Below, piece after piece: positions 1 through 64,000 of a stretch of DNA of 64,000 nucleotides. The notes under the pieces were generated by a model that was given only the letters and a program-made list of their open reading frames with translations, searched no databases and was not told the origin of the DNA. The stretch comes from Symmachiella macrocystis (lineage in GTDB: Bacteria > Planctomycetota > Planctomycetia > Planctomycetales > Planctomycetaceae): the NCBI RefSeq assembly GCF_007860075.1, contig NZ_SJPP01000002.1:434001-498000 (forward strand). The letters are read 5' to 3'. Each line of letters starts with the position of its first letter. The stretch's first letter is position 1. Both the position numbers and the translations under genes were made by a program.

Positions 1-697
1 CCTGGTCCCAGCGACTGGGGTTGATGCCTCCGGTGGGCCCCCCATTGGCTTCTCCTTGCATCCAGATCAATGCAGCTATCGAAAATGTTTTCCCCAATGC
101 TTCCGCCTGAATCTTAGCGCGGCGTGCATCGTCGAGACTGGTTTTGTAGTAACCGCCGCCATGCTGTCGATTTTTCGGAGTCCGAGCATCGTTTGACTGA
201 TCAACGCTGGAGAGTTCATCGATCATCCGTCCACCCTGTCCGGCATAGGTCACAAGAAAGTGAGGCCCCTGCGTGGGCTTCTCTGTGCCTCGTGGGGCCG
301 TTGCATTCAGGAGAGACTTCAAATGATCGGCCATTCCATTGGCAATCGTTTCGCCTAGTCCGCCAGACTTTGTTGCTGCCAGCGGAACGAAACGAAACTG
401 GTCGCCGGGCCGTTTCTCCGGGTCCAAACAATGCTGACGCACGGCCCAGGTGCGGACCCCGCGCTGGAACATCAAGTTGCCCCAACCGGAGTCAGTCGCC
501 GTCACAAGTGGCAGAGATTCGGCCCCTTCACACAGTGATTGCCCCATCATCCACAAGCCAACGATGTCCTGTTCTAAAGCTGAACGAACAGCGGTCGGTG
601 TTTGTTTCTGTTGTTGGGGCTGCTGCTGCGGCTCGTCGCAGATGCCGACGCTCGACAGAAGGGCCAGAAGTCCTGCGATTCGGAAAAAAAGCCTCAT
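1..697 (-). CDS. SASA/SGNH-type carbohydrate esterase, 3' end outside window
   Basis: Open from an ATG at 697 to the window edge without a stop (232 codons visible). The N-terminus MRLFFRIAGLLALLSS looks like a Sec signal peptide, so the protein is probably exported. After a Gln-rich linker comes LWMMGQSLCEGAESLP, corresponding to the GQS block of sialate O-acetylesterase (SASA, SGNH-like) proteins, and near the edge ALIWMQGEANGG, matching the W-x-QGE block. The family removes acetyl groups from sugars; the substrate here is unknown. The third block with the catalytic Asp/His should lie beyond the edge. It is the last gene of a minus-strand run with the M14/esterase and glycosidase-like genes, so a role in polysaccharide breakdown is an inference. 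Family assignment rests on motifs read by eye. Confidence 0.7.
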   Translation of the reverse strand, partial: MRLFFRIAGLLALLSSVGICDEPQQQPQQQKQTPTAVRSALEQDIVGLWMMGQSLCEGAESLPLVTATDSGWGNLMFQRGVRTWAVRQHCLDPEKRPGDQFRFVPLAATKSGGLGETIANGMADHLKSLLNATAPRGTEKPTQGPHFLVTYAGQGGRMIDELSSVDQSNDARTPKNRQHGGGYYKTSLDDARRAKIQAEALGKTFSIAALIWMQGEANGGPTGGINPSRWDQ

Positions 698-765
698 GCT
701 CGTCGCTACCCTTACTGGATGAAACGTATCATTTTTGAGCCAGTTCCCTGGAGAACGATCCTGTG

Positions 766-3321
766 TTATTGGTTCGACTGTAGCTGCTGCATGAGAAATT
801 CCTGCATCGTGGCGCTGCCGGTTTTTCCATCGCTCTTGTAACGCAGTTCGACCTTGCCTCCCAGTCCCTCTAGCTTTCGCTGCAGCATCAATCCAGACAC
901 AGCGGAGTGCGTGGGGTCGGATTGTCGTTCACCGGCAACGGGGACTTCGTCTTGAGCGGGAAATTCCATGAACAGCGGCGGGTCGTTTTTGTCGGCATGC
1001 TCGATGGGTGAAAAACGCTGGATCTGCGAGAGGATCGAATCGCGAGCTGCCAGGAAGGGTGCGAATGACTCTGGGCGTGACTGACCGGAGAACCCGAATG
1101 CTCGACCGCCGTACTCGGAGTTTGGAATCCATTCGACCAGTTGCCGGGGGTCGAGTGAAGTTTGCGGCGCCTTGCCGGCGGCACAAATCAGCCGTGTGGA
1201 TTCGCGGGCAATGGGATCGTCACTATCCGGCTTGGCCATATCGTCGTGCAGAGCCAGCCACAGCGACGAACATCCACCCGCGCTGACTCCGCAGGCTGCA
1301 ATTCGCTTTTTATCGATGTTCCAACGATCGGCCTGGGAACGGACGAACTGGAGTGCCCGCGCAGCGTCTTCCAACGGCCATTGCACCGGTGGCTTCACAT
1401 CCGCCGCATTGGCATCCTGCAGTAGGCGATAGTTCACCGAAGCAACGGAGATCCCCGCATCCAATAACTTGCGTACATCCAGGTGTTGGTGAATGTCCGA
1501 CTTGTCCTGAGCGGCCCAGCCTCCACCGTGCAGATAGAACACAAGGGGCGTGGGTGTCTTCGAATCGGCCAGCCAGACATCCATGGATTGCCGAAAGTGT
1601 TCGCCATACGAAAGGTCGGTGAAGTTGGCCGGAGTGGCATCGGCGGTTGCCGTGGCCAATTGTTTTTGCACCGCGGCCGGCGGCATCCAGCCAGTGCGGC
1701 GAACTTCATCCGGGGTGTAGGAACAGGTGATGAAGTAGAGTTCCGTTTGACGAGCCTTGGCCGGAGGAACATTCACGTGAACCTGGGTAAATCCATCGGC
1801 GAACCAACTTTCGTATCCATCCGTGGGGCTTTCCTTCAAGATCTGTCCATTGAGCTGCACCTGAAGCTGAGTCGGCTTGCGATAGGGAAGCCGTAGGCGG
1901 AAGCTGACGCCGTTTTCGAACGAGACGTCGTCCTCCTCCTTGGCTTCCATCAATCGGGCACTCGGAATTTCCATTGCCAGCTTCAGTTCCGGCCCGGCAT
2001 CGATGAACTTTCTGATGTTTTTCGCGTTCTCACCAAACAGATCGTGCAGGTTAATCTGCAGTTCGCGAAGTCCGTTAGCTGCAACGGCGCGCTTTGCCGC
2101 TGCCGTCGTTGCACAAACCAGGCTTTCACGACCAATCGTCTGAGGATACATGAACCCAAGGGCCAGATTGCTTTGCTTTGACCACAGCTCCACGCGGCTT
2201 TTGCGGCGTTCGCTGGCGGTGTTCCCGTAGGCTGCAACAAAGTGCCCGACGAAATGTTTCATGCGATTGACAGGATAGCTGGGCTGTCGTTCGTCGTTCC
2301 AGACTTGATTGCCGATGCGAAACAGTCCTTTGGTTCGTTCGACGATGCTTTGTTCCCACGCCACTTCTTGAGTCGCGATCATGGTGTGGTATTTGGCGTA
2401 TGAATAATGTTGTGTATAGAACTTGGGCATGCCATGCCACAGCTTCTTCCCCAGTGGCGCCAGTTCGTTTCCCCAGAAGGTACGTTGTGCATCTGCTTCA
2501 AATCGATCCGAAGGAAATCCGGCTGCTTTGCCCGCTTCGATCATCGCTTCGGTCACCCGCCAATCCCAAGGGCGCAATGCATAATTGGAATAGGCGCTGC
2601 CGGTGATCTCGGTCATGATCTGGCCCTGATACATGCGGCGCGTGCCCAGCTCATCCGGACCATATTCCTGAAGTCCGACTCCATGAAGGTCGACATGAAC
2701 CTCCGGCTGATATTCGTCGACAACAGACAGCACAGCCATGACTTCGGGAGCTTCCTCCGGCCGGCGAAACGTGAGGTTTTTCACATCCCAAGCCTTGCCG
2801 TCACGGTCCATTCCCACATAGGGCTCAACACCGTTTTCGTTGCGCCAAAGATCTGTGTAAAACAATGCCAGCGGATTCACGACAGGCATGATGAGCACAA
2901 TCTGTCGGCGGCGCGTCTCTGCTGCCAACGGGTCGTCGCTTAGCATCCAGTCGACCAGCGATAGTGCTCCGGACGATCCTGACCGTTCGGGTCCGCAATG
3001 CAACGTGGTGACCAGACAGATCTGTTTGTCGGTATCGGGCACTGAGGAATCGGTGATCTTCAGCAAATAGACCGGCATGTTCTGACCGCTGATGCCGCGC
3101 GACTGCAACGTCACCCAACTTGGGTGAGTTTTCTTCCAATACCGCAAAGTCGCTTCATATTCCGCCCATGTCAGGCGATGCATCGGCTCATGCGACTGCG
3201 GTTTCGGTTTCGACTGTGCCTGAACGGTCGCCGATGAAGTAAAACAACTGGCCAGACAAAGGCTTCCCAGCAACAGCCAACGGGCAAATCGAGTTGTTTC
3301 TGTGGAGTCGCAGATGATCAT
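766..3321 (-). CDS. Exported M14-type carboxypeptidase fused to alpha/beta hydrolase
   Basis: Two-domain exported protein, about 851 residues. The ATG at 3321 is preferred over one 13 codons upstream because GAGG precedes it at good spacing. A signal peptide ends near VQAQ. The N-terminal domain resembles zinc carboxypeptidases (M14): LHCGPERSG (His and Glu near 108 and 112) and VHVDLHG (His near 213) would supply the zinc ligands. The C-terminal domain is an esterase of the BD-FAE/Abhydrolase_3 type with oxyanion motif HGGGW (near 594), nucleophile elbow GVSAGG (near 678) and a possible Asp/His in AQDEVP and DPTHSAVSG. The family combination suggests one enzyme cutting a peptide and an ester. 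It lies 30 nt downstream of the glycosidase-like gene, so probably the same transcript. Substrates are unknown. Confidence 0.85.
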   Translation of the reverse strand: MIICDSTETTRFARWLLLGSLCLASCFTSSATVQAQSKPKPQSHEPMHRLTWAEYEATLRYWKKTHPSWVTLQSRGISGQNMPVYLLKITDSSVPDTDKQICLVTTLHCGPERSGSSGALSLVDWMLSDDPLAAETRRRQIVLIMPVVNPLALFYTDLWRNENGVEPYVGMDRDGKAWDVKNLTFRRPEEAPEVMAVLSVVDEYQPEVHVDLHGVGLQEYGPDELGTRRMYQGQIMTEITGSAYSNYALRPWDWRVTEAMIEAGKAAGFPSDRFEADAQRTFWGNELAPLGKKLWHGMPKFYTQHYSYAKYHTMIATQEVAWEQSIVERTKGLFRIGNQVWNDERQPSYPVNRMKHFVGHFVAAYGNTASERRKSRVELWSKQSNLALGFMYPQTIGRESLVCATTAAAKRAVAANGLRELQINLHDLFGENAKNIRKFIDAGPELKLAMEIPSARLMEAKEEDDVSFENGVSFRLRLPYRKPTQLQVQLNGQILKESPTDGYESWFADGFTQVHVNVPPAKARQTELYFITCSYTPDEVRRTGWMPPAAVQKQLATATADATPANFTDLSYGEHFRQSMDVWLADSKTPTPLVFYLHGGGWAAQDKSDIHQHLDVRKLLDAGISVASVNYRLLQDANAADVKPPVQWPLEDAARALQFVRSQADRWNIDKKRIAACGVSAGGCSSLWLALHDDMAKPDSDDPIARESTRLICAAGKAPQTSLDPRQLVEWIPNSEYGGRAFGFSGQSRPESFAPFLAARDSILSQIQRFSPIEHADKNDPPLFMEFPAQDEVPVAGERQSDPTHSAVSGLMLQRKLEGLGGKVELRYKSDGKTGSATMQEFLMQQLQSNQ

Positions 3322-3390
3322 GTTCGGGCTGCCTCTATATTTACGAAGTTCGATTTTCAAACGTGCGAATTTGTTCAGCGGTTATGACTG

Positions 3391-4929
3391 CTATTCAGAA
3401 AGGTATACCGCATAGACGCGAGCCGGGCTGCCGACGGGGTAGCGAACACGCAACGCACGTTTCTGATTGGCAAGTACAGCCTGCGACCACGACACGGGAA
3501 CGCGGAGTCCGCTGTTGGTGATCTTTGCTGAGTATCCTGGTATTGGCTGCGCTCGGTGATCCAGCAGTTCAACCGTCAAGGGTGCATCTGCCGTGACGCC
3601 GGAGACGTTCAGAGAAATTTTCTCGTTCTGGGCGACTTCGAAAAAATCGGTGATGAACTCGGCATCGTTGTCACTTTCCTGAGGCGACAGGTACCCGAAA
3701 CCGTCTCGGCGCAGCGTCGCCAATCCGATTTCCATATTCTTGACTTTGCCATCGGTATCCCAGTGGGAATACCAGATCATCGTATTGTCACCGTCGTTCA
3801 CGAAAGCATGTCCCTGCAATAGGGCTTTGTCGTCCCAGGCACCCGTTTCGCCGCGAGCGATGACTTTAAAGTTGGGGACCGGTTCACGGAAATGCACGCC
3901 GTCGTTGCTGACGACCAGTCCCAGATCGATGCGGACACCTTTATTCCAGTGTTCACCCTTTTCGGGTTTTGTGACGGCGTTCTGCCACATGCCATGTAGA
4001 CCGACCATGACGTTGCCGCGATTCCACAGTCCCATCCCCATATGCATCTGTTCGCCGTCGACCGGTGGATTCGTTAGCTGCCCTGGACGCGAGTATGCAT
4101 GAGCGGATGCGGGAGACCAAGTCTTGAAATCCGCTGACCGGAAAGCCAACACATTGCGACCTGTTTTTGAGCCGTCCGGACGCCATGTCCACGGCGAGAG
4201 AAGTTGGCCGGTCGAATAGTAGAAATCTCCGAAGCGATACAGCGACGAAACTTCGAATCGTTCGCCGCCCGCATTGGCGGGACGATCTCCCACAACCGTC
4301 CAACTCAAACCATCAGCACTGGTCGCGCAGATGGTTGCGCAAATGCGTTTTTCTTTGCGACCAATTTGACTCATGCCCCCCTTAATTTCTTCGTAAGGCA
4401 TGTGAGCAATGTAGGCAACTTTGTATCGGCGACTGGGATCAGGATCATCCGGTTCGTACAGCACAGAGAGAAAGTCATTCACCAACGTCATCGAATGGAC
4501 TGGTCCGTCGATACGACAGATGTTGTTCTTTTTGTTGCCGTTGAATTCAACTAATCCCAGTTCAAGCTTTGTCCAATGCACGCCATCTTTGCTCTCGGCG
4601 TAACACATCGGTCGCCAATACCCAGGAGCTTGGCCTTTCTCAATCTTGGTTTGAATCATGCCGAGATACCACATGCGAAACGTATCACCGTCTTTCAATA
4701 CGGTACCATAGAGAATCGCATGGCCATGATCCGGTGCCCCTTCAGGTCCGCGACGAAGAATCGGATTGTCCGGATGCTTGTCTGCCTGAACCAGCGCCAC
4801 TTTCAGGTTGTGACGCCACGGAATGCTGTGATCATCGAACGCAAACAGCACGCGGTCTGCGGCGTCGCTTTGCGGAGGTCGTGCGGTCAAGACCATAGCC
4901 AGAATGACCAGGATGATTCGGAGCTTCAT
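3391..4929 (-). CDS. Exported five-bladed propeller, glycosidase (GH32/43-like) protein
   Basis: 512 residues with a clear signal peptide (MKLRIILVILAMVLTARPPQSDAA), so periplasmic or outer. The body shows repeated short blocks typical of the five-bladed beta-propeller of GH43/GH32-like proteins: DNPILRRGPEGAPDHG, GDTFRMWYLGM, RPMCYAESKDGVHWTK, GLSWTVVGDRPA, NGRNVLAF-type strands and SNDGVHFREPVPNF. The C-terminal ~90 residues form a separate beta-rich domain. Such proteins bind or cleave oligosaccharides; catalytic acids cannot be assigned safely by eye. It is followed closely by the M14/esterase and SASA genes and preceded by a FadR regulator on the same strand, which fits an inducible catabolic operon. 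Start ATG has GAAAG upstream. Confidence 0.8.
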   Translation of the reverse strand: MKLRIILVILAMVLTARPPQSDAADRVLFAFDDHSIPWRHNLKVALVQADKHPDNPILRRGPEGAPDHGHAILYGTVLKDGDTFRMWYLGMIQTKIEKGQAPGYWRPMCYAESKDGVHWTKLELGLVEFNGNKKNNICRIDGPVHSMTLVNDFLSVLYEPDDPDPSRRYKVAYIAHMPYEEIKGGMSQIGRKEKRICATICATSADGLSWTVVGDRPANAGGERFEVSSLYRFGDFYYSTGQLLSPWTWRPDGSKTGRNVLAFRSADFKTWSPASAHAYSRPGQLTNPPVDGEQMHMGMGLWNRGNVMVGLHGMWQNAVTKPEKGEHWNKGVRIDLGLVVSNDGVHFREPVPNFKVIARGETGAWDDKALLQGHAFVNDGDNTMIWYSHWDTDGKVKNMEIGLATLRRDGFGYLSPQESDNDAEFITDFFEVAQNEKISLNVSGVTADAPLTVELLDHRAQPIPGYSAKITNSGLRVPVSWSQAVLANQKRALRVRYPVGSPARVYAVYLSE

Positions 4930-5041
4930 GATATCTTTCTACAGGGGACAAATTGGTAGCAGGCCGAAACGCCCATAATTATCGAATTGCGGATATAGGG
5001 TTGGTCAGATTTTGGAGCAACATTTTGGTCATGATCGCACA

Positions 5042-5752
5042 TCAACTTGCTTCATGTGCTTTCTGACATTTCAACCAGTCCCGCGCTTGCAGGTGCAACA
5101 TGGCGCGCGCCTGATTGGCATCGCGGTCACGGACCGCAGCGGCAAGCTCTTGGTGCTCCCAGATCACTCGCCTCGCAGTGGCTTCGTCGGGGACGACATC
5201 GCGACTCGATGCGAAAAAGCGAACCAAAACACGCTGCATCCCGGACACCAATGTCGAACCGGTCATCCCGAGTAGTACGGAATGAAAGGCGATGTCAATC
5301 TCCGGAACCTGTTGGCTCTTCCCGTTGCGAATCGCTTCCTCCATCTCCACTGCGAGTTCGCTGAGTCGCTGCACCTGCTCATCCGTCCCATTCCGCACCG
5401 CCGGTTCGACGGCACCCATTTCCAACACATAGCGCAACATGGCCAGTTCGGAAAGGTCCTGCTGTGAATCGATCAGCGATGGCAAACCAAGTTCAAGTAA
5501 TCGCAGTGGATCCGGGCGTCGCACGACCAGCCCTTTACTCTTGCGCCCCTCCAACAACCCAATCGCAGCCAACCTCCCCACCGCCTCGCGTGCCACAGTA
5601 CGGGAGACGCCGTACTCCTCAGCCAGCTCCGATTCCGTCATGAACAACTCGCCATCGGCGAGCCCCGACGACTGAATGCGCTCGCGGAGACGATCTGCCA
5701 GGTCAACAGACTGTGTTTCCTGAATTTTGACGGCTGCGGACATTGATACCAT
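5042..5752 (-). CDS. FadR/GntR-family transcriptional regulator (FCD domain)
   Basis: 236 residues. N-terminal winged helix (residues ~15-80): LADRLRERIQSSGL, then TESELAEEYGVSRTVAREAVGRLAAIGLLEGRKSKGLVVRRP, which is the GntR signature. The C-terminal all-alpha FCD domain contains LRYVLEMGAVEPAVRNG, DIAFHSVLLGMTGS and a late His in IWEHQELAAAV, giving the usual Asp/His metal or ligand site. FadR-type regulators sense small carboxylates or sugar acids. It is divergent from the RraA-family gene (98-bp gap containing an 18-bp palindrome) and upstream of the glycosidase-like gene on the same strand, so it may control both directions. The start could also be nine bases further in (second ATG). Confidence 0.9.
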   Translation of the reverse strand: MVSMSAAVKIQETQSVDLADRLRERIQSSGLADGELFMTESELAEEYGVSRTVAREAVGRLAAIGLLEGRKSKGLVVRRPDPLRLLELGLPSLIDSQQDLSELAMLRYVLEMGAVEPAVRNGTDEQVQRLSELAVEMEEAIRNGKSQQVPEIDIAFHSVLLGMTGSTLVSGMQRVLVRFFASSRDVVPDEATARRVIWEHQELAAAVRDRDANQARAMLHLQARDWLKCQKAHEAS

Positions 5753-5810
5753 TTAACAACGGTTTATGAGTTTGATTGACTACAGATACGCATGTAAATA
5801 GTATTTAGTG

Positions 5811-5828
5811 GATTGACCGACGTCAATC
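5811..5828. promoter_or_regulatory. 18-bp palindrome, candidate FadR-type operator
   Basis: GATTGAC and GTCAATC form a perfect 7-bp inverted repeat around CGAC. It sits 21 nt before the RraA-family start, in the divergent interval with the FadR regulator. A further GATTGAC half-site lies at 5773-5779. Position and symmetry suggest an operator; the binding protein is inferred from proximity only. Confidence 0.5.
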
Positions 5829-5849
5829 ATATCCACTGGAAAATTCACG

Positions 5850-6593
5850 ATGAACTCAGTCACTGAATCGCCGCAGTCGCCAAACCTCGCTGAACTGGCA
5901 AGATTCGACACCCCCACGATTTGCAACGCGATTGAACTGTTTGATGTTCGCTCGCCGACTGCCGGTTACATGGACCGTCGCATTGCTGCTTGTTTTCCGG
6001 ACCTGCCGGCGATGGTTGGCTATGCGGCGACCGCCACGTTTCGTTCAGCCGAACCGTCTCGACGACGAGAGGGAGATCCCCATCCTGCCGTCCAACTGCT
6101 CGAAATCCTGGCGGGTCATTCGACACCAACCATCGTGGTGTTTCAGGATCTCGACGATCCCCCTGCGGGCGCAACATTCGGGGACGGCATGTGCCTGACG
6201 TACAAAACGTTCGGAGCTGTGGGTCTCATCACATCTGGGGCAGCTCGTGATCTGGACAACGTGCGCGCACTCGATTTCCCCTGTTTCAGTCATGGCGCGG
6301 TGTGCGGTCACGGCCATTGTCATATCGAATCAGTCGACGTGCCTGTTCATGTCGGGGGTGTAACAATCCACCCCGGCGATTTACTACATGGTGATCACAA
6401 CGGGGTAACAACCATTCCGCTAGAAATCGCTCACCTCGTGCCCTATGCGTGTTCCGAGTACCTCAAGCATGAAGCAGTCGTGCTCGACCCGCTGCGTGGC
6501 GGCAACACGGATATCTCGGACCACCAACAGGCTATCGCTGAGATGGGTCAGTCTCTTAGCAAGCTCAAAGCCGACTTAGTGCGCATGCGTTAG
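5850..6593 (+). CDS. RraA / 4-hydroxy-4-methyl-2-oxoglutarate aldolase family protein
   Basis: 247 residues, close to the family length. FDTPTICNAIELFDVRSP opens the domain, and the middle has DDPPAGATFGDGMCLTYKTFGAVGLITSGAARDLDNV, which carries the family's conserved Gly-rich stretch and the Arg-Asp pair (AARD) that binds substrate and metal. It ends with HPGDLLHGDHNGVTTIP, matching the conserved D-x-x-GV-x-x-IP block. Family members are class II pyruvate aldolases or oxaloacetate decarboxylases, or RNase E inhibitors. An aldolase-type role is more likely next to a FadR regulator and a sugar-degrading cluster. Divergently transcribed from the regulator. Exact substrate unknown. Confidence 0.85.
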   Translation: MNSVTESPQSPNLAELARFDTPTICNAIELFDVRSPTAGYMDRRIAACFPDLPAMVGYAATATFRSAEPSRRREGDPHPAVQLLEILAGHSTPTIVVFQDLDDPPAGATFGDGMCLTYKTFGAVGLITSGAARDLDNVRALDFPCFSHGAVCGHGHCHIESVDVPVHVGGVTIHPGDLLHGDHNGVTTIPLEIAHLVPYACSEYLKHEAVVLDPLRGGNTDISDHQQAIAEMGQSLSKLKADLVRMR

Positions 6594-6756
6594 AGCAAGG
6601 AGCTAGTCGCAATGATCGTATTCGATCACCCGCAATTGTTCTGCAGCCAACTCACGCCATCACGTTCGGCTGACGGATCATTTCTTCCGCTGTGTGGTTT
6701 CGGTAAGATGCTGAAGAGTTGGATTTTCGGAAACGTGCGTTCTAACTGGCCCCCTC

Positions 6757-8013
6757 ATGCCCCAGGATCACTCCCCAAACGAAGCGGATCATTTCGGCGA
6801 GATTTACCGCCGTGTCTCTCGACGCGTTTTTGCGACTCTCGTTCGATTAATTCGTGACTTCGACTTGGCCGAAGAAATGCTGCACGAGGCATTTACGATT
6901 GCATTGCAGCGGTGGCCGATTGATGGCGTTCCAGCGAACCCCTATTCGTGGTTGGTGAGCACGGCTCGCCATAAAGCAATAGATGCCATTCGTCGACGAA
7001 GTCGGTTCACTGAAGCACAACCGGAATTGCTGGCCCGACTTCAAGCAGTGACTGAGGAAAATCAGGCATTGGCTCAGTCTGATATCGAGGACGATCGTCT
7101 ACGTTTGATTTTCACCTGCTGCCATCCCGCGATTGACCCGAAGGTCCAGGTGCCGCTCACGCTTCGCGAAGTCTGCGGCTTGACGACCGAAGAGATTGCG
7201 GCGGCGTTTCTTGTCTCCCCGCCTACAATGGCGCAGCGGATCGTGCGGGGCAAAGCAAAAATTCGTGACGCGGGCATTCCCTATGTAATTCCCTCACTCA
7301 CCGATCTGCCGGAACGACTCGATTCTGTGTTGGCCGTGATCTATCTCGTTTTCAATGAGGGATACTCTTCCTCCGCAGGCGACACGGTGGCGCGGAGGGA
7401 TCTCTCCGCAGAGGCGATTCGCCTGGCGCGGTTGCTACTTGAATTGCTCCCGGATGCGGAGGCCATGGGACTGCTGGCGTTGATGCTGTTGCACGAATCG
7501 CGATGCTCGGCGCGCACGACTCCTGACGGCGATATCGTGCTGCTTGAAGACCAGGACCGCAGCCGTTGGGATCGGGAACTGATCGACGAGGGAAAACAAC
7601 TCGTTGAGCAGGCGATGGCCACTCGCCGGATCGGTTCCTATACGATTCAAGCGGCTATTTCAGCGGTACACTCAGACGCCGCGACTGCAACGGAAACGGA
7701 TTGGTCGCAGATTGTCGCGCTGTACGACATATTAGTTCGCGCGGAACCCTCGCCTGTGGTTGAATTGAATCGCGCCGTCGCCGTGGCAATGCGAGACGGC
7801 CCTGAATCGGGACTGCAGTTGATAGATGCGATTCTTCAGCGCGGCGAACTGGCGGACTACTATCTTGCGCATTCGGCACGCGGCGAACTGCTGCGACGAC
7901 TTAAAAGGCATGACGATGCACGCGCCGCGTTTGAGCAATCCATAGCATTGACGCGGCAAGAACCGGAACGACGCTTTCTAAGCTGCAAGATCAAGGAACT
8001 CGAGAGCACGTAG
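6757..8013 (+). CDS. ECF42-type RNA polymerase sigma factor with TPR-like C-terminus
   Basis: 418 residues, about twice the length of a minimal ECF sigma. Sigma region 2 is in residues ~10-85 (EIYRRVSRRVFATLVRLIRD, then YSWLVSTARHKAIDAIRRR) and region 4 in ~110-170 (PLTLREVCGLTTEEIAAAFL, then MAQRIVRGKAKIR). The extra ~240 residues include FNEGYSSSAGD and ARLLLELLPDAEAMGLLALM, then helical repeats with VVELNRAVAVAMRDGPESGL, as in the ECF42 group. That group is known for lying next to DGPF (YCII) genes, and three such genes follow here. No anti-sigma gene is visible. Two downstream promoters fit the reported ECF42 target. No strong Shine-Dalgarno is seen before the ATG. Confidence 0.92.
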   Translation: MPQDHSPNEADHFGEIYRRVSRRVFATLVRLIRDFDLAEEMLHEAFTIALQRWPIDGVPANPYSWLVSTARHKAIDAIRRRSRFTEAQPELLARLQAVTEENQALAQSDIEDDRLRLIFTCCHPAIDPKVQVPLTLREVCGLTTEEIAAAFLVSPPTMAQRIVRGKAKIRDAGIPYVIPSLTDLPERLDSVLAVIYLVFNEGYSSSAGDTVARRDLSAEAIRLARLLLELLPDAEAMGLLALMLLHESRCSARTTPDGDIVLLEDQDRSRWDRELIDEGKQLVEQAMATRRIGSYTIQAAISAVHSDAATATETDWSQIVALYDILVRAEPSPVVELNRAVAVAMRDGPESGLQLIDAILQRGELADYYLAHSARGELLRRLKRHDDARAAFEQSIALTRQEPERRFLSCKIKELEST

Positions 8014-8355
8014 CAATCGTTACCGGCAGCAAGTTGCTCGGGGCAGACATCCACGGCTTGTTGATGAAGCAATTGGTCATGGCGGGGGGGTGCCTGCGAC
8101 TCAAAATTCTTAACGAGTCGCGGAACGCTCTAGCGGCATCGTCAGACTGCGCTCTGTTTATGATGACCAACAACATCGGGTTCGCCGCCCGTGCTCTCCA
8201 TCTCATGGAGCGACCACAGCTTTAGGGGATGAGCCCCCAGCCTGTCTTGCACTTTCGACCACTTGATCCCCAGATGCCGGTTTGCGTTCTTCTCAATGCG
8301 GGCCTACTGGCCACAGAGGCCGACAATGAAAACTTTTTGGATATTATTCATTTGC
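8014..8355. other. Intergenic gap without a recognisable gene
   Basis: No reading frame here has a credible start or family motif. The interval separates the sigma factor gene from the ECF42-like promoter of the first DGPF gene. Confidence 0.5.
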
Positions 8356-8382
8356 TGTCGATCTGATCAACTTCCATTCGAC
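8356..8382 (+). promoter_or_regulatory. ECF42-like promoter of the DGPF-DinB gene
   Basis: TGTCGA at 8356-8361, a 17-nt spacer and CGAC at 8379-8382. The same arrangement with the same spacer, and similar flanks (TGTCGAT and ATTCGACTA), precedes the next DGPF gene. From memory, ECF42 of Streptomyces uses TGTCGA at -35 and a CGA-type -10. Confidence 0.65.
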
Positions 8383-8452
8383 TAATTAGTAACAATCTGA
8401 AACCAGCACGGCTTTGGCCGCGGGAAAATGCATCAATACTAGGGGAAAACTG

Positions 8453-9358
8453 ATGAAATTTGTTTGCTTGGGATTCTATGACCCGGACCAGTACGCAGAA
8501 CTTTCCGAAGCGGAAGGCCGACAGATGATGGAGACGTGCTTAGACTACGACGACGAATTGCGGCGCGGTGGGCATTTTATCGGTGGCGAGGCGCTGCAGA
8601 CCGCTGAAAACGCCGTGACACTGCGAATTAAAAACGGCGCAGTAGATGTGACAGATGGACCGTATGCCGAAACCAAGGAGCTGCTGGGGGGGATTCTGTT
8701 ACTCGAAGCTCGCGATTTGACTCATGCCATTGCGTTGATGTCTCAGCATCCCGGCGTGAAAGTCGGGCCGTTCGAGATTCGTCCAGCTGATGCCGAGGTC
8801 AATGCCCTCATTGCGGCTCGCGGAGCGAATGTCGTCAGGGAACAAAACGGGGAGTGTGACGATCCTGCAATTGATCTGATGCTGGGCGTATTCCGCGACC
8901 ATTTGACATGGCTCGAAGACGCGGTTGCAGACATTCCTGACGAGCGACTCGCGGAGCAACTCGGTGGAGTCGTCAATCATCCGGCATGGACGCTCAGCCA
9001 TCTGAACGCCTCGCTCGGCTTTCTACTAAGCCTTCTGGATGAAACTGAGGGAGATTCCGCTGAAGAGGAAAACCAGAAATATGGTTATGGCTCGATTCCG
9101 GTCACCGATCGCTCTCACTACGCTTCCCAGTCCAAACTTCTGGCAACTTTGAGACAGCGGCATGAACTAGTCGATACCGCCGTGAGAGCGAAGCATACCG
9201 AATATTTCTCACGCGCCACACCAGAGAAATTGCGGGAGTTCGCGCCCACAATCGGACGCATTGCCATTTATCTGCTGGCGTCACATGAGTCCTATCATCT
9301 TGGCCAAATCATGCAGTGGCGGCGTGCAGCGGGTTTCAAAAATAATGACATTTTCTGA
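8453..9358 (+). CDS. DGPF (YCII) domain fused to DinB-like domain
   Basis: 301 residues from the ATG at 8453, which has AGGGGAA upstream; 13 extra codons can be read in frame upstream but lack a ribosome site. The N-terminal ~115 residues are a YCII-related domain with the name-giving motif [14 protein letters not shown] and the end block KVGPFEIRP. The C-terminal ~165 residues look like a DinB/YfiT four-helix domain: [36 protein letters not shown] and the late [14 protein letters not shown], where the His residues would bind metal. DGPF proteins are linked to ECF42 sigma factors but have no settled function. The DinB half suggests thiol or metal-dependent transferase chemistry, which is an inference. 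Confidence 0.88.
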
Positions 9359-9365
9359 ACCGAGT

Positions 9366-9392
9366 TGTCGATTTGCGAATTGCTGATTCGAC
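9366..9392 (+). promoter_or_regulatory. ECF42-like promoter of the DGPF-VOC gene
   Basis: TGTCGA at 9366-9371, a 17-nt spacer and CGAC at 9389-9392, just after the stop of the preceding gene. It is a near copy of the element at 8356-8382, including flanking bases. This also argues that translation of the next gene begins at 9485 and not at 9365. Confidence 0.65.
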
Positions 9393-9484
9393 TACTTGGT
9401 GTAGCGAAGCCGCCTGGACTTGGTGAATTCCGCTTCAAACACCGATTGAGAAGACTTTTAACCGTGAAAGCAGGAGTCAACAAC

Positions 9485-10330
9485 ATGAAGGTCATGGTCA
9501 TCGTAAAAGCATCGGCAAGTTCGGAAGCGGGGGAAATGCCTAGTGCGGAATTGCTGCAGGCAATGGGGCAATTCAACGAGAAACTCGTCACAGCCGGGAT
9601 CATGCAGGCAGGCGATGGTTTGAAGCCGAGTTCCGAGGGCAAACGCGTCACGTTTCGTGGTCAGAGCCGAACCGTGACCGATGGCCCATTTGCGGAAACC
9701 AAGGAGTTGATCGCCGGTTATTGGCTCTGGCAGGTTGACTCGATGGAGCAGGCCGTGGAATGGGTCAAGAAATGCCCGAACCCCATGCAGGAAGAATCGG
9801 ACATCGAGATCCGTCCGCTCTTCGAGATGGAAGACTTCGACGAATCTGATCCCGAGGGAACGGCGGCAGCCCACGAAGAAGGTCTGCGGCAAACAATCGC
9901 GATGCAATCCAGCATCCTTCAGCCCTATCTGTTCTTTTCAGGTCGCTGCGAAGAAGCACTCGATTTTTATAAAGAATCGCTCGGTGCGACCGTCACCATG
10001 CTGATGCGTTTTCATGAAAGTCCTGATCCCGTCCCTGAAGACATGCTTCAGCCGGGTTTCGAGAATAAGGTTATGCACGCTTCGTTCAACATCGGAAAAA
10101 TGATGCTGATGGCCTCCGACGGGTGCGGCGACGGGACGAACTTTGAGGGCTTTCGCCTCGCATTGTCCGTGTCGACGGAAGAGGAATGCAATCGCGCCTT
10201 CGCAGCTCTCGCCGCAGGGGGAACCGTGGACATGCCGCTCGACAAAACCTTCTGGTCTCCACGATACGGCATGGTGACGGATAAATTCGGCGTCGGCTGG
10301 ATGGTGATGGTGCCGGGCGAACCGAATTGA
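9485..10330 (+). CDS. DGPF (YCII) domain fused to PhnB-like VOC domain
   Basis: 281 residues from the ATG at 9485, preceded by AGGAG; the frame stays open upstream, but a promoter occupies that part. Residues 1-~115 are a YCII domain (MKVMVIVKASASSEAG, then TDGPFAETKELIAGYWLW and SDIEIRPLFEMEDF). Residues ~140-281 are a PhnB/glyoxalase-like VOC domain (QPYLFFSGRCEEALDFYKE, NKVMHASFNIGKMMLMASD, then FWSPRYGMVTDKFGVGWMV). Separate DGPF and PhnB proteins are often neighbours of ECF42; here they are one chain. The VOC fold usually binds a metal and a small substrate. Function is unknown; co-regulation with the sigma factor is supported by the promoter. Confidence 0.88.
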   Translation: MKVMVIVKASASSEAGEMPSAELLQAMGQFNEKLVTAGIMQAGDGLKPSSEGKRVTFRGQSRTVTDGPFAETKELIAGYWLWQVDSMEQAVEWVKKCPNPMQEESDIEIRPLFEMEDFDESDPEGTAAAHEEGLRQTIAMQSSILQPYLFFSGRCEEALDFYKESLGATVTMLMRFHESPDPVPEDMLQPGFENKVMHASFNIGKMMLMASDGCGDGTNFEGFRLALSVSTEEECNRAFAALAAGGTVDMPLDKTFWSPRYGMVTDKFGVGWMVMVPGEPN

Positions 10331-10485
10331 ATTGAGTTCACAGAAATAACCGAGTGCGGTTCTTGCCTACAACCACAATTGTCAAACCACAAAAAAAGAC
10401 CTGAAACGAAACATACCACAGCATTTTTTCGTGCGTTTCGCTTTTTTCGTGGTCAATTCCAATCCTAGCGACAGGTGCAACAACA

Positions 10486-10977
10486 ATGACGAAAACACAA
10501 ACCATCACTCCCTGCCTGTGGTTTGACGGCAATGCCGAAGAAGCGGCGCAATTTTACGTGTCAATTTTTGATGATTCCAAAATCCACCACAAAATGGTGA
10601 ACCATGATGCTTGGCCGGGCGGCAAGGCGGGCGATGTCGTTGTCATCGAATTTGAAATAGCCGGTCAGCGGTATCAGGCTCTCAACGGCGGCCCGAACGA
10701 ACCATTCAATGACCGTGTGTCGCTCTCAGTTTGTTGTAAGGACCAAGCGGAAGTTGATCGCTACTGGGATGCACTCATCGCGGATGGTGGAAAACCGGTG
10801 ATGTGCGGTTGGCTCAACGACAAATATGGGATGCGTTGGCAGATCGTGCCTGAAGAGTTCTTCGAACTGGTCAATGACACTGACGCTGAAAAGTCCCGTC
10901 GTGTGATGCAGGCAATGCAGCAGATGGTGAAACTTGATGTGGCGAAACTAAAGCAAGCCTACGAGGGATCATTATGA
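10486..10977 (+). CDS. PhnB-like VOC family protein
   Basis: 163 residues of the 3-demethylubiquinone-9 3-methyltransferase-like (PhnB) VOC family. TPCLWFDGNAEEAAQFYVSI opens the first beta-alpha module, and GGPNEPFNDRVSLSVCCKDQ and DKYGMRWQIVPEEFFEL follow in the second. AGG lies before the start. It overlaps the following DoxX-like gene by four bases (ATGA), so the two are translationally coupled. A set of three VOC or DGPF proteins next to an ECF42 sigma factor is typical. Substrate unknown; the methyltransferase name in databases is not supported by activity. Confidence 0.88.
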   Translation: MTKTQTITPCLWFDGNAEEAAQFYVSIFDDSKIHHKMVNHDAWPGGKAGDVVVIEFEIAGQRYQALNGGPNEPFNDRVSLSVCCKDQAEVDRYWDALIADGGKPVMCGWLNDKYGMRWQIVPEEFFELVNDTDAEKSRRVMQAMQQMVKLDVAKLKQAYEGSL

Positions 10978-11378
10978 ATGGGTCAAAGAAACTGCGAATA
11001 ACGGGATGGGTGTTGAGTCTTCTCATTTCCCTGTTTTTGATATTCGCCAGTGCATCGGGCAAGTTTACGGAGTGGGAAGGCAAGTCAGAAATGTTTGCCA
11101 AGATGGGATGGAGCGAAGAGGTAATGGTGAAGATCGGCATTGTCGAAGTTGCCATCGCTGTGCTGTTTTTGATTCCACGGACCGCATTCGTCGCGGCGAT
11201 TTTGCTTGCAGCCTACTTGGGCGGCGCGACGGCAACGCACGTCCGCGCGGGTGAAGCGTTCTTGATCCCAATCATCATCGGTGTGGTGGCTTGGATCGCT
11301 CTAGGATTGCGTCAACCTGACGTATTCCGCCTCGCCTTCAGTAGCAGCACAAGTAGCGAAATCGATGAAGGTCGTTAA
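10974..11378 (+). CDS. DoxX-like membrane protein
   Basis: 134 residues with four predicted membrane helices: around 8-28 (ITGWVLSLLISLFLIFASAS), 52-70, 73-92 and 96-118. GKFTEWEGKSEMFAKMGW between helices 1 and 2 is typical of DoxX-like proteins. The start overlaps the PhnB-like stop (ATGA) and has GAGGGA upstream. The family is small inner-membrane proteins linked to redox or detoxification functions; no enzymatic residues can be named here. It is likely part of the ECF42-associated transcript. Confidence 0.82.
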   Translation: MNGSKKLRITGWVLSLLISLFLIFASASGKFTEWEGKSEMFAKMGWSEEVMVKIGIVEVAIAVLFLIPRTAFVAAILLAAYLGGATATHVRAGEAFLIPIIIGVVAWIALGLRQPDVFRLAFSSSTSSEIDEGR

Positions 11379-11399
11379 TGACTGTAAGGGAAGAAACGT

Positions 11400-11720
11400 A
11401 TGAGCAATCGCAAACGCTCACCCAACAAAAGCGACTGTCCAATTACCAGTAATCCCAAAGTAAGAAACAGTAGCGATGCTCAGACTGACACGATTAGGCC
11501 AAACTTCCCCAAAGGAATCGCACGTCCAGCGCTTCGAGCCTTGTTTTCTGCCGGGTTTACTTCGCTTGATCAATTGACAAGCATTTCGCTTGAGGAATTG
11601 TCTGCATTACATGGCATGGGGCCCAAAGCGGTCAAGTCATTACGAAGCGGGCTTATGGCCCTTGGACTCGACTTTCGTACATCGACGACGCCGGATACTA
11701 ACCACAAAGAAAGTAAATAA
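11400..11720 (+). CDS. Helix-hairpin-helix DNA-binding-like protein
   Basis: 106 residues. A polar, probably disordered first ~45 residues precede a compact domain: GIARPALRALFSAGFTSLDQ and LSALHGMGPKAVKSLRSGL, which carry the hairpin HGMGPKA typical of HhH folds resembling the RNA polymerase alpha C-terminal domain. Such small proteins occur beside DGPF/PhnB genes. A non-specific DNA or protein contact is possible; function is not known. AAGGGAAG precedes the start. Its stop is one base before the next gene's start, so the two are coupled. Confidence 0.75.
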   Translation: MSNRKRSPNKSDCPITSNPKVRNSSDAQTDTIRPNFPKGIARPALRALFSAGFTSLDQLTSISLEELSALHGMGPKAVKSLRSGLMALGLDFRTSTTPDTNHKESK

Positions 11721-11721
11721 C

Positions 11722-12078
11722 ATGAAATACATGCTGCTGATTTACGGAGCTGAAGATTGCTGGACCGAAGAGGAACGCAAGGAATGCATGATTGAGTCGA
11801 TGGGCATTAGCAATGAGCTTGAGACGCAAGGCAAATTGATCTCATCAAATCCGCTGCATCCTGTCACCACGGCGACCAGCGTTCAGGTTCGCGAAGGGAA
11901 ACGACAGGTCACAGACGGCCCGTTTGCGGAAACCACCGAGCAACTCGGTGGCTACTATCTGATCGATGTCGAGAATCTGGACGAAGCCATCGCCATCGCA
12001 GCACGTCTTCCGCCCGCAAAGAAAGGGACCGTGGAAATTCGCCCTCTATTTCCGTTGCCTGTTCTTTCGGAAGGATGA
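11722..12078 (+). CDS. Stand-alone DGPF (YCII-related) protein
   Basis: 118 residues, single-domain length. MKYMLLIYGAEDCWTEEE is the usual DGPF opening, TDGPFAETTEQLGGYYLIDV holds the signature, and AKKGTVEIRPLFPLP the end. The start at 11722 directly follows the stop of the HhH gene (one base between), so it is probably expressed by coupling; the frame is open further upstream inside that gene, but the conserved N-terminus begins here. It is the third DGPF domain in the cluster. No ECF42-like promoter is visible directly before it. Biochemical role unknown. Confidence 0.88.
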   Translation: MKYMLLIYGAEDCWTEEERKECMIESMGISNELETQGKLISSNPLHPVTTATSVQVREGKRQVTDGPFAETTEQLGGYYLIDVENLDEAIAIAARLPPAKKGTVEIRPLFPLPVLSEG

Positions 12079-12181
12079 GCATGGCCCCTCGTGGAAAAAA
12101 GCAGCGTGTCGGAATGAGTCAAGGATAACCGAAGCGACCACTGCGCTCTCCTCTCGACGACTTCGGTCCGGTTCCGATGGG

Positions 12182-12967
12182 TCACTGATTTTTAAGGACG
12201 CGCACAAGCTCCTTGAGATCACTTACCACGTAATCTGGTTTGGGCACATTTGGATAAAGTGTCTTTCCCGGGCGTTTTACAAAAGCCGTCTGTAGTCCCA
12301 CGTTTTCGGCACCGGCCAAATCCCAGGCGTGGGCGGCGACCATCAGGACTTCTTCGGGTTGGACGTCGAGGTCGTTGAGAACCATGCGGTAAGTGTCGGG
12401 GTGTGGCTTGAACTTCTTGAGACTGTCGATGCTATAGCGTTTCTCGAACAAATCGATAAGCCCCGCGTTCTTAAACTGAGTTTCCACTCCCACGGCTGAG
12501 GAATTGGTCAAACTAACCAGTCGATACCCGTTCTGTTTGAGTGCTTTGAGCCCTTCGACGACATCGGGATGCGGAGGCAGTGATCGCAGTGGCGTCACGA
12601 TCGCTGCTTTTGCCTCTTCGTATTCAAGATCAATCCCTTGCGTCTTGGCGACCATCATCAATGCCGCTGTGCCGATTTCTCCAAAGCTGTGGTAGTTATC
12701 ACTCAGCGTTTCCACCAATGAATAGTGGAGCATCGTCGAGAACCACAGCGGCAATAGGTCTTCCCGCCCGTTCAACGCTTTGCCGACAGACTTCTTCAAC
12801 GGAGCAAGATCTAGTAAGGTCTCATTCACGTCGCAGACTATGATTTTGGGGCGCGGCATAGGCTTCTCCGATGGGGGGTTGGGGCTGGTCTCTTGCGCAG
12901 TGATGTTGTTCCCACTGAGTCCAAGAGCGAAAACGGTCAATGAGAATGCTATGAGTATTCGCGTCAT
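12182..12967 (-). CDS. Exported haloacid dehalogenase, type II (HAD superfamily)
   Basis: 261 residues. All HAD motifs are present: I, VCDVNETLLD with nucleophile Asp near 46; II, VSLTNSSAVG; III, KKFKPHPD; IV, VAAHAWDLAGA. The layout matches L-2-haloacid dehalogenases, which hydrolyse 2-halo acids with a short helical cap. Unusually, it has a signal-peptide-like N-terminus (MTRILIAFSLTVFALGLSG, then TAQE) and a Pro-rich linker, so it may act outside the cytoplasm. It faces the DGPF cluster tail to tail and lies downstream of the SDR gene on the same strand (105-nt gap). Actual substrate may differ from haloacids. Confidence 0.85.
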   Translation of the reverse strand: MTRILIAFSLTVFALGLSGNNITAQETSPNPPSEKPMPRPKIIVCDVNETLLDLAPLKKSVGKALNGREDLLPLWFSTMLHYSLVETLSDNYHSFGEIGTAALMMVAKTQGIDLEYEEAKAAIVTPLRSLPPHPDVVEGLKALKQNGYRLVSLTNSSAVGVETQFKNAGLIDLFEKRYSIDSLKKFKPHPDTYRMVLNDLDVQPEEVLMVAAHAWDLAGAENVGLQTAFVKRPGKTLYPNVPKPDYVVSDLKELVRVLKNQ

Positions 12968-13072
12968 GTCGTGATTTCTGGTTCGGGTAATTGAAGTCGT
13001 TTGGGCGACGGGGTTTCTTCATCGAGCAATTCAAACAGTTGCAAGTTCGACTCCGCTGGATCACGCAAGCTC

Positions 13073-13810
13073 TTATTGCACGTCCGCTTCAACCACGTTC
13101 TCGGCAAAACTTTGATAAGCTGTGCCCACTTGTTCGGCCATTGGGTCGGGCCAGACATGAAAGTGGCCTTCGGCAATCGCATCGAAGGTTGCCGTGGCAA
13201 CTAAGGACGGCGAAGCAGCCATGTCGCCAAAGCCCGCTTCTTGTCCCATGTCGGTTTGAATCGGCCCGGGATGCACGCTGACCACAAGCGTACCTTGCTC
13301 CCGCAGCGAGTCTCGCAAGCCCTGCGTGATCGAGTAACTGGCCGCCTTCGATGCACAATACGTGGCCATATTCGAGAATGTTTTGACCGATGCCACACTG
13401 TTGAGCTGTACGAATGCCCCGCCGCCATTTGATATCAAGACCGGAGCAAATGCTTGCGCAACGCGCATCAAGCCGTAGACATTCGTATTCATTTCAAACT
13501 GAAGGGCCTCGATCGCCCCCGCGTCAATGGCCGATTTCTGCTTGAGTACACCCGCGTTGTTGACAACAACGTCCACATCGGCTGCAGTCTGAGCGGCAGC
13601 GGTGATTGAATCCGCATCCTCTAGATCAACACGAACGGGTACGACTTTGTCACCATGTTCCGCGACGAGCGATTCGGCTGATTCAATTTGACGCACAGCG
13701 GCATAGACCTTTTTAGCTCCCCGGCTCAGGGCTTCTTCCAGAATCGATTTTCCGATTCCACGATTGGCGCCGGTGACCAGAACGGTTTTGTTTTTCACGT
13801 CGAATGCCAT
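13073..13810 (-). CDS. Short-chain dehydrogenase/reductase (SDR)
   Basis: 245 residues, classical SDR length. The cofactor motif TGANRGIG is at ~14-21, NNAG near 87, and the catalytic Ser and Tyr-x3-Lys in LNSVASVKTFSNMATYCASKAA. The Arg after the first strand (AAVRQIES) suggests NADP(H). It lies 75 nt downstream of the AhpD-like gene on the same strand; AAAGG precedes the start. An upstream TetR-type operator may control both. Substrate unknown. Confidence 0.9.
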   Translation of the reverse strand: MAFDVKNKTVLVTGANRGIGKSILEEALSRGAKKVYAAVRQIESAESLVAEHGDKVVPVRVDLEDADSITAAAQTAADVDVVVNNAGVLKQKSAIDAGAIEALQFEMNTNVYGLMRVAQAFAPVLISNGGGAFVQLNSVASVKTFSNMATYCASKAASYSITQGLRDSLREQGTLVVSVHPGPIQTDMGQEAGFGDMAASPSLVATATFDAIAEGHFHVWPDPMAEQVGTAYQSFAENVVEADVQ

Positions 13811-13885
13811 TTGTCTAGACCTTTAAGGATGTGATAGTAAGACGAAGTTGTACTCTGCTGGAGAAGCTGACGGGCAAAAATCGTT

Positions 13886-14452
13886 TTACGCAGGATGCGG
13901 CTCCGCACTCCACTCATTCTTGGCGAACATTTTATCGAGCGGCGTCTCAGCAACATGATTGGTGTAGTTTGATAACACTTTGTAGGCCGTCCCCACAATC
14001 ACGTCAAAGACGGTTTGCTTGGTGTATCCGGCCGCCAGTAATGCTTCGATGTCGCCATCATCCAATAAGCCGCGCTTGACGTTAACCTTCTCCGCGAAGA
14101 CGCGCAGTGCTTCCAGTTTCGGATCAGCGATCGGAGTGCCGTCACGCAGGGCGGTGATGACATCTTCGGCCACCTTTGCACCTTGCATGATCGATGTGTG
14201 AGCTGCCATGCAATATGTGCACCCGTTCAGACGGTTGTTGGTCATGGCAATGATCTGTTGCTCAGTCGCGTTCAGGTTGGTTTGCTTGTCAAAGATGTTG
14301 GAGACGGTCTTGTAAGCTTCCAGAAGTGCTGGCGATTCCGCCATGACGGCGTGCAGGTTGGGCACCGTGCCATAGGCCTTCTTGCTGCTTTCCAACATCG
14401 ACTTGCTTTTTTCCGGGGCATCTTCAATCGTGTGAACTACGAAATCTGTCAT
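13886..14452 (-). CDS. Carboxymuconolactone decarboxylase / AhpD-like protein
   Basis: 188 residues from the ATG at 14452. The core motif GCTYCMAAHTSIM (Cys78, Cys81, His85) is the AhpD-type redox centre, and QQIIAMTNNRLN before it is also conserved. Such proteins act as alkylhydroperoxidase-like reductases, and some are linked to quinone or dicarbonyl stress. The frame extends upstream to 14515, but that part crosses a GACC-GGTC palindrome and is not family-like. It is the first gene of a likely two-gene unit with the SDR, in front of the TetR gene on the same strand. Confidence 0.88.
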   Translation of the reverse strand: MTDFVVHTIEDAPEKSKSMLESSKKAYGTVPNLHAVMAESPALLEAYKTVSNIFDKQTNLNATEQQIIAMTNNRLNGCTYCMAAHTSIMQGAKVAEDVITALRDGTPIADPKLEALRVFAEKVNVKRGLLDDGDIEALLAAGYTKQTVFDVIVGTAYKVLSNYTNHVAETPLDKMFAKNEWSAEPHPA

Positions 14453-14474
14453 CGTGAGACTTTCTGTTAACTGT

Positions 14475-14486
14475 GACCAATCGGTC
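14475..14486. promoter_or_regulatory. Candidate TetR operator before AhpD-like gene
   Basis: GACC-AATC-GGTC, an inverted repeat 22 nt upstream of the AhpD-like start. Its core resembles the stronger palindrome at 15234-15253 upstream of tetR (both contain GAC, an ATCGGTC right half and similar spacing). Assignment to the neighbouring TetR protein is inference. Confidence 0.45.
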
Positions 14487-14598
14487 TGTAGGTGTTGAAA
14501 AACGCAGGGCAACATTTTTCTTGTTCTGGATGATGCATTCAGCCGTAACGCCGAATAGTAAAACTCCTGTTTTGTGTTCGCATGGACCGATGCGACTT

Positions 14599-15180
14599 TC
14601 AGGAAATCAAACGCGCCGCCTGTGCCGCCATCTGCTGAAGCGCTGTTTTCCCGAACGTGCCACGTCCCAATACGATGATGCCGACCAGCAGAGCGTATAA
14701 TGCTCTTCCGGTTTCTCGCGGCTCGATTGTGCTGGGGATGACACCTAACTTCTGCCCCCGTCGGATTTGTTTTTCAAAAAAGGCGGACATCTCGCGCGAT
14801 GCATCGCGGACGATCTTGCGGACCTCGTCATCGTGTTGCTCACATTCAAGTGCAGTGTTGATGAGCAAGCACCCCTTTTTGTGGGGGTCTTTCAGCGCAC
14901 GTTGGACAGCAAAGTCAAAGAACCGCGAAATTGATTCACGCGGGTCGTCAATCTTCTCCAACTGCCGCAATCGCTCTTTTCTGCGACCGCTGTCGTATTT
15001 TAGCAGCGATTGTAAAAAGAGGTCATCTTTGCCATCAAACGCATTGTAGAGACTGCCGCGTTTGATGCCTGTCGCATCGGTGATGTCGGAAATCGATGTG
15101 GCTGCGTAGCCTTTCTCCCAAAAGACCTCCATCGCCTGCTCGATGACATCCGATTCGTCAAATGATTTTTCCCACGGCAT
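14599..15180 (-). CDS. TetR/AcrR-family transcriptional repressor
   Basis: 193 residues. The N-terminal helix-turn-helix is clear: VIEQAMEVFWEKGYAATSIS, then DITDATGIKRGSLYNAFDGK (residues ~10-50), close to the AcuR/NemR/YxaF-like branch. The helical ligand domain contains a CLLINTALECEQHDD stretch with two Cys, which could sense electrophiles. GAGAGAAA precedes the start. The gene is divergent from the QorB-like/QOR pair and upstream of the AhpD/SDR pair on its own strand; related palindromes lie before both sets. Repression of a quinone or electrophile-response regulon is the likely role. Confidence 0.9.
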   Translation of the reverse strand: MPWEKSFDESDVIEQAMEVFWEKGYAATSISDITDATGIKRGSLYNAFDGKDDLFLQSLLKYDSGRRKERLRQLEKIDDPRESISRFFDFAVQRALKDPHKKGCLLINTALECEQHDDEVRKIVRDASREMSAFFEKQIRRGQKLGVIPSTIEPRETGRALYALLVGIIVLGRGTFGKTALQQMAAQAARLIS

Positions 15181-15233
15181 TGGTTTCTCTCAATGTGAAG
15201 ACCTCGGTTCTGCTTGCCTGCAAATCTAGGCAG

Positions 15234-15253
15234 TCTTGACTGATCGGTCAAGA
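15234..15253. promoter_or_regulatory. Palindromic TetR-type operator upstream of tetR
   Basis: TCTTGAC and GTCAAGA form a perfect 7-bp inverted repeat around TGATCG, 53 nt before the tetR start, in the divergent interval with the QorB-like gene. The GAC-N-GATCGGTC core is typical of TetR-family sites. Autoregulation is likely. Confidence 0.6.
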
Positions 15254-15591
15254 CCCCAGAAGAATGTAAGTCTGGCCAACCGGATAGAGTAAGATCAAAG
15301 TCATCCCTCGAAGAGAAGCAGTTGACTCCGCCCGTCATTCAGGCCGTAAGCCCTGGCGAGCCAAATACGCAAGTCTTTCCGCTCTTTAGCCATTCATTCC
15401 AAATTGTCTTACGGACGCTTGCGAAGAAGTTCGATTTCCTCAATTTTTTTACTCGACACCCCGGCATACTTGTGGACAGTTCCGTTGAGATTCCCTCGCC
15501 CCGCGTGATGCCGTCTAGACTTCCGACTTGTCCTTAGAACACTCACTGCAATAATACGCTACGCAATTCAGACATGGCAGTGAGATTTTCC
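15254..15591. other. Divergent intergenic region, rest of tetR-qorB interval
   Basis: No gene is seen. It should contain the promoter of the QorB-like gene, but no convincing -35/-10 pair stands out by eye. Confidence 0.4.
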
Positions 15592-16455
15592 ATGACAAAA
15601 TATGCAGTGACGGCAGCCAGCGGTCAGCTTGGTTCTGAAATCGTCAAAGCCACCATCGAGGCTGTCGGCAAGGACCGGGTGATCGGATTGGCCCGAACAC
15701 CCAGCAAAGCGGAAACGCTTGACGTCGAAGTCCGGCCGGGCGATTACGACTTGCCGAATGATCTGGAAAAATCGCTACAAGGAATCGACACCGTCCTACT
15801 CGTTTCTGGAATGGCGGCGCCGGACAAACGCATTGGCCAGCACCGCAATGTGATCGAAGCAGCTAAAAAGGCCGGTGTGGGCAAGATTGTCTACACCAGC
15901 GTTCAAGGTGCTGAGGAGAATACGGCGTTCTCTCCGATTGTTCAGAGCAACCGGCAAACAGAAGCAGATATCCGCAATAGCGGCCTGCAGTGGGTCATCG
16001 GTCGCAACGGTATCTACATCGAGCCTGATGTCGAGTACATCGAGACGTACAAACAACGTGGCGAGATCGCGAACTGTGCGGGGGAGGGAAAGTGCGGCTA
16101 CACGACACGCTCTGAACTGGCTGATGCCTACGCGCGCATGCTGACAGAGCCAAAACACAACGGCCACACGTACAATTTGCATGGCGAACCGCTCACCCAG
16201 CAGCAATTGGCCGACTATTTGAACGACGCCTTCGGCACGGATTTGAAATATCGGGCGATGTCTGTCGCTGATTATCGCGCAGAACGAATCGCAGAACTTG
16301 GCGAGTTCATGGGCAGTGTGATTGCCGGCATCTACGAAGGCATCCGCAACGGTGCAGCGAACAATGAAAGCCAGTTTGCGATGGCGGCCGGTCGCAATCA
16401 CCAGAGTTGGCCAGAGTATTTTGACGAACTAAAAGTTAAGACAACGAACTCCTGA
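15592..16455 (+). CDS. QorB-like NAD(P)-dependent quinone reductase (NmrA-type SDR)
   Basis: 287 residues from the ATG at 15592; six further codons upstream are possible, but MTKYAVTAASGQLG is the natural N-terminus. The nucleotide-binding motif TAASGQLGSEIV at 6-17 and LARTPSKAE follow the atypical SDR (NmrA/QorB) pattern, with VYTSVQGAEE and WVIGRNGIYIEPD in the expected places. E. coli QorB reduces quinones with NADPH. The gene is followed 57 nt later by a second quinone reductase-like gene on the same strand and is divergent from tetR, so a quinone-detoxification operon is likely. Confidence 0.88.
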   Translation: MTKYAVTAASGQLGSEIVKATIEAVGKDRVIGLARTPSKAETLDVEVRPGDYDLPNDLEKSLQGIDTVLLVSGMAAPDKRIGQHRNVIEAAKKAGVGKIVYTSVQGAEENTAFSPIVQSNRQTEADIRNSGLQWVIGRNGIYIEPDVEYIETYKQRGEIANCAGEGKCGYTTRSELADAYARMLTEPKHNGHTYNLHGEPLTQQQLADYLNDAFGTDLKYRAMSVADYRAERIAELGEFMGSVIAGIYEGIRNGAANNESQFAMAAGRNHQSWPEYFDELKVKTTNS

Positions 16456-16512
16456 ACAAACACGCTGGCAGTGCAACACCAACGTGTCCCGAAAACCAAA
16501 AGGACGAAAACC

Positions 16513-17499
16513 ATGCAGGCAATGCTTATCCGCGACTACGGTGAAAATGCAGTTTTTGAGGCTGCCGAGGTTGAAATGCCTGAGATCAAAGCTGGTCACG
16601 TATTGGTGAAGATCGCAGCTTCGAGCGTGAACACAGTAGACACGATGATCCGCAAAATGGGCCAGGAGTTACCATTAGCCCCCCAGACACCGGCCATATT
16701 GGGAATGGACTTTGCCGGCACAGTGGAGGCAGTTGGCGATGGCGTGCAGGATTATTCAATCGGCGACGAAGTCTATGGCTGTGCAGGGGGATTGGCCGAT
16801 TTGCCGGGCACGCTGGCAGAATACATCGTTGCCGACAGCAACTTGATGGCCCATAAACCCAAGCAACTCTCCATGCGAGAATCCGCTGCCTTGCCGTTGG
16901 TTGCGATCACAGCCTATGAAGGCTTGATGCGTGCGGGAATCACAAAAGATCAGAAAGTGTTGGTGCATGGTGGCTCAGGTGGGGTTGGCCATGTCGCCAT
17001 TCAATTGGCAAAGCACTTCGGTGCCCTGGTCTTTTCGACAGGTGGGGGAGAGAAGCAACTGGCATTGATCGAACAACTGGGGGCAACCAGCATCAACTAT
17101 AAAACAGAATCGGTTGAGCAGTACGTCGACAAGCACACAGCGGGAGCCGGCTTTGATATCGTGTTTGATTCAGTGGGTGGCGCCAATTTAAAGAACTCAT
17201 TCACGGCGGCAGCACTCAACGGTCAAATTGCCACTACGGTTTCGATGTGTGAACTCGATTTAACCCCGGCTCATTTCAAGGGTTTGTCGCTGCATGTTGT
17301 GTTCATGCTGATCCCCATGCTGCACAATTTCAGACGAGAACAACACGCAGAAATTCTGCGCAATCTGGCTCAAATTTCAGAGTCGGGCGGTTTGAAACCT
17401 GTGCTGGATGAGCAGCGGTTCTCGCTCGCAGAAGCGGGGCCAGCACACGCGCGGTTGGAGAGCGGTCAAGGGATGGGTAAAGTGGTTGTTGAGAACTAA
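16513..17499 (+). CDS. QOR-type quinone oxidoreductase (MDR superfamily)
   Basis: 328 residues from the ATG at 16513 with AGGACG upstream. Zinc-independent medium-chain reductase: substrate-site region ILGMDFAGTVEAVGDG (~62-77), the Rossmann motif VHGGSGGVGHVAIQLA (~151-166) and no structural-zinc Cys cluster. The gene ends directly before an alkylsulfatase remnant. Family enzymes reduce quinones or enones with NADPH. With the QorB-like gene it gives two different quinone reductases behind one TetR-type repressor. Confidence 0.9.
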   Translation: MQAMLIRDYGENAVFEAAEVEMPEIKAGHVLVKIAASSVNTVDTMIRKMGQELPLAPQTPAILGMDFAGTVEAVGDGVQDYSIGDEVYGCAGGLADLPGTLAEYIVADSNLMAHKPKQLSMRESAALPLVAITAYEGLMRAGITKDQKVLVHGGSGGVGHVAIQLAKHFGALVFSTGGGEKQLALIEQLGATSINYKTESVEQYVDKHTAGAGFDIVFDSVGGANLKNSFTAAALNGQIATTVSMCELDLTPAHFKGLSLHVVFMLIPMLHNFRREQHAEILRNLAQISESGGLKPVLDEQRFSLAEAGPAHARLESGQGMGKVVVEN

Positions 17500-17532
17500 G
17501 TTTTGTGAACAGACGAGTATACGAAACCATCG

Positions 17533-18076
17533 CAGTTTTCCATACAGACTGACAACGATGCCGTTGCCCTTGTGGGCGGTCACACCAATCCGATTCTCGG
17601 AGCAGGGGAGGTCCAGCAAGTTCTCAGCGACTATCGCGATGCCGTTCAGTTCATTCACGACAAGACCGTTGAGGGAATGAATCAAGGAATGACGCCCGAC
17701 GAATTGGTCGAGTATGTGCAGCTTCCCGAAAACCTCGCTGATAAAGACTACTTGCAACCCTTCTACGGACATCCAGAATGGGGCGTCCGCAGTGTATTTA
17801 ACGGCTATTTGGGCTGGTTCGATGGCAACCCATCCCATCTGTTTCGACTTTCACCAAAGTCAGAAGCAGAGCGTGTCGCGAAACTCGGCCGGAGGCACGG
17901 ACAAACTACTGGCCGCAGCCGGTAAGGCCCTTTCCTCATACGACAACCAGTGGGCTGCACAACTTGCTGATTATTTATTGGCAATTGACAATGATGAATC
18001 AGCGGCAAGGCGAATCAAAGCAGACGCGTTGACAAAGCTTGCCGGGAAGATGGTCAATGCGACAGCCCGCAACTAG
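17533..18076 (+). pseudogene. Alkyl sulfatase (SdsA/BDS1-like) remnant, truncated and frameshifted
   Basis: Only the middle to C-terminal part of an alkylsulfatase remains. VGGHTNPILGAGEVQQVL, YLQPFYGHPEWGVRSVFNGY and LGWFDGNPSHLFRLSP match the linker and helical part after the metallo-beta-lactamase domain. The frame then breaks at about 17886-17889, where an extra G in CTCGGCCGG shifts it, and continues in another frame with TDKLLAAAGKALSSYDNQWA to a stop at 18076. The N-terminal zinc-binding domain (HxHxDH) is missing. The family hydrolyses SDS-like alkyl sulfates. It abuts the QOR gene, so a deletion probably removed the 5' part. Confidence 0.8.
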
Positions 18077-18233
18077 TATCTCACCGTGGCTCGCGAACTC
18101 CAAAACGAGGCGAAGACAAAATGATCGTCAGGCAATGAGTCGGATTGATATGATATCGTATATGTTTTCAATTCAATCATTTCCTAAACCTCTCGATTCA
18201 GGAATGTTGGACGGCCTCAACTTCAGTATCTAG

Positions 18234-19092
18234 CTAGTCAAAATGATCACGGCGGACAACATCGACCAATTCGACGCTGACCGTGACGCGATGAGAGGGA
18301 AGTACATCCTGCCGCAGAAATTTAATAATGCCTTCGAAGATTGCATCAGGCACGATCACTTCGATGCGTACTTTTGAGGTCGTAACGGCTCCTCTTGTCG
18401 CAAAGTCGTGGCGACCAGCACCTGAGCATGGTTGCGACGTATAGCCTGATGCTCCCAGTTCAACAATTTTTGTTCCAGCCACTGTTCAATATCCGCTGCG
18501 GCAACGATTGTCAGTCGTCGCATGGTTGCCAAGCCTCTCTTGCGAGCGGCGTGGGTATTCTTGGCAAGTGGTTGCAGAGCGACGAGTCCCCGGACTTCAA
18601 AGGTTAATCCCTCTTGCTCGAAGTCGCGCTGCATTTCGTCAAGTTTCTCCATCACACTGTGATCCACAAGCTTTGTGCAAGAGACATCGACAATGAGATT
18701 CCGTTTCTGCACGAGTCCGATTTGTTCAATCTGATGCGGGAACGGAATCCAGTTACTGAAGACGGCCGACTCACGTGCGAGGATCAGAGACTTATTATCG
18801 TCGATTTCCTGTACTTCAATGTACGGTTTGAACAACGACTTAATCGGCACACCGTTGGCGACGTGAATCACCATTTTAAGAATGATGCCTGCGGCGACAC
18901 CGATGAGTAGGTCAGTTGCCAAGACAACGACGAGGGTCGTCAGAAAAATGGCTAGTTGTTCTTTTCCGATTCGGTAAACGTGGATAAACTCAGTCAGATG
19001 AGCCAGTCGGTAGCCCGTGTAGACCAACATTCCGGCCAAAGCGGCAAGTGGAATTTCATGCAGAAATGTGGAAAACAAGGCGTGGAAGACGA
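18234..19092 (-). pseudogene. SulP anion transporter remnant with STAS and PII-like tail, frameshifted
   Basis: Reading from 19092 down: [21 protein letters not shown] and the following hydrophobic stretch are the last membrane part of SulP (SLC26-type) transporters, followed by a STAS-like segment ([20 protein letters not shown]). Next comes [18 protein letters not shown]; an A5 run near 18470 shifts the frame, and the other frame continues as [20 protein letters not shown] and further to FLRQDVLPSHRVTVSVELVD, which is a PII-like ferredoxin fold. The first 9-10 membrane helices are missing. Intact relatives would import bicarbonate or sulfate under PII control. The 5' end joins another gene remnant. 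Confidence 0.75.
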
Positions 19093-19406
19093 GGTATAAA
19101 GCATTCGTGGCATGGTTGTACTCAGGGCGCTTGTTAAATGTCCTGAGCGCGAGCTTCGACATGCCGCTACGCATCTCCTGGAGAAAAAGACAGCGGAGCC
19201 GAATCGAATCGGCGACAACGTTCGTTTGCGTTGCGTCGACGAGCCTCCTCGATCGACTCGCGCACAGCTTCAAAGTCGTCACGGTGCGTCCCTGCATTGT
19301 GATAAAGATTGTAAGGCAACCATGCCGAGACACAATGTTTCGGTAGAGCGGAGGGATTGGCGAATGATGCAAGCCTTGTGCCAATTGCTGCACAACACGG
19401 TTTCAC
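19093..19406 (-). pseudogene. DabA-like (DUF2309) inorganic carbon transporter remnant
   Basis: One minus-strand frame reads [38 protein letters not shown], then a TAG stop, then [10 protein letters not shown], a TAA stop, and after a frame change [11 protein letters not shown]. In DUF2309/DabA proteins these blocks follow each other in this order (from memory: ..ERCRRFES.., ..LRHVEGRAQD.., RPEYGHATNA). The piece then runs straight into SulP sequence, so a deletion fused the two. DabA works with DabB in CO2/bicarbonate uptake. Identification is by recalled motif only. Confidence 0.5.
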
Positions 19407-19866
19407 AGATGGAGTTGTTGGTCAATGACCATCAATTCCACTGGTTTTACCATGTTTCAATGGAAAGTGTTCGCTTCAAGAATCCCAGCGGCCTGACTTG
19501 CCTGGAACCAACAGTGCAAAGTTTTGCAGGTTGCGTGCAGCGAATTGCACAAGCTGCACGCTTAGAAACGAAGCTGCTCAGAAGCTTAACGAGAGCATTC
19601 CCAATTTCCGGAATGAGGAGCTCAACGGAAATCCGAAAGATATTGCGACATCGGCAAACACGCAGAAATCGCTCGCTCTGTTCATCTTCGTTTTTGATAC
19701 AGGCGAGACAGACACCGATGGATGGAATCGTTAACTCGCTCCGACGTCGGATTCCAGACCGCTGCCGTTGCGAAGTTTCGATTTCTGGAAGTTGGCAACA
19801 GCACTTAGATTCCATTTTCACATGGTGACTACAGCTGCCATCATCCCCATCACTTGCAAGCACCGA
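19407..19866. other. Intergenic gap, no recognisable gene
   Basis: Several short open frames exist on both strands, but none has a credible start or family motif. It may be further decayed sequence belonging to the remnants next to it. Confidence 0.4.
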
Positions 19867-21915
19867 CTACGGGTCCGCCGATTGGCTTTTATGAACTTTT
19901 TGCTGGAGCCGATCTCGGCGTTTCTGGTCCCACGGTGTGAGTTGGCTGTTGATTTCTTGCAACAATTTGAGATGTTGCTGGCTCTTTTTCTGATCGCCGA
20001 GGCGCTCGTACAATTTCACGGTGATGTCGCGCAGCTCTAGCTGTGTCGGGTCGAGTTGCAATCCTTGCTCAGCTGCCGCCGCAGCGGCTCGCAGGTCGCC
20101 GGATGCTGCCAGCATCCGTATATATGGGGCAAACATCGTTCCATCCCATTTGTTGACCTTTAAGTAGCGTCCGTAACTCGCTAGGCCGAGATCGATGGCG
20201 CGGGTCCGAAATCCCACCAAGCCCAGATTCTTGAGGCTCATTTCGTCCTGTGGATTGATACGCAGCGCAGCTTCGAAGTAGCTTTTGGCCTGAGCATGAT
20301 TGCGTGTGAGTTCGTACAAGTACCCCAGCAAATGCAATACATGCACGTCGTTGCGATCGTGGGCCAAAACGGACTCCAACGCGGTAATGGCTTGTCCCAT
20401 GAGCGGTTGGTTCATTTCTTCGATCGCTTGATCGCTTAAGGCAATGGCTCGGGCGCGCTGGACTTCCCACTCTGGCAAGCGCTGTTCGCTGTCACCAAAG
20501 ATCGACCAGACCTCCCCGCGCGTGGACGGTTGCTGTTCCGCCTGGAGGCTGCTGGGGTTGCGTAAAATGCGATGATCCGATTGCGATGTATGGGGGACAT
20601 TCGACCCAACCGACTGCATGTGGCAATGGATGCACGAATTGAGTGCGGGAGGCATTTCGCGTTCTTCGATCGGTACCGAGCAACCGTGTTCGGAATGACA
20701 CGTGTTGCAACGCTCCCGGTAGAAGGCAGCCCGCTGGTCCGGTTTGGGAGATCGATGCGGGTCGTGACAAGTGGTGCAACTCATAGCGCCTTCGGAACCA
20801 ACAAAGCACGCGCTGGAGTGCATCTGCTCGACGTGACTCGAAAACTGAGCGGTTCCATCTTTGTCAAACGGCGCCGGTGGAACAAAGGTCGTCCAAACAT
20901 CATCAGTCGACATTCCAGGTCGAAAATCGTGAAAGGACTTGCCTTTACGCAAGATCCGACGCTTGCCTTTCATGTGGCATTGGTAGCAGACACTATCCTT
21001 GAGTCCCCGTTCGAGGTGGGCCGGATTGACAATCAGCAATTTATCAGCGGTCTCACTGTCGGCGTCCCAGTCCTCAGCTTCATACTTTTCGACGTGCCGT
21101 TTTCCCGGTCCGTGACAGCGTTCGCAACCAATCCCGAGTTCTTGAAACGGTGGATCTCCGAAGCGGTTCGAGGTGCCGTCACCGAGGGGATTGACATGCC
21201 CCGAGTGACATTGAACACAGCCGTCGATAACACGCCGATTGAAGCGTTGACGCGGGTTATTGTGATACCCCGGTGAAAGATCCCATTTCTGCTTATCGTT
21301 GTACCAAGTGACGGGCGACTCAAATAAAAGTCCACCGCGATCAATCAGGTACGACCGGGCGTTCTCACCCGACCCTATGGCGTAATGAACGTCAACGGGT
21401 TGCTCGTAGACAATATTGTTATCTGCATCAGTCATATACTCGGTGTGCACCACACGGTCGCCGTCACGTTCGACGCGGTAACGACGTCCGTGGGTTGCGA
21501 ATTCGACAGTGTTATCCTCCAAGACTTCAATCGATGTCGCATCCTCGACTTTTGCCAGAGTGTTTGCCATCGGGTGTTCCGCAAATGCTTCGGCAATTTC
21601 AAAGTGGCAATCGGCGCAAACTTGGCTGCCGACGAAATCACTCGACTGCCAATCATGCACCGGCGCTGAGGATGCGAGATTCGGCGATTCGCCAGTCTGT
21701 GCATCACCGGTCAGTACAGCGGGATTTGGTGGATCGTCAACCTGCTCGGCAGGTAGAGGGAACGGATCTGCCGGGACCGCCAAGAAGTAGACCGCAGTGC
21801 CGGCTGCCAACAGGGCAATCACCAGAATCGCAACAAACCGGAGTACCAAATGTAGCTTGTTGCGTTGATTTAAGGAATTTCGTTGAGAGCGATCAGATTT
21901 GCGTGGAGCAGTCAT
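19867..21915 (-). CDS. Membrane-anchored multihaem cytochrome c with TPR domain
   Basis: 682 residues from the ATG at 21915; the open frame runs 91 codons further, but that part is not protein-like. An N-terminal anchor (LRFVAILVIALLAAGTAVYFL) would hold it in the membrane facing out. Seven CxxCH haem sites are visible between residues ~98 and ~430: CADCH, CVQCH, CERCH, CYQCH, CTTCH, CNTCH, CIHCH. Residues ~500-670 are TPRs (HLLGYLYELTRNHAQAKSYF, YFEAALRINPQDEMSLKNLG). This pairing of a cytochrome c554-like domain with TPRs is common in planctomycetes. It probably carries electrons or binds another exported protein; partners are not visible nearby. Confidence 0.88.
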   Translation of the reverse strand: MTAPRKSDRSQRNSLNQRNKLHLVLRFVAILVIALLAAGTAVYFLAVPADPFPLPAEQVDDPPNPAVLTGDAQTGESPNLASSAPVHDWQSSDFVGSQVCADCHFEIAEAFAEHPMANTLAKVEDATSIEVLEDNTVEFATHGRRYRVERDGDRVVHTEYMTDADNNIVYEQPVDVHYAIGSGENARSYLIDRGGLLFESPVTWYNDKQKWDLSPGYHNNPRQRFNRRVIDGCVQCHSGHVNPLGDGTSNRFGDPPFQELGIGCERCHGPGKRHVEKYEAEDWDADSETADKLLIVNPAHLERGLKDSVCYQCHMKGKRRILRKGKSFHDFRPGMSTDDVWTTFVPPAPFDKDGTAQFSSHVEQMHSSACFVGSEGAMSCTTCHDPHRSPKPDQRAAFYRERCNTCHSEHGCSVPIEEREMPPALNSCIHCHMQSVGSNVPHTSQSDHRILRNPSSLQAEQQPSTRGEVWSIFGDSEQRLPEWEVQRARAIALSDQAIEEMNQPLMGQAITALESVLAHDRNDVHVLHLLGYLYELTRNHAQAKSYFEAALRINPQDEMSLKNLGLVGFRTRAIDLGLASYGRYLKVNKWDGTMFAPYIRMLAASGDLRAAAAAAEQGLQLDPTQLELRDITVKLYERLGDQKKSQQHLKLLQEINSQLTPWDQKRRDRLQQKVHKSQSADP

Positions 21916-22669
21916 CAAAGGCGCCCGGTCAGTTGTGCAGCGAAGCAGATGCGCAGCGTCGCAGATTAACAATTCATGAAGTGGTAGAAACGAATTGCAG
22001 CCGTGCTGCAATGGACGCCGCTTTCCCGAGACCAACATGTTTTTTATCAAATACGGCTGATGTAAATCGTATCCCAATCGGCAGTGGGGCACAACACATT
22101 GCCTTTGCGCATTGTGTTTATGGCGTAACGTCTGGTCGTTTTCGTCAAAGCTGCCGCACTTATCAAATATAACCGTAGACGAGGCCACTGAGATAATCCT
22201 CGCAAGCCACAGCGAGGATGACAGGGTCTGATCGCTGCAAACGTGAATTTAAAATCTCCGCTTGTTTTCAAGGAATTCTGATGGTACCGTTTTCAGTAGG
22301 TCTCCTTGCCGTGTTGTCCAGCGGTAGTCACTTCGATTTTGTGACCATACGGTAAGACAAGCTTGCTCTGTTTCGCGTTAATTCATCTAGCGTTACCTTA
22401 ATTTCCACGGACCTTATTTGCTGCCATTGTGTCGAGCGCTCGTTTCTGCATTTTCCTCTGTCGATGCAACACGTTCAACGGCGGTCTCTCCCATAAGTTG
22501 CGTGCGCTGAGTGCAAGAAGGCCGTCGTGCTATTCGTATTCGATGATTCATGCTCCCGTTGAGTAACTCGGGCAATCTCTGGGTTTCGGCCATGCGATTG
22601 CAAACCACTGAGAACGGCCGGTTCAGCTAAAAAAGCCATTCACACAAGTCATAGCAGGAGAATCCTAGG
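21916..22669. other. Divergent intergenic region, no gene seen
   Basis: It lies between the cytochrome and WD40 genes, which point away from each other, so it should contain both promoters. No RNA gene or clear repeat is seen. Confidence 0.4.
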
Positions 22670-24841
22670 ATGAGCGAACGTGTTGGCCGCATGTGCTTTC
22701 GGGCGACGCTGAATTTGATGATTGTCCTGTCCGCCCTATGCTGGACTCTTTCGGCAAACGCTGCTGACGAAGACCGCTCGGCCCGACAAGACAAAGCGGA
22801 TCCATCCCAGGGGGTCTGGAAACCAGGCAATGCCGACAACGCCCTGCCGGGATTCATCCCCTATCCGGCTGAACTGCCAGGTGTCGGTCGTTGGCAAGTG
22901 ATGCGCCAGGTTCCGCTGTGCGATATCTTTTGCCTTGCCTATAGTCCCGACGACAAGCAATATGTCCACACCGACGGGCAATATGTGCGAATCTGTGATA
23001 CGGCGACGCAAGAACTCCAGACCATGTTGGTTGGCCACACTGCGTCAGTCAGAGCAGTCGCCTGGAGTCCCCAGGGCAATCAAGTGGCCTCAGCCGGTGC
23101 CGACAAGACGATCCGTCTGTGGAATACAGATGGAACGCTGGCACGCGTGCTCGAGGGGCACGAAGGACAAATTAACTCGATCTGCTTTAGTCCCGACGGC
23201 GATCAAATTGCCTCGGCATCACACGATGGCACCGTGCGTCTCTGGAATATCGACGGCACACCGGGACCGATTTTTGAGGACCATCAAGGCCCCGTGCGGA
23301 TGGTGGATTGGAACCCCAATGGGGAATTGCTGGTCTCAGGCGGCGACGACAAGATGGCCCGCATCTGGTCGAGCGACGGGACGAGCGGCCCTGTCTGCGC
23401 AGGTCATTTTGGTCCCGTCATGACAGTGGCCTGGAGTCCGGACGGAACTCAATTCGCATCGGGATCGATCGGTTCCATTCCGCTTGAGGCCGATGTCGAC
23501 CGGGTCGCAACGGCCCGTTTTTGGAGTGCCGATGGAACACCCGGAGCGATCTGTCGTGGGTACAACCGACCGATCACAGACATCGCCTGGAGTTCAAATA
23601 ACAACATGGTGGTCGTCACGGCGGAAGATCGCACGATGCGATTTTGGAATACAAATGGAAACGAACTCATTTCGATGCAAAACATCTTCGGTGTCTCTAT
23701 CGATTGGAGCAGCAACGGACGTTTGATCGCTGTCACCGGCCGCAATCGAGTACAGATCATCCCGATCGAACAAATCAGGGCCAGTCGCCCGGAGGTCAAG
23801 CCGCTACACTATTTCGAAGCGGTCGCCTGGAGTCCCGATGGCGAGTTGATTGCCGCAATTGGGCTCGACAACAAAATTCGCATTTGGCATGCCGACGGCC
23901 GCTTTGCGCGCGTCATTGAAGAAAAAGAACTCAAGATCAACAAGATCGTGTGGAGTCCCGATGGGAAGATGTTGGTTGCGGCGGGAGACGATTGCTTAGG
24001 CAAGCTCTGGTCGCGCGACGGCACTCCGGGACCGGATGTCGCCGATCATAATAGCTATTGCAACGGAATCCGCTGGAGTCCCGACGGCAAGTGGATTGCC
24101 ACCGTAGACTCATACGAGCGCGCGATTCTCCTCTGGAGCCCTGACGGAGAAGCGGGCCCGGTGCTCGAAGGTTTAGCCTCGGGAACCAATTCGATCACGT
24201 GGAGTCCCGACAGCACTCAGTTGGCCTCGGGCGGAAGCGACGGTAGCTTGACGATTTGGGACACGGTCAACGGCGCATTCGTAGATATGTATGAAGGAAA
24301 AAACGAAGAGGTCGACTCGGTCGCCTGGAGCCCCAACGGTAACACTTTGGCGGCGGCCGGGAACAACGGCATCTGGACGCTGTGGAGTCCAACCGGCGAA
24401 CAAATCTCCCAGCAGCACGGCCATGTCGATTCCATAATGGGTATGGAATTCAGTCCTGATGGAAAATATCTTGCATCTGCCGGCTGGGACCATACGGTAC
24501 GGCTTTGGTTACCCGACGGCAAACTGCACCATCAGTTTCAAGGACATACGGCGCCAGCGTATGAGGTTTCTTGGAGTCCCGATTCCCAGAAGCTGGTTTC
24601 CTGCGGACGGGACGGAACGATTCGGGTCTGGGACATCAAGTCTGGAAAAGCGGATTGGACGGTTCTGTTTCTCGCCAAGGATACCATGATCACACTAAAT
24701 TCCGCCGGGCAGGTAATCGCCGGCGATGAAGACGCGGTGGAGGAGGGCCTGCGGTATCTTGTGGAAAAACCGGACGGCTCCACAGAATTCATCCGCTACA
24801 GCAAATTCCTGCAGCGTGTCCGGGATGGCAAAAAGCAATAA
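22670..24841 (+). CDS. Exported WD40 protein with 14 blades
   Basis: 723 residues. Start has GGAGAAT upstream; a signal peptide covers ~1-31 (LMIVLSALCWTLSANAADED). Fourteen WD40-type blades can be counted from about residue 85, each near 41 residues (for example VRAVAWSPQGNQVASAGADK, INSICFSPDGDQIASASHDG, AYEVSWSPDSQKLVSCGRDG), enough for two seven-bladed propellers. A C-terminal cap follows (VEEGLRYLVEKPDGS, then EFIRYSKFLQRV). Many blades end in a short DGT(P)GP turn. It is a scaffold and has no catalytic motif. The next gene is SUMF1-type and lies 198 nt downstream on the same strand. A broken relative of its C-terminus lies at 39950-40414. Confidence 0.9.
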   Translation: MSERVGRMCFRATLNLMIVLSALCWTLSANAADEDRSARQDKADPSQGVWKPGNADNALPGFIPYPAELPGVGRWQVMRQVPLCDIFCLAYSPDDKQYVHTDGQYVRICDTATQELQTMLVGHTASVRAVAWSPQGNQVASAGADKTIRLWNTDGTLARVLEGHEGQINSICFSPDGDQIASASHDGTVRLWNIDGTPGPIFEDHQGPVRMVDWNPNGELLVSGGDDKMARIWSSDGTSGPVCAGHFGPVMTVAWSPDGTQFASGSIGSIPLEADVDRVATARFWSADGTPGAICRGYNRPITDIAWSSNNNMVVVTAEDRTMRFWNTNGNELISMQNIFGVSIDWSSNGRLIAVTGRNRVQIIPIEQIRASRPEVKPLHYFEAVAWSPDGELIAAIGLDNKIRIWHADGRFARVIEEKELKINKIVWSPDGKMLVAAGDDCLGKLWSRDGTPGPDVADHNSYCNGIRWSPDGKWIATVDSYERAILLWSPDGEAGPVLEGLASGTNSITWSPDSTQLASGGSDGSLTIWDTVNGAFVDMYEGKNEEVDSVAWSPNGNTLAAAGNNGIWTLWSPTGEQISQQHGHVDSIMGMEFSPDGKYLASAGWDHTVRLWLPDGKLHHQFQGHTAPAYEVSWSPDSQKLVSCGRDGTIRVWDIKSGKADWTVLFLAKDTMITLNSAGQVIAGDEDAVEEGLRYLVEKPDGSTEFIRYSKFLQRVRDGKKQ

Positions 24842-25039
24842 GTCGAATCGATCACTCACCCCGGCTGGTGTGTGTTGTTTAACCCAAATTCAGTATGTGA
24901 AATGAGTTTTCCGGGTCAGCGACAAGATGTGTCAAAACAGCTTGCATCCGAGACGGAAGGGTTCTTCGGAATTTCAACGGGTTACAAAAACGGATATGAG
25001 TGGATCAGAAGTAACGCACAGCCTCAGAGGGAAAGCGCC

Positions 25040-28000
25040 ATGTCGTGGGAAACAGCGTCACGTTTGTCGAGGAAATTTTCTTCTCGTCTGGTCGTTGCAT
25101 GCAGCAACGTCACCGGGGCAATCGTTCTGTGTGTATTACTAGTCGGCTACGGTCCGCTCTCTATGCGACAAGCGCGCGCACAAGAAAAACCCGCGCCGCA
25201 GGAAAAGGATGCTCCCCAGAAACTCGAGAAAATCAAAAACTCGATTGGCATGGAATTGGTACGGATCCCCGCAGGCAAATTCTTGATGGGTTCTCCTGAA
25301 GACGAAGAAGGGCACGAGGAGGGCGAGTTTCAGCGAGAGAAGACGATCAAAACGCCATTTTATCTTGGAGTCTATGAGGTCACACAGGAACAATACGAAG
25401 AGGTGATGAACAAGAATCCCTGGGAGGACAAAGGACCAAACTTGCCAGCGGGGAGTATATCATGGTGGGACGCTATGCGTTTTTGCCGAAAGCTCAGCGA
25501 GATGGAATCCGAAACCTACCGTTTGCCCACGGAAATGGAATGGGAATATGCCTGCCGGGCCGGAACCAAGACGACATTTAACTTCGGTGACAAAGCTGTC
25601 TATAAGGACGCCAATTTCCACCCCGCCTATCCGTACCCCTATTTGGAGGAGAGCGTCTCCAAGGAGGACTTTGGTCTCCCGGGAGTGGTCCTCCAGCCGG
25701 TTGGAGCGTACAAACCCAATGCATTTGGACTGTACGATATGCACGGCAACGTTTCCGAATGGTGCCTCGATCGATTGGACCACCGCTCGGACCTGTTCAT
25801 CCTTCGCGGCGGCAATGGCAGAATCGCCGCCATGTACTGTCGTTCTGCGTTTCGGTATGCGCACAACGGCGGATGGAAATGGACCGGTTTTCGCGTGGTC
25901 AGAACTGTCGAGCCCGAACTGGGGGAAATCGAGATTCCCATCACGCATGCAATCGATCAGGCCGATCGTTACGAGACTGATGAGATGCTTGTCAAAATCA
26001 AAGAGGCCTTCTCCAAACCGGCAACTTCCCTCTTGCCGCCTGTCGTGATCTTTCCCGCCGTCGACGCCGAGCGACATGTACGCATTGACGGTGTGGGGCT
26101 CAGCCTCGTGACAAACTATGCAGTCGCCTACACACCCCAACGGCGTATGGCAATTAGCTTGCCCGAAGTGCGATCCCGTCTCTTAAATGCCGGCCTGTTT
26201 AAACCTGGAACCGAGATCGATGACGAGTCGATCAAAATCTGTCTCGCTGCCATCGGCGCTAAACATTACGTCTTGCCACAAGTCGTGGAAGAAAACGACA
26301 AGCTCAAGTTAACCTTTGCGGTGCGCACCCTCGACGATTCTGACGTCGAAGCGGCCACTCCGCTGATATTTGAAAAAGACCAACTGAATCAGATCCCGGG
26401 GACAATCGCTCGCGGCGTGTTGGAACAAATCGGAGCTGAACTGAGCGAAGCGGAAATCGCCCACATTTCGAAACCGAAGGTTCTCAGATCCAAAGATTTT
26501 CAACAACTCAGTCATATCGCCTGGACAATGACGTTCGGCAAAGACAACCGGGATCTGCTTCTCGTTGTGCTGCGTAATCCGCTGTGCCTACCTGCCTGGG
26601 AGTTGTATGTCTTTAACAGTAACCCAGCTGAGAAAGCCTTTGACCGCTTCAAAAAAGTAAAAATTCGATTGTTATGCGACCGGCTGCAAATATGCACCGG
26701 CGTGCGCAAGACGGCTTCGGACGATGAAATTCTAGCGTTGCTTGAGATGGCTCCGCAATTTCAAGGCGACTCCTATTACTACGCCGCACTAGCCATTCTC
26801 GCTAAAAATATGTCCGAACCGGAACTGGTCAGACAGATCCTTGAGGAATGGAGAAATGAAGACCCCGGCTATTCCGGTTGTCTCCAGCGCGGTCTGTTAT
26901 TCTATGCCTGGGCCAATTCCGACAGAGAAACGGGAGATATCGTTCCGCCTGAAGAACGTCTCGAACTGGCGCAGCAAGAGCTGGAACAAGGCATTGAAAT
27001 CAACCCGCAAGACTGGGAAGCTCGTACGCAGATGATCAAAGTTGCAATGGACTTGGACATGCCGTTCGAAATTGTTGACGAGCACTTTCAAGCAGCGATC
27101 AAAGCACGTCCGCGTTCCCGGCAAGCCTACTCCACGATGTTTGATGTACTCCAAAGTCGCTGGAACAACAATCTCGAGGAAAATAATCATGAGGACTTAT
27201 TAATTTTTGCCGGACAGTGTGTTCGAACCGGATATTTCGAAGAGGGAATTCCTGATTTGAGCATGGATTTCATCCGAGATACCATCGAAATCCCCGGCGA
27301 CCGCGCCATCGTGCGCACCTCCTCTCGCGATCCTGAATTGTGGGCAATCGTGTCGGATTACAACCAGGGTATTCAAGCCATAAAGAACAGCCCCGGAGTG
27401 GACTATTCCGCCAAGAAACGATACGCGCGAAACCTATATGCCAAATATGGAGCCTACGGCAGTCATTTTGACAAGGTCGCTGACACATTTCGTCAATTGG
27501 AAAAGGAAGGCCCCGACCCGTTAGTCTTCTGGGACGGTTTCACCTACGCGTTTCTTCGCGATCTTGTCTTCTCGCAAGAGGAATCGGGACAAGCACAAAA
27601 TATCGCCGCCATGCGTGCCGCTTTAGATGTCGGTAACTTCGACGCGGCAGCCAGGTGGTTGGATAAGGTGAAGGCGGACAACGATGGCGACAAAAAACTG
27701 ATCAAACGCAATCGACTCGCCATCAAACTAGGCCGACAGCTTCGCGAAGAAGGATTTCTCGATTTGTCGGCCGAGACCATGTTTCAACTGTTCGACGGCA
27801 TTGATGACGCGTGGAAGGTCGATGACGACGCACTCGTTTGTCACCTGCCCGCCCAAAAATCTTCCCTAATTCTACTCCCCTTTGGTATTGAGAACGCGGA
27901 AGTGACGGGAACGATCCGTTGGATGGATCTCCCCAAAAAAGTGCACGTCCATTCACATACCCGCGCGCTGCGAGACAACGTCGCCCTGCAATATAATTTG

Positions 28001-28267
28001 CAAAATATTCAGTACAAATGGGTAGGGCTTCACCGTGGAAATAATCGCAAACGTTTCAGAAACGGCGATAACTTCCAAGGCGATGAGGTGAATTTTCGCA
28101 TGACCTTGGGAACCGAAGAAGATACATTTTCTCCAGCAACAGAAATTGAGTGGTCAGCACTCGTGATCGAAAACGTTCCTTCCGGATTTGGATTTCAAGT
28201 CGATGCTGCGGATGGAAATGCCTCAACGGTTCGCTTCACAGATGTGCGGATCGAGTTGATCGACTGA
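25040..28267 (+). CDS. Exported SUMF1-domain (FGE-like) protein with large C-terminal region
   Basis: 1075 residues from the ATG at 25040 (AGAGGGAAAG upstream); a 56-codon upstream extension is open but lacks a ribosome site. A signal or anchor helix (AIVLCVLLVGYGP) precedes a formylglycine-generating-enzyme-like domain at ~68-290: NSIGMELVRIPAGKFLMGSP, YEVTQEQYEEVM, YRLPTEMEWEYACRAGT, FGLYDMHGNVSEWCLDR and GFRVVRT. Only one Cys lies in the usual catalytic stretch (MYCRSAFR), so sulfatase activation is doubtful. The ~780-residue remainder includes an alpha/beta part (LPPVVIFPAVDAERHVRI, IGAKHYVLPQVVE) and helical, TPR-like repeats. That region is not recognised. It is probably co-transcribed with the WD40 gene. 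Confidence 0.85.
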   Translation: MSWETASRLSRKFSSRLVVACSNVTGAIVLCVLLVGYGPLSMRQARAQEKPAPQEKDAPQKLEKIKNSIGMELVRIPAGKFLMGSPEDEEGHEEGEFQREKTIKTPFYLGVYEVTQEQYEEVMNKNPWEDKGPNLPAGSISWWDAMRFCRKLSEMESETYRLPTEMEWEYACRAGTKTTFNFGDKAVYKDANFHPAYPYPYLEESVSKEDFGLPGVVLQPVGAYKPNAFGLYDMHGNVSEWCLDRLDHRSDLFILRGGNGRIAAMYCRSAFRYAHNGGWKWTGFRVVRTVEPELGEIEIPITHAIDQADRYETDEMLVKIKEAFSKPATSLLPPVVIFPAVDAERHVRIDGVGLSLVTNYAVAYTPQRRMAISLPEVRSRLLNAGLFKPGTEIDDESIKICLAAIGAKHYVLPQVVEENDKLKLTFAVRTLDDSDVEAATPLIFEKDQLNQIPGTIARGVLEQIGAELSEAEIAHISKPKVLRSKDFQQLSHIAWTMTFGKDNRDLLLVVLRNPLCLPAWELYVFNSNPAEKAFDRFKKVKIRLLCDRLQICTGVRKTASDDEILALLEMAPQFQGDSYYYAALAILAKNMSEPELVRQILEEWRNEDPGYSGCLQRGLLFYAWANSDRETGDIVPPEERLELAQQELEQGIEINPQDWEARTQMIKVAMDLDMPFEIVDEHFQAAIKARPRSRQAYSTMFDVLQSRWNNNLEENNHEDLLIFAGQCVRTGYFEEGIPDLSMDFIRDTIEIPGDRAIVRTSSRDPELWAIVSDYNQGIQAIKNSPGVDYSAKKRYARNLYAKYGAYGSHFDKVADTFRQLEKEGPDPLVFWDGFTYAFLRDLVFSQEESGQAQNIAAMRAALDVGNFDAAARWLDKVKADNDGDKKLIKRNRLAIKLGRQLREEGFLDLSAETMFQLFDGIDDAWKVDDDALVCHLPAQKSSLILLPFGIENAEVTGTIRWMDLPKKVHVHSHTRALRDNVALQYNLQNIQYKWVGLHRGNNRKRFRNGDNFQGDEVNFRMTLGTEEDTFSPATEIEWSALVIENVPSGFGFQVDAADGNASTVRFTDVRIELID

Positions 28268-28277
28268 CCGCAGCCGT

Positions 28278-30095
28278 TCACCTGAGTACCGGACCTTTAT
28301 CGCGATACATCGCTTGCATGGGCGAGATGCGAACCTTCTCGGCACTGACACCGCGTGATTCCTGGTGATACGTCAGCCGAAACAACGTCAAGCGGTCCGC
28401 TGCCGATGTCTCTCGCCCCGTCTGCGGGCTTTGCATCACTTCCCGGGTCGTGCCGATTTCATCAAGCGTCTCCCGTCTGTTGGCCCGCGTCAGCACAAAC
28501 ACGCTTGGATTCTCGATCCGGTCATCCAGTGCAAAACTCAAATTGTGCAACGGCACGGCATTTTCGTCCAGATAAAACAGCAGCATGAACCCCCGTAAGG
28601 CTTCGACATTCAAATCGACGAGAATCTGTTCGTCGGCCGGAATCTGTGCACGGACATCGGTGAGAAACTGCGTGTCAATGCGGTGCGTGTCGACATATTT
28701 CGCAGCCACCACATGTCCAAAGCTGTAGGCCAACGCCATCGTCATAAACAGCGCCGTCGCAGCGCGTGTGGCAGACAAATGCATAATGGCCCACGACAGC
28801 AAGACAATCAGAAACGGACAAGCCACCATCACAGGCAGGTACACATTGCTGCCGCCCGGGATGCGATCGCGCAATAGCCAAATCGTCACCAAGATTGGCA
28901 ACGCCGTGGTTCCCAAACTCCAAAACGGATTATGCATCGATTTGGGCCACGCCAACATCGCTTCGCGGACCTTAAACAGTCCTACCGCAGCTAGGATCGA
29001 CCAGGGAGCGATGGCATGTAATAAGTAGTGATGGTGTTTGCCTTGTGCCAACGAGAAGACTGCCGGCACAAAGATCGCCCAGCACCACAAAAACCGTTCA
29101 GCGGAGTACCGCGTCTGTACCGCCGCACCGCGCGTGGCCCACAGGCCAAATGGAATCACCAACGTCCATGGAGCGAGAATCCACAATAGATTGACCGGAT
29201 AATACCACCACGGTTCGGCACTGGCTTGATAACTCCCATCGAGTCGCCCCCCCAGATCAAACCGCCAGACGTCGACGACGTCGGGATATCGTAAATAAGC
29301 GGCAACGGGCCAAGCCAGCATCACAACGGCAAATGCCAACCATCCCCAAAACCAAAGGTAACGACGAATACGGCCGAAGTCGGCGTTCCACAGCAAATAA
29401 GCAGCCATGGGAATCACCGCCATCGCGGTTCCAAAGATGAGGCCTTTTGCGAGATTGGTCATCCCCAAAGCAATAAACAGAGCGAGAACCGCCGGTCGCC
29501 GGCCGCCAAAAAAACCGCACGGTTCGCGGACTTCATCCGCTGGATTGGCATCAGCAAATTCCAGTTTGACGAATAACACGACCGCTGCTGTAACCAGTCC
29601 GCACAAATAGATCTCGTCTTCAGCCAGCCAGGCATATCGCAGGAATTGGCAAGTGGTAGCCATAACAAAACCACTCAACAGCCCCAGTCCTCGCCCGAAA
29701 AACAGCGTGGCCATCCATGCCACCATCAACACGACCGCTGTCGCCACCAACGTCGGTCCCAACCGGACGATGGCGACCGTATCGCAGCGGCCAAAAAGCG
29801 ACGCAACTGCGACAGTCGCCCATTGCGGCAACGGTGGACTTTCCATCCACGGGGCGCCACCCCGTTTGGGAACCACCCAGTCGCCGTCAGCGTACATTTC
29901 GCGTGCGCTTTGCGGCAAGACGCTCTCATGAATGCTCAACCCGCGTCTACTGACCATCGCCAGTCCGAAAAGGACCAAACAATAGACAGTCAGCAGCAGA
30001 TAATCTCGGCGTCCCAGCCGTGCAGTTTGATCCCAGCCACCCATCCAAAACTCCATTTTTAGAAATCTACCAACGCGGTTCCTCCGCACGGTCAA
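28278..30095 (-). CDS. GT39/ArnT-like membrane glycosyltransferase
   Basis: 605 residues, about 12 hydrophobic helices. The first periplasmic loop holds HESVLPQSAREMYADGDWVV and GGAPWMESPPLPQW, matching the E/D-x-R block and catalytic acidic residue of dolichyl-phosphate mannosyl- and ArnT-like transferases; LRYAWLAEDEIYLC follows. Such enzymes move a sugar from a polyprenyl phosphate onto protein or lipid A outside the membrane. The longest frame starts with TTG at 30095, overlapping the stop of the EEP gene by four bases; an ATG at 30056 is the alternative. It is tail to tail with the SUMF1 gene (10-nt gap). Confidence 0.85.
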   Translation of the reverse strand: MTVRRNRVGRFLKMEFWMGGWDQTARLGRRDYLLLTVYCLVLFGLAMVSRRGLSIHESVLPQSAREMYADGDWVVPKRGGAPWMESPPLPQWATVAVASLFGRCDTVAIVRLGPTLVATAVVLMVAWMATLFFGRGLGLLSGFVMATTCQFLRYAWLAEDEIYLCGLVTAAVVLFVKLEFADANPADEVREPCGFFGGRRPAVLALFIALGMTNLAKGLIFGTAMAVIPMAAYLLWNADFGRIRRYLWFWGWLAFAVVMLAWPVAAYLRYPDVVDVWRFDLGGRLDGSYQASAEPWWYYPVNLLWILAPWTLVIPFGLWATRGAAVQTRYSAERFLWCWAIFVPAVFSLAQGKHHHYLLHAIAPWSILAAVGLFKVREAMLAWPKSMHNPFWSLGTTALPILVTIWLLRDRIPGGSNVYLPVMVACPFLIVLLSWAIMHLSATRAATALFMTMALAYSFGHVVAAKYVDTHRIDTQFLTDVRAQIPADEQILVDLNVEALRGFMLLFYLDENAVPLHNLSFALDDRIENPSVFVLTRANRRETLDEIGTTREVMQSPQTGRETSAADRLTLFRLTYHQESRGVSAEKVRISPMQAMYRDKGPVLR

Positions 30096-30988
30096 TGCTT
30101 GTCTCGTGCTGTGCTCGCTTGTTTCGCTTGGCCACGCGTCGACCTGGGAGCGGCGCTGTTCGGCTCGTTGAGCAATTGTAACTCAGTCTGCACAAACGCA
30201 TGATCCGAGGCCTCGTTGTCGATAACAGCCGCTGACACCGTCCGAAACCCCTTCATAATCACCCAATCGCGACCGCGTCCCGGTGTCGCGGCAAGTGCAC
30301 TGCGCACCCCCGGCGTCGCCATTAATCCGCGCATTCGCGGATCGGTCGCCTTGACGTTCAGATCCCCCAAAAGGATGGCTGGTGTTTTGAGTGTAAGAAA
30401 TAGGTTCGTGACAGCCGAGAGTTGACGCTCCCGGTCTTCGCTCAAATCAACATGGGCGATCAGCAGTTGTACGGTTTTGTCTTCCAGACGAAAACTGGTT
30501 AAGAGTGCGTTGCGATACGCGTGACCGGACATCGCTAAGGGGATTTGATGCATTTGCGAGAATTCGACGTTGGTCAGCAATCCGTTGCCAAAATCATTGC
30601 GGCCCCATCGCCATTCCGTGGGAGCAAAAACCGCCGACATTCCCAGCAACTCACCCAGCTCGTGCGCTTGATTCGATGCGTAACTGCCGCGGACTTCGTG
30701 CAATGACACAATATCCATGTCGTGGATGCACTGTGCGATACGCCCGACGTCCCGTTTGCCGTCTTTTCCCTTGCAACCATGGATGTTAAATACGCCGATT
30801 CGTATTGTGTCCCTCTGATGGGACGAAAATTGAGGCGGGGTGCTGAGCTTCAATGAGTGACTAAAATTCACAGGTTGACGCCATGATCCATACCAGGCGA
30901 TTCCGGCCACCACAACAAACAGGCACATCACCCAATACGTCGGGCGGCGTGGTTTCAAAGCCTGGCCTTGCTTGTTCAATTGTGACAC
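30092..30988 (-). CDS. Endonuclease/exonuclease/phosphatase (EEP) family protein
   Basis: 298 residues. An N-terminal helix (VMCLFVVVAGIAWYGSW) indicates a membrane anchor or signal peptide. EEP motifs: RIGVFNIHGC, SLHEVRGS (metal-binding Glu), AHVDLSEDR, LLGDLNVK (Asp-x-Asn) and the final SDHAFV (His). It is a metal-dependent phosphodiesterase fold and could act on nucleic acid, inositol phosphate or lipid. The start is GTG with GGAGAAACG ahead. The stop overlaps the GT39-like start, so translation is coupled. Confidence 0.85.
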   Translation of the reverse strand: MSQLNKQGQALKPRRPTYWVMCLFVVVAGIAWYGSWRQPVNFSHSLKLSTPPQFSSHQRDTIRIGVFNIHGCKGKDGKRDVGRIAQCIHDMDIVSLHEVRGSYASNQAHELGELLGMSAVFAPTEWRWGRNDFGNGLLTNVEFSQMHQIPLAMSGHAYRNALLTSFRLEDKTVQLLIAHVDLSEDRERQLSAVTNLFLTLKTPAILLGDLNVKATDPRMRGLMATPGVRSALAATPGRGRDWVIMKGFRTVSAAVIDNEASDHAFVQTELQLLNEPNSAAPRSTRGQAKQASTARDKH

Positions 30989-31500
30989 CGTTTCTCCAAA
31001 TCGCTGCGTGCGTTACTCTTGGGGCCTCGGCATTTCTTGGATTGGCGGAAAGATAAGATAGTGAGCGAATCCGTTCAATACCGGTCCTGTTAAACCTTGA
31101 TGAAGATTGTCAGTGAGCTTGGTAACCATCTCGAATCACCTCTCAAAACAGACACTTCCGCTGGATGACTCAACAAAACAGGCTCAAGCAAATAGAAGCA
31201 GCCTGCCGCGCGGCCAGCCCCCCAAGTTCTGACGGATTCCACAACACATTGCGGGACGCTCATCTCAATTTTCTGCCGGCTGCTTCTCTCACACCCGATC
31301 CAGGGGATTGAGGTATGTAACCAGAGCGACATGATATGATCGAAGCAGCGATGCGAAGACACTGAGTGCCCAGTACCGCAGCAGGCTGTAATTGGCGACG
31401 TGATCGCCAACTCTTCACTCCACGCCGTTCTTGTTGATACAATGCTGAAACGAGGTGCAGGAACGACAATCCATCACCCTTAACTTGGGAGCACGAACCC
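30989..31500. other. Intergenic gap, no gene seen
   Basis: It separates the EEP gene from the cupin gene, which are divergent. Open frames here are short and unlike known proteins. It should hold both promoters; none can be pinned by eye. Confidence 0.4.
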
Positions 31501-31911
31501 ATGCAGCCTGCTCAGCCCGGTGAACGAGTGCAAATTCGTCCCGCGAAAATGCCAGACAGCCACTCCACGTCTCTGGTCAAAACCGAAAAGCTAAACATAG
31601 TGCGACTAGTCGTCAGCGCCGGCAAGGAAATACCGCAGCATTCCGCACCTGGTGAGTTGATCGTGCAATGCTTGGAAGGGCGTATCGCCTTTTCATGTCT
31701 GGGGCGGAGCCAGGACCTTGCGGGCGGGGAGTTACTCTATGTGCCAGATTCGGCACCACATTCATTGACGGGTCTCGAAGACAGTATCCTGCTGTTGACG
31801 ATATTTCTTTCTCCCAGCGATGCGGGTGGAGTCAGCGAGGTTGACGAAACCTCCATGGAGTCCTTTCCCGCCAGTGATCCCCCGTCCTGGACGGGCACCA
31901 CGAGATCTTAG
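31501..31911 (+). CDS. Single-domain cupin protein with DETSMESFPASDPP tail
   Basis: 136 residues; GGGAG precedes the start. The cupin barrel is in ~30-105: LVVSAGKEIPQHSAPGELIV, with the first His, followed by LEGRIAFSCLG, and LLYVPDSAPHSLTG, with the second. Metal ligands are fewer than in the full G(X)5HXH pattern, so binding is uncertain. The last ~20 residues (DETSMESFPASDPPSW) are a separate short motif that recurs, as I recall, at the end of many small bacterial proteins. Function unknown. It is convergent with the PEP-CTERM gene. Confidence 0.8.
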   Translation: MQPAQPGERVQIRPAKMPDSHSTSLVKTEKLNIVRLVVSAGKEIPQHSAPGELIVQCLEGRIAFSCLGRSQDLAGGELLYVPDSAPHSLTGLEDSILLLTIFLSPSDAGGVSEVDETSMESFPASDPPSWTGTTRS

Positions 31912-31986
31912 CGACCGCATTCTGCGAAATGCACCATCGCGTTTTCGTTCAATCAGCTTGCGACACGAACGGCTCTCCTCAAACAC

Positions 31987-32020
31987 AAAAAAAGCCCGGA
32001 CTACGTTATGTAGTCCGGGC
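31987..32020 (-). terminator. Rho-independent terminator of PEP-CTERM gene
   Basis: An 11-bp perfect stem (31994-32004 with 32010-32020), GCCCGGACTAC, around a 5-nt loop. Seven A on the plus strand (31987-31993) give T7 on the minus strand. It lies 104 nt after the PEP-CTERM stop. Confidence 0.85.
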
Positions 32021-32123
32021 TTGAGTGTCGGCCTATTGGTGCTTCCGGCACCTCAACTCATTATCGGGGAGTCGTTCGATAATGCATCCGTTGTTCGTTG
32101 CAGCTTATGCTGCGATGCGTTTG

Positions 32124-32867
32124 TTATTTGGCCGCACGACGTTGTTGGCGACGGCGGAAGCCGATCAGGCCAATGGCACCGAGGCCCATTAGCACGAACG
32201 ACGAGGGTTCGGGAACCGGATTGACCGGCGGCGGCTCGGTGGTGAAGCTGATGTTGTCGACACCCACACCGCGATCCACTCCGCCCAGATCCAAGACGGC
32301 TTTCACAGCCACGCCGTCGGCGATGACCAGCAGGTTTTCCCAGTTGCCGTCGATCGGCTGATTTTGCAGATCCGCTGTGAAGGAGGTCATGCCAACGATG
32401 TTCGTCATCGCCTCATCGGAGAACAATGTCAACATCGCTGTGGCCGTCGATCCGACGTTCTGTGCTCCCCCATCGACACGGAAGTCGAAGATGTCCATAC
32501 TCAAGTCAGTAATGCCATCGGCAAAGCTGAAGACGTAGTCCGCCGAATTGATTGCGACATCACCCACGGTATCATCGGTGAGGAAGAACCCTCCCGCCCG
32601 ACCGTCGACAGCCTCGTCGTCACTGACTGCGGCGTTTCCACCGGTGGTAAATCCCGTCCTAGGGGGCGTTCCAACCTCAGCAATGTAGGAGAACGCCGAG
32701 TTGGTGTTACCAGTGGTGGAGATCGTGACCAAATTGTCACCCGTGTCGATCGCGCTGTTGATGATCTCCAAGTCGGAGTAGCCGCTTTCGAAGTCAATAA
32801 ACCCAGCCTGTGCATCTAAGCTACAAGCAAGCAATAAGGCCGCACTCAACATCAAACTAGTCTTCAT
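32124..32867 (-). CDS. PEP-CTERM sorting domain protein
   Basis: 247 residues. Signal peptide MKTSLMLSAALLLACSLDAQA; a beta-rich body with many Asp, Gly and Thr (GFIDFESGYSDLEIINSAID, ADYVFSFADGITDLSMDIFD); then the sorting tail VPEPSSFVLMGLGAIGLIGF followed by RRRQQRR. The tail is cut by an exosortase after export, and such proteins go to the cell surface or extracellular matrix. AGGGGAG precedes the start and a strong terminator follows. The body is not matched to a named domain. Confidence 0.92.
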   Translation of the reverse strand: MKTSLMLSAALLLACSLDAQAGFIDFESGYSDLEIINSAIDTGDNLVTISTTGNTNSAFSYIAEVGTPPRTGFTTGGNAAVSDDEAVDGRAGGFFLTDDTVGDVAINSADYVFSFADGITDLSMDIFDFRVDGGAQNVGSTATAMLTLFSDEAMTNIVGMTSFTADLQNQPIDGNWENLLVIADGVAVKAVLDLGGVDRGVGVDNISFTTEPPPVNPVPEPSSFVLMGLGAIGLIGFRRRQQRRAAK

Positions 32868-33631
32868 CGTAACTCTCCCCTTGATTAGCCCAAAACAAAA
32901 AATGGTGAAACTTCAAACGATGTCAATCATGCCGTGACTGATAAACAGGCCGACCCTTTCATCAATCGACAGGATCTCACATAGTTCACCAGTCCAATGG
33001 TTTAGGAAAAATTGTGCCAATTGAGTGCGCATTTGAATTTTCATTCGTAACCCATCGGCTGCCAACACATTACGTTCGGAAAACCATTTGCGCGCACACC
33101 GAGCTTGTTGTGGTACTTGTAAAGAGGACGAGTCACTTGCCTTATCAAAAGGTAAAGCCTGCTTAGCGCGCTGATTTTCAGAAATACTCACATAACACGA
33201 CCAAACGCGCTTTGAGGGTTGACGGAAAATATCGCGCTAACCGTCCGCGACCGATGCAATGCGAATAACAGTGCTGCCAGACACAACACCCACCATCGCC
33301 CTTATTGAACTGACCTGTATTTCGAGCAGTGCGAAACGGAGAGGGCTACAGTGGCGCAAGCGCGGGTCGGCGGCCTGTTGCTGTCAAAGAATTCATCTTG
33401 ATTCTGTGAAGTGAATCGTGATGACTGGTCGGCGCTCGCCATCGTGCGCGCCGATTCAAACAAAGTCCGCGAACCTGATTAGCTGTTTGCGTGTCCGTTC
33501 CGGCGATTGCTAGTGGTACGATCACACTGATTTGTCATACCAACTTTTGTCGACTTCACAGAAAACCCTTGGGAATTCGCGACATTGTCAAAAATTCCGC
33601 ATGACATCTCGAAGTGGACGCTGCCCTAGTC
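32868..33631. other. Long intergenic region upstream of leu leader
   Basis: One 92-codon minus frame (32913-33191) starts with GTG and lacks any motif; I do not call it. Promoter sequence for the PEP-CTERM gene should be at the left end. Nothing else is recognised. Confidence 0.4.
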
Positions 33632-33660
33632 TTGACCACCCGGATCGACGCTTGTACATT
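33632..33660 (+). promoter_or_regulatory. Sigma-70-like promoter of leu leader
   Basis: TTGACC (33632-33637), a 17-nt spacer and TACATT (33655-33660). Transcription would start near 33667, about 35 nt before the leader peptide start codon. Confidence 0.55.
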
Positions 33661-33701
33661 GTGACTACGTAGAAAAACTACTTTTTAAGACATTGAGACA
33701 C

Positions 33702-33767
33702 ATGTTTCGTTTCCTCCTCCTCAACCTTGCTCTTCGACTGTCCTTGCTTACGGAGGGACGGGGTTAG
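33702..33767 (+). CDS. Leucine-rich leader peptide of leuA (attenuator)
   Basis: A 21-codon frame from ATG to TAG with eight leucine codons: a CTC-CTC-CTC run followed by CTT, CTT, CTG, TTG, CTT. Such a run makes ribosome movement depend on charged leucyl-tRNA. A hairpin plus T7 (33801-33837) follows 33 nt later, before leuA. This is the layout of amino-acid biosynthesis attenuators such as leu leaders of Proteobacteria. The ribosome site before the ATG is weak. Too short to be found by usual gene calling; role inferred from composition and position. Confidence 0.7.
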   Translation: MFRFLLLNLALRLSLLTEGRG

Positions 33768-33800
33768 GTTCTATTTCGAGGAATCTTCGCGAATTTGCGA

Positions 33801-33837
33801 CCCTGAGCCCTTATCTCCAAGGCCTCAGGGTTTTTTT
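33801..33837 (+). terminator. Attenuator terminator upstream of leuA
   Basis: CCCTGAG (33801-33807) pairs with CTCAGGG (33824-33830), with two further G-C pairs after one mismatch, followed by T7 (33831-33837). No plus-strand gene ends in the 1.8 kb before it, so its target is the leader RNA. A smaller TCGC/GCGA hairpin lies just before (33787-33800). Confidence 0.75.
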
Positions 33838-33942
33838 GTGGGGCAGGGGAGGTCACCGAACCCAGGGCAACAACCAAACCGTCTTGTTTTTAATTAACGA
33901 CTTACTTTTCACACGATTACCTTTCCCACGGAGAACATTGGG

Positions 33943-35493
33943 ATGTCCGGCGAACAAATCACCATCTTCGACACCACGCTGCGCGACGGCGAACAGTCCC
34001 CCGGCTGTAGCATGAACACCAACGAAAAGCTGGAAGTCGCCGGTGCTCTCGTCGAACTGGGTGTCGATGTGATCGAAGCGGGCTTCCCCATTGCGTCCCC
34101 CGGAGATTTTGAAGCCGTGCAGTTGATCGCACGTGAATTCGGCAGTCGAACCACAATTTGTGGTTTGGCCCGTTGTCGCAACGAAGACATTGACCGGGCA
34201 TGGGAGGCGCTGAAAGATGCCGAGCAAACTCGGATCCATGTCTTTTTGGCAACCAGCAGCATCCATCGTGAGCACAAGTTGAAGATGGACAAAAGCGAGA
34301 TTGTCCAACAGGCGGTCGAGTCGGTGAAACGAGCGGCCGGTTACTGCTCCGACGTTGAGTTCTCACCCGAAGATGCCGCACGGACCGAGTTGGATTTTCT
34401 GTGCGAGGTGATCGAAAAAACAATCGACGCCGGCGCGACAACGGTCAATATCCCCGACACGGTCGGCTATGCAACACCCTCGCAGTTCTACAACTGCATC
34501 GCCCATCTGAAGAAAAACGTGCCGAACATCCACAAGGCCGTGATCAGCACGCACTGTCACAACGACTTGGGCTTGGCCGTCGCCAACAGCATGGCCGCTG
34601 TCGAAGCAGGTGCCCGGCAAGTGGAATGCACAATCAACGGCTTAGGCGAACGGGCCGGCAATGCCGCACTGGAAGAAATTGTGATGACGCTGCGAACGCG
34701 TAGCGACTATTACGGCTGCGATACGCGGATCAACACCAAACGTTTGTTCCCCACCAGCCGGTTGGTTTCGACGATCACCGGCATGCAAGTCCAACGCAAC
34801 AAGGCCATTGTCGGGCAAAATGCATTCGCGCATGAGGCCGGCATCCATCAGCATGGCATGCTGCAGGAACGAACGACCTACGAAATCATGCGGCCGCAGG
34901 ACGTTGGTTTTTCTGGCACAAATTTGGTGTTGGGAAAACATAGTGGACGCCACGCCTTCCGCGATCACATCATCGCCATGGGCTACAAACTGGACGACGA
35001 ATACTTCGAGCAAATCTTCGCTGATTTCATTGCCTTGGCGGATAAGAAAAAAGATGTCTACGATGCCGACATCGCCGCCCTGGTCGAAAAACGCATCGGC
35101 GACACCGGCGATGCGTGGAAGATGATCAGCCTGCACACCTCCGCTGGGACCGGGAGCATTCCCACAGCGACGATTGAACTGCAGTACAAAGACCAAGAAC
35201 CGCAGCGCGACGCCGCCACGGGAGACGGTCCAGTCGATGCAGTCTTCGGCGCGTTGGAACGAATCATCGGCATCTCCGCCCGGTTGCGGGATTACCAAGT
35301 CCGCAGTATCTCGGTCGGCAAAGACGCACAGGGCGAGGTGACGGTCGAAATCGAAACAGGCGGCCGCACGTACTTCGGCAAAGGCTTTAGCACCGACATC
35401 ATCGAAGCGAGTGCGGCGGCGTACTTGAAAGCACTGAACAAAGCCGTCGCCGGAGCAGGCCAACCCACCCCCGCACGCCCCGAAGCGGTGTAA
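33943..35493 (+). CDS. leuA: 2-Isopropylmalate synthase
   Basis: 516 residues, family length. It condenses acetyl-CoA and 2-oxoisovalerate, the first step of leucine synthesis. Catalytic TIM barrel: [11 protein letters not shown] at ~9-19 (Arg and Asp for substrate and metal), [11 protein letters not shown]-like block [11 protein letters not shown], and [14 protein letters not shown] near 200 with both metal His. [14 protein letters not shown] follows. The C-terminal LeuA dimer/regulatory domain ([10 protein letters not shown], then [11 protein letters not shown] and [18 protein letters not shown]) binds leucine as feedback inhibitor. CGGAGAAC precedes the start. A leader peptide and terminator upstream add probable transcriptional control by leucine. 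Confidence 0.95.
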
Positions 35494-35549
35494 GACACAG
35501 CGGGGGACGGTGAGGGCGAAGCTCCTGCTGAGCCGCGAATGACAACAGA

Positions 35550-35628
35550 CTCACGCCAAGCCGCAAAACAGTGGGGACAAGCCGTTTCCTTATCTTTGCG
35601 AGGTTTGCGCCTTGGCGTGAGGTTTTTT
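35550..35628 (+). terminator. Rho-independent terminator of leuA
   Basis: CTCACGCCAAG (35550-35560) pairs perfectly with CTTGGCGTGAG (35611-35621), and the pairing continues inward (CGCAAA with TTTGCG). T6 follows at 35623-35628. It lies 57 nt after the stop. Confidence 0.75.
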
Positions 35629-35666
35629 GATCTGCCGACTCGCTAATCGCAGGATGATTCCGTCGC

Positions 35667-36467
35667 TTACGACCCCTCGCGATGTATCAACCCATCATCG
35701 AAATAATTAATCGACATCCCCGCATCAATCACCAACCCTTGTGCGTTGATGCCGGATGAACGGGGGCTCATCAAGAAGGCGACCGTGTAGGCGACTTCCT
35801 CGGTGCTGACCGCTTGTTTGCGGAGCGTGGCTTGTTCGGCGTACAGGTAGCTGTCGACGTAGCCCGGGATGCCGGCCGATGCGGAGGTTTTTAACAACCC
35901 CGGGCAGACGGCGTTGAAGCGGACGTGCGAGAACTGCGAGAACGACTTTGCCAAAAAGGCGATCGACGAATCGAGCGCTGCTTTGACCGGGGCCATATAA
36001 CCGTAATTCTCCGCTGCCATCCGCGTGGTGGAAATCGAAATTGCGGCGACGCTGCCGTTTTCTTTATCGAGCAGTTCGCGGAAAGCGTTGCAGATCGCGA
36101 TCAGTGAATAGCAGGAAATGTCGATCGCCTGCAGAAAAGCAGGGCGGGGCGTTTCGTGAAACGGCAGCCAACCGGCGGAGTAATCGGCGAAGGCGATCGA
36201 ATGCACAATGCCATGCAGTTGGGGGTGCGCCGCGGCAATGTCGTCGCGCAACTTGTCGATCTGTTCTTGATGTTCGACATCGCAGACATAGATGGGAGCC
36301 TCACCAACTAGTTTTCGCACCGACTCCTGCCGCGCGGGCGAGCGGACGACATACACAACAGTCGCCCCCGCTTCAGCCAGCACACGCCCGGTATGAAAGG
36401 CGACGCTCTTACGATTGGCGACCCCGAAGACGAGGACCGTTTTGCCCTCAAGTTGCAGAAAATCCAT
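35667..36467 (-). CDS. fabI: Enoyl-[acyl-carrier-protein] reductase (NADH), FabI-type
   Basis: 266 residues, family length. FabI is the last reduction step of fatty-acid elongation. The divergent SDR cofactor motif [20 protein letters not shown] is at ~15-34, HSIAFADY in the middle, and the catalytic Tyr-x6-Lys in [17 protein letters not shown], which is specific to FabI rather than ordinary SDRs (Tyr-x3-Lys). ISISTTRMA and [12 protein letters not shown] also fit. It is a single gene between leuA and the GTPase gene, with 137 nt to the latter. The usual triclosan-sensitive form is plausible. Confidence 0.9.
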
Positions 36468-36604
36468 TGAAAAACCGTTTCACAAAAAACCAAACGCTCC
36501 CGAATCTCCCGGCTCAACGGGAGTGCCACAACGCATGCGACAACGTCGCCGCACTGTGACAAATTCGGCGATAAACGGCAAGCGTCTGTGCGACGATTGC
36601 ACGC

Positions 36605-38476
36605 CTAACCCCGCACATCCACCGGCTGCCGTCGCAGGTCGTCGATGATCGCTTGCACGCTGGCAAACAAATCCGATTGCGGCAGGTCGGCGGCGGATTG
36701 GAGTTCTTCTTGTAGCGAACCGAGCAGATGCGCACGCAGTAGTTCGGAAAACCAAGTCACCCGCCGGGCTGTGAAACCAGCTTGGAGTTGGCGGAACTTG
36801 CTTTCTAGATACCGCAACCCCTCGGACGTGCCACTCACAGCCGCTTCGCCCACCACAACAGCTCCGGTGCCGCCGGCGATATCCCCCACGATATGCACGG
36901 CGGCTTGCGTCATGGCGTCTCCCATCAAAGGAGAGACCGCTTGGCCGACCGGTAGGCCGCCGGCAAAGAAAAACACGACCGACGTCATCGGCCGGGCTGC
37001 GGCAGCAACGGTATCCAGACGTTTTAAAAACGAATACATCTGTGGGCTGTCGTCGCGGAAGGTATGCATCTGTGCCGCGACGAGTTGTGACATCTCGTCC
37101 GCCAAATCCAGCGATTTGTATTCGGTCGAGAGGGTCTCCAACAATGCCTCACGTGATTTTCCGGCTAGGACTTTTTCCAATCGTGGCTGCAGCAGGGCAT
37201 TGCCGAATTGGCTCAGTTGTGTCAATCCGTCATACAGGCGGCTGATGGCTTCGACGATCGTATTCCATTCCCGGCTGCGGTATTCCTCCAGCGGGTCGGT
37301 CGGTTCACCCGCGATATGATTCCGCGCCCAGCGAAACGGGGCAACGACACCGCGGCCGACGGTGTTGTAAAAATTGTGCACCGCCCGAGGAAATCCCTCG
37401 CGCTGTTCCCGCCACCAGTCGCGAACGTGATACACAAGCAATGAATTCGGCACGGGCGGCCAGTCATCGATGCGAGCCAGCTGATTCGACGAAAACAATT
37501 CGGCCGCTGATTGAAAGTCGAGGCTTTTGAGCCGCACTTCATCCAAGTATCCCGGCACACCCTGTTGTGGGTCCAACAATCGGGCCAACGAGGTTTGCAA
37601 CGTGTGATATTTGATGTCGTCAAAACGAAGTTGCGACAATTCCGCCGACAGGTCGCGGGCATCGTCAAGCGCGGCCGACGGTTCGTCGGGGACAGGAAAT
37701 TCGCGAATGTAAAACGGCAGCCGACCATTCTCCGCCGCTTCGCGATCGTGCGGAGCCAGATACACGCATTCAGGTCGAATCTCTGTTTCCCGGCAAAAGG
37801 TGTCCAGCCATAGCGGCCAATATTGTTCGTCGTCGGGGAGTTGGCATTGATTGAAGACAACGATGACCGCCTTGCCTTCGACGGCCGCTTTGCGAAAAAA
37901 CTGTTTGACGGCGGCGTCGTTATATTTTTGTTGGGTCAACAGGGCGATCAACACGTCGGCGCAATGCCGAATGCAATCGGCGCGGTGCCAATTGACCTCT
38001 GCATCGCTATCGATGTCGGGCGTATCGAGCACCAGCAAATTCTCCGGCAATTCCGGAATCATCCGCCAAAACAACCGGTGCTCGGCCACCTCTTGCAGCG
38101 GCGCAGCTGCATCGGTCCACTCCTTGACGACGAAGCCCTGGAAAATGGCCGAAAGATCATGCCGTTGCGAAAACCCCTGGGGAACCAGGCAGGTGGGATG
38201 TTTTGTCCCCGAGGCGAGCGGGCTGGTGGCACTGGCGTCGCAGCCTGCCAGATGATTGAACACCACGCTTTTGCCGATATTGGTCCCACCGACGACAGCG
38301 GCGACGATGTAGGGATCGCCGACCAGTTGCGGCATCAACTTGCGGGTCAGCAGTTCGTACCACTCCCGTCCGGCGAGTGGGGGCAACTGCAACAACCGCG
38401 TCGACTGCTCCAACTCCACAACCGCGGCATGCAAACGCCGCACTCCCTGTGCACTTTCGGCAAACGGCGTGGCCAT
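36605..38476 (-). CDS. Dynamin-like / 50S-type GTPase with membrane-active C-terminus
   Basis: 623 residues from the ATG at 38476. GTPase motifs: G1 VVGGTNIGKSVVFNHL (63-70), a Thr in the SPLASGTKHPT switch region, G3 LVLDTPDID (151-154), and G4 VVFNQCQLPDD (209-212), where the usual NKxD is NQCQ. A helical stretch follows, and near 470-550 a hydrophobic Gly/Ala-rich segment (TSVVFFFAGGLPVGQAVSPL, GDIAGGTGAVVVGEAAV) that could insert in the membrane, as in dynamin-like proteins. Partners are not known. The G4 change may alter nucleotide specificity. Confidence 0.82.
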   Translation of the reverse strand: MATPFAESAQGVRRLHAAVVELEQSTRLLQLPPLAGREWYELLTRKLMPQLVGDPYIVAAVVGGTNIGKSVVFNHLAGCDASATSPLASGTKHPTCLVPQGFSQRHDLSAIFQGFVVKEWTDAAAPLQEVAEHRLFWRMIPELPENLLVLDTPDIDSDAEVNWHRADCIRHCADVLIALLTQQKYNDAAVKQFFRKAAVEGKAVIVVFNQCQLPDDEQYWPLWLDTFCRETEIRPECVYLAPHDREAAENGRLPFYIREFPVPDEPSAALDDARDLSAELSQLRFDDIKYHTLQTSLARLLDPQQGVPGYLDEVRLKSLDFQSAAELFSSNQLARIDDWPPVPNSLLVYHVRDWWREQREGFPRAVHNFYNTVGRGVVAPFRWARNHIAGEPTDPLEEYRSREWNTIVEAISRLYDGLTQLSQFGNALLQPRLEKVLAGKSREALLETLSTEYKSLDLADEMSQLVAAQMHTFRDDSPQMYSFLKRLDTVAAAARPMTSVVFFFAGGLPVGQAVSPLMGDAMTQAAVHIVGDIAGGTGAVVVGEAAVSGTSEGLRYLESKFRQLQAGFTARRVTWFSELLRAHLLGSLQEELQSAADLPQSDLFASVQAIIDDLRRQPVDVRG

Positions 38477-38683
38477 ATTGGTGTGGGTCTCCGCGAAGTT
38501 GATAGAGCGGCGCCGGCGCGCCAATCGAACGAAGAGTATAGCAGAAGCCGCAAAAATCACAGAAGTTCAGTACGGGCGGATTTTTTCGCAATTTGCCACG
38601 AAATCCACTCAGTGATTCGCTCATCGGCAAGATTCATTGACAGCGCCGGATCGATTCCCTAGATTGTCCGACGCAGCTCACTG

Positions 38684-38757
38684 GGGCGATTGACGCAATT
38701 GGTTAGCGTGCTTCCTTTACACGGAAGAAGTTACAGGTTCGAGTCCTGTATCGCCCA
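38684..38757 (+). tRNA. tRNA-Val (anticodon UAC)
   Basis: Folds well: acceptor GGGCGAT with ATCGCCC, D-stem ACGC/GCGT with a GG-containing loop, anticodon stem CTTCC/GGAAG with loop TTTACAC (anticodon TAC), a 5-nt variable loop, T-stem ACAGG/CCTGT with loop TTCGAGT, discriminator A. No CCA is encoded. It is the integration target of the island. Confidence 0.95.
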
Positions 38758-38759
38758 CT
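38734..38759. repeat. attL: direct repeat in tRNA-Val 3' end
   Basis: 26 bp beginning CAGGTTCGAG and ending CGCCCACT, identical to 55420-55445. It covers the T-arm and acceptor end of the tRNA. The stop codon of the broken integrase touches its right end. Confidence 0.85.
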
Positions 38760-39600
38760 TATTCGCTCGTCAATGTATCACGGCTTACCTCAGACCCCTG
38801 AAACACAGGGGGCTTTTCATTCCTTGAAGAGGCTTGATGAGACTTGACGTGCGGTGAATGTGCCGGATTCTGTGCCAGAATCTCTGGCCGTGTTCGCGGC
38901 CCGGTCGGTTCCTTCGTGGCTCGATTGAAATGGTCAGCCGTCACTTGACGGTAATGCCCGTCAGCAATCTTCTCGGTGTGCCCAAGCCAGGCTGCGGCCT
39001 CATGCGATGGGAACAGGTCCGCCAGCTCAGTCGATCGAGTCGCCCTAAAGTTCTGCCACAGACGCGGCAAAGGCGTGAGGCCAGCTTTCACGATCGCTCG
39101 TTTGAGCCACGTCCGCAGATTCTAATCGCCTGACCGGACTGATGGGAAGATATAGACGTCTCCTTCCGATGCTGTGCCAAAAGCATCCTGAAGGGCGGGA
39201 AAGACCTCGGGAAATATCGTGCAGACTCGGCTGTCACCTCCGGGATACCTCTCCGTTTTGGGCGAAGTGATCAGAACTCGACGATCCCCCCAGTCAATAC
39301 CCTCCATTTCAACGGCACGATCTCCTTGGGGATAAAGTACTGGCAGCCGCGCGACGGAATCACTGAGCCGACCAAATCAGCGAAGGGGTTCGTTGTGATT
39401 TGCTTTCTACGCGCGGCTAAGCGGCAGAACATCTTCACATTTGCTGATCTCTTGTGAACCGTGTTTTCCGCCAGTTGCTCATGGGCAGCCAACCACGCGG
39501 CCCAACTATCAGCCTCTGCTGAGGTGATCGAGCCAATTATTCGGTCCGCACCGAAGAACTCAATGAGATTCCGTCGCGTGTGTGGGAGCGGCTACTCTCG
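38759..39600 (-). pseudogene. Tyrosine recombinase (island integrase), broken
   Basis: Reading from ~39600 down: NLIEFFGADRIIGSITSAEA, AAWLAAHEQLAENTVHKRSA, FIPKEIVPLKW (frame change), IDWGDRRVLITSPKTERYPG, FPSVRSGD then a TAG stop, then LRTWLKRAIVKAGLTPLPRL, WQNFRATRSTEL and WLGHTEKIADGHYRQV. The last pieces are the R-x-x-R, His and Tyr block of the catalytic domain. The segment that should carry the first catalytic Arg (before LKW) is deleted. Start codon is also lost. It ends at the att site. The small hairpin 38795-38811 lies in its 3' end. Confidence 0.85.
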
Positions 39601-39779
39601 AAACGGACTCGTAACGTGAGTCAGTGATCTTGGCTCAAACGCTCGTCCAACCCGCTCCGCTAGGTTTGGATTTTGCAGCGCCGTAAGTTCGGTACCGCTG
39701 AATCGAGAGTTAACATCCAAAACTAAGGGGCGGAGGTCCGTTGAGACGGCGAATCGCCAATCCAGACTGCGACTGCAGA

Positions 39780-39944
39780 TTAAGTTAGGCTGAATAATTT
39801 TACCTGTGCGGTCTGTTTGGTGCGGGTCTCTTTGTGCGGCGCATACACCTGCACGGTCGGCACCTCCAGGTCCTGTGCCACTTCCAGATGCACCCCCAAG
39901 CCGACATCGACCGAAGCGAACACGCCAATAGGCCATTTCTCCAT
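39780..39944 (-). pseudogene. Sugar phosphate isomerase/epimerase N-terminal fragment
   Basis: The first ~45 residues of a TIM-barrel sugar isomerase/epimerase-like protein as found in planctomycetes: MEKWPIGVFASVDVGLGVHL, EVAQDLEVPTVQVYAPHKET. After that the sequence leaves the family and soon stops. It is head to head with the WD40 fragment (five bases between), so both look like rearrangement debris. Confidence 0.6.
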
Positions 39945-39949
39945 CGCAG

Positions 39950-40414
39950 ATGTCTCCTCAACGTAAGCTGGAACGCATATTGAACATCGGCCAATTGACC
40001 GGGGCAGTAGCGTGGAATCCAGATGGAACGCAACTCGCCACCGACAGCGACGATGGTACGATCCAGTTATGGACACCGGACGGACAATCGGAGGCTTTAC
40101 TTAAAGGGCATGAAAACCGGGCGACCTGCATCGCTTGGTGTCCCGACGGCCAATGGATCGCTTAAGGAGGACGGGATAGCAAGATTCGCCTGTGGGACGC
40201 CTCGACCCAGCAGCAACTTTGAATTTTGCAAGTGTTTGGCGACGGTGAATCTGTCAAAGTTGCCCCCGACGGTCGCATTCTCGACGGCAATCCCGTGATT
40301 GTCGATCGCGGATTCCGATACATCCTCGAAAAACCAACGGGAGCAATCGAAATCCTCACGCGCCGCCAGTTTCATAACCGCACTGGGAAGGTGGCAACGA
40401 TGAAGGACCGTTAG
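39950..40414 (+). pseudogene. WD40 protein C-terminal remnant with two in-frame stops
   Basis: One continuous frame: LTGAVAWNPDGTQLATDSDD, NRATCIAWCPDGQWIA, then TAA (40163-40165), GGRDSKIRLWDASTQQQL, then TGA, then FGDGESVKVAPDGRILDGNP, VDRGFRYILEKPTGAIEILT. The order is WD40 blades plus the same kind of cap that ends the 22670-24841 protein. No frameshift, only two stops. A degraded paralogue or imported relative. Confidence 0.75.
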
Positions 40415-40638
40415 GCGAGGGCAGGTACCTCGGTTTCGGCGTACCGAACGCGGCCCCAAAGCCCAAATGCTACACCGGGAAGTGATTCTGCTCATGGGAG
40501 TGGTATTGCTGACAGGAGGTGGCGTGTCAATTGTCCCATGGAGCGATTGCCCAACCCGTCAACCATCCAGCCTATCCAAATCCAGACGATTTATACCTGA
40601 GACTTATTCGAATTCCGGTGCCAAGGGTAATGGAAGTC

Positions 40639-41340
40639 TCACGAATAAGGCCAGGAAAGTGATTTGACCCAACTATATCCGAGCCCATACTTATGTTTGA
40701 ACGACGACTTGACGAATTTGCGGAGTTGCCTTTTAAAACGCTTCAACGCTGGTTTTTCAATGCTGGGGAGTCGTCGAATTCTTTCTTGGATCTCGGCGAC
40801 TGGATCTGAACGATCGTATGCCCCGATCAATTCGCCAGATTCAAAGACAAGTTCAAATGCTTCCAGGCTCCACGAGGCGACGGCATCATCATTGAGATCA
40901 CTATAGTCAACGTCAATACGCCATGAGGCATCATTGTAACCCAGTTGAGCAGCGTCATAGTCAATCCACTCACGTGTCAATAGTACGCCGCCGCTATATT
41001 CCAGATGGACATTCAAATCCTGGTAGCAATTGTGGAAATTTGAGGATTCGCCGTCAGGCGGTGGCGACGGGGCGACACCATCGATCGGAGGGCCATCTAT
41101 GGCTTCGAAACCGTATGGCGCGCTGTGGTTTGATCTGACGGGGCTAACAAAGAGAGTATTAAGTATTAATCTTTCATCCAACGTTGCGTATTCCGCGACG
41201 TACCCTCGGACGCAGCCGGTGATGTAAGCCAAGATTGGTATGTCGAAGACCTCTACATCGAATACATCGCCGTTACTCGTCGCAGCGACAGAATACGTAA
41301 CTTCGTTATGATGAAATAGGTCGCGTTGGCTCACAAGCAT
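40639..41340 (-). CDS. Hypothetical protein
   Basis: 233 residues, no recognised family. It begins MLVSQRDLFHHNEVTYSVAA; the first ~180 residues are acidic and beta-rich (REWIDYDAAQLGYNDASWRI, ASWSLEAFELVFESGELIG) and the last ~50 are basic and helical (IEKPALKRFKRQLRKFVKSS). No signal peptide. It is a standalone gene in the island, flanked by remnants and by a long gap. No ribosome site stands out. Real expression is uncertain, but the length and composition support a gene. Confidence 0.55.
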   Translation of the reverse strand: MLVSQRDLFHHNEVTYSVAATSNGDVFDVEVFDIPILAYITGCVRGYVAEYATLDERLILNTLFVSPVRSNHSAPYGFEAIDGPPIDGVAPSPPPDGESSNFHNCYQDLNVHLEYSGGVLLTREWIDYDAAQLGYNDASWRIDVDYSDLNDDAVASWSLEAFELVFESGELIGAYDRSDPVAEIQERIRRLPSIEKPALKRFKRQLRKFVKSSFKHKYGLGYSWVKSLSWPYS

Positions 41341-42103
41341 GGCATAGCGCCGTATTGAAAAACAGGAATGTGCTCCTCGTATGATACAAAAAAAGCGATT
41401 TGCTCCAAATTATTAGAGATGTGACCGACGAATGTAACCGAGGCAGATGAATGGGCGGGCGCTATTTGGTAAATCTTGGTAAACTTCTGATGACTTTACC
41501 AACCTTCCTGGCTGATCACATGGCAGGAGACTCTTCCCACATCCAACGAAAAGGGCGCGTAAATCACCTTGAAGATGCTATGCACGATGAGGCGACTCTA
41601 TATCCCTGCTTGCCGGTCATGATCATTAGTTTCGGCCGTTCGTCCGCGACGGAAAAAGCAGCTGACTAATCAAGGGCGCGACGCAACGAGGAAAATACGT
41701 CACAGCCGGTGTTTATTTAATACGTGGCGAATTCGAGGCGCCAATGCCAACCTGTATGATCATCGTACAGTATTCATAAATTCGAACACAATTTCTGTAA
41801 ACTAGCAAGGAAATCATTCTAGCGTACTATTGCCCGTCCCGTTAAACGCCAGCCCACCCCGAACCGGAGAGTTCGAGAGTTTCGAACGGGGGTGTCCTTT
41901 AAACGGAAACGGGGCAGGCCGGTCTTTCCGGCCACTCGAGGTGCGTCGAGTCGGGCGAAAACGACTCCATTTTATGGAATACCACGCCGCATGAGGTTAT
42001 CATCGGTGGAACTGCCCGCCGACGTAGCTTAGCCAAAATCCATCTCGGGAAAATCGGTTGATCACTCCCAATTAAACCACGATTTCATTTGAGGATTGAT
42101 AAC
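41341..42103. other. Intergenic region with structured element; no gene called
   Basis: Apart from the folded element at 41831-41951, no convincing gene is seen. A 72-codon plus frame (41451-41669) lacks motifs. Confidence 0.4.
41831..41951. ncRNA. Strongly structured element, candidate RNA or folded-DNA site
   Basis: Nested and consecutive helices can be drawn by eye: TGCCCGT (41831-41837) with ACGGGGCA (41909-41916); CCGTTAAA with TTTAAACGG; CACCCCG (41855-41861) with GGGGGTG (41888-41894); GTTCGA (41871-41876) with TCGAAC (41882-41887); then GGCCGG/CCGGCC (41917-41933) and ACTCGA/TCGAGT (41934-41951). Strand is not known. It matches no RNA family I recognise. Confidence 0.4.
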
Positions 42104-42961
42104 ATGCGGTCTTTTATCGCACTTTGCCTGCTGCTTGTTCCGACGATAGCTCTCGCCGACGATTCAGGCCTGAGCATTACTCCAGACGTCGTGTACGGCC
42201 ACAAGGACGGCCTCGCGCTGACGTTCGACGTATTCACGCCAACGCACGACGCAAATGGCGTTGGAATTCTGTTTATGGTCAGCGGTGGGTGGTACTCGCA
42301 TTGGGCGCCCCCGGAACAAATGCAGGGGCTTTTCAAACCGCTGACCGACAAAGGATTCACGGTCTTCGCGGTCCGGCATGGCAGCAGCCCGCGTTACGGA
42401 ATTCCCGATGCCGTCTCAGACGTTCGCCGCAGTGTCCGTTTCATTCGCAAAAATGCCGGCAAGTACAAGATTGACCCAAATCGACTGGGCGTGTTCGGTA
42501 TGAGCGCGGGAGGACACCTCTCCCTGATACTCGGCACAACGGCCGACGAAGGGAACCCGGACGACAAGGACCCCGTCGGTAGAATCAGCGACCGGGTACA
42601 GGCCGTAGTGGCGTTCGTCGCTCCAACCGATCTGACGATTATGGTAAAGGACTACCCGCAGCGATTGCCGGCTTACGCAAATTTCCCGGCGCTCGATCTG
42701 GGAATGAAGGAAGCGGAAAGTCATTCCCCCTTGAGGTATGTCACTCCCGACGATGCACCGACACTCTTACTCGCTGGAGCAAAGGACGACCTCGTGCCGA
42801 TCGATCATAGCCGCAAGATTCAAGCGGAATTCGATGCCAAAAAGATTCCAAACCAATTGATCGAGTTTGAAAACTCCGGGCACGGTTTCACCCCAGATGA
42901 CATGCAACGATCCGTCGCGGAAATGGCGACTTGGTTTGAGAAACACCTGGCCAAACAGTGA
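42104..42961 (+). CDS. Exported alpha/beta hydrolase (esterase/lipase-like)
   Basis: 285 residues from the ATG at 42104 with GAGGA upstream; a TTG five codons earlier is also in frame. Signal peptide MRSFIALCLLLVPTIALADD. Fold motifs: FMVSGGWYSHW in the oxyanion position (Ser replaces the His of HGGGW), nucleophile in GVFGMSAGGHLSL, Asp in AGAKDDLVP and His in NSGHGFTPDD. Substrate unknown; the family covers carboxylesterases and acetyl-xylan-type esterases. It is in the island, next to an IS remnant downstream. Confidence 0.85.
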   Translation: MRSFIALCLLLVPTIALADDSGLSITPDVVYGHKDGLALTFDVFTPTHDANGVGILFMVSGGWYSHWAPPEQMQGLFKPLTDKGFTVFAVRHGSSPRYGIPDAVSDVRRSVRFIRKNAGKYKIDPNRLGVFGMSAGGHLSLILGTTADEGNPDDKDPVGRISDRVQAVVAFVAPTDLTIMVKDYPQRLPAYANFPALDLGMKEAESHSPLRYVTPDDAPTLLLAGAKDDLVPIDHSRKIQAEFDAKKIPNQLIEFENSGHGFTPDDMQRSVAEMATWFEKHLAKQ

Positions 42962-43124
42962 TCCCGTTCGGTTCCAATAAGATGTTTCATGGTAGACTGA
43001 CAGATTAATTGAAAAAGTTACCCTTCTAAAACGGCCCCCGATACCGAAAGTCCCGTTAACCGAAAAGAAGTACCAAAACCTTTGCCCCACTGGTTAACAG
43101 GATGCGCGACAAAAAGAGGTATCG

Positions 43125-43637
43125 CAGCCTTCGACAAACCGGCGTTTCAACGTCGAATATGTCACTCTCGTCTTCATCAACTTGGGAACTCGAAAGATCT
43201 ACGCTAAGCCGGTGGCGCTGCAGTCCGACGCCGCTCAGTTGGATCAGCAGGCTAGGTTCTTCCTGTTGGACCTCGAGGACAAGGGTGAAGAGTTCACCCA
43301 TTCGATCCGAGATCGCGACACAAATTTCACAGCTCAGTTTGACGATGTGCTCAAAGCCGAAGGGGTAAAGATCAAGGTCCTACCGGTACAGAACCCCAAC
43401 CTGAATTCCAAATGCGAACGAATCATCCAAAGCACCAAGCAGGAATGCCTGAACAATTTTCTGGTCTTCGGCGAGCAGCATCTGAACTACCTCGCCCGTG
43501 AATACATCCGTTATTACAAAGACGATCGCGCCCATTCTTCCTGTGGGAATTTACCGCCATCGTGCATTGATCCGCCACCGGAGAATAAGACCATCGTACT
43601 CGAGATATTGTTCGCTGCGAACGACTCGGCGGGTTGA
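43125..43637 (+). mobile_element. IS transposase remnant 1 (rve/DDE integrase core)
   Basis: C-terminal part of a transposase with an integrase core. FNVEYVTLVFINLGTRKIYA is followed by LDLEDKGEEFTHSIRDRDTN (second Asp), VKIKVLPVQNPNLNSKCERI (final Glu in CERI) and LNYLAREYIRYYKDDRAHSS. The N-terminal DNA-binding part and first Asp region are missing. Similar to the shorter copy at 44941-45236. No terminal inverted repeats were found. Not active. Confidence 0.75.
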
Positions 43638-43848
43638 TTCAATGGTATGAACGGGCTGCGTGATTTCGCCAACGTCTTCGCGGCTGCGCTCGTCTTGCGC
43701 ACTGACCGTGACAATCTCCCAATTTGCAATAGCAACTGGGGCTAGAGACCATGATTTCCGCCGACAGTTCTGTCAAGCGATTTTCAGTGGAACGTCGTTT
43801 CGTCGTTTAACTTTCGTCCATCATTGTTTTTGGACCGCGCGTCTCGTA

Positions 43849-44613
43849 TCACGCCTGCCGGTCAATCCAGTCTACGCAGAGTTCCGCGATCTCCTTCCAC
43901 GCTGGTTCCAAACTCAAATAGTGACCGTAGCCGGGCGCCTCATGAAATGTGGTGCGCTCACCGTGGCGCTCAGCGATCAGCCGCGATGTTGACGGCGGGA
44001 CGGCTATATCGTCCGTACCGGACACCATCAGGACCGGACATTTGATGGCGTCATAGTCGATCCTAGTCGTCTGGTTGACGTCGAACATCCAGAAAAAAAG
44101 TTCGAACATAACCTGTCCCGACTCTGGCCCTAACCGGTCGAACACCCGCTTCTGCTCCTGAACATCGAGCTTGTTAAGACCAAACCGCGCCATGGTTTCA
44201 AAGTCGGGAAGCAGCGTCTCCTCCCAAAACGCGCCAGCAGAGATGAACATCTTGGCTAGTTCCCGCTCGTGGTCTGTTGTCGGCAGGATTCCCCAGTTGA
44301 CGCTGCCATTCAGCAGTACGATAGCGCTGGCCAGGCCGCGACTCGCGAGCTTCTGGGCGACAATGCCACCCAGTGAGTGACCAATTAGGATGGGCTGGGT
44401 ATTCAGCGTCCCAACGAATGATGCGATGTCCTCCACATAGTCGGCAATGCTTAACCCCTTCATCAGCACTGCATCTTTTGGTGATGGCGACGGGTCGTGG
44501 TGGCGATAGGCCGGGCAATGACAGGCAAACCCTTTCCCAGCAAAATACTCGGCAAAGTTCGCCAAGGTCCAGGGCCCAGCATTAGTGCCGTGGATAAAGA
44601 CGACGGTGTCCAT
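43849..44613 (-). CDS. Alpha/beta hydrolase
   Basis: 254 residues, no signal peptide. Triad motifs: FIHGTNAGPW for the oxyanion loop, PILIGHSLGGIVAQKLA with the nucleophile Ser (near 99), Asp in VSGTDDIAVPP and His in GYGHYLSLEP. A short lid lies between ~130 and 185. The family is broad (esterases, C-C hydrolases, haloperoxidase-like). The gene lies between two related IS remnants. No operon partner is visible. Confidence 0.88.
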   Translation of the reverse strand: MDTVVFIHGTNAGPWTLANFAEYFAGKGFACHCPAYRHHDPSPSPKDAVLMKGLSIADYVEDIASFVGTLNTQPILIGHSLGGIVAQKLASRGLASAIVLLNGSVNWGILPTTDHERELAKMFISAGAFWEETLLPDFETMARFGLNKLDVQEQKRVFDRLGPESGQVMFELFFWMFDVNQTTRIDYDAIKCPVLMVSGTDDIAVPPSTSRLIAERHGERTTFHEAPGYGHYLSLEPAWKEIAELCVDWIDRQA

Positions 44614-44940
44614 GAAGAAACATTCCCGATTCTAAGAACATAAAACTATCGCGAAAGCGCCCTCATCGCATGTTGCCCGGCACACTGGCTAACTTTGACG
44701 AAGCGCAGAAATCGAAACTACGACAACACCGATTCTACGATGTGAGATGCTGGCTGCAACGTAGTCGCACTTACCGGGTAGCCACTACAAAATCAAAAAC
44801 CTCAGCGGTTATCTCTACCGCCCAAATTTCTTGATGAGTCGAAGTGCTCGAAGTTGGACAATCTTCGACTGACCGGCCTCCTTCTTTGGGACCAGAAATC
44901 TGAATCGTATATCAGGCTCTGGTCTCGGTTGATGGGGGCA
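44614..44940. other. Intergenic gap, no gene seen
   Basis: Lies between the hydrolase gene and the second IS remnant. No open frame with a motif and no clear repeat. Confidence 0.4.
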
Positions 44941-45236
44941 GGTTACTGGTGCAAAACCCCAACCTGAATTCGCGCTGCGAGCAGGTGATCCAAAGCATCA
45001 ACCAGGAATGTTTGGACAATTATCTGTTGTTTGGTGAGCAGCACCTGAATTACCTCATCGGTGAATATGTCCGTTATCAAGACGAAGATCGCACCCATTC
45101 GTCCTGTGGGCATTTACCGTCCTCATGCATTGATCCGCCAGCGGGGAACAACACCTTCGTACTCGATGATATTGTTCGCCGCGAACGACCTGATCGGGTC
45201 GATTCAATGGTGCGAACTTGCCGCATGCTTCACTGA
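44941..45236 (+). mobile_element. IS transposase remnant 2 (rve C-terminus)
   Basis: Only the end of the integrase core remains: LVQNPNLNSRCEQVIQSINQ, CLDNYLLFGEQHLNYLIGEY. It aligns with remnant 1 but differs at many bases, so the copies are old. Similarity continues past the stop codons of both, up to about 43842 and 45414. Confidence 0.7.
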
Positions 45237-45393
45237 TCAGTAGGATTTCCACACGACGCACTCTCCGTGAGCGTCTTACCCCAAAACCCACCAATTTGAA
45301 AATGACAACTGCGGCTTACTACCGTTGTTTCCGCCGATAGTCCTTCCAGGAAACCTTGAGACCAACCCACTATCGTCGTTCGACTTTCGTCGC

Positions 45394-48300
45394 TCACTGT
45401 GACTGGTCCGCGCGAATCATTGTGAACCCCGCAGCCAATTCATCCGTTAGCAACCCGCCGATTTCTGCGAAGATTCGCTCGTAATCGGTCTCATCGCTGC
45501 TGCCAATAGTCTTCAGTGGAGCCGTTGCCAACATCTCGACGATGGATTCATGAAACTTATCGTCAATCGTAAGGTCCAACAGGGACGTTCCGACCAGTCG
45601 GGCGGCGTCTTCGGCGGCTGCATTGTCTACATCGAACAGAGATGTGGATTCGCTGGTTGCGTCGACCAAGTAGACGGTACTTTTCTCGCCATTCTTGGAA
45701 GACGGCAACAAAGCCGGTGAAGGATCGGCAGTAACTTGCGGGTTGGTGTTCCTTGCAGCGGGATTAAAGCCAGCGGCTACATTTTCGCCGGCGGCGACAA
45801 CCGCAACTGGTCCCTGCGAGAAGATCAGATAAGCGACCTGTTCGGTGGTATGACTTCTTTCAGTATCTCCGGCGACATCTTCATCAATCGCAAGACCAAT
45901 CGTGTTACTGGACTCATTTGAAGAAAGCGGTGTTTCACCGTAGAGAACGGCCCAGCCGCCGTTACCGCCATCCATACCAGCCAGTGAGGCAACTGCCGAA
46001 ATTGGCGCGCCATCCGTCGAGACATTGTAATTGTAAGCAGGGCTGTTGCCGTATCCAGCAATGGAATCAGCCCCCAAACCAGCAGTGTAATTTAAGCCGT
46101 CGATGGTTCCTGAGCCCGATTCAATCACGATGTAACCGATGGTTTCATCATTTCGTGTTGAGTCAGGATCTTCGCCGACGTTTTTACCGACATAAAGGCT
46201 GTTGGCAGACGGAGCGTTGGTTCGCGAAGTACCACGAGACCAGAAGGTTGAAAAACCAGCATCATTTTCAGACATCACTTGCCCGACAACAACCGGAGCG
46301 CTGTAGTTGTTGGCATAACTACGTTCCTCACCGACCCAACTATTGTTTTCGTCTGTCCTGGTCGAGACGAACTTGACTGCTTCCATCGTAATTCCATGGT
46401 TGGCCTGAGTGTAAACACCTTCTTCGACCACCGTATAATGGACCTTCATCGCCGAAATTGGGTCTACCGATCCATCGGTTCGTTGCAATTTGATTTCAAA
46501 ACTATTTCCGTTGGCATTCCGAATACGGGTCACCACGGGAGGGTCTCCCGCCTTGCTATTCACTGTGGCAACAACAACCATCGAATCATAGGTGTGCCCC
46601 ACTTCGACCGTCTGCCATTGATCCGAGACCCCGCCGAGAACATCAGTACGAAATTCAGGGTTACCAATTTGAACGGGAGTTGGTTCAGAAAAGACGATAT
46701 AGGCCACTTGTTCGGAAGTATGACTTCGTTCACTGTCTTTAGCGATGTCTTCATCAATCGCAAGCCCCAGTGAATTAGCGGACAGCGGGTCTGCTCCATA
46801 GAGTACAGCCCAACCGCCATTATTGCCGTCCATGCCAGCCTGTGAGACGACAGCTGACAGCGGTGTTCCACTGATTGCGAAGTTGTAATTGTACGCAGGG
46901 CTGTTATCGATTCCCAAAACGGAATCTGCCCCCAGGCCGGCGGTGAAATTCAAGCCGTCAATGGTTCCTGAGCCCGATTCAATCACGATAAAGCCAAGGG
47001 TTTCATCGTTCCGAATTCGATCGGAATCTTCGCCAACATGTTTTCCCACGTAAAAATCGGTGGGTGTTGGAACATTGGACCTACTCGATCCGCGTGACCA
47101 GAAGGCGGAAAAACCGGAATCATTCTCGGTCATCACCTGACCAATCACCACCGGAGCGGTGTAGCTGTTTTGATATTCTTGTTGTTCTCCCGCCCAACTG
47201 CTGTTGTTGTCGGTGATGCTGGAATCATACTTGACCGCTTCCATGGTAATTCCATGGTCAGTTTCGTTGTAACTCCCCTCTTCCACGGCAATGTAATGAA
47301 CGTTCCTGCCCGGAATTGCCGTCGTCGATCCGTCGGTCCGTTGTAGTTTGATTTCAAAGCTGTTTCCGTTGGCATTACGGATACGAGAAACAACGGGTGG
47401 GTCTCCCGCCTGACTATTCACCGTTGAAACCACAACCAGCGAGTTGTAAGTATGATCGAGAGTAACAATTTGCCACTGATCGGTTACGCCCGTGAGAACT
47501 TCAGATCGAACAGCCGGTTCCGAAACGGCATTTCCAACCGTCAATGCGAACGAAATCTCCGATTCAGCACCATCGCTATCTGTGGCTGTAATCGTCACTG
47601 TCCCACTGTCTGCAGTGCTCGTTGTATCAAAGGACCAACTCCATGTGCCGTCGTTATTGTCAACGACGGTCCCCACTGAAGCGGAAAGAGATACGTTATC
47701 ATTACCAACGTCGCCATAGCTGCCGCTATTATTTGCGGTATTGCCTTCAATGACCTCGACAGAGGCACTATTGACTCCCACTCCCGGAGCAACGTTATTG
47801 ACCGTTAACGCAAATGTCGTTTCCGAAGCAGCGCCATCACTATCGGTTGCGGTGATGGTGACAGCTGTGCTGTCGTCAGGGCCATCCGTCGTATCGTATG
47901 ACCAACTCCAGGTCCCATTGTTGTTGTCGACAATCGTACCGACAGATGCAGAGAGCACAATGCCATCGTTTCCGGCATCGCCATAGGTACCCGTATTATT
48001 CGCGGTGTCGTTTTCGTCTACGGTGACGGACGAATTGTCAGCCCCGACCGTCGGAGCGAGATTATTCACCGTCAACGAGAAGGTCGTCTGCGCGGCCGCG
48101 TTTGCATCATCTGTCGCCGTGATTGTGACCACGGTGCTGTCGTCAGGGCCATCGGTCGTATCGTAAGACCAACTCCAGGTCCCGTCGTTGTTGTCAATGA
48201 TCGTACCCATCGACGCGGTGACGGTCACGGGGTCGCCATTCGCATCCCCGTACGTGCCACTGTTATTGGCCGTGCCTCCTTCATTGACGGCCACCGTGGC

Positions 48301-51300
48301 CTGGTCGACGCCGACGGTGGGCGGCAGATTGTTAATGGTCAGGCTGAATGACGTCTGGGTGGCTACGTTGTCACTATCGGTCGCCGTGATCGTCACCGTT
48401 TGACCGCCGTTGGGTTCGCCGGTCGTGTCGAACGACCAGGACCAAGTGCCGTTGTTGTTGTCGACCAGCGTGCCAATGGAAGCTGTCACAGTGACGGTGT
48501 CGTCCCCGACATCATTGTAAACGCCGCTGTTGTTGGCAGTGCTTCCCCCCGAAACAGACACCGTCGCATTGTCAGCGGCTACCGTTGGGGCCACATTGTC
48601 GACCGTTAATGCAAATGTGGTTTGTGCCGCTGCGCCGTCGCCATCGGTTGCGGTGATCGTGACCGTGTCGCTTTCATCAGGGCCATCGGTCGTATCGTAG
48701 GACCAACTCCAGGTCCCGTTGTTGTTGTCAATGATCGTGCCCATCGACGCGGAAAGACTGACAGTATCACCAGCCGTATCGCCGAATGTACCGGTGTTGG
48801 TCGCAGCAGTTCCTTCAGGAACGGTGATAGACGAGGAATCAACAGCTATCGTCGGAGCGACGTTGTTGATGTTTTCAAAGTAATGAACTTGTTCATTTAA
48901 CCCTTCAAATACAAACGCATCCAGGTCGCCATCACCATCCACGTCGCTCAATCGGGATCGCCAGCCCCCCGCGGTGTCAGGCGCAGTGGGAGTGATGAAG
49001 GTCGAAACGAAACCAGTCGTAAAAGTACCGGAGCCGTCATTTTCCCACGTCTGGATCGTGCCATTTACACCATATGTGGAAAAGAAAGCGTCGAGGTCGC
49101 CATCGCCATCGAGGTCACCAATTTGGATGCCTTCAATGCCTCCCTGGCCATTTTCATTGGTGAAAGTGCGTTGGCTGTCATAACTGAAGTTGCCCACTCC
49201 GTCGTTGCGCCACAGTTCCACGTAATCGGGATCACCACTGTTAACGACGAGCATTAAATCAAGGTCACCATCGTCATCAAAGTCACCCTGTTCGACATTC
49301 CAATGACGATTTTCCCCAAAGTCCTGGGCGGACTTCGTGAACGTGCCCGATCCATCATTCAACCAAAGTTCACTTGTTTGGCCGGAATTGAAGTTGGCGA
49401 AGACGATGTCGAGAGAACCGTCACCGTCGAAGTCTCCCACTGTGGTATCCCAGGTATCATCATCGGCTGTGGTCATCGGCATTGAGGTGATCTGCGTGAA
49501 GCTGCCGCTACCGTCATTGAAGAGCAGCAGGCTATTTCCGGTACCACCGAAGCTGGAGCCGTCATCGTCTGCCACGATCAGGTCCACATCCCCATCGCCA
49601 TCGAGGTCACCCACTTCGACTTCATAAGCTTCGAGGCTGCTGATTCCAACGATATCGATACCGGTACCGAAGTTACCCGCACCATCATTCAGATAAACGG
49701 CTTGAGTCGATTTGACCAGTACCACGATGTCGAGGTAACCATCGTTGTTGAAGTCAGCAATTTCAGTTCCCAAGGCATGGTGCGCTGCCGCAGGGTTTGC
49801 TTCAATTGCCAAGGCTTGGCCCGAATCGACGAGAATTTCCGCATTCTCGTCATAAAACCAAATCTGATGTCCACCATTGACAAACGCGAACACGGCGTCG
49901 TCCCAACCGTCGCCGTTCAAATCGCCGAAAACAACTTCTTTGACAAAGTCACCGTCATTCACGCCCGGAGCGATATCTCCTTCAACGAATTCACCAAGGC
50001 TGGTTGCCGTGTTTACGGTGATGACATCAATGTCGTAATCGTTATTGTTCGTCAGGTCGGTGTCATTCACCAAATGAGGGGTTGTCACCGAGGCCTTGTT
50101 GAAGACGAACGATTGGGCATCCGCCGTAACGGTTCCGCTGACCGTGTATGTGATTGTGGAACCGGAGGCGAGGTCGATCAATTCATTGATGTCACCCGTT
50201 CCGCTCGTATTCCCACTCGCACCTGCCGACAGCACCGCCGTCCAGGTCATGTTTTCCAGTTCAGCGTTGAACGTGTCAGCGACAGTTGCTCCAACCACAT
50301 CGACGGGGCCATTGTTTGTCACGGTCAGGGTGTAAGTAACCGCTTCGCCTTGAGCGACCGATGTAGGACCGGAGGATTTCTCAATGTTCAGATCCGTCTC
50401 GGCGCCTGAAATCGTGATGAAATAGTCCTCGACTTCACCATCAACAGCTTCACCATCATAAGAGAGGCCGGCTTGCGTACTAACGCGCAGTCTTGCGTAA
50501 GTAGAGCCAGTGACTGCGGCGAGAGGGATCGTAAAGTTCAGGTCGTTGTCTCCTGCAACCACAGCTTGATCAACGACAAACTGTTCGCCGTCATCAGCGA
50601 AGTCACCGTCTTGGTTGTAATCGATCCACCCATTGAGAAAACCGGAACTTGAAGCAACCACGGTCCCGGTGACGTTGTCACCGGCAATCAAAGCGGTGAT
50701 GGCTGTGATTCCATCATCGTAAGTATCGAGTGAGGCGTTGACATCGGGTTGACCATCAAATTCCGTGTCGACAGTCGCTCCCAGATGCAGACCGGACCCA
50801 CCCAGATGGCTGGCCCCGTTGCTGGCTGCTAACGTCGAATAAGAATCAGGCGCGTCGCCGTAATCCTTGGGAGTGGTCAAAACATAGCCGACAATTGGCG
50901 ATCCCGTATCGGAGGCCCATTCTCCATTGGGGTTTGTAGGACTCACTTCGTTACTTAGTTCGCCGCTCGCTTCCAGCGAGAAGGAGAGGTCCACCGTTTG
51001 CCCCAATTCAATGATTGAGTTACCAAATTGGTCAGTCAGGAATCCTTCAAACGGAACCATCATTTCCAGTTTGGTACTATCAGCAGATTGGGCAAATGTG
51101 ATGTTTCCCGTAACGACGGGTCCTCTATCCTGGACAAAGGTGACTGAATCGTTTCCGCCATTAGCGGGGTCGTCGTTTTTGTAGACCCACTGGGTGTAGT
51201 GGTCGTAGTCGCCGGCTTTAATCTCCACGAATCCCGGGTCAAATGGCCCTTGGGTTTGGGGGCCTCCCCATACATAGTTGCCACCGGATTGATCGGCAAA

Positions 51301-51882
51301 CGATTGTTCCAGCTCAGCATCATCTAACGCACCATGGAGCAGGTAGTGGCCCGTATTGATAGCTCCGTTATAGAATTCCAGTTCGGCATTCATGTCATAG
51401 CCGTCTGAAGTGGGATAATATCCCCCTTCGTTCAGCCAGTAGCCGGTCGAGTCATCGTTATCGACATCAATCGTCACGATGACGTAATAACGACCCGATC
51501 GCAGACCTTCAGCTAGGTTTTCCTGTTGAGTGGCACCAATCTCGCCGCTCGCTTCGAAATAGAAATAGAAGTTTTCTTCATCGTGGCTAACTTTGTATTC
51601 CAGTAAATCAACGTCGGGGTGGTCGACATAACTGGGGGTGTCATTCTGCCCGTTGTGATCAGTGTCGTGTTGATCGTCAGTGGCGTCAGTGTAGCTTGTG
51701 ACAGCCTCCCAATCACTAAACTCACCATCGATCACAATGCTCGAAGCGGAGAGCAATATCCGCGTTTCCAAAACCTCAGCCGACCAATTACGCTGCTGTT
51801 TTCTTCGTCGGGTGTTTTGTTCAGTTCTGCTTTTTGCAGTGAAGAGAGAAGCGAGGCGCGCATGAATCCAGGGCAATGCCAT
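45394..51882 (-). CDS. Giant surface protein: LEPR-XLL, GEVED, DUF11, FG-GAP, cadherin-like repeats
   Basis: About 2162 residues (ATG at 51882; a TTG four codons upstream is also possible). The N-terminus has a planctomycete sorting motif, VLETRILLSA, in place of LEPR-XLL. In order: a beta domain with GEFSDWEAV (~50-330), GEVED domain (~340-495; DYGDAPDSYST), DUF11 (~500-610; ETDLNIEKSSGPTSVAQGEA), seven FG-GAP/VCBS repeats (~650-1005; LDGDGDVDLIV), five cadherin-like repeats of ~89 residues (~1005-1450) and two ~285-residue repeats (~1455-2025) that I do not recognise. Calcium-binding and adhesion are likely. It is the largest island gene and is intact. Composition is Asp/Thr/Asn rich. Confidence 0.9.
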   Translation of the reverse strand: MALPWIHARLASLFTAKSRTEQNTRRRKQQRNWSAEVLETRILLSASSIVIDGEFSDWEAVTSYTDATDDQHDTDHNGQNDTPSYVDHPDVDLLEYKVSHDEENFYFYFEASGEIGATQQENLAEGLRSGRYYVIVTIDVDNDDSTGYWLNEGGYYPTSDGYDMNAELEFYNGAINTGHYLLHGALDDAELEQSFADQSGGNYVWGGPQTQGPFDPGFVEIKAGDYDHYTQWVYKNDDPANGGNDSVTFVQDRGPVVTGNITFAQSADSTKLEMMVPFEGFLTDQFGNSIIELGQTVDLSFSLEASGELSNEVSPTNPNGEWASDTGSPIVGYVLTTPKDYGDAPDSYSTLAASNGASHLGGSGLHLGATVDTEFDGQPDVNASLDTYDDGITAITALIAGDNVTGTVVASSSGFLNGWIDYNQDGDFADDGEQFVVDQAVVAGDNDLNFTIPLAAVTGSTYARLRVSTQAGLSYDGEAVDGEVEDYFITISGAETDLNIEKSSGPTSVAQGEAVTYTLTVTNNGPVDVVGATVADTFNAELENMTWTAVLSAGASGNTSGTGDINELIDLASGSTITYTVSGTVTADAQSFVFNKASVTTPHLVNDTDLTNNNDYDIDVITVNTATSLGEFVEGDIAPGVNDGDFVKEVVFGDLNGDGWDDAVFAFVNGGHQIWFYDENAEILVDSGQALAIEANPAAAHHALGTEIADFNNDGYLDIVVLVKSTQAVYLNDGAGNFGTGIDIVGISSLEAYEVEVGDLDGDGDVDLIVADDDGSSFGGTGNSLLLFNDGSGSFTQITSMPMTTADDDTWDTTVGDFDGDGSLDIVFANFNSGQTSELWLNDGSGTFTKSAQDFGENRHWNVEQGDFDDDGDLDLMLVVNSGDPDYVELWRNDGVGNFSYDSQRTFTNENGQGGIEGIQIGDLDGDGDLDAFFSTYGVNGTIQTWENDGSGTFTTGFVSTFITPTAPDTAGGWRSRLSDVDGDGDLDAFVFEGLNEQVHYFENINNVAPTIAVDSSSITVPEGTAATNTGTFGDTAGDTVSLSASMGTIIDNNNGTWSWSYDTTDGPDESDTVTITATDGDGAAAQTTFALTVDNVAPTVAADNATVSVSGGSTANNSGVYNDVGDDTVTVTASIGTLVDNNNGTWSWSFDTTGEPNGGQTVTITATDSDNVATQTSFSLTINNLPPTVGVDQATVAVNEGGTANNSGTYGDANGDPVTVTASMGTIIDNNDGTWSWSYDTTDGPDDSTVVTITATDDANAAAQTTFSLTVNNLAPTVGADNSSVTVDENDTANNTGTYGDAGNDGIVLSASVGTIVDNNNGTWSWSYDTTDGPDDSTAVTITATDSDGAASETTFALTVNNVAPGVGVNSASVEVIEGNTANNSGSYGDVGNDNVSLSASVGTVVDNNDGTWSWSFDTTSTADSGTVTITATDSDGAESEISFALTVGNAVSEPAVRSEVLTGVTDQWQIVTLDHTYNSLVVVSTVNSQAGDPPVVSRIRNANGNSFEIKLQRTDGSTTAIPGRNVHYIAVEEGSYNETDHGITMEAVKYDSSITDNNSSWAGEQQEYQNSYTAPVVIGQVMTENDSGFSAFWSRGSSRSNVPTPTDFYVGKHVGEDSDRIRNDETLGFIVIESGSGTIDGLNFTAGLGADSVLGIDNSPAYNYNFAISGTPLSAVVSQAGMDGNNGGWAVLYGADPLSANSLGLAIDEDIAKDSERSHTSEQVAYIVFSEPTPVQIGNPEFRTDVLGGVSDQWQTVEVGHTYDSMVVVATVNSKAGDPPVVTRIRNANGNSFEIKLQRTDGSVDPISAMKVHYTVVEEGVYTQANHGITMEAVKFVSTRTDENNSWVGEERSYANNYSAPVVVGQVMSENDAGFSTFWSRGTSRTNAPSANSLYVGKNVGEDPDSTRNDETIGYIVIESGSGTIDGLNYTAGLGADSIAGYGNSPAYNYNVSTDGAPISAVASLAGMDGGNGGWAVLYGETPLSSNESSNTIGLAIDEDVAGDTERSHTTEQVAYLIFSQGPVAVVAAGENVAAGFNPAARNTNPQVTADPSPALLPSSKNGEKSTVYLVDATSESTSLFDVDNAAAEDAARLVGTSLLDLTIDDKFHESIVEMLATAPLKTIGSSDETDYERIFAEIGGLLTDELAAGFTMIRADQSQ
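45820..47520 (-). repeat. Tandem ~285-residue repeat, two copies (within surface protein)
   Basis: Both copies carry the blocks DQWQ-V--(D/G)HTY-S(L/M)VVV, VV-RIRNANGNSFEIKLQRT, GSGTIDGLN and GGWAVLYG, in the same order. Amino-acid identity is high, so duplication is fairly recent. No domain family recognised. Confidence 0.75.
47530..48870 (-). repeat. Five cadherin-like repeats (within surface protein)
   Basis: Five units of about 265 bases. Each has N(V/L)APTV near the start, then TANN(S/T)G-YGD, DNN(N/D)GTWSWS(Y/F)DTT and VTITATD. Coding repeats, not CRISPR. Confidence 0.85.
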
Positions 51883-52466
51883 ACTGTCGTCCAATTTCCA
51901 GAATGAAGGTCCCGAGAAGTGAGGGAAAAGCTCCTGCTCCGCCCGATTTTTGTACGAATATCAGTAAGAGAATAAGGCTTCAATCGTAAGGCTGCATTCT
52001 GAAGGGCGAAGTGAAACTCGGAAAAATGCAGCTGGTCGCGTAAGCGACAGAGATAGGATGTTCCAACGCACTATGCAGTCTATGATGGTTGTCGTCAAGC
52101 CTCCCCAGTCGATTGCCCAAAGTGCCGTCCCAAGCGCGGGCGATAACATTTTGTCAGTTCCTGAGATAGCATTGTTACTCCCCCCGCTGAACGCTCTGGG
52201 ACAATACCGACGCCGGCGGATTGTCTCAATCGGACTATATCTTCGGCTCACGAAATTGCGGCATAGTTGGCCGAGAGCACGACCAGGGCCATACGACGAC
52301 ATTCCATTTCACACTATTGGACCGCGCGGGCAGCAGCAGACATTAACTACGCCACTTCTACCAAGTGCGACGCTGACATTAAGTTCGACGGGTCGAATCT
52401 AGCAGACCTATGGGATGGCAAAGGTCAGTTGTGGCAACTTGAGAAATGGGATGCTACCATGGACGC
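51883..52466. other. Intergenic region between surface protein and ankyrin gene
   Basis: The two genes are divergent, so both promoters should lie here. Short open frames on both strands show no motif. Confidence 0.4.
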
Positions 52467-53159
52467 ATGAAAAACCACCTTTACCGAACATGCGTTGGTC
52501 AGCGATCTCGAATACTCATGTTGGCTGCCGTGCCGCTGCTCCTGGTCGGTTGCGAGAAGGCGACCGAGTCGGTCTCGGACACAACGGCGGGGCCATTGAA
52601 CGATTCGAACCAAGCCGTCGAAGAAAAAGCCTTCGCGCACGAGACGCATGCAGCCCCTTCCGCAAAAGAGGAAATCAAAAAAGTCACATTCGAGGTACCG
52701 GCCTTTTTGGATGCCGCACTTCACGGAAAGATTGACACCGTCCAGCGGGCCATTGAATCGGGCATGGATGTCAATACGACTGACGAACAGCAGCGCACGG
52801 CCTTAATGTTCGCCGCATTCAACGGTCACACTCCCCTGGTCAAGCTATTGCTGGAGCAGGGTGCCTCGGTGGGGGAACGTGATGAAACAGGGCGTACGGC
52901 ACTGATGTTCGCCGCAACTGGCGCCAATGCGGAAGCGGTCGAGTTGTTGATTGAGGCAGGTGCTGAAGTCAATGCAGCCGATACCGGCGAAGGGTTTACA
53001 GCGCTCATGCACGCGGCGGCTGAGGGACAAATAAAGGTTGTGCAGGTGCTTTTGAAACACAAAGCAGATCCAGCCATTCGCGATACGGATGGTGATACCG
53101 CGCGCGATTTTGCCAAGAAAAATGGCCACGCCGAGGTCGTCCAATTACTTGAAAAGTAG
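52467..53159 (+). CDS. Ankyrin-repeat lipoprotein
   Basis: 230 residues from the ATG at 52467; seven codons upstream are in frame but not signal-like. Lipoprotein signal with lipobox LLVGC (ILMLAAVPLLLVGC). A linker precedes four to five ankyrin repeats: AALHGKIDTVQRAIESGMDV, RTALMFAAFNGHTPLVKLLL, RTALMFAATGANAEAVELLI, FTALMHAAAEGQIKVVQVLL and a final half repeat DGDTARDFAKKNGHAEVVQL. It probably binds another protein at the membrane. Divergent from the giant surface gene. Confidence 0.88.
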   Translation: MKNHLYRTCVGQRSRILMLAAVPLLLVGCEKATESVSDTTAGPLNDSNQAVEEKAFAHETHAAPSAKEEIKKVTFEVPAFLDAALHGKIDTVQRAIESGMDVNTTDEQQRTALMFAAFNGHTPLVKLLLEQGASVGERDETGRTALMFAATGANAEAVELLIEAGAEVNAADTGEGFTALMHAAAEGQIKVVQVLLKHKADPAIRDTDGDTARDFAKKNGHAEVVQLLEK

Positions 53160-53323
53160 AACAAAAAGTACCTTCAGCCCCCGCATACTTCGTGCGTTGG
53201 CAGCAAGGCATCTCGATTGATTCGCAAGGTCTATACGGCTGACCTTGCTAGGCTATAAGACCATTGATCTGAGCTAGGCCAAAAGGAATTCCACAAAGGG
53301 AAGATGCGATGCCAAACATATTG

Positions 53324-54466
53324 TCATCCATCCGCGCAGTCCGAGAACAGTACCGCGGTATTGCCAAACAGCCGCATGATCTCGGCTATGTGCTCGTCGT
53401 TCAGTTCCTTGCGTTTCCTACCAAGACTTTTCCGCATCTTCTGCCACATACCGCTGGCATCGATCAACTGCACCTTCCCCTTGCGGCCAGCCGGCTTGCG
53501 GTTGGTCACGATCCAGATGTAGGTGCTGATGCCGGTGTTGTAGAACATTTCGGTCGGCAAGCCGATGATCGCCTCCAGCCGATCGTTTTCCAGCACATAG
53601 CGGCGAATCTCGCTCTCCCCGCTTCCCGCATTGCCGGTGAACAACGGCGAACCATTGAGGACAATCCCAAACCGGCTGCCACCATCCTTCGTCGGCCGCA
53701 TTTTGGAAATCATGTGCATCAGAAACAGCAGTGACCCATCGCTGACACGCGGCAGACCGGGACCAAAGCGACCGTTGAAGCCGTCTTGGGCGTGTTCCTT
53801 TTTGATTTCCTTCTGAATCTTTTTCCATTCCACGCCAAACGGCGGATTGAAAAACATGTAGTCGAAGTGCTCGCCCGGTAGGCCATCACTCTACAGCGTG
53901 TTGCCGTGGATGATGTCGTGCCCCTTGATCAACATGTCGGCTTTGCAGATGGCGTACGACTCGCCATTGAGTTCCTGGCCATACATCACCAGCCGCGCAT
54001 CGGGGTTCTGCCCACTGAGATGATCCTCCGCCACCGACAACATCCCCCCGGCCCCGGCAGTCGGATCGTACAGCGAGCGAACAATCCCCGGCTTGACCAG
54101 GGCGTCGTCATCCTCGATGGACAGCAGGTTGACCATCAGGCGAATGACTTCCCGCGGCGTAAAGTGCTCCTCGGCAGTTTCGTTGGAGAGTTCCGCGAAC
54201 TTGCGAATCAACTCCTCAAACACATACCCCATCTGCTCATTACTGACGACCTCAGGATGCAGATCGACATTGGCAAACTTTTCGGTGACCAAATACAGCA
54301 GATTGGCCCGCGACAGCCGGTCAACCTGAACGTGAAAGTCGAAGCACTCAAAAATATCGCGGACAGCCGGCGAAAAGGCCTGGATGCAGGAGAACATGTT
54401 CTCGCCGATATTGTCCTGATCACCCATCAGCTTTTTGATGTCCAGCGGCGAGGTGTTGTAGAACAA
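53324..54466 (-). pseudogene. Type I restriction HsdM methyltransferase remnant with amber stop
   Basis: One frame from 54466: NTSPLDIKKLMGDQDNIGEN, EEHFTPREVIRLMVNLL, YDPTAGAGGMLSVAEDHL (motif I), ADMLIKGHDIIHGNTL, then TAG (53893-53891), [13 protein letters not shown] (motif IV NPPF), [20 protein letters not shown] and [18 protein letters not shown]. The HsdM N-terminal helical domain and the C-terminus are missing, and no hsdS or hsdR is found next to it. One stop and two truncations make a functional enzyme unlikely. Confidence 0.85.
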
Positions 54467-54648
54467 CTGGCCGGACTGGGAATTTTCTGGCGAGCGACGC
54501 CTACCCCTTGTACTCTTTTGATAGTGTCTGCCGTTCGCGCCAACACGTGCAGGAGGCGATCATCGTGGTGGGGTAGGATTGAGGTGGTGAGCTTTGATCA
54601 AGAATCGTACGAAATCGTTGTACTATCTTGGCACTTTGTTAAAAACAA

Positions 54649-55017
54649 TTGCAAAATCGATCGGCGGATCATCTATCGACGGATTCTCCTTATTTGACGG
54701 AAGAAGAAGGCTACGCTGGGCTAGGTTGCCTATCACATCTTGCTGGAACAGTTCTTGTACTGGGGTCCCTGCTATTTGCTTGGTTTGAATCGCCTGGCGT
54801 GCGTGGATGGGTCGGGGTCGCAGTCTGTGTTTTGCTCAGTATCCCATTGTTTTTTGGGGGACGCCGCTTTAGGCAGATCTCAGACCACATCAAACGAGAA
54901 GACCTCCGTCTGTGGCGTCGTGCCGTCGAGGTCGTTCCTTTGATGCGTCGTGAAGATACCATTTTAGTACTACAAGGAGAAAATGGATCCACGTGGACCG
55001 ATAATGGTTTGTGGTAG
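54649..55017 (+). CDS. Small membrane protein, hypothetical
   Basis: 122 residues, start TTG. Two hydrophobic helices (residues ~25-45, HLAGTVLVLGSLLFAWF; and ~52-70, GWVGVAVCVLLSIPLFFGG) precede a basic helical end (RRFRQISDHIKREDLRLWRR). No family recognised. It follows the HsdM remnant on the opposite strand, near the right end of the island. Start choice is weak; no ATG lies in frame nearby. Confidence 0.45.
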   Translation: MQNRSADHLSTDSPYLTEEEGYAGLGCLSHLAGTVLVLGSLLFAWFESPGVRGWVGVAVCVLLSIPLFFGGRRFRQISDHIKREDLRLWRRAVEVVPLMRREDTILVLQGENGSTWTDNGLW

Positions 55018-55419
55018 TAGGTCGTTCAAACTGCCTCAATACCTGATCATAAAAACAAGGATTTCAATATTTGGCCTTACTTAAAGCTCAAAGTGATCAC
55101 GCTATAGAGCGGCCCGACAGCTTCTCCATAGGGTGACTGAATTAGCGCAGTAGAGACGGAGGAGCAACCTGCCATCTTGGGCAGTTCGCCAGTCCATGTG
55201 CTCCGCTGGTGAAATACTTTCGCAAGATTTTGGATGACGGGCTTCACCGTAAGCCAACGGCGGCATGAATTACTCTCATGACGGTGGTTCGTTCGCATGC
55301 AGATAATCGCGTCCAGATTTCGACCAACTGGGCCAAGCCATCATCAACTGCACCGGATTTCGCAACGCCTTGTTCTGCTGGTTGTTCTAAGCTATCGCCA
55401 GCGCAGTCAGTTACGTTAT
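55018..55419. other. Gap at the right end of the island
   Basis: No gene is recognised between the small membrane protein gene and the right att repeat. Confidence 0.4.
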
Positions 55420-55445
55420 CAGGTTCGAGTCCTGTATCGCCCACT
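55420..55445. repeat. attR: second copy of tRNA-Val 3' repeat
   Basis: Exact 26-bp copy of 38734-38759, here without the rest of a tRNA. Marks the right end of the island. Confidence 0.85.
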
Positions 55446-55449
55446 CGAT

Positions 55450-55505
55450 GCATGCGCCTCTTTACGCATGCTTTCGAATTACCCTGCAAATGCAGGAGTT
55501 TTTTT
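55450..55505 (+). terminator. Probable original terminator of tRNA-Val, right of attR
   Basis: GCATGCG (55450-55456) pairs with CGCATGC (55465-55471); then CCTGCA/TGCAGG (55483-55496) is followed by T7 (55499-55505). No plus-strand gene ends just before it except the tRNA end copied at attR. Confidence 0.65.
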
Positions 55506-55585
55506 GTTCGCAGTCGGGTATCGTTTGCAATGCTGAGCCGGGTAGGGTAGGGCAAATGAGATTTCCCAGGGGCGTTCTTCGACTT

Positions 55586-57418
55586 CTATTGAGCATTGCC
55601 AAATAGACCTCGCCCCGGTTGGAGCAATCCTTGCCCGCCGGTATTGCGTGCCCAGCCGAATCCGCCGATGTTCTTCTGCAGATCCCAACCATTAGCGGCG
55701 CAATACGCTCGAAGTTCCCGCTCATTGGGAAAGCGTGCCAACAACACCTCAGCGCGGCGATCTGCCAGCAACACGGTCGGCACGGCCATGAATTGCGCAT
55801 CGTAAAACGTTGAGGCATCGATGTTGGGAGCGACGAACGACGCTTCGGCGATCTCGGGAAATTCCATTTGTTTTAGCTGCGTCACATCCGGCCGTCCCGC
55901 TGATCCCACCGACATCTGGCCAGCTTGCCACACCATGAAAATCGTCATACCCACCAGATAGCAAGCGGCAGCACGTGATGCGATCGCCTGCCAGCGGTTT
56001 ACCGCGAGAGTAGCGTCGCTGGAGGACTGTTCCAACTTAACGGACGCAAACCCAACGGCGCCGATCCATGCGGGCAACAGATGCAACACCAACCGGTTCA
56101 TCGACGTGGAGAGATGCCAATACGGATAGTAAGGGGTCATCAAGTAGATCACATAATAGCCCACAGCTTGTAACAAAAGCGCGACAAACAGACCGGAGAC
56201 TTTTCGTTTTCGCCCTACGAATCCCCACACTGTCAACACGGGAAGCATCCATAAAGACATCCCCCAGTCCCGCCAGTTCGGCACGATGTTCTCAATAAAA
56301 TAGGATACCGTTAGCTGATGGCGGAAGCCTTCGAAGAGTTGATCCACGCGAATCAAGAGCGATGTGGGAAGCAGCACGACCTCCGGCTGAATGACTTCGG
56401 ATATCTGCGCGGCACGGACCGGGTCGGCCAAATCCGAGGGGGGTGCCAAGGTGGCTTTGAAGATCAATAAACATATCAGCGGAACCGCTCCACCAACAAC
56501 TAACGCCTTCAAGAATCCCGACGATGTCATTTTCAAACGAATCGGAGAATTCCGTCGTGTGCCGATCCACATTGATGTTGCCGTGAAAACCAGCAACCAA
56601 AGAATCCCTTCGTTTTTGACCAACGCAGCCCACCCGGCAATAAACGCAGCCGTCGCGAACGTCGTGCGCGATATTTGATGTCGCCCCCATTCGAACCAGG
56701 CAACAGAAGCGGCAATCGCGTAGGCTAAAACCAAATCAAGCATTAACCCGGCATTCATGCGAACGGCGATTGGCAACACGACTGAGCAGACGAGCGGAAT
56801 TGTCAACCGGAAGTTCGATCCGGGGTTCTGCGTTTTCCACCACCCGGCCATCAACAAAACCCAAGCTGGAAATATTGGAAAAAACAAGCAGACCGCAGCA
56901 CTCGATTTCTCAGCCCCATCCAATGACCACAGTGCGGACAGCGCCCACGAATACATCGGCGGATAATCGGGATGCAAGAGCGCCAGGTCGTTTGAAAACC
57001 CGTTCGTCCAAGGACCGTTCACATCAAACAGAAAGCGTGCCCTTAACTGCCAGGTATACATCGAATCAATCCCCCCCCAGGGCTCGAATCGATGTGCGTA
57101 AGCTGCAATTCCGACAGCGACCGCAGCGAATCCGGTCAAGCAAACCACCGAAACCCAGTCTGCCGGTCGTGGAAAGCCTCCCCCTCCGCTGCGAAATTCC
57201 CGTCCGGCCAGCACGACGACGGCAATGGCAATCATGGCGAGCGTGACCGTAGCGGGCAGACCGACCAACGTCTCAAACAAACCCGCCAACGATAGCAGCG
57301 AAATCCAAACCATCGGCAAGATGCCGAGAGTCAGAATCTGACTGTGCGGTTCACAGCGGCGACGTACGATGATTATCGCCGCCAAGTAAAACACGATGGT
57401 GAGTCCAATCGACAACAT
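55586..57418 (-). CDS. GT-C fold membrane glycosyltransferase
   Basis: 610 residues with about 11-13 membrane helices. The first large loop has RFEPWGGIDSMYTWQLRARF and HPDYPPMYSWALSALW, a GT39/PMT-like arrangement with an acidic residue after a helix (FEPWGGID) and an Asp-Tyr-Pro-Pro stretch. WAALVKNEGILWLLVF follows in a membrane part. The last ~100 residues are soluble. Probably a polyprenyl-phosphate-sugar transferase; acceptor unknown. AAAGGAA precedes the ATG. Confidence 0.8.
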   Translation of the reverse strand: MLSIGLTIVFYLAAIIIVRRRCEPHSQILTLGILPMVWISLLSLAGLFETLVGLPATVTLAMIAIAVVVLAGREFRSGGGGFPRPADWVSVVCLTGFAAVAVGIAAYAHRFEPWGGIDSMYTWQLRARFLFDVNGPWTNGFSNDLALLHPDYPPMYSWALSALWSLDGAEKSSAAVCLFFPIFPAWVLLMAGWWKTQNPGSNFRLTIPLVCSVVLPIAVRMNAGLMLDLVLAYAIAASVAWFEWGRHQISRTTFATAAFIAGWAALVKNEGILWLLVFTATSMWIGTRRNSPIRLKMTSSGFLKALVVGGAVPLICLLIFKATLAPPSDLADPVRAAQISEVIQPEVVLLPTSLLIRVDQLFEGFRHQLTVSYFIENIVPNWRDWGMSLWMLPVLTVWGFVGRKRKVSGLFVALLLQAVGYYVIYLMTPYYPYWHLSTSMNRLVLHLLPAWIGAVGFASVKLEQSSSDATLAVNRWQAIASRAAACYLVGMTIFMVWQAGQMSVGSAGRPDVTQLKQMEFPEIAEASFVAPNIDASTFYDAQFMAVPTVLLADRRAEVLLARFPNERELRAYCAANGWDLQKNIGGFGWARNTGGQGLLQPGRGLFGNAQ

Positions 57419-57427
57419 GAAATTCCT

Positions 57428-57742
57428 TTACGGGGAAGTCCCTGGGGAGGTGAGTCTGGTATCGCGTTTGGTCAAAACAACGCGCTTGATTGAGACCGCA
57501 GTCTCCCCCAATGTAACGAGTTGATATTCCCCTCCATCATAGTGGGAACAGGACCGGGAATGCGCGTGCGTCGGCGAATTAAAACTCAGCCAGAACTCGA
57601 CCATTGAGGAGAAATCATCATCAACTCCGTCGAGTTTCGCAGCATGTGCATTTGACAACAACCTTAAATCCTCGTTATTAATATGACCTGCGTTCACAAC
57701 GGTAAAGTTCTGATTTGATGATTTGACTCTGACGACAACCAC
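57428..57742 (-). CDS. Hypothetical short gene, doubtful
   Basis: 104 codons from a GTG (MVVVRVKSSNQNFTVVNAGH), ending 9 nt before the GT-C gene on the same strand. No family or signal peptide. Close spacing is the only support. It may be a chance frame. Confidence 0.25.
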   Translation of the reverse strand: MVVVRVKSSNQNFTVVNAGHINNEDLRLLSNAHAAKLDGVDDDFSSMVEFWLSFNSPTHAHSRSCSHYDGGEYQLVTLGETAVSIKRVVLTKRDTRLTSPGTSP

Positions 57743-57764
57743 AATCTGTATTCAGCAGCGTTCG

Positions 57765-57785
57765 CCTGCGATGCAGGTTTTTTTT
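57765..57785 (+). terminator. Terminator-like hairpin before CPA2 gene
   Basis: CCTGC-GAT-GCAGG followed by T8 (57778-57785), plus strand, 87 nt before the antiporter start. It may end an upstream plus transcript or act as a leader terminator of the antiporter. Confidence 0.5.
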
Positions 57786-57871
57786 ATGCATGCCCGATGT
57801 CGGCGGCCCCATGGGACGCCTTGTCTCCGATTTGGAATCACATTCTGGGGATCAGCCCCTAAGGCACAGGC

Positions 57872-59641
57872 ATGAACATCCATTTCACACCTGATGACTC
57901 GCTCTTCCAACTTGCTGTGGTATTGGTGGCCGGCATTGTCGGTGGCGAACTCGTTGGCCGCATCGGTCTACCCAAAGTCACGGGTTGGATTTTCACCGGA
58001 ATTCTGCTGCGGTCTTTTGAGCCACAGCATGACGCCTTCACCGGTTTGACGAGCGGAGCGGTGGCCGGGTTTGATCGGTTCATGGATTTTGTGCTCGGCT
58101 ACATCGCCTTTACGGTCGGGGCGGCATTGCACTTTGCCAGTTTACGTAATGCGGGAAAACGGCTTGGGTTTTTGCTATTAGGCGAAGCTCTGTTTACACC
58201 CACTATCGTCGTGCTGGCAATGTACTTTTTGGGGGGCTGGATCGATCCGGAGAATATGACGATCCGCGTCTGTTTAATTCTGGCGGCCATCGCGATCGCC
58301 GGTGCTCCCGGGACGACCGTGCTGGTCGTACAAGAGGCTCGCGCCAAAGGAATTCTCACGCGCACGTTGATCGCCGCAGTCGCATTGATTGACATGGTCG
58401 CGGTCGGGGTTTTTACGTTCGTCGTTTCCTATCTTGCTCAAGACGCGGGTGACGTTGTCTCATGGCATAGTAGTTGGCCGACCGCACTAATTTCCGTGGC
58501 GCGTGAGTTTGGAGTCGCTTTTCTTGTGGGGACCAGCTGCTCCATGATTGCGCTGGGACTAACGCGTACGATCGTCGGCCCAGCCTTTCTGGGGCCAATA
58601 ATGGTTGCCGTAATTTTAGGTGCCTGGGGTGCCGCAACCGGTTTCGGAGCATCGAGTATCCTGGCCTGCACCTTCGCCGGAATCGTCGTCTCCAACGTTC
58701 GTCACGATACTGTGCGTTCCACAGAAGCCTACTTGCATTCTATTGGCGGCGTGCTGTTCGCTGCCTTTTACACGTTGGCCGGTATGAAGCTCGACTTCGC
58801 GCTGGTCATGCAAGCGGCGGGGTTGGTGGTACTGTTCTTTCTGGCGAGATTCCTCGGTAAATATGCCGGTGCTTTTGCCGCCATGTCGATCGCGGATGTT
58901 CCCAAACGCGTGCGAAATTATTTGGGACTGGCATTGGTGCCACACGGGGGCGTCGCCGTCGGTCTAATCATTATCGTGCAGTCGGTCCCACACTTGAGCG
59001 ATGTTGCTGCAACAGTCACAACGGTCGGACTGGCAGCGCTGGCCATCAACCAGTTGCTGGGGCCGAGCGGAGCACGATTCGCACTCGAGAGGGCGGGCGA
59101 GAAGGACAAAGATTTCCCACGATTGTTGGATTTCCTGGATGAACACCACATCTCGGTAAACATCACCGGCACGACCAAAGACGAGATTATCCGTTCTCTC
59201 GCTTCTCAACTTTACTCCACAAATATCACACCGGCCCTTCCACAGGACGAGTTCGTCCAAAAGGTGCTTGAGCGCGAGCAATTGGAATCAACCTTTCTTT
59301 CCAAAGGCTTGATGATTCCGCATGCCGAATTGGAAGAGGGGACAAACATTACGGGTATTTTGGGAATTAGCTCCAAAGGGCTGAACATCGGCGCGCCGGA
59401 CGGGCCCGTGCATGCGGTGCTGTTGCTCGCCACACCCAAAGCGGACCGCAAAAGGCACCTCGAAGTCCTCGCTGCCATTGCAACGGCCATTACGCGCAAC
59501 ATCAACTTTCGTGAGCAACTGTACCATGCCCGCAGCGCCGCTCATGCCTATGATGTCCTGCACGCCGAAAACGCCGAAGATATTAATTACTTCCTGGAAG
59601 ATGCCATGGCCCGTGTGCGCGACTCAGGCGAGCAGAATTGA
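57872..59641 (+). CDS. CPA2-type Na+/H+ or K+/H+ antiporter fused to PTS EIIA-like domain
   Basis: 589 residues. Residues 1-~395 hold about 12 helices of the CPA2 antiporter family: VAGIVGGELVGRIGLPKVTG, AIAGAPGTTVLVVQEARAKG, DMVAVGVFTFVV, LGLALVPHGGVAVGLIIIV. The end (~430-589) is an EIIA(Fru/Ntr)-like domain: FVQKVLEREQLESTFLSKGL, then MIPHAELEEG, with the His that is phosphorylated in PTS proteins near 484. The family exchanges cations for protons; the tail suggests control by phosphorylation, as in PTS-Ntr potassium systems. No EI or HPr gene is seen nearby. Confidence 0.9.
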   Translation: MNIHFTPDDSLFQLAVVLVAGIVGGELVGRIGLPKVTGWIFTGILLRSFEPQHDAFTGLTSGAVAGFDRFMDFVLGYIAFTVGAALHFASLRNAGKRLGFLLLGEALFTPTIVVLAMYFLGGWIDPENMTIRVCLILAAIAIAGAPGTTVLVVQEARAKGILTRTLIAAVALIDMVAVGVFTFVVSYLAQDAGDVVSWHSSWPTALISVAREFGVAFLVGTSCSMIALGLTRTIVGPAFLGPIMVAVILGAWGAATGFGASSILACTFAGIVVSNVRHDTVRSTEAYLHSIGGVLFAAFYTLAGMKLDFALVMQAAGLVVLFFLARFLGKYAGAFAAMSIADVPKRVRNYLGLALVPHGGVAVGLIIIVQSVPHLSDVAATVTTVGLAALAINQLLGPSGARFALERAGEKDKDFPRLLDFLDEHHISVNITGTTKDEIIRSLASQLYSTNITPALPQDEFVQKVLEREQLESTFLSKGLMIPHAELEEGTNITGILGISSKGLNIGAPDGPVHAVLLLATPKADRKRHLEVLAAIATAITRNINFREQLYHARSAAHAYDVLHAENAEDINYFLEDAMARVRDSGEQN

Positions 59642-59710
59642 AGACGTGTATCGCCAGCACCAACCAAACACGTTTGGAACGCTGGAATCAAGCCGTCTCA
59701 ACCGGATCGA

Positions 59711-60403
59711 TCAGTCAGCCGTTCGGGCAGCTTTTGCTTTTCGCAGCGCAGCTGCTTGAACCGGTTCATCCCCGTCGTAACTCGCCTCCAACTCATTGAG
59801 GGACGTTTGGATGCGACGGCGATACTCTTCGACGGTCTCTGATTCTGTGGGTTGCAATGGTTCAGCGAAGTAGGCGTCGATACGGCAAAATGGCTTGGGA
59901 ATCTGCAATCGATCCCACGTTTTTCGCAAGATCCACCGCCGCGTGGGCACGGCAATGATGTTCAATACCGTAGCATTGGATTCGCGCGACAGTACCGCGA
60001 TGCCCTTACGAATATGGTTGCGTGGTCCGCGGGGACCGTCGACAGCGATATAGGCGGGAGATCCTCCCTGTACATGCGCAATTAACTCATTCAGCGCCGA
60101 ACGTCCACCCTTGTCTTGGTTGTGAGCGCGATTTGAGCCGCGAATGGGCTTGATGCCCAATACCCAAAACCCTGGTAAGAGCAGGTCGCCATCGATCGAC
60201 TGCGACACCATGGCCGCCGTCCCCTTCTCACGCTCGATAGCCGCTGACACCTGATGGGCGTGTAGTATCGAATAGACATAAGCGGTTTGCGATGCCTTGA
60301 GCGCGGGTCGCGGGTCGTTGTGCAACTTAATCCGGCACGTAGCCCGCAATGCCAGCATAGAAAATGCGAGCAACCAAGCTTCAACCCTCCTTACGAATGA
60401 CAT
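59711..60403 (-). CDS. DUF374 / lysophospholipid acyltransferase-like protein
   Basis: 230 residues. N-terminal membrane helix (VEAWLLAFSMLALRAT). YSILHAHQVSAAIER stands for the His-containing first block; GIKPIRGSNRAHNQDKGGRS and AYIAVDGPRGPRNHIRKG are the second and third blocks of DUF374 (LPLAT superfamily). Such proteins probably transfer an acyl chain in lipid A or phospholipid making. Convergent with the antiporter gene. Confidence 0.82.
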   Translation of the reverse strand: MSFVRRVEAWLLAFSMLALRATCRIKLHNDPRPALKASQTAYVYSILHAHQVSAAIEREKGTAAMVSQSIDGDLLLPGFWVLGIKPIRGSNRAHNQDKGGRSALNELIAHVQGGSPAYIAVDGPRGPRNHIRKGIAVLSRESNATVLNIIAVPTRRWILRKTWDRLQIPKPFCRIDAYFAEPLQPTESETVEEYRRRIQTSLNELEASYDGDEPVQAAALRKAKAARTAD

Positions 60404-60874
60404 CCCTAGTTCCTTAAGTCAGCCTCAGTCGAATTCGGCCCGCCATACGAATGGTCACAGGGCACGCGTGGTCACGCAACATCCGCGTCGTCTGAACGCA
60501 ATTGAATACATCGTCCCAGGCCACCCAACCATCCAGCAATCCAGCAATCCAAGGCTGTCGACCGCTACGACGCAACACGAACGCCTCAATTGTACCGCGA
60601 TATTGCACGCTCACGGTTTAGCGTTTGCATCAGAGTAAAGATACGAACTTCGAGGCAAGCGAACCGTTTAATCCTGGTTGGACGTTATATGCGACGGGCT
60701 GCGATTGGTGCAATTGAGAGTCCCAAACACTTTCTGGACCAACCAAAGAACGACTCCTATAACTGACGACCATGGATTTATCGAGACGATTCAATCCGCT
60801 GCACGTTCATGCGTTTGCTCGTATGCACTGTCGAGCATATCGGCTACCGAATACACGCAACACAGCGTCTCGTA
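60404..60874. other. Intergenic gap, no gene seen
   Basis: Separates the DUF374 gene and the small basic protein gene, both on the minus strand. Short frames only. Confidence 0.4.
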
Positions 60875-61171
60875 TCAGGCCGGTGGATCGGCATTGACGT
60901 CATTTTCGAGGTTCGCGTCGTCTTCTTCAACCGCGGTTTCTAAACCGTCCGGGGACTCGGAATCATCCGCCCTGATGTCCGCCGGGATACCATTTTTGCG
61001 TTGGAGACGACGTGCCCGTTTCTGTTCGGCTTTGACTTTTTTTTCCATTTCACGTTGACGCTTGGCGTAGGTATTTTGATTCTTGGCGATGTTTGTTCTC
61101 CATTCAGTTGTCGCACTACCGGTCGGGGGGCTCGTTGTCTCCCTGCAGCCGATTGCGAGAATCACCTGCAC
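60875..61171 (-). CDS. Small basic protein, planctomycete type
   Basis: Up to 98 residues from a GTG at 61171. The core KNQNTYAKRQREMEKKVKAE, then KRARRLQRKNG, is highly charged and resembles a small conserved planctomycete protein that I recall beginning with a Met just before the KNQNT block. The acidic tail (ADDSESPDGLETAVEEDD) follows. No Met lies near that point: the codon there is ATC (61090-61088), with GGAG seven bases before it. Either the GTG start 27 codons upstream or an AUC start is used. RNA or ribosome binding is plausible from charge only. Confidence 0.6.
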   Translation of the reverse strand: MQVILAIGCRETTSPPTGSATTEWRTNIAKNQNTYAKRQREMEKKVKAEQKRARRLQRKNGIPADIRADDSESPDGLETAVEEDDANLENDVNADPPA

Positions 61172-61355
61172 AACAAACGGTCACCACAAAGTAACCGCCG
61201 GTCAGGCGCCAGTTCTTTTCAATTCATCTACTCTCACTGCCGGCTTGCATCGCAAACCAACGATCGTGAACGCTGCTTCCTTGCCTGTTGAGACCTCGTC
61301 TAATCCTTCATTTATGGCATCTGCACAAACGACGCCAGGTGAAGTAGCGAGATCT

Positions 61356-61952
61356 TCAATTCACCGCCGCTGAATTCGTTGACTTTGATTGCCTGTTGGA
61401 ATTGTTGTCTTGCTTGAGCTTTTTGGATGCGTCGCTCAACTTATTAGTCGCGTCGCTCGGTGAATCGGTTTCAAAGGCTTTGCAGCGTTCTCGGACCGAC
61501 TGATAAGGCATGCCGTCCTCAAGTTCATATCGCTCGCCGCGGATGAACCAAAATGCTAATCCCCCCGTATTGTGGTGGGGCGACCGCTTCTCGGTTTTTG
61601 CTGCACGCACGCCTAGGGACCCTTTACGTCCTGTTTTCCGCCAACCTCGACGTTGCATGACGATACGCACCACCACGCCGATCGCCTGCCGCAACCGGTT
61701 GCTGCGACGCGTATGAATCTCGTTCAGAAACTGATCAATAATCGGTGTCGCTTCTAACTCCCGAACAACGCCGGCCAAAGGAGACCGGTCATGATGAATC
61801 TCAGCTTCCTCCATACGCCGCTGCCGATCGGCAGAGCTGAAAAACTCGAGTACGGCATAAAAGGGCTGATCCGGGTCGTTGACGACGTCGGCGAATGTTT
61901 TTCCTTGTCGATCCTCAAGAAAGACTTCGCGGGTTATGACGACGTTTTTCAT
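61356..61952 (-). CDS. Hypothetical protein
   Basis: 198 residues from the ATG at 61952, with AGGAG seven bases ahead, which decides the start against nine extra codons. No family recognised. The first half is helical (MKNVVITREVFLEDRQGKTF, ATPIIDQFLNEIHTRRSNRL); the middle is basic (VVVRIVMQRRGWRKTGRKGS); GGLAFWFIRGERYELEDGMP and YQSVRERCKAFETD follow; the tail is polar, Asn/Lys/Ser rich. No signal peptide. Confidence 0.6.
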   Translation of the reverse strand: MKNVVITREVFLEDRQGKTFADVVNDPDQPFYAVLEFFSSADRQRRMEEAEIHHDRSPLAGVVRELEATPIIDQFLNEIHTRRSNRLRQAIGVVVRIVMQRRGWRKTGRKGSLGVRAAKTEKRSPHHNTGGLAFWFIRGERYELEDGMPYQSVRERCKAFETDSPSDATNKLSDASKKLKQDNNSNRQSKSTNSAAVN

Positions 61953-62434
61953 GGTTTGGCTCCTACTGTTGACAACCAACAGGGTCGGACATACTATATT
62001 TGTATGTGCTAAAAATGCAAGTGCACATTGTCCGCAAGAATTTCATCGATGGCGCGCAGTGGCTTCCCCAGTGGCGGCTATTCGTTCTTTGCGACCTCCA
62101 CGCAGGGGCAATTGGTGTTGTCACCCAAGTGACGCGACAGCACTGGGACAATGCGACAGACTCGCTGCCGAATCACCAGGTCGGTTAGGTTTGCGACCTG
62201 GGGTGACGATTCTTTTTTTGCTGGAATGAACACAACCGGTCGCCGCAGGATGGGGAGACCAAGCTTTCATGGTCAGTCCATCAACGACTGGCACACCAAT
62301 TGTTAGCAGAATTTACAACGGGATTAACATCGAGAGACGAGGCCCGGAATGTGATGCTTACGACGAATTCGTCACGGCATCCCTATCGCACACTTCGCAA
62401 TCCATAGATCGGTCAATCGTTATCGGAGATGCAG
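61953..62434. other. Divergent intergenic gap, no gene seen
   Basis: It should carry promoters for the hypothetical gene on the left and the zinc-ribbon/floA pair on the right. A 62-codon plus frame at 62000-62188 has no motif. Confidence 0.4.
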
Positions 62435-62722
62435 ATGATAAGTAAGCCGGTCCCTTTATATTCGGCTCCGTTGCGGAAGCGTTGTCCCGTCTGCGGTTTT
62501 ACGAGTTACTCGGCCGAAGGTATTCATCCACAATGTGCGGCTGAGCAAGCCGATGCGGAACGTTTGGCGGAATACAAACGTTCTCCCAAACCGGTCGAAC
62601 CCAAGAGCACATCAGGACTGCATGCGTGGCAAAGGCTGTGCCGCAAATGCAAAGCGGTTGTTCATGTACGAAAAACCATTTGCCAATGCGGGCAAATTCT
62701 GACCGCGACCAAACGTGACTAA
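62435..62722 (+). CDS. Double zinc-ribbon-like small protein
   Basis: 95 residues from the second ATG (62435), for which GGAG has good spacing; an ATG two codons earlier is too close to it. Two possible metal sites: CPVCGFTSYS with HPQC, and CRKCKAVVHVRKTICQCG. No known family. Its stop lies 8 nt before the floA start, so both are probably on one transcript. Binding of zinc is likely from the Cys spacing. Confidence 0.7.
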   Translation: MISKPVPLYSAPLRKRCPVCGFTSYSAEGIHPQCAAEQADAERLAEYKRSPKPVEPKSTSGLHAWQRLCRKCKAVVHVRKTICQCGQILTATKRD

Positions 62723-62730
62723 GGCGGGCC

Positions 62731-63726
62731 ATGATTCCTGACCTGCTGAAATGGCTTGGAATGGCTGTGCTAGCGCTTCTTGCGTTGGGCAGCCTGTTTT
62801 TAGTCGCCAAATACTTTCGTCTCTGGCTGTGGGCAACTGTCACCGGTACGCGCATCAGCATGGCAGCGTTAGTGATGATGTCGCTACGAAAAGTCAATCC
62901 GCGGACCATCGTGGAAGCGAAGGTGATGACGGTACAAGCCGGATTGGATTCGATCACGACACAAGCACTGGAAGCCCATGTGCTCGCCGGGGGGAATTTG
63001 CTGCAAGTGGTCCTCGCGCTGATCGTCGCGCACCGCGCCAAAATCAGTCTCGATTGGGACACCGCCGCCGCCATTGACCTAGCCGGCCGCAATGTCCTGG
63101 ATGCAGTCCAAGTCAGCGTCAATCCCAAGGTGATTGATTGCCCCGACCCGGACGTCGTGGGAGCTTCGATGATCTCCGCCGTCGCCAAGGACGGGATTCA
63201 ACTCAAAGTCCGCGTCCGCGTAACGGTCCGCACCAACCTCCTGCAGTTAATCGGCGGTGCCACGGAACAAACAGTCATCGCCCGCATCGGCGAAGGGGTC
63301 GTTTCGGCGATCGGCTCTTGTGAAACCTATGCAGAAGCGCTGGCCGAACCGGTTCGCATCAGCCATCAAGTCATGGAACGCGGATTGGATTCGCAAACGG
63401 CCTTTTCGATCGTTTCCATCGACATCGCCGACATCGACGTGGCAGAAAACGTGGGCGCTCGCCTGCAAACGGATCAAGCGGAGGCGGACATCCGGATCGC
63501 CCGCGCCAAGGCCGAGGAACGCCTCGCGGCCGCAATTGCTTTTGAACAAGAAATGAAGGCGCTCACGCGCGAAAATCAGGCACGGGTTGTCCTGGCGGAG
63601 GCGCAAGTCCCCGCCGCGATTGCTCATGCCTTTCGAGCGGGCCAATTGGGAATGGACGGGCCACCGGATGCCGAACGCAGGAGCGTCGCGTCCACTGGAT
63701 CTCGCTGGACAGACAATGGCCATTAA
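62731..63726 (+). CDS. floA: Flotillin-like protein FloA
   Basis: 331 residues, family length. One N-terminal membrane helix (LLKWLGMAVLALLALGSLFL), a SPFH domain with KVNPRTIVEAKVMTVQAGLD, LEAHVLAGGNLLQVVLALIV and LQLIGGATEQTVIARIGEGV, SVDIADIDV-like block VSIDIADIDVAENVGARLQT, then an Ala/Glu-rich coiled coil (RIARAKAEERLAAAIAFEQE). FloA forms membrane patches tied to envelope functions. An NfeD gene is often next to it but none is seen within the window. Confidence 0.93.
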   Translation: MIPDLLKWLGMAVLALLALGSLFLVAKYFRLWLWATVTGTRISMAALVMMSLRKVNPRTIVEAKVMTVQAGLDSITTQALEAHVLAGGNLLQVVLALIVAHRAKISLDWDTAAAIDLAGRNVLDAVQVSVNPKVIDCPDPDVVGASMISAVAKDGIQLKVRVRVTVRTNLLQLIGGATEQTVIARIGEGVVSAIGSCETYAEALAEPVRISHQVMERGLDSQTAFSIVSIDIADIDVAENVGARLQTDQAEADIRIARAKAEERLAAAIAFEQEMKALTRENQARVVLAEAQVPAAIAHAFRAGQLGMDGPPDAERRSVASTGSRWTDNGH

Positions 63727-63785
63727 ACTACGACTGACATATTGGTCGTAGTGGCTACAACAACGTAGTTTCGGAGGACTTCATT

Positions 63786-64000
63786 TTGCCGTTAGAAAAA
63801 AAATGTTGGACTGAGTACGGCGTGACTTTAAGAAAACGCCTTTTTCAGAGTCGTTCGTTTGATGTCACTTTGTCGATTGAATCGATCAAAACCGAATCGC
63901 ATACGACGAATTCTCTCAAACGACTTGAACGACTCAGTTTCTGGGATCCGATTCAAGCGGTCGACCCCGGCTGGGATGCGCTCTATCAACAGGGTGTCAT
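63786..64000 (+). CDS. Unknown gene, 3' end outside window
   Basis: Open from a TTG at 63786 to the window edge (71 full codons). GGAGGA lies 7 to 8 bases before it, the strongest ribosome site in this part. It reads LPLEKKCWTEYGVTLRKRLF, then SRSFDVTLSIESIKTESHTT, LKRLERLSFWDPIQAVDPGW. No family recognised from this part. It lies 59 nt after floA and may be in the same operon. Confidence 0.6.
   Translation, partial: MPLEKKCWTEYGVTLRKRLFQSRSFDVTLSIESIKTESHTTNSLKRLERLSFWDPIQAVDPGWDALYQQGV

Follow-up and report, generated by a model that had tools for sequence, protein, structure and literature searches.

RESULTS

Promoter, leader frame and terminator upstream of leuA

The window (the whole 64,000-nucleotide stretch of DNA analysed) carries a leuA gene that is preceded on its own strand by a promoter sequence, a short leucine-rich reading frame and a U-tailed hairpin. 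The features are as follows, with the numbered RNA segments given by their proposed pairings:

33632..33660, plus strand: promoter sequence, TTGACC (33632-33637), 17-nt spacer, TACATT (33655-33660)
33702..33767, plus strand: leader peptide ORF, MFRFLLLNLALRLSLLTEGRG and stop, 21 residues with 8 Leu codons
33714..33749, plus strand: candidate control (Leu) codons 5, 6, 7, 9, 11, 13, 15 and 16
33719..33736, plus strand: segment 1, within the Leu-codon stretch, predicted duplex with segment 2 of -21.5 kcal/mol
33751..33768, plus strand: segment 2, last leader codons and UAG stop, predicted to pair with segment 1 or 3
33799..33812, plus strand: segment 3, terminator 5′ arm, predicted to pair with segment 2 (antiterminator) or 4 (terminator)
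33799..33837, plus strand: intrinsic terminator (3:4), formed by a hairpin (33799-33832) that leads into a U7 tail (T7, 33831-33837)
33930..33933, plus strand: GGAG, 9 nt 5′ of the leuA ATG and probably its ribosome site
33943..35493, plus strand: leuA, 2-isopropylmalate synthase, 516 aa, assigned by NCBIfam equivalogs

The LeuA protein scores 786.8 bits against NF002086 (cut-off 532) and 731.1 against TIGR00973 (cut-off 598.7), and it matches L031, a record titled Planctomycetales bacterium, at 90%. By this NCBIfam assignment, the downstream gene serves leucine synthesis and matches the amino acid of the leader. The nearest long ORFs on either side (32124-32867 and 35667-36467) lie on the opposite strand, so leuA is apparently its own transcription unit. 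TTGACC-17-TACATT is the sole sigma-70-like match within 33500-33950, where shuffles predict 0.3, and the leuA transcript would start near 33667.

The eight leader Leu codons comprise three CTC, three CTT, one CTG and one TTG, with CTC at each of Leu5-7. CTC and CTT together make up 6/8 of them, against 1/31 in the leuA of the window and 22/127 in three window genes. The UAG stop (33765-33767) lies inside segment 2. The terminator hairpin has an energy of about -19 kcal/mol; a simple terminator scan of the region returned zero sites, probably because of the loop limit of the scan. The first-pass annotation of this DNA had named the promoter, the 21-residue frame with eight Leu codons and three CTC in a row, the hairpin with T7, and leuA with a ribosome site of its own, and each of these lies where it had been placed, the ribosome site being a likely one.

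The leader module is conserved across planctomycete leuA genes

Comparison with relatives drew on 110 leuA loci, from which two without upstream sequence (L102 and L103) and eight duplicates were dropped to leave 100. Omission of the window's own copy (L002), for which the close relative L001 stands in, left 99 loci, 93 of them planctomycete-like and six labelled Verrucomicrobia, Elusimicrobia, Omnitrophota or Peptoclostridium; L002 was also omitted from the leader-codon, promoter and cognate 2:3 and 1:2 counts below. A few of the 93 bear the MAG labels Kuenenia or Nealsonbacteria; their LeuA identity led us to count them as planctomycetes. In four such loci (L042, L054, L085 and L067) LeuA is 63-73% identical to that of the window, and the labels seem doubtful.

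Our strict rule called for a frame starting with ATG or GTG, of 12-26 residues, at least five of them and 25% Leu, that ends 10-70 nt 5′ of a hairpin that has at least T5 and an energy of -13 kcal/mol or lower. By this rule the module is present at 74/93 planctomycete leuA genes, and at 0/6 non-planctomycete loci, 0/93 reverse strands and 0/930 dinucleotide shuffles; a U-tailed hairpin lies upstream of leuA in 80/93. A looser rule is passed by 82/100 loci, the window included. Twelve planctomycete loci fail both rules: L030 and L072, which have short upstream sequence, L062, which has a Leu frame and no terminator, and L069, L085, L087, L091, L092, L095, L098, L100 and L101, whose LeuA is 61-66% identical to that of the window.

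The relatives are strongly diverged in sequence, and what persists is the identity of the Leu residues and the pairing. Apart from Leu the leader peptides vary widely, and several have just 15 residues. The pattern TTGAC-17-TANNNT, which we picked after inspecting the sequences, occurs within 120 nt 5′ of the leader in 67/80 loci and in 3/1600 shuffles, with a spacing of 17 in 66 of the 67; between the terminator and leuA it is found in just 2/77 loci. An alignment of leuA upstream regions from related planctomycetes had been proposed as a check of the leuA module, and in it the Leu-rich mini-ORF, the hairpin, their spacing and the promoter all recur. Loss of the Leu codons or the hairpin in relatives, which had been named as counter-evidence, was not seen for most of them, but 19/93 regions fail the strict rule. 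The other counter-evidence named, a leuA transcript that starts after 33837, has little backing from the promoter pattern, given its rarity between terminator and leuA.

These controls bear on a chance origin, in which a random Leu-rich frame happens to stand next to an ordinary terminator. Some points do lean that way: in shuffles of the window's 500 nt the Leu-rich ORF alone arose in 99/2000 and its combination with a terminator in 1/2000, and the 2:3 pairing of the window itself is unexceptional (see below). In the same region of L001, the combination arose in 0/2000 shuffles and the ORF alone in 87. Against chance stand its absence from all 930 shuffles of the relatives' regions, while most of those regions keep it, and the fit, seen in three gene families, between codon identity and the enzyme downstream. 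We reject chance on the shuffle and reverse-strand controls, and regard its remaining probability as negligible.

Codon choice in the leader frames

Among 81 leaders, 38.5% of codons in the leader frame encode Leu, and the other two frames have 7.3% and 3.1%; the leaders were partly selected for Leu content, so that codon choice alone is independent evidence. All six Leu codons are used, with a tendency toward the rare ones: CTA accounts for 95/555 leader Leu codons compared with 20/2834 in the leuA genes, and CTT for 124/555 compared with 179/2834. A Shine-Dalgarno-like 4-mer precedes just 18/81 leaders. Taken as comparative evidence, the frame and codon statistics argue that the leader frame is read as protein.

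Such a protein could have a role of its own, the Leu-rich frame encoding a small hydrophobic product and the terminator merely tuning leuA. Membranes can hold short Leu-rich peptides, which speaks for this idea as a matter of general knowledge. We consider it very unlikely, since a preference for rare Leu codons, peptides that diverge outside Leu and can be as short as 15 residues, and sister leaders whose codons change with the gene, to Ile/Val or aromatic ones, all count against it.

Terminator and alternative RNA pairings

Segment 2 (consensus near GGNCUUAGGUU) is similar to the 3′ arm of the terminator and therefore competes for its 5′ arm. The 2:3 and 3:4 pairings are mutually exclusive, as segment 3 is common to both, and segment 1 may pair with segment 2 when it is unshielded by a ribosome. 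In a Fuerstiella-like group, segment 2 lies directly 3′ of the stop and not over it.

Over all 81 leaders, the best duplex that the leader forms with its cognate terminator 5′ arm is stronger than the average over the other arms in 67 (p 4e-9), and it is matched by at most 5/100 shuffles in 49. In the 73 loci with the best duplex close to the stop, a choice that favours the 2:3 reading, cognate 2:3 pairing is better than non-cognate in 63, and cognate 1:2 pairing exceeds expectation in 57.

Covariation was followed in an alignment (A1) of 54 of the 73 eligible loci, with near-duplicates and odd ones omitted. For 2:3, 79.8% of cells are paired compared with 20-58% in slid controls, and 35 cells show double changes compared with 17.3 in shuffles; both values were reached by 0/500 shuffles and two weaker covariation measures by 13/500 and 14/500, all of these shuffles leaving the relatedness among loci in place. 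For the terminator pairing (3:4), 94.1% of cells are paired and 63 show double changes, compared with 16.6 in the same kind of shuffles. The 2:3 duplex of the window itself is not significant (75/1000 shuffles equal it), and that of L001 is equalled by 8/100. Support for an antiterminator in the window is comparative: the alternative pairing that the first-pass annotation could not settle by eye would bring segment 2, over the end of the leader and its stop, together with segment 3, and it shows compensatory changes across relatives.

We also folded the window RNA with a masked ribosome stalled at Leu5, 6, 7, 9, 11, 13, 15 or 16, or placed at the stop. For the stalls on Leu6 through Leu16, the 2:3 duplex is predicted to form ahead of the synthesis of segment 4; a ribosome placed at the stop leaves the terminator as the only structure. 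Folding of the leader, likewise proposed earlier as a check for competing hairpins, agrees with the switch at these stalls and at the stop, but no 2:3 forms at Leu5, and once the RNA is folded in full the terminator hairpin is there at every ribosome position tried. Antitermination would therefore have to be kinetic.

Sister leaders at citramalate synthase and DAHP synthase

A covariance model built from the leuA leaders (R1) gave leuA as its top match in the window's own genome (E 2.4e-11). It also matched upstream of a citramalate synthase gene (E 0.003), with a leader ending in IGEIIIEQPPRP and a stop, and upstream of a DAHP synthase gene (E 0.09), with a leader containing GGWWFGFYFFTPQ:

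G000:C1:3027577-3027652 (L112), minus strand: Ile-rich leader and terminator before citramalate synthase, found with R1
G000:C3:136235-136312 (L113), plus strand: terminator and WWFGFYFF-containing leader upstream of DAHP synthase, found with R1

The first 300 residues of the citramalate synthase score 402.8 bits against TIGR00977, for which the cut-off of 450 applies to the whole protein, and the DAHP synthase passes TIGR01361. The proposal of a leuA attenuator is supported, but its scope was too narrow, as the same genome holds putative sister attenuators with other codons.

To compare gene families, we counted loci with at least five matching residues in the 16 before a terminator, taking in both L001 and L002. 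At leuA, 27/30 loci have a Leu leader, one an Ile/Val leader and one an aromatic leader. At citramalate synthase, 21/30 are Ile/Val leaders, two Leu and none aromatic; at DAHP synthase (30 loci, one too short), 19/29 are aromatic, one Leu and none Ile/Val. For Leu, Ile/Val, aromatic residues and His alike, the count was 0/20 at hisG and 0/25 at trpE-type genes (a set of PF04715 genes, some of them pabB-like), and by the same rule no matching leader was found at leuC (0/18) or ilvB (0/20). At pheA, the count was 0/20 for Leu, aromatic residues and His, and 1/20 for Ile/Val; this one locus (L389, five Ile/Val in 16) we read as noise.

Terminators precede 30/30 leuA, 26/30 citramalate synthase and 23/29 DAHP synthase genes. 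In the controls they precede hisG in 6/20, trpE-type genes in 5/25, leuC in 3/18, ilvB in 4/20 and pheA in 3/20, so that just 21/103 control regions hold the terminator that the counting rule requires. Counted alone, two Trp were found at zero trpE-type loci and two His at two hisG loci. Common residues are less informative, and reach the threshold in the three leader sets at 6-9 loci for Ser/Thr, 3-12 for Ala/Gly and 0-1 for Asp/Glu.

Phe, Tyr and Trp occur together in 18/20 selected DAHP synthase leaders. Cognate 2:3 pairing is better than expected in 18/21 citramalate synthase and 16/19 DAHP synthase loci. Among relatives, segment 2 of the DAHP synthase leaders is mostly in another register, which bears on whether the three leader sets have one origin. 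In other lineages too, R1 matches lie before DAHP synthase with aromatic leaders, at E values down to 6e-9 (L133).

Some further leaders were noted in passing. In another planctomycete lineage, family f48, loci L136, L138, L140, L141, L143, L149, L150, L152 and L164 have Phe/Tyr-rich leaders before DAHP synthase, and the family's segment 2 there is leuA-like, with CTTAGG or similar at the stop. At L144:1501-1577 (minus strand), the leader GRFFFFSNFTT and a hairpin stand before a gene that by eye resembles chorismate mutase/prephenate dehydratase. The aromatic leaders GFYFGYSYFGW and GYYFYSFSYPW (L183 and L184) precede what, by eye, may be a second type of DAHP synthase. At L179 (G160:C9:10760-10831, plus strand), the short frame MAWTNNNNRTLRCRGAA lies 5′ of a hairpin and is a possible Asn leader.

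Judged from their sequences, the leuA, citramalate synthase and DAHP synthase leaders would form a small regulon at pathway entry enzymes. We put forward only tentatively, as a possibility with somewhat poorer than even prospects, that Planctomycetota have an attenuator regulon in which the three entry enzymes share one ancestral scaffold whose control codons were exchanged and which is older than the class split. Under that proposal, leuA would be sensed by Leu, citramalate synthase by Ile/Val, and DAHP synthase by Phe, Tyr and Trp jointly.

Reach in the phylum and relation to Rfam

At gathering thresholds, Rfam reports a single tRNA in the whole window (38684-38757, plus strand), and tRNAs only in 20 related loci, seven of which are leuA loci. 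Within 33600-33950 there were zero matches at E up to 10, Leu_leader and T-box included. No riboswitch, T-box or other Rfam leader family was found in these searches.

Of 294 phylum genomes searched with R1, 108 were matched at E<=0.1. Many of the 60 matches inspected are ordinary terminators, several of them just 3′ of tRNA genes, so the match counts are no census. In the window's own family, 16/17 genomes have a listed R1 match directly 5′ of leuA, and the match of the other (G034) is unlisted by place. We further hand-picked 40 leuA regions, 38 from other families outside the class together with G045 and G054 of the class; these are mostly genomes without an R1 match at leuA, and a slightly looser rule was applied. 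Both parts of the module were found in seven and the Leu frame only in seven, compared with 0 and 22, respectively, in 400 shuffles. At L219, L220 and L221, Leu-rich frames lie 5′ of leuA with no terminator detected, and the endpoint there may be Rho or translation.

This touches on whether the leaders are regulated through another sensor or endpoint, with a protein or a tRNA directly switching 2:3 and 3:4, or with Rho or translation as the endpoint. Its grounds are these deeper relatives and the actinobacterial LEU element, which has a Leu-rich frame and, in passages of its description, mutants that misfit classical attenuation (PMC1262725). This explanation is opposed by the absence of an Rfam match, by the frequency of the U-tailed hairpin (80 of the 93 regions) and by control codons that match the gene; we leave it a very small share of the probability.

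DISCUSSION

Proposed mechanism

We conclude with high confidence that a ribosome-mediated transcription attenuator couples leuA expression to charged tRNA-Leu. The order and spacing of the elements had been said earlier to fit such attenuation, and that fit now has the backing of conserved parts, spacing, Leu codons, compensatory pairing and codons matched to the gene. Translation of the leader, ribosome stalling on it and its response to leucine are what we infer from this evidence.

In our model, RNA polymerase would start near 33667 and make a leader RNA with the 21-codon Leu-rich ORF. When leucine is ample, the ribosome would reach the UAG at 33765-33767 and cover segment 2, whereupon 3:4 would form and the U7 tract would end transcription. 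Under a shortage of charged tRNA-Leu, the ribosome would stall on the Leu codons, holding 1:2 open; segment 2 could then engage segment 3 while segment 4 has yet to be transcribed, and the polymerase would continue into leuA. With no translation at all, 1:2 would form and the terminator would prevail.

Planctomycetes are a phylum known for unusual cell plans, and this work would bring classical attenuation to them. As attenuation needs translation close behind transcription, a working leader would offer a direct and cheap test of coupling in planctomycetes. The leaders matched to Leu, Ile and aromatic amino acids would be of use as ready-made sensors of these, and together the leaders point to a family absent from Rfam.

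Comparison with known systems

Among the closest known systems is the leu operon attenuator of E. coli and Salmonella (leuL, Rfam Leu_leader RF00512), whose Leu-rich leader uses rare Leu codons and whose RNA can form the mutually exclusive pairings 1:2, 2:3 and 3:4, with a U-tailed terminator before leuA. The window leader resembles it on each of these points, its pairings being predicted ones. Unlike leuL, it has no Rfam match, belongs to another phylum, precedes leuA alone and not an operon, and has a segment 2 that spans the leader stop codon.

Full-text literature searches gave, among the matches listed, no report of an amino-acid attenuator in planctomycetes. A passage of PMC2965389 places the leader peptide systems shown until then only in Proteobacteria and Actinobacteria; PMC4833913 counts planctomycete short leader genes for an idea about reinitiation, in passages that leave leuA unmentioned, and the passage concerned in PMC12125101 bears only on the Corynebacterium trp leader.

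According to passages of PMC5794164, the S. aureus ilv-leu attenuator peptide is Leu-responsive and, like the window leader, the system has a leader peptide with Leu codons and a terminator. It differs in preceding ilvD, in its 26-aa peptide with Ile and Leu, and in a proposed antiterminator that sequesters the U tract without disrupting the terminator stem (PMC5794164). The actinobacterial LEU element likewise has consecutive Leu codons in a leader ORF upstream of leuA, but it is described in PMC1262725 as a pseudoknot in whose base stem the Leu codons pair with the ribosome site of leuA, and classical attenuation is judged unlikely there. For the sister leaders, the C. glutamicum aroR-aroF system offers a parallel, with an aromatic leader before DAHP synthase; in the passages on it in PMC11802643 that leader reads Phe-Tyr-Phe, whereas Phe, Tyr and Trp are combined in nearly all of the selected leaders here. 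Set beside these systems, the leuA leader of the window would work by textbook ribosome-mediated attenuation, and what appears uncommon is the putative regulon around it.
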